Assembly (NCBI GenBank): GCA_948560485.1
Contig: CAOXUF010000115.1
Span: 1 to 6,729, forward strand
Reading direction: 5' to 3'
Origin: an uncultured Eubacterium sp.
Lineage (GTDB): Bacteria > Bacillota_A > Clostridia > Lachnospirales > Lachnospiraceae
Length of the DNA stretch: 6,729 nt
Shown: one piece after another, positions 1 through 6,729 of the stretch
Layout of the letters: the number at the start of each line of letters is the position of its first letter
Numbering within the stretch: position 1 is the first letter of the stretch
Notes under the pieces: generated by a model
Told to the model about the DNA's origin: nothing
Database searches by the model: none
Seen by the model: the letters and a program-made list of their open reading frames with translations, nothing else
Position numbers and translations under genes: made by a program

Positions 1-146
1 CCACATATAAAGCAACCGGGCAGCTCGAAAAGCTCCCATAAACTTAAAGCAATATACATGTGAGAAGTAGCCACTGAGCGCGAAACAATAGCCATGAAGA
101 TTCTTTAGGGGTTGCCACTAAAATAAGAAAAGGAAGGTAAGAAGAT
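1..146 (+). other. Leader region with possible RNA structure
   Basis: No gene is seen before position 147. A compact hairpin can form at 18-37: GGG, a bulged C, AGCT, loop CGAAA, AGCT, CCC. A possible long-range pairing joins GCAACC (12-17) and GGTTGC (110-115), which would enclose that hairpin. The segment may be the structured 5' untranslated region of the following gene or the tail of a gene lying beyond the left edge. I found no convincing promoter here. The pairing is visible in the sequence; any role is a guess. Confidence 0.25.
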
Positions 147-428
147 ATGTGTATAACAAAAAATCAACTAGAATCCAAAGTAGAGGAGCTAAGAGGCCTT
201 AGGACTATGAAAGAAGAGCTTGAAAACGAACTGAAAGCGGTTGAACGTGAAATTATTTCCTACATGGTAGAAAACAACCTTGATACAGAATTCACGGACA
301 CGGCAAAAGTTACATACAAGTTACAGAGCCGGGCGAACCTTGACAAGGACAAGCTTAAAGAGGTTTTAGGGGATGATCTGAAACCGTTTGAGAAGATTAC
401 AAGCTTCGGTGTCTTAAGAATCAAATAA
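147..428 (+). CDS. Small coiled-coil phage-type protein (93 aa)
   Basis: The ATG at 147 follows AGGAAGG (131-137) with nine bases between, so this start is well supported. Residues about 5-42 (SKVEELRGLRTMKEELENEL and onward) form a charged heptad-like helix typical of a short coiled coil. The C-terminal half, with KVTYKLQSRANLDKDKLKEV and an ending near FGVLRIK, has the shape of the small phage proteins that often sit beside YqaJ-type recombination exonucleases: a coiled coil, then a KVTY/K strand, then a D-x-K-x-L helix. That similarity is from memory and gives no firm function. There is no signal peptide or membrane segment, so it is probably cytoplasmic. It is the first gene of a plus-strand series leading to the sigma factor. 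I am confident it is a gene and unsure of its role. Confidence 0.8.
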   Translation: MCITKNQLESKVEELRGLRTMKEELENELKAVEREIISYMVENNLDTEFTDTAKVTYKLQSRANLDKDKLKEVLGDDLKPFEKITSFGVLRIK

Positions 429-471
429 GTCGTTAGAGCGACTATAAAAAGGGCTTTAGGCTCTAAGCGTT

Positions 472-490
472 CCCACTCTTTAAGGGTGGG
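472..490 (+). other. Intergenic hairpin before the 49-aa gene
   Basis: CCCACTC (472-478) pairs with GGGTGGG (484-490) around the loop TTTAA, giving seven pairs including one G-T. A flanking GGCT (459-462) can pair with AGCC (495-498) to lengthen it. There is no downstream T-run, so it is not an intrinsic terminator. It ends 14 bases before the ribosome binding site of the next gene and could influence translation or RNA processing. A second small dyad, AGTCG/CGACT (428-432 and 439-443), lies just after the previous stop. Confidence 0.4.
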
Positions 491-518
491 AGGTAGCCAA
501 AAGAAAGGAGATGTAACC

Positions 519-668
519 ATGAAAAAACAGACATTACAGTTTGCTACCATTACAGAAAATGGAGTTGTCACAAAGATAGGAAGGTCGGCAATCTTACAGC
601 CGAAGACAGATTTCAAGGGCGGTTCCATTAAGTGGTATGAGGACAAGCTTAAGAAAGTCGGCAAGTAG
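519..668 (+). CDS. Small hypothetical protein (49 aa)
   Basis: The frame is open from a GTG at 486, but the ATG at 519 is preferred. It follows AAAGGAG (504-510) with eight bases between, whereas the GTG lies inside a hairpin and has no ribosome binding site. The 49-residue product is basic, with many lysines and a KKVGK end, and carries a strand-like KKQTLQFATITENGVVTKIG start. No known domain is recognised. It lies between the coiled-coil gene and the sigma-factor gene on the same strand. Its stop is 10 bases before the minihelix-like RNA element at 679-724. It is probably a small phage or element protein; the good ribosome binding site is the main reason to accept it. Confidence 0.6.
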   Translation: MKKQTLQFATITENGVVTKIGRSAILQPKTDFKGGSIKWYEDKLKKVGK

Positions 669-678
669 TATGTACATA

Positions 679-724
679 GGGTGGATGGTTCTTTATATAC
701 AGGGTTCGATTCCCTGTACACCCA
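679..724 (+). other. tRNA acceptor/T-arm minihelix-like element
   Basis: Positions 700-716 match a tRNA T-arm: five paired bases CAGGG/CCCTG closed by G-C around the loop TTCGATT, which fits the TTCRANY T-loop consensus exactly. The following TACACCC (717-723) plus A724 reads like an acceptor 3' strand with a discriminator base. Upstream, GGGTGGA (679-685) pairs with it at six of seven positions. Only 14 bases separate the acceptor 5' strand from the T-stem, so no D or anticodon arm can exist. It could be a decayed tRNA, an attachment-site relic or a tRNA mimic. The T-stem can extend to seven pairs, TACAGGG/CCCTGTA (698-704 and 712-718), and TTTTT follows at 725-729, so a weak terminator function is also possible. 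Confidence 0.5.
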
Positions 725-791
725 TTTTTCAATAGGCCATTGAAAATAAGCAACTTATCAATACATGGGATTCAGTAAAGGAGTTGGAATA

Positions 792-1370
792 ATGGAAAAA
801 GACCTTACATTGTTACAACCATATTGTGAGAACGATATGAGGAAACTGAAAAAGATGTCAAAGTCAATCTTTATGAGGTTTAACGAGCCATTGACAGGGG
901 CTGACTATGATGATTTCTATTCCCTTGCAAATCTCACCCTATGGCAGGCGTACAATGCTTACAACCCGGATGCAGGGGTTAGCTTTGAGGGATTTCTGTA
1001 CTCATGCTTACAAAAGAAATTCAAATCGGAACTGACAAACAGACACAGGCAGAAAAGGGTTCTGAATCAGTTAGCCGTATCACTGGATGCAGCAATTGAG
1101 GATGAAGACAAATGTAGTCTGATGGATATAATACCTTCTGATTTTGACACATTCGAAGAGATGATTGAACGACAGGAAAGGGACAGATTTAAGGGGAAAA
1201 TACAGATTTATCTTTCAAAACTGTCAAGTCAGCAGATTTCTATATTAAATTTTCTGATGGATGGATTCAAGGCGGTGGAAATCCGGGAAATACTGAATAT
1301 TTCGGAAAAACAGTATGCGGATGATTTACAGATCGTGAGATGCTATGAAAACGTAAAGATTTTATTTTAG
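792..1370 (+). CDS. Sigma-70 family RNA polymerase sigma factor, phage/element type (192 aa)
   Basis: This is a divergent sigma factor expected to bind core RNA polymerase and direct it to a specific promoter set, plausibly genes of this element. Residues about 15-90 match sigma region 2: DYDDFYSLANLTLWQAYNAY, then NPDAGVSFEGFLYSCLQKKF and a basic NRHRQKR tail. This parallels the usual DLxQEGxLALxxAxxxYDP and FxxYAxxxIR pattern. Residues about 142-190 (LSKLSSQQISILNFLMDGF, then EIREILNISEKQY) fit the region 4 helix-turn-helix. An acidic linker (EDEDKCSLMDIIPSDFDTFE) lies between. The frame is open from 765, but the ATG at 792 is chosen because AAAGGAG (777-783) sits eight bases upstream. The DUF262 gene follows after 13 bases with its own GGAGG, suggesting cotranscription. 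I am confident of the family; its targets are unknown. Confidence 0.85.
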   Translation: MEKDLTLLQPYCENDMRKLKKMSKSIFMRFNEPLTGADYDDFYSLANLTLWQAYNAYNPDAGVSFEGFLYSCLQKKFKSELTNRHRQKRVLNQLAVSLDAAIEDEDKCSLMDIIPSDFDTFEEMIERQERDRFKGKIQIYLSKLSSQQISILNFLMDGFKAVEIREILNISEKQYADDLQIVRCYENVKILF

Positions 1371-1383
1371 GGAGGAAAAAACA

Positions 1384-2481
1384 ATGGCAAAAAAGATTCG
1401 AAAACAGACTTATTCTTTAGGGCAGTACCTTAAAGCTATGGAAAAAGAAGTAATCCGCACAGACCAGGATTGTCAGAGACTTTCCGGCCAGTGGAATGCA
1501 AACATGATAAATGAGCTTCTTTACACTGTTCTGACAGATGGTTATATTCCACCGATTATTTTGGGAGAGGAAACAAGCTCCGGAATCACGAGATCATGGA
1601 TAATTGACGGTCTTCAGCGTTCCAGTTCCCTTGCATTATTCCGGTATGGAAATAAAGCGATTACACGGAAGTTAGATGAATACATGGTTCCCTATCAGCG
1701 GAAAGTACTGGATGAAGCCGGAAACATAAAAAGAGACGCACAGGGAGAGATCGTATGGGAAACTGCGGAATGTGATATTCGCGGAAAAACCTATGGCAAG
1801 CTGCCGGAAGAATTACAGGATATGTTCAACGAATATCAGTTGGAAACCGCAATTCACCAGGACTGCGATATAACTCAGATTTCTAAACTTGTTCGGAAAT
1901 ACAATAATCATCAAGGAATGAGTGTGAATCAAAAAGCATTCACATACGCTGACAATTTCGCAACAGATATTAGACAGATAACGCAGAATCGTTTCTTCCT
2001 GGATGTATATACCTGTACAGGAAAAGGAAAAATCAATGGGACACCTGAGAGAGTTGTAATGGATATGGTTCTTCTCTGTAATTATCCGGAAAATTTCAAA
2101 AAAGATGCAAAGAAAGGGTTCTCGTGGCTGAATGAAAATGCAACCCTACAGGATTTTGAAACGGTCGATAACCTTCTTACAAGAATGGCTTTATTGAACA
2201 TTACCCCAGGGGCTAGAGAGCTATTCAACTCCAAACATGCACATATTTTTGTAGCATTATTCAAGACATTTGCAGAGCTTGGAAAACCGGATGATGACTT
2301 TGGAAGATTTCTTGAATGGTTCATCAATACTGGAAATAACGTAATGATTGACGGAAAATCATGGAATTCACTGAATGAAGGGCTTGTGTCCACACGAGAT
2401 GCAAATGTTGTACGTGGAAAGTTGGATTTTTTGGTATCGCTGATGAACCTGTATTTCGAAAAGGACAGGATAGCTGCATAG
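1384..2481 (+). CDS. DUF262 (ParB/GmrS-like) domain protein (365 aa)
   Basis: The N-terminal third matches the DUF262 family. QRLSGQWNANMINELLYTVL (about 31-50) corresponds to the family's R-x-x-x-W and helix signature, PPIIL follows at about 56-60, and IIDGLQRSSSL (about 73-83) is the DGQQR motif with L in place of the first Q. In GmrSD-type restriction enzymes and related defence proteins this ParB-like fold binds and hydrolyses nucleotides. Known multi-domain members add a C-terminal HNH nuclease (DUF1524), which I do not see here. The remaining roughly 200 residues look helical. It may therefore be a regulatory or partner-dependent protein of a phage or integrative element and not a stand-alone nuclease. 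The start follows GGAGG (1371-1375) by eight bases. It lies 13 bases after the sigma-factor gene and is almost certainly cotranscribed with it. Confidence 0.78.
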   Translation: MAKKIRKQTYSLGQYLKAMEKEVIRTDQDCQRLSGQWNANMINELLYTVLTDGYIPPIILGEETSSGITRSWIIDGLQRSSSLALFRYGNKAITRKLDEYMVPYQRKVLDEAGNIKRDAQGEIVWETAECDIRGKTYGKLPEELQDMFNEYQLETAIHQDCDITQISKLVRKYNNHQGMSVNQKAFTYADNFATDIRQITQNRFFLDVYTCTGKGKINGTPERVVMDMVLLCNYPENFKKDAKKGFSWLNENATLQDFETVDNLLTRMALLNITPGARELFNSKHAHIFVALFKTFAELGKPDDDFGRFLEWFINTGNNVMIDGKSWNSLNEGLVSTRDANVVRGKLDFLVSLMNLYFEKDRIAA

Positions 2482-2487
2482 AGGAAA

Positions 2488-2518
2488 ATTGGGGTGTCCT
2501 GCAAATGGACATCCCAAT
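2488..2518 (+). other. 12-bp intergenic hairpin
   Basis: ATTGGGGTGTCC (2488-2499) pairs with GGACATCCCAAT (2507-2518) with a single G-T wobble, around the seven-base loop TGCAAAT. It starts seven bases after the DUF262 stop and ends before the ribosome binding site of the 121-aa gene. No T-run follows on the plus strand, so it is not a standard terminator. It may shield the upstream mRNA 3' end or mark a processing site that uncouples the two genes. Confidence 0.6.
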
Positions 2519-2541
2519 ATGGAAGAAAAGGAGAAAACGTC

Positions 2542-2907
2542 ATGTTTACGATATCAAATATTCTTTTAGATGTAGATAAAGGAATTTTAACAAATAACTT
2601 GAATGAAGATTATTTTTCATACAGAATTGTTTATTTTGTGAATTCTGTAGGTGGAAAAGAGAAGCATTATATAGACACACGGTATGACGGGTTTTGTCAA
2701 GCATTAAAAAATATCATCCGTGGGAATTTGACAACAACAAATACTGTTGTAATTGCGGCTATAATTATTAGGAAAAATGGGAAAAATATTTCCTTGCTTA
2801 GCAGATCATATGGATTCAGTTTGGATGGATATTTTCAAAAGATTTGTGAAGAAAAAGTAGAAAATATCAATAGCAATTATGGAAGGAGAGTGGCGCAATG
2901 GTGTTAG
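2542..2907 (+). CDS. Hypothetical protein (121 aa)
   Basis: The frame is open from a GTG at 2494, but that codon lies inside the 12-bp hairpin. The ATG at 2542 follows AAAAGGAG (about 2526-2533) by eight bases and is preferred. The product is a soluble, mixed alpha/beta-looking protein. It has aromatic-rich segments (EDYFSYRIVYFVNSVGGKEK) and a hydrophobic stretch TNTVVIAAIIIRKNGKN near the middle that looks like a buried beta-strand, being too short and too charged at its end for a membrane segment. I do not recognise the family. It lies downstream of the sigma factor and DUF262 genes and may belong to their transcript. The pentamer array begins about 55 bases after its stop. Confidence 0.72.
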   Translation: MFTISNILLDVDKGILTNNLNEDYFSYRIVYFVNSVGGKEKHYIDTRYDGFCQALKNIIRGNLTTTNTVVIAAIIIRKNGKNISLLSRSYGFSLDGYFQKICEEKVENINSNYGRRVAQWC

Positions 2908-2936
2908 GTTATACACCAAAGATTAGAAGCCCTTAA
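2898..2936 (+). CDS. 12-codon ORF overlapping the preceding stop, possible gene remnant
   Basis: An ATG at 2898 overlaps the last 10 bases of the previous gene and follows GGAAGGAG (2881-2888) by nine bases, so it has a proper translation start signal and looks translationally coupled. The frame encodes MVLGYTPKIRSP and stops at TAA 2934-2936. A good start on such a short frame suggests a gene whose body was lost when the non-coding array beyond it arose or was joined. It could also be a chance site. CCCTTAAGGG (2930-2939) is a perfect palindrome over the stop codon. Confidence 0.25.
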   Translation: MVLGYTPKIRSP

Positions 2937-2962
2937 GGGATTGTGGTAAACAGAAATAATGA

Positions 2963-3135
2963 GTTAAGTATTTTATGATTAGGTGAGATGGGCTTTGTTA
3001 GGTTAAGATACGTCTTGCTGAGTCAAGTTATGCTATGTTAGGCTAAGGTAGGCATTTTATGCTATGATGGGCTTAGATGTGTTCTGCTACGCTAAGTTGG
3101 GTTAGGCTTAGATTAGGTATGCTAAGTTAAGCACA
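2963..3135. repeat. Degenerate pentamer array, rule G-N-T-N-N
   Basis: From 2963 the sequence divides into consecutive five-base units that almost all begin with G and have T at position three: GTTAG, GCTAA, GGTAG, GCTAT, GATGG, GCTTA and others. I count 35 units. Thirty-three begin with G, and 28 of those have T at position three. The two exceptions are four-base TTAT units (2973-2976 and 3057-3060). Both follow a G-Y-A-T-T unit, so ATTTTATG occurs twice, 84 bases apart, and GATGGGCTT occurs twice, 79 bases apart. This suggests an internal duplication. The units are not identical copies, which separates this from a simple microsatellite. Stops occur in the reading frames, so it is not coding. 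The function is unknown; a binding ladder for an oligomeric nucleic-acid-binding protein or a replication/transfer site are possibilities. Confidence 0.85.
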
Positions 3136-3180
3136 TAATCACATGTGGTGGTTGGAAAATCTGACCGTTGCATGTGATTA
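3136..3180. repeat. Inverted repeat / long hairpin next to the pentamer array
   Basis: TAATCACATG (3136-3145) and CATGTGATTA (3171-3180) are a perfect 10-bp inverted repeat. The 25-base centre holds GGTTGG (3150-3155) opposite CTGACC (3161-3166) around the loop AAAAT. TGGT and GTTG (3146-3149 and 3167-3170) bridge the two stems by G-U pairs only. As RNA it could thus form a nearly continuous 20-bp stem, while as DNA only the outer and part of the inner pairs form. It starts exactly where the pentamer array ends. No T-run follows directly. A weaker bulged hairpin, GGGATGA/TCATTCCC (about 3191-3211), lies just downstream before T-rich sequence and could end upstream transcription. Confidence 0.7.
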
Positions 3181-3226
3181 AAATCTTGTGGGGATGAAGA
3201 AATTCATTCCCATTCTTTAGTTTGGA

Positions 3227-3255
3227 TTGTTTCATATATGGGAATCTGTTATACT
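3227..3255 (+). promoter_or_regulatory. Sigma-A type promoter of the MNT/HEPN operon
   Basis: TTGTTT (3227-3232) and TATACT (3250-3255) are separated by exactly 17 bases. The implied transcription start, near 3262, leaves a short leader of about 25 bases before the GTG start at 3288. The spacer contains CATATATG (3233-3240) within an imperfect dyad, a possible site for autoregulation by the toxin-antitoxin complex, though this is inference. The promoter makes the pair an independent transcription unit. Confidence 0.65.
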
Positions 3256-3287
3256 ATAAACAGGATGTAAGGAAGGGAGTGAAGCCT

Positions 3288-3617
3288 GTGGATACGCATG
3301 ATATAGTATTGGACTTTTCAAGACAAGTGAAGGATATATTAGGTGACAAGCTATCCAAGGTTATTTTATATGGTTCTTATGCAAGGGGAGATTACAGGGA
3401 AAATTCGGATATTGATATTATGGTTTTGACTACGCTGACAGATAATCAGATTATGCAGATTAAAACAGATATATATGACCTTGCATTTGATTTTCAAATG
3501 GAATATGGTGTCGATATAAGTGTGCTTATAAAGAATGAAGAACATTTTAATTACTGGTTGGGGGCACTGCCTTTTTATGATAACGTTCAAAAGGAAGGGG
3601 TTATTTTAAATGGATAA
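3288..3617 (+). CDS. Minimal nucleotidyltransferase (MNT) antitoxin (109 aa)
   Basis: This is a small nucleotidyltransferase of the type paired with HEPN toxins. In characterised HepT/MntA systems the MNT protein silences the toxin by transferring AMP groups to it. The family signature is complete: GSYARG (residues 29-34), then SDID with metal-binding aspartates D41 and D43, and a third acidic residue, D76, in YGVDISVLI. The length fits the family. The frame is open from a TTG at 3222, but the GTG at 3288 is chosen. AAGGGAG (3273-3279) lies eight bases upstream, and the earlier start would fall inside the promoter. The next gene overlaps its end by eight bases. It acts in the cytoplasm as the antitoxin. 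Identification is confident; AMP transfer here is inferred from the family. Confidence 0.9.
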   Translation: MDTHDIVLDFSRQVKDILGDKLSKVILYGSYARGDYRENSDIDIMVLTTLTDNQIMQIKTDIYDLAFDFQMEYGVDISVLIKNEEHFNYWLGALPFYDNVQKEGVILNG

Positions 3618-4002
3618 CAGGCAAACTGAATTAAGTAATTACCGACTTCATCAGGCAGAGGAAAGTTTAAAGGTATCCAGGTACTGTTACGATAATGAAT
3701 TTTACAAGGATTCAATAAACCGTTCCTATTATTCAGCGTTTTACTCTGTTAAAGCAGTGCTTGCGCTTACTTCTGTTGATTTTAAACGTCATAAGGATGT
3801 TATAGGGCATTTTAATAAGGAATATGTTGCAACAGGGATTTTTCCTAAAATAATAGGAAGAAAACTAGGCATCCTTAAGCAGATTAGGGAAGACAGTGAT
3901 TACGATGATTTTTATATCGCTTCTAAAGAAGAAGCACATGAGCAAATAGAAACAGCGAAGTTGGTTTTGGAAAAAATAAAAGAATATTTAAAGTTAAATT
4001 AA
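3610..4002 (+). CDS. HEPN domain toxin (130 aa) of the MNT/HEPN pair
   Basis: An all-helical HEPN protein of the COG1895-like type, in which members act as RNases or nucleotide-modifying toxins. Visible family features are HQAEESLKVSRYCYDNEFY (about 14-32), NRSYYSAFYSVKAVL (about 37-51, the NRxYYxxF helix), the RHKDVIGHF segment (about 60-68) and REDSDYDDF (about 93-101), which resembles the R-x-x-A-D-Y helix. The canonical R-x4-6-H catalytic motif of other HEPN RNases is not obvious, so the catalytic mechanism cannot be asserted. The ATG overlaps the antitoxin stop by eight bases and follows AAGGAAGGGG (3591-3600) by nine bases, indicating translational coupling with antitoxin made first. 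A bidirectional terminator follows. The pair probably forms a stabilising or anti-phage toxin-antitoxin module. Confidence 0.88.
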   Translation: MDNRQTELSNYRLHQAEESLKVSRYCYDNEFYKDSINRSYYSAFYSVKAVLALTSVDFKRHKDVIGHFNKEYVATGIFPKIIGRKLGILKQIREDSDYDDFYIASKEEAHEQIETAKLVLEKIKEYLKLN

Positions 4003-4012
4003 TAACCCTCAA

Positions 4013-4058
4013 AAGCACCAGCGGAAAGAATAAGACATCTTTCTATGGTGCTTCTTTT
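4013..4058. terminator. Hairpin terminator between convergent genes
   Basis: AAGCACCA (4013-4020) pairs perfectly with TGGTGCTT (4046-4053). Inside it GAAAGA (4024-4029) pairs with TCTTTC (4038-4043) around the loop ATAAGACA. A T-rich CTTTTCT follows on the plus strand. It starts 10 bases after the HEPN stop and overlaps the last codons of the minus-strand gene, where on that strand the stem is followed by TTTTGAGG. It can serve both converging transcripts, more convincingly the plus one. Confidence 0.7.
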
Positions 4059-4309
4059 CTGCCCTGTCTCTCACGGATTTCCTCAGATGCCTTTTCAAGA
4101 TAAATCTGCTGCCACTTCTGACGGATAATTTCCTCTTTTAGTTTCCGTGTACGTTTGTCAATATATCTGTCTAGCCACCCCATAATTGAGGACGGTATAA
4201 ACTCTTTAGGAACCTTCTGAATGATGGAAAATAATATGTCCTCTGATTTACTATGGAATTTGCGGAAAAATTTATGTGTTTTGTTTTCCGGTCTGATTTC
4301 TATGTTCAT
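4043..4309 (-). CDS. Small basic hypothetical protein (88 aa), minus strand
   Basis: The frame is open back to 4369, but that codon lies within the -35 box of the promoter. The ATG at 4307-4309 is preferred because GGAG (plus-strand 4318-4321) sits eight bases upstream. The product is soluble and rich in lysine, arginine and glutamate: an N-terminal NIEIRPENKTHKFFRKFHSK, a central helix ending in KEFIPSSIMGWLDRYIDKRT, and a long charged C-terminal helix to EIRERQGRKEAP. I recall similar small proteins on clostridial mobile elements but know no function, so none is assigned. It is the only minus-strand gene of the window and converges on the toxin-antitoxin operon. Charge and size would suit a nucleic-acid-binding accessory protein, which is only a guess. 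Confidence 0.75.
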   Translation of the reverse strand: MNIEIRPENKTHKFFRKFHSKSEDILFSIIQKVPKEFIPSSIMGWLDRYIDKRTRKLKEEIIRQKWQQIYLEKASEEIRERQGRKEAP

Positions 4310-4340
4310 GTGATCAACTCCGTTAGATAATTTCAATCTA

Positions 4341-4369
4341 ATTATATAGGAAGTAAAACCATATGACAA
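4341..4369 (-). promoter_or_regulatory. Near-consensus promoter for the minus-strand gene
   Basis: Read on the minus strand, TTGTCA (plus 4364-4369) and TATAAT (plus 4341-4346) are separated by 17 bases, an almost perfect sigma-A promoter. The transcription start would fall near 4333-4335. TAGAT (4324-4328) and ATCTA (4336-4340) form a small dyad around that start which could be an operator. The promoter also argues against the longer ORF start at 4369. Confidence 0.75.
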
Positions 4370-4399
4370 TGGAGAAGATGTAATTAAATAAAGTTGTAA

Positions 4400-4522
4400 A
4401 AGAAATCAGGTGTTAAGCTAGGCAGACCACAAACAACATCTGAGTTATCAAGATTATCCAGTATCAGCAGATCAACACTATATAAATATTTAAAGTTGTT
4501 AGAGGAAGGGGAAACGCATTGA
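4400..4522 (+). pseudogene. 3' remnant of a resolvase-like helix-turn-helix gene
   Basis: A frame open from just after a stop at 4397-4399 to TGA 4520-4522 encodes about 40 residues. They read GVKLGRPQTT followed by SELSRLSSISRSTLYKYLKL. This matches the C-terminal hinge (GRP) and helix-turn-helix of serine recombinases and related HNH/HTH proteins. No start codon lies near its beginning and the catalytic part is absent, so it is a truncated gene end. It closely resembles the tail encoded downstream at about 4854-4928 (SEFARLSRLSRNSVYKYLKI), suggesting a tandem or recombined copy of the same protein type. Its stop overlaps the TTG start of the HNH gene by four bases, so an intact ancestor may have been coupled to it. 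It lacks the roughly 20-residue IPQSFFRYYPQF insert of the downstream copy. Confidence 0.65.
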
Positions 4523-4928
4523 GAAGACAATTAACACAAAAGGATAAGAAGGAAATAGGAACAGAATGCTGTAATTGTGGTTCTACAAAAGAATTGGAAT
4601 ATCATCATATAATTCCAATTAGTTTAGGTGGAAATGATATAAATTCAAATATGGTTTGTTTATGTTATCCATGTCATCAAAAAATACATTATGGTGAAAG
4701 TAAGCATGGATTACATAGTACCATAATAAAAAAGGGATTGAAAATGCAAGGGCAAAGGGTAAACAGATTGGAAGAAAGAAAACTACAGAAGAATCAATAC
4801 CGCAATCCTTTTTCAGATACTACCCTCAATTTGTAAAGGGGAATATTAATCTTTCTGAATTTGCCAGGCTATCCAGACTTAGTAGAAATTCTGTATATAA
4901 GTATTTGAAAATTGTGGATGGTAAGTAA
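4519..4928 (+). CDS. HNH protein with resolvase-like HTH tail, frame broken at A-AAA-AAG
   Basis: The TTG start at 4519 follows GGAAGGGG (about 4504-4511) by seven bases. Residues 1-60 form a zinc-supported HNH nuclease domain: CNC with C17 and C20, YHHIIPISLGGND with H29/H30, an asparagine near 43, then C49, C52, H53 and H57. The zero frame ends at 4836 after an unrelated-looking tail. At A-AAA-AAG (4728-4734) a shift to the -1 frame instead reads GIENARAKGKQIGRKKTT and on to a helix-turn-helix (SEFARLSRLSRNSVYKYLKI), stopping at TAA 4926-4928. The shifted product is about 136 aa and has the linker and tail expected from HNH/HTH proteins and serine recombinases. Either one A was lost from a run of seven, making a pseudogene with a 105-aa truncated product, or the slippery heptamer is used for programmed frameshifting. 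Coordinates given cover the full shifted product. Confidence 0.7.
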
Positions 4929-5016
4929 TTTGTTGGAACTATTAAAAAAATAGAGAAAATGTATATGTCATGGAGAATATAAAAATAGGAAATATGTTTG
5001 GAAGGAGGGGATATTT

Positions 5017-5070
5017 ATGATAGGAGAGACAAGACGGAGAGTATATGATTTTCTTGTTGACTACATATGA
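5017..5070 (+). pseudogene. Truncated LexA-like regulator N-terminus (17 codons)
   Basis: An ATG at 5017 follows GGAGGGG (about 5004-5010) by six bases, a strong translation signal, but the frame stops after MIGETRRRVYDFLVDYI. This resembles the first helix of LexA-like regulators, whose N-termini commonly read xKRxxxVYDFIxxYIxENGYSPS. Just past the stop, a different frame reads YENDYQL before its own stop, as if a frameshift broke the YIxENxYSP segment. The rest of the gene is missing. It may also be a short leader peptide for the gene at 5129. The resemblance rests on very few residues. Confidence 0.35.
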
Positions 5071-5128
5071 GAATGATTATCAATTATAAAAGTATAGGAA
5101 AAATTTATAAGACTGGAGGAATAGGGAT

Positions 5129-5311
5129 ATGAAAGAACTTTTGAAAGATGATGCATTTTCTACAGGAGTAATTTGCGGACTACTTTTATATCAGCAAAAA
5201 GTTATTGCTGCCCATAAAGCGAAGATACCGCTGAAAATTGAGGATGAACTTTATTACTTGGAGAGTGGCAGAGAGAGGTTGGAGCGAGCGATAGACGAAA
5301 TATGTAGATAG
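5129..5311 (+). CDS. Hypothetical protein (60 aa)
   Basis: The ATG at 5129 follows GGAGG (5115-5119) by nine bases. The product begins MKELLKDDAFSTGVICGLLL, a helix with a short hydrophobic run (GVICGLLLYQQKVIAA) that is borderline for a membrane segment but more likely amphipathic. It then continues with an acidic/basic helix (LESGRERLERAIDEICR). No family is recognised; small proteins of this kind are common on clostridial mobile elements. A strong intrinsic terminator follows eight bases after the stop, so it is the last gene of its transcript, which probably begins upstream of the truncated regulator at 5017. Confidence 0.7.
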   Translation: MKELLKDDAFSTGVICGLLLYQQKVIAAHKAKIPLKIEDELYYLESGRERLERAIDEICR

Positions 5312-5318
5312 TCATATG

Positions 5319-5348
5319 AAGCTGTCCCAATTATGGGATGGCTTTTTT
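5319..5348 (+). terminator. Intrinsic terminator after the 60-aa gene
   Basis: AAGCTGTCCCA (5319-5329) pairs with TGGGATGGCTT (5334-5344) over 11 positions, including two G-T pairs, around the four-base loop ATTA. A run of six T (5343-5348) follows directly. This is a textbook rho-independent terminator. Confidence 0.88.
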
Positions 5349-5895
5349 AAATGCATGTTCGAGTACGTTCGATAGAATGGCAAGAAATAATTTCAAAAAG
5401 CCAGTAAACAAGCTATTTATTGCAGTTTCCCTTTAAAGGGAAGTTGTTATTTTGATGCCTGGGAAAGGAAAAAATGTGATCAGTTCGTGAGAGGGCATTT
5501 CTGAGGAAAGTAGGATTGTTAAGACTTGTGGAAAATATATATTTTGCAACGATTTGTTGCATTTTGGAAATACTGAAAACATATTAAACATATAGGTAAT
5601 AAGTATGTTCGTATATGTGCTCGTAGAGAGAAACTATTTTGTTTCTTTTAAGAAAATTTGGAATAAGACTATTTGATACTGAATTAATGGGGAATAAATT
5701 TTTTGAGAGAAAGGGTGGATTAAATCCTACTGGATGGATAGGTTATTATATTAAATGAGAATAATTATTAATTGATGGAAGTGTTGTTCGATGAAGTTGA
5801 TGGAATGAGGAGGAAAATGAAGTAAATAATGCATAAAAGAATAACACTATATGTAGTGAAAATATATACATAAAACACAAAATATAGAATTAATG
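5349..5895. other. AT-rich non-coding stretch, probably decayed DNA
   Basis: No credible gene is seen on either strand. A perfect 16-base palindrome (TTCCCTTTAAAGGGAA, 5427-5442) and weak dyads AGAAAC/GTTTCT (5629-5634, 5641-5646) and CACTA/TAGTG (5845-5849, 5854-5858) are present. A short ORF (5775-5825, MEVLFDEVDGMRRKMK) lacks a ribosome binding site and is probably a remnant or chance. TGTTCG occurs several times (about 5356, 5605 and 5785) without regular spacing. The stretch lies between a terminator and a promoter and fits decayed mobile-element DNA. Confidence 0.5.
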
Positions 5896-5925
5896 TTGAC
5901 GAGATAATATTTCTTGTGTTATATT
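5896..5925 (+). promoter_or_regulatory. Promoter upstream of the 187-aa gene
   Basis: TTGACG (5896-5901) is followed by TATATT (5920-5925) at 18 bases, or TTATAT (5919-5924) at 17. The -35 box is near consensus and the -10 weaker. The expected transcription start, about 5932, lies at the edge of the palindrome at 5933-5946, which would suit control by a repressor. Confidence 0.6.
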
Positions 5926-5932
5926 GAGCGTA

Positions 5933-5946
5933 TAACAATATTGTTA
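5933..5946. promoter_or_regulatory. Palindromic operator candidate
   Basis: TAACAATATTGTTA is a perfect 14-base palindrome placed at the predicted transcription start and before the ribosome binding site of the 187-aa gene. The position is typical of a repressor site. The binding protein is unknown; the downstream protein itself is one candidate by analogy only. Confidence 0.5.
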
Positions 5947-5969
5947 GAATTCAATTGAGGAGGAGTATT

Positions 5970-6533
5970 ATGGAAGAGAAAATATATGATATACCAGTCT
6001 ATATCTGTCCATGGGAAGAATTTAATAAATATTGGAATGATCACTATGAAAAGCTTTTCAGGAGAGAAGAAGAATCTGAAGAGGAATGGATAAAAAGACG
6101 TGCGGTATTTAAGCAAATTAACCATCGAAGAACAACATGGAAATATCATGCAATAATCGGTTACATCAGTGTGTATATACATGGTATTGACTTATTTACA
6201 ACATTATCTATAGATGTAAGAGAAAGAAAAATCAAAGGGGGAAGACCTGACATATATTATGGTACATCTACATTTTTTAGAGTTCGTGTAAGAAAGAATA
6301 TGAGTTCTGAAGAAGTTATGAATGAATTCAAGTTAAATATAAAAGAGGTATCAAAAGGAAGATTGAAAAATAGGTATATTGATATAGAGCCGTTTTATAA
6401 TATATGTAAATATATTGATTGGCATGAAGTCTTTTATTCTGAGGATAAGTTAAAAAAATTAGAAAAAGAGGTAGAAATAGCTACTCGAAGCAACAGAGTT
6501 TTTGAAATACCAAAATTACCAGGATGTGAATAA
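5970..6533 (+). CDS. Hypothetical protein (187 aa)
   Basis: The frame is open from a TTG at 5955, but the ATG at 5970 is chosen because GAGGAGGAG (5957-5965) lies just upstream. The predicted soluble protein has an N-terminal part rich in aromatic and acidic residues (PVYICPWEEFNKYWNDHYEK, then a charged REEESEEEWIKRR helix). A central beta-rich part follows (YHAIIGYISVYIHGIDLFTT, then SIDVRERKIKGGRPDIYYGT and FFRVRVRKN), and a lysine-rich helical C-terminus ends in KLPGCE. No domain, catalytic motif, signal peptide or membrane helix is recognised, so no function is assigned. It is monocistronic in this window, with its own promoter and operator candidate. Its AT-rich codon use resembles the HNH gene more than the left-hand operon, hinting at a separate origin. 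Confidence 0.8.
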   Translation: MEEKIYDIPVYICPWEEFNKYWNDHYEKLFRREEESEEEWIKRRAVFKQINHRRTTWKYHAIIGYISVYIHGIDLFTTLSIDVRERKIKGGRPDIYYGTSTFFRVRVRKNMSSEEVMNEFKLNIKEVSKGRLKNRYIDIEPFYNICKYIDWHEVFYSEDKLKKLEKEVEIATRSNRVFEIPKLPGCE

Positions 6534-6584
6534 TAACAATGTCACTTACTTTGTTTAGGATTCCCAAAATGGAAAAGCTGAAAA

Positions 6585-6636
6585 GTTTTTTATAGAAACT
6601 CAATCGCCAATTTTGTCGGTTGAGATTTCAAAAAAC
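6585..6636. repeat. Long inverted repeat downstream of the 187-aa gene
   Basis: CTCAATCG (6599-6606) pairs with CGGTTGAG (6617-6624) with one G-T, around the loop CCAATTTTGT. Outside it GTTTTTT (6585-6591) and AAAAAAC (6630-6636) can also pair, with GAAA opposite TTTC between them. The T-run precedes the stem and the A-run follows it, the reverse of a normal intrinsic terminator on either strand. It may still stabilise the 3' end of the upstream mRNA as a long A-U-extended stem. Confidence 0.5.
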
Positions 6637-6639
6637 CAG

Positions 6640-6668
6640 TTGTATTCTAAATCCGCATCCCCTATAAT
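6640..6668 (+). promoter_or_regulatory. Strong promoter of the truncated last gene
   Basis: TTGTAT (6640-6645) and TATAAT (6663-6668) are separated by 17 bases. TCCTTAAGGA (6670-6679), a perfect 10-base palindrome, covers the likely transcription start and may be an operator. The ribosome binding site and start codon of the next gene follow within 30 bases. Confidence 0.7.
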
Positions 6669-6694
6669 ATCCTTAAGGACAGGAGGTGGAAACC

Positions 6695-6706
6695 ATGAAC
6701 GTAGTA
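6695..6706 (+). CDS. First four codons of a gene cut by the contig end
   Basis: The ATG at 6695 follows AGGAGG (6681-6686) by eight bases and lies behind a strong promoter, so it is a genuine gene start. Only MNVV is encoded before adapter sequence begins at 6707. Residues apparently encoded beyond this point are artefact and must not be used for identification. Nothing can be said of the product. Confidence 0.6.
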
Positions 6707-6729
6707 AGATCGGAAGAGCACACGTCTGA
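6707..6729. other. Illumina TruSeq adapter read-through (artefact)
   Basis: The last 23 bases, beginning AGATCGGAAGAGCACACGTC, are the start of the standard Illumina TruSeq read-1 adapter. They are not part of the organism's genome and should be trimmed. The contig therefore ends because of an untrimmed short-insert read, and the true sequence stops at about 6706. One or two junction bases could belong to either side. Confidence 0.97.

Follow-up and report, generated by a model that had tools for sequence, protein, structure and literature searches.

A degenerate pentamer array in a Lachnospiraceae mobile element probably forms a two-guide VIPR-type locus with guides for sibling elements

What kind of element is a row of five-base units that keeps G at the first and T at the third position and changes its remaining bases? 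Such an array occupies positions 2963–3135 of a 6,729-nucleotide stretch of DNA (the window) from an uncultured Eubacterium sp. of the Lachnospiraceae. The original prediction, made from the letters of the sequence, described about 35 consecutive units, suggested selection for spacing and knew of no described element that fits. This last point has been overtaken: the guide RNA (vrRNA) of VIPR (Viral Interference Programmable Repeat), a system of vrRNA and Vipr protein described in a 2026 preprint in which phage SUSP1 was studied, does fit the array (PMC13142463). VIPR guides consist of 9–16 tandem pentamers, each with a GGY triplet (or a related consensus) and a variable NN; the NN bases pair with DNA while one target base is skipped per unit, and the skipped base is codon position 3 (PMC13142463). 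VIPR loci contain a vipr (RAMP) gene, a vap accessory gene and a structured, invariable 3′ tail (PMC13142463). Beyond this preprint, no second paper on VIPR was found in the literature searched. We give a probability of about 0.9 to the reading that the array is a two-guide VIPR-type vrRNA locus with guides for sibling mobile elements.

Anatomy of the array and its hairpin tail

A hand recount cut 2963–3135 into 35 units, of which 33 start with G and 28 have T third, in agreement with the earlier counts. The single unbroken run did not survive the recount: two of the 35 units must be four bases long (TTAT at 2973–2976 and TTAT at 3057–3060), and the array consists of two blocks with a phase break. 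Its order is one unit (2963–2967), GTATTTTAT, 15 units, GCATTTTAT, 14 units, GCACA and a hairpin. The features are as follows.

2542–2907, forward strand: 121-aa gene, the window's homologue of the block 1 target (own site at 2683–2727).
2968–2976, forward strand: boundary element GTATTTTAT, 9 bases, ahead of guide block 1 (from sequence).
2977–3051, forward strand: guide block 1, 15 GNTNN units (from sequence and decoding).
3052–3060, forward strand: boundary element GCATTTTAT between the guide blocks, which holds the phase break (from sequence; similar elements occur in other arrays).
3061–3130, forward strand: guide block 2, 14 GNTNN units (from sequence and decoding).
3131–3190, forward strand: tail, a long hairpin directly 3′ of block 2 and candidate vrRNA 3′ tail (from the predicted fold).
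3188–3213, forward strand: terminator-like stem-loop followed by a T-rich stretch (from a consensus scan).

Both guide blocks are preceded by G[TC]ATTTTAT. The NN series of block 1 is TA GA GG TT AG AA AC TT GA AA AT AT AG AA AG, and that of block 2 is AT GG TA GT CT AC AA GG AG TA TA AT AA AA. Among the 29 block units, G is first in 29 and T third in 27. The remaining positions had been described as varying freely, which holds for position 2 (A6, C10, G3, T10) but not fully for positions 4 and 5, where C is scarce (1/29 and 2/29). The units are not identical tandem copies, as originally noted: they comprise 20 distinct pentamers and 10 distinct NN pairs. Period and phase are kept as content varies, and the array is not a row of identical or near-identical units of the microsatellite type. 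Tandem Repeats Finder returned a weak 10-base row only, and no CRISPR-type identical repeats with unique spacers were present around the array. Period-5 autocorrelation against shuffled sequence, the check proposed with the original prediction, gave a lag-5 value of 0.511 for 2957–3135, compared with a mean of 0.284 (sd 0.034, maximum 0.408) in dinucleotide shuffles, none of 5000 of which reached 0.511.

The array was also said to end at a strong inverted repeat. The repeat TAATCACATG/CATGTGATTA is indeed present at 3136–3145 and 3171–3180, and array and hairpin form a composite element. RNA of 3131–3200 folds at −25.6 kcal/mol (z −4.54), with none of 200 shuffles equally stable; the tail has no Rfam match at E ≤ 1. 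The hairpin follows block 2 only, with none after block 1. The terminator-like stem-loop falls within backbone common to the related locus L122 (window 3186–3274, 91% identity) and thus belongs to the element rather than specifically to the array. A consensus scan found no sigma-70-like promoter for the array.

The variable bases read against genes of related elements

The published one-base skip was applied to both blocks, such that one NN is read, one target base skipped, the next NN read, and so on. Block 2 then becomes AT.GG.TA.GT.CT.AC.AA.GG.AG.TA.TA.AT..., or [IM]GYVLT[KN]G[SR]YY[IM]. A search of genome_contigs for relatives of the window's DUF262 gene found one, L122, from Lachnospiraceae isolate C64_1. 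At position 11794 of L122, an ATG start of an HNH ORF, block 2 matched 25 of 28 bases, with 23/24 in the first 12 units. None of 1000 order shuffles reached 25 (maximum 22) and none reached 23/24, and the best values at skips 0, 2 and 3 were 18–19/28. L122 was retrieved via the neighbouring DUF262 gene, so that the choice of this test case did not depend on the decoding, and the result serves as a computational check of the one-base-skip code. The longest HNH ORF listed in L122 starts at 11785, not 11794.

The locus L143 also carries an HNH gene, at whose start block 2 scored 21/28 (0/500 shuffles), and five relatives in which no HNH gene was seen gave 17–18 at skip 1. One value departed from the rule, namely 20/28 at skip 3 in L151 (7/500 shuffles). 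Compared by residues, block 2 fitted the HNH family at up to 11/14 (60 shuffles, maximum 8); among the 120 of 183 matches listed, 102 HNH proteins fitted at 8/14 or better, 81 of these at residue 1. Within the window itself the best score of block 2 was 19/28, the HNH target was not found, and the window's HNH ORF at 4519–4836 gave no match.

Block 1 at skip 1 reads Y[DE]G[FL][RS][KN]T[FL][DE][KN][IM][IM][RS]..., corresponding to codons 48–62 of the 121-aa family. Out of 30 bases it matched 23 in L122, 24 in L142, 21 in L143, 25 in L144, 24 in L151, 25 in L157 and 22 in L158, and the number of shuffles in 500 reaching these scores was 2, 0, 4, 0, 0, 1 and 18, respectively. Skip 1 exceeded skips 0, 2 and 3 (17–20) at the homologous site in all seven relatives, which are homologues of one gene and not independent tests. 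Among the 120 of 183 homologues listed, the residue fit rose to 13/15 in P0028, P0060 and P0079 (60 shuffles, maximum 9), and the best site lay at the same offset in 107, the other 13 being without the reference motif. P0028 occurred in one of six and two of six genomes of the genera of G001 and G368, respectively, which supplied the locus L151. The product of the window's 121-aa gene has no Pfam match, and its model, of fair quality (pLDDT 83.6), matched no PDB fold at E ≤ 0.001. In viral_contigs the gene was not found with a single-protein query; a query with a 30-row alignment returned two loci.

The window's own 121-aa site scored 22/30 bases, the best of four skips in the window, with 9/15 residues. 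Self-avoidance by block 1 is possible; its residue fit was 9 or below in 32 of the 120 homologues listed, and the own-site score of 22/30 is no lower than that of two relatives (21 and 22).

Several controls bear on the specificity of this decoding. Crossed pairings failed, with block 1 reaching 7 residues in HNH proteins and block 2 reaching 6 in the 121-aa family, against shuffle maxima of 10 and 9. The skipped base was codon position 3 in both decoded genes. When 187 distinct guides were compared with all collected loci, one skip led by at least 3 in six guides: the two guides of the window and one from L053 at skip 1, and three at skip 3. By eye, the four from outside the window are array-on-array matches (L053 seemingly meeting another array, the three being array copies). 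Guides of the other arrays had skips 0, 1, 2 and 3 as their best in 52, 52, 39 and 40 cases (90 of 199 guides, ties counted), showing no general excess of skip 1 among guides whose targets lie mostly outside the loci compared. Exact target patterns of the two guides occurred 0 and 0 times in viral_contigs, and no perfect target was found, the best being 25/28 for block 2 and 25/30 for block 1.

Phage arrays, the Vipr family and the search for an effector

It had been proposed to look for similar arrays with a common neighbour gene. When viral_contigs was scanned for eleven GNT steps, at least 120 stretches were obtained, which represent a sample, and many of the matches were exact microsatellites. 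With a threshold of at least 7 NN kinds, similar arrays were present in 66 of the 120 phage stretches listed, in addition to the window. A common neighbour did emerge: one RAMP (Cas7-like) protein family of 52 ORFs occurs in 50 of the 66 array loci, with a member within ~1.1 kb of the array in each. For 42 of the 52 ORFs the nearest array is on the same strand, and in 34 of these 42 it lies 3′ of the ORF; for the other 10 it is on the opposite strand, two of them overlapping the array. ORF clustering left sixteen viral array loci and the window without a member, and further members, weak or cut, came from a profile search (L025, L066 and L084). The loci in which Vipr gene and nearest array lie on opposite strands, unlike most, are L029, L044, L048, L055, L072, L087, L103, L114 and L115.

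Seven members of the family had no Pfam match at E ≤ 1, and six members tried against PHROG matched entry 4652, of unknown function. A model of the family (pLDDT 92) matched 70 PDB chains at E ≤ 0.001, and all 50 listed are Cas7-like subunits of CRISPR type III or VII; by this model, the family folds like Csm3/Cas7. In phage SUSP1 the minus-strand ORF 28474–29061 matches the Vipr profile (E 2.6e-43) and is flanked by GGTNN arrays, and the adjacent ORF has homologues in a family from 13 array loci. From their position, these two ORFs are presumed to be the published vipr and vap.

The boundary elements and the mixed second base of the window also have counterparts in these loci. Elements of the G[GTC]ATTTTA type split GNTNN arrays in L056, L084, L111 and L012, and GTATTATAAG does so in L100; among arrays with boundary elements, a mixed second base is clearest in L084 and L111. 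A search for GNATTTTAN flanked by GNTNN steps gave seven contigs, which group by common arrays into L012/L152/L154, L084/L111/L155 and L153. Vipr was present in the fetched stretch of six of the seven (cut in L084) and was not in that of L012, whose arrays match those of L152/L154. Arrays with a mixed position 2 adjoin Vipr in L052, L061, L104 and L111.

Two further observations concern this family. In the phage contig L117, 11 or more GGTNN arrays lie on the same strand within 2609–12922, with close to even NN use (283 units); this contig also carries a complete Vipr and, in addition, a Vipr-like fragment. The clostridial Vipr-family genes in L146, L147 and L148 are each followed by a small HNH-like ORF (by eye), and no GNTNN array was detected in the 3.4 kb examined.

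Vipr itself was absent from the window and from the L122 stretch, with no match at E ≤ 10 (six-frame window, 36-sequence profile), and also from the genome of L122. It was found in 1 of 397 genomes of the Lachnospiraceae family and, with a narrower profile, in 5 of 391 genomes of the class. No window ORF of at least 80 aa clustered with ORFs of other array loci, to which the comparison for vap was limited. The window covers 6.7 kb and ends 3.6 kb past the array, with the rest of the element beyond it; either the effector is encoded past these limits or the array goes unused. A complete VIPR system was not assigned, because the defining vipr gene was sought and not found.

The array shares part of its make-up with published VIPR. 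It has tandem pentamers (15 and 14 units) in which G and T are fixed and NN varies, a predicted structured element after the repeats, and putative targets on competing mobile DNA; on sequence comparison it appears to follow the one-base skip, with codon position 3 passed over, and related arrays adjoin Vipr-family genes. It differs from strict GGY in that position 2 is free (G in 3/29), and from published VIPR in that the window yielded no vipr gene, two guides parted by a 9-base element have one tail, and a Lachnospiraceae mobile element would be set against its own siblings, with one putative target filling the same slot in a relative. The free second base, the lack of an effector in cis within 6.7 kb and the guides for sibling elements would be new relative to published VIPR. 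Class 1 CRISPR-Cas, in which Cas7/Csm3 forms a backbone on crRNA, is similar in the predicted Csm3/Cas7-like fold of the array-linked protein family; however, the array has no spacers between identical repeats, its predicted pairing is non-contiguous, and no cas genes were recognised in the window.

A cargo slot and its possible use

The window aligns with L122 at 10–511 (93%), 501–2488 (86%), 3186–3274 (91%), 4011–4321 (79%), 4734–5020 (93%) and 5094–5811 (77%). Between 2488 and 3186 the window holds the 121-aa gene followed by the array with its hairpin; the corresponding stretch of L122 holds a 121-aa homologue, a 101-aa ORF and the HNH gene, such that the array occupies the place of the HNH gene in the syntenic element. 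In L142, L143, L144 and L151 the 121-aa homologue is followed by a 97–122-aa ORF or an HNH gene. These differing genes after the 121-aa homologue indicate a variable cargo slot.

Plasmids gave no DNA match to window 2480–3300, and phages gave one match of 48 bases. In 397 genomes, DNA of the array region was matched in 17 at E ≤ 0.01, two of them well (G001 and G368); these two match only the stretch after the array, and their loci contain no array above detector limits. No second copy of the array was found in the 397 genomes or, searching by hairpin, in viral_contigs, where the hairpin pattern met one contig, L121, in which no array was detected.

Other parts of the element were noted in passing. 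Directly after the array, 3288–4002 encodes a nucleotidyltransferase (MNT-like) and HEPN pair similar to the MNT-like/HEPN pairs in L142 and L151; L122 has a different pair there (PIN-like by eye). At 4383–4921, stretches resembling a serine-recombinase C terminus (by eye) flank the small HNH ORF at 4519–4836, and 4734–5020 shares 93% identity with L122 over the 3′ part of its recombinase gene and the adjoining flank; the region looks like a broken or replaced recombinase. The last 23 bases (6707–6729) are those of the common Illumina TruSeq adapter, which makes the contig end an artefact. In a genome of the Lachnospiraceae family, L129 contains at ~1490–1560 a G[CT]TNN tandem that is short, uses few kinds of NN and lies between inverted repeats; with its 15–20-base repeats it looks, by eye, like a simple tandem and not a guide.

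These data are consistent with a model in which each block of 14–15 GNTNN units would be gripped at GNT by a row of RAMP (Vipr) subunits; the NN bases would stay free for pairing with DNA and would pass over one target base in every unit. The array would be transcribed, and Vipr encoded elsewhere (in the rest of the element, the host or a co-resident phage) would load the guides, whose binding may repress the 121-aa and HNH genes in rival copies of the element. The earlier suggestion of a protein contacting one G and T per step agrees, by analogy with VIPR, with one RAMP subunit per pentamer. As originally described, period and phase are kept; the reading in terms of spacing was incomplete, since the variable bases carry information.

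We weighed four other explanations. An unlikely one, which nonetheless has some weight, is that the array is a dead remnant left unused after loss of vipr: no vipr lies in the window, the gene is rare in the family, and no promoter consensus was found. However, G1 and T3 are intact at 29/29 and 27/29 and the two guides retain their fit to genes of present-day relatives, so that decay has not advanced far. It is improbable that block 1 instead serves self-regulation, directed at the 121-aa gene upstream of it on its own element and not at rivals. Its own site scores 22/30 at skip 1, the best of four skips in the window, but homologues fit better by residues (up to 13/15 versus 9), and block 2 is without a good target in the window (best 19/28). 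A functionless, mutated old microsatellite of a GTTAN-like pentamer, one of the options first offered, would have the five-base period and A/T-rich variable positions seen here, and simple G[CT]TNN tandems with a small set of NN kinds do exist (L129, by eye); decay would not preserve two positions while altering the rest, and would not yield two stretches of gene sequence in register with their codons, and we regard this origin as very improbable. The idea of a TRAP-like or other ring or filament RNA-binding site, or of a replication or transfer site, at which only spacing matters, is hardly tenable: sites of TRAP (trp RNA-binding attenuation protein) have (G/U)AG triplets with two-base spacers, a period-5 layout that the array resembles, but its triplet is GNT, and its spacer bases are informative, decoding into genes of related elements.

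Taken together, these results favour the reading of the array as a VIPR-type locus with two guides for sibling elements. We tentatively suggest, as a proposal that may well prove wrong, that it is an orphan guide cassette, a portable weapon that members of one mobile-element family use against their siblings, with two guides, no effector and Vipr supplied in trans; it sits in the slot where rivals carry an attacked gene, and the other guide is directed at the conserved gene beside that slot. If the VIPR-type reading is correct, VIPR guides would also serve mobile elements of gut Lachnospiraceae, would tolerate a free second triplet base, and could travel with no effector gene nearby. Their targets would lie on sibling elements and would include the gene that otherwise takes up this slot, and effector-less guide cassettes would make the borrowing of Vipr in trans by guides directly testable.
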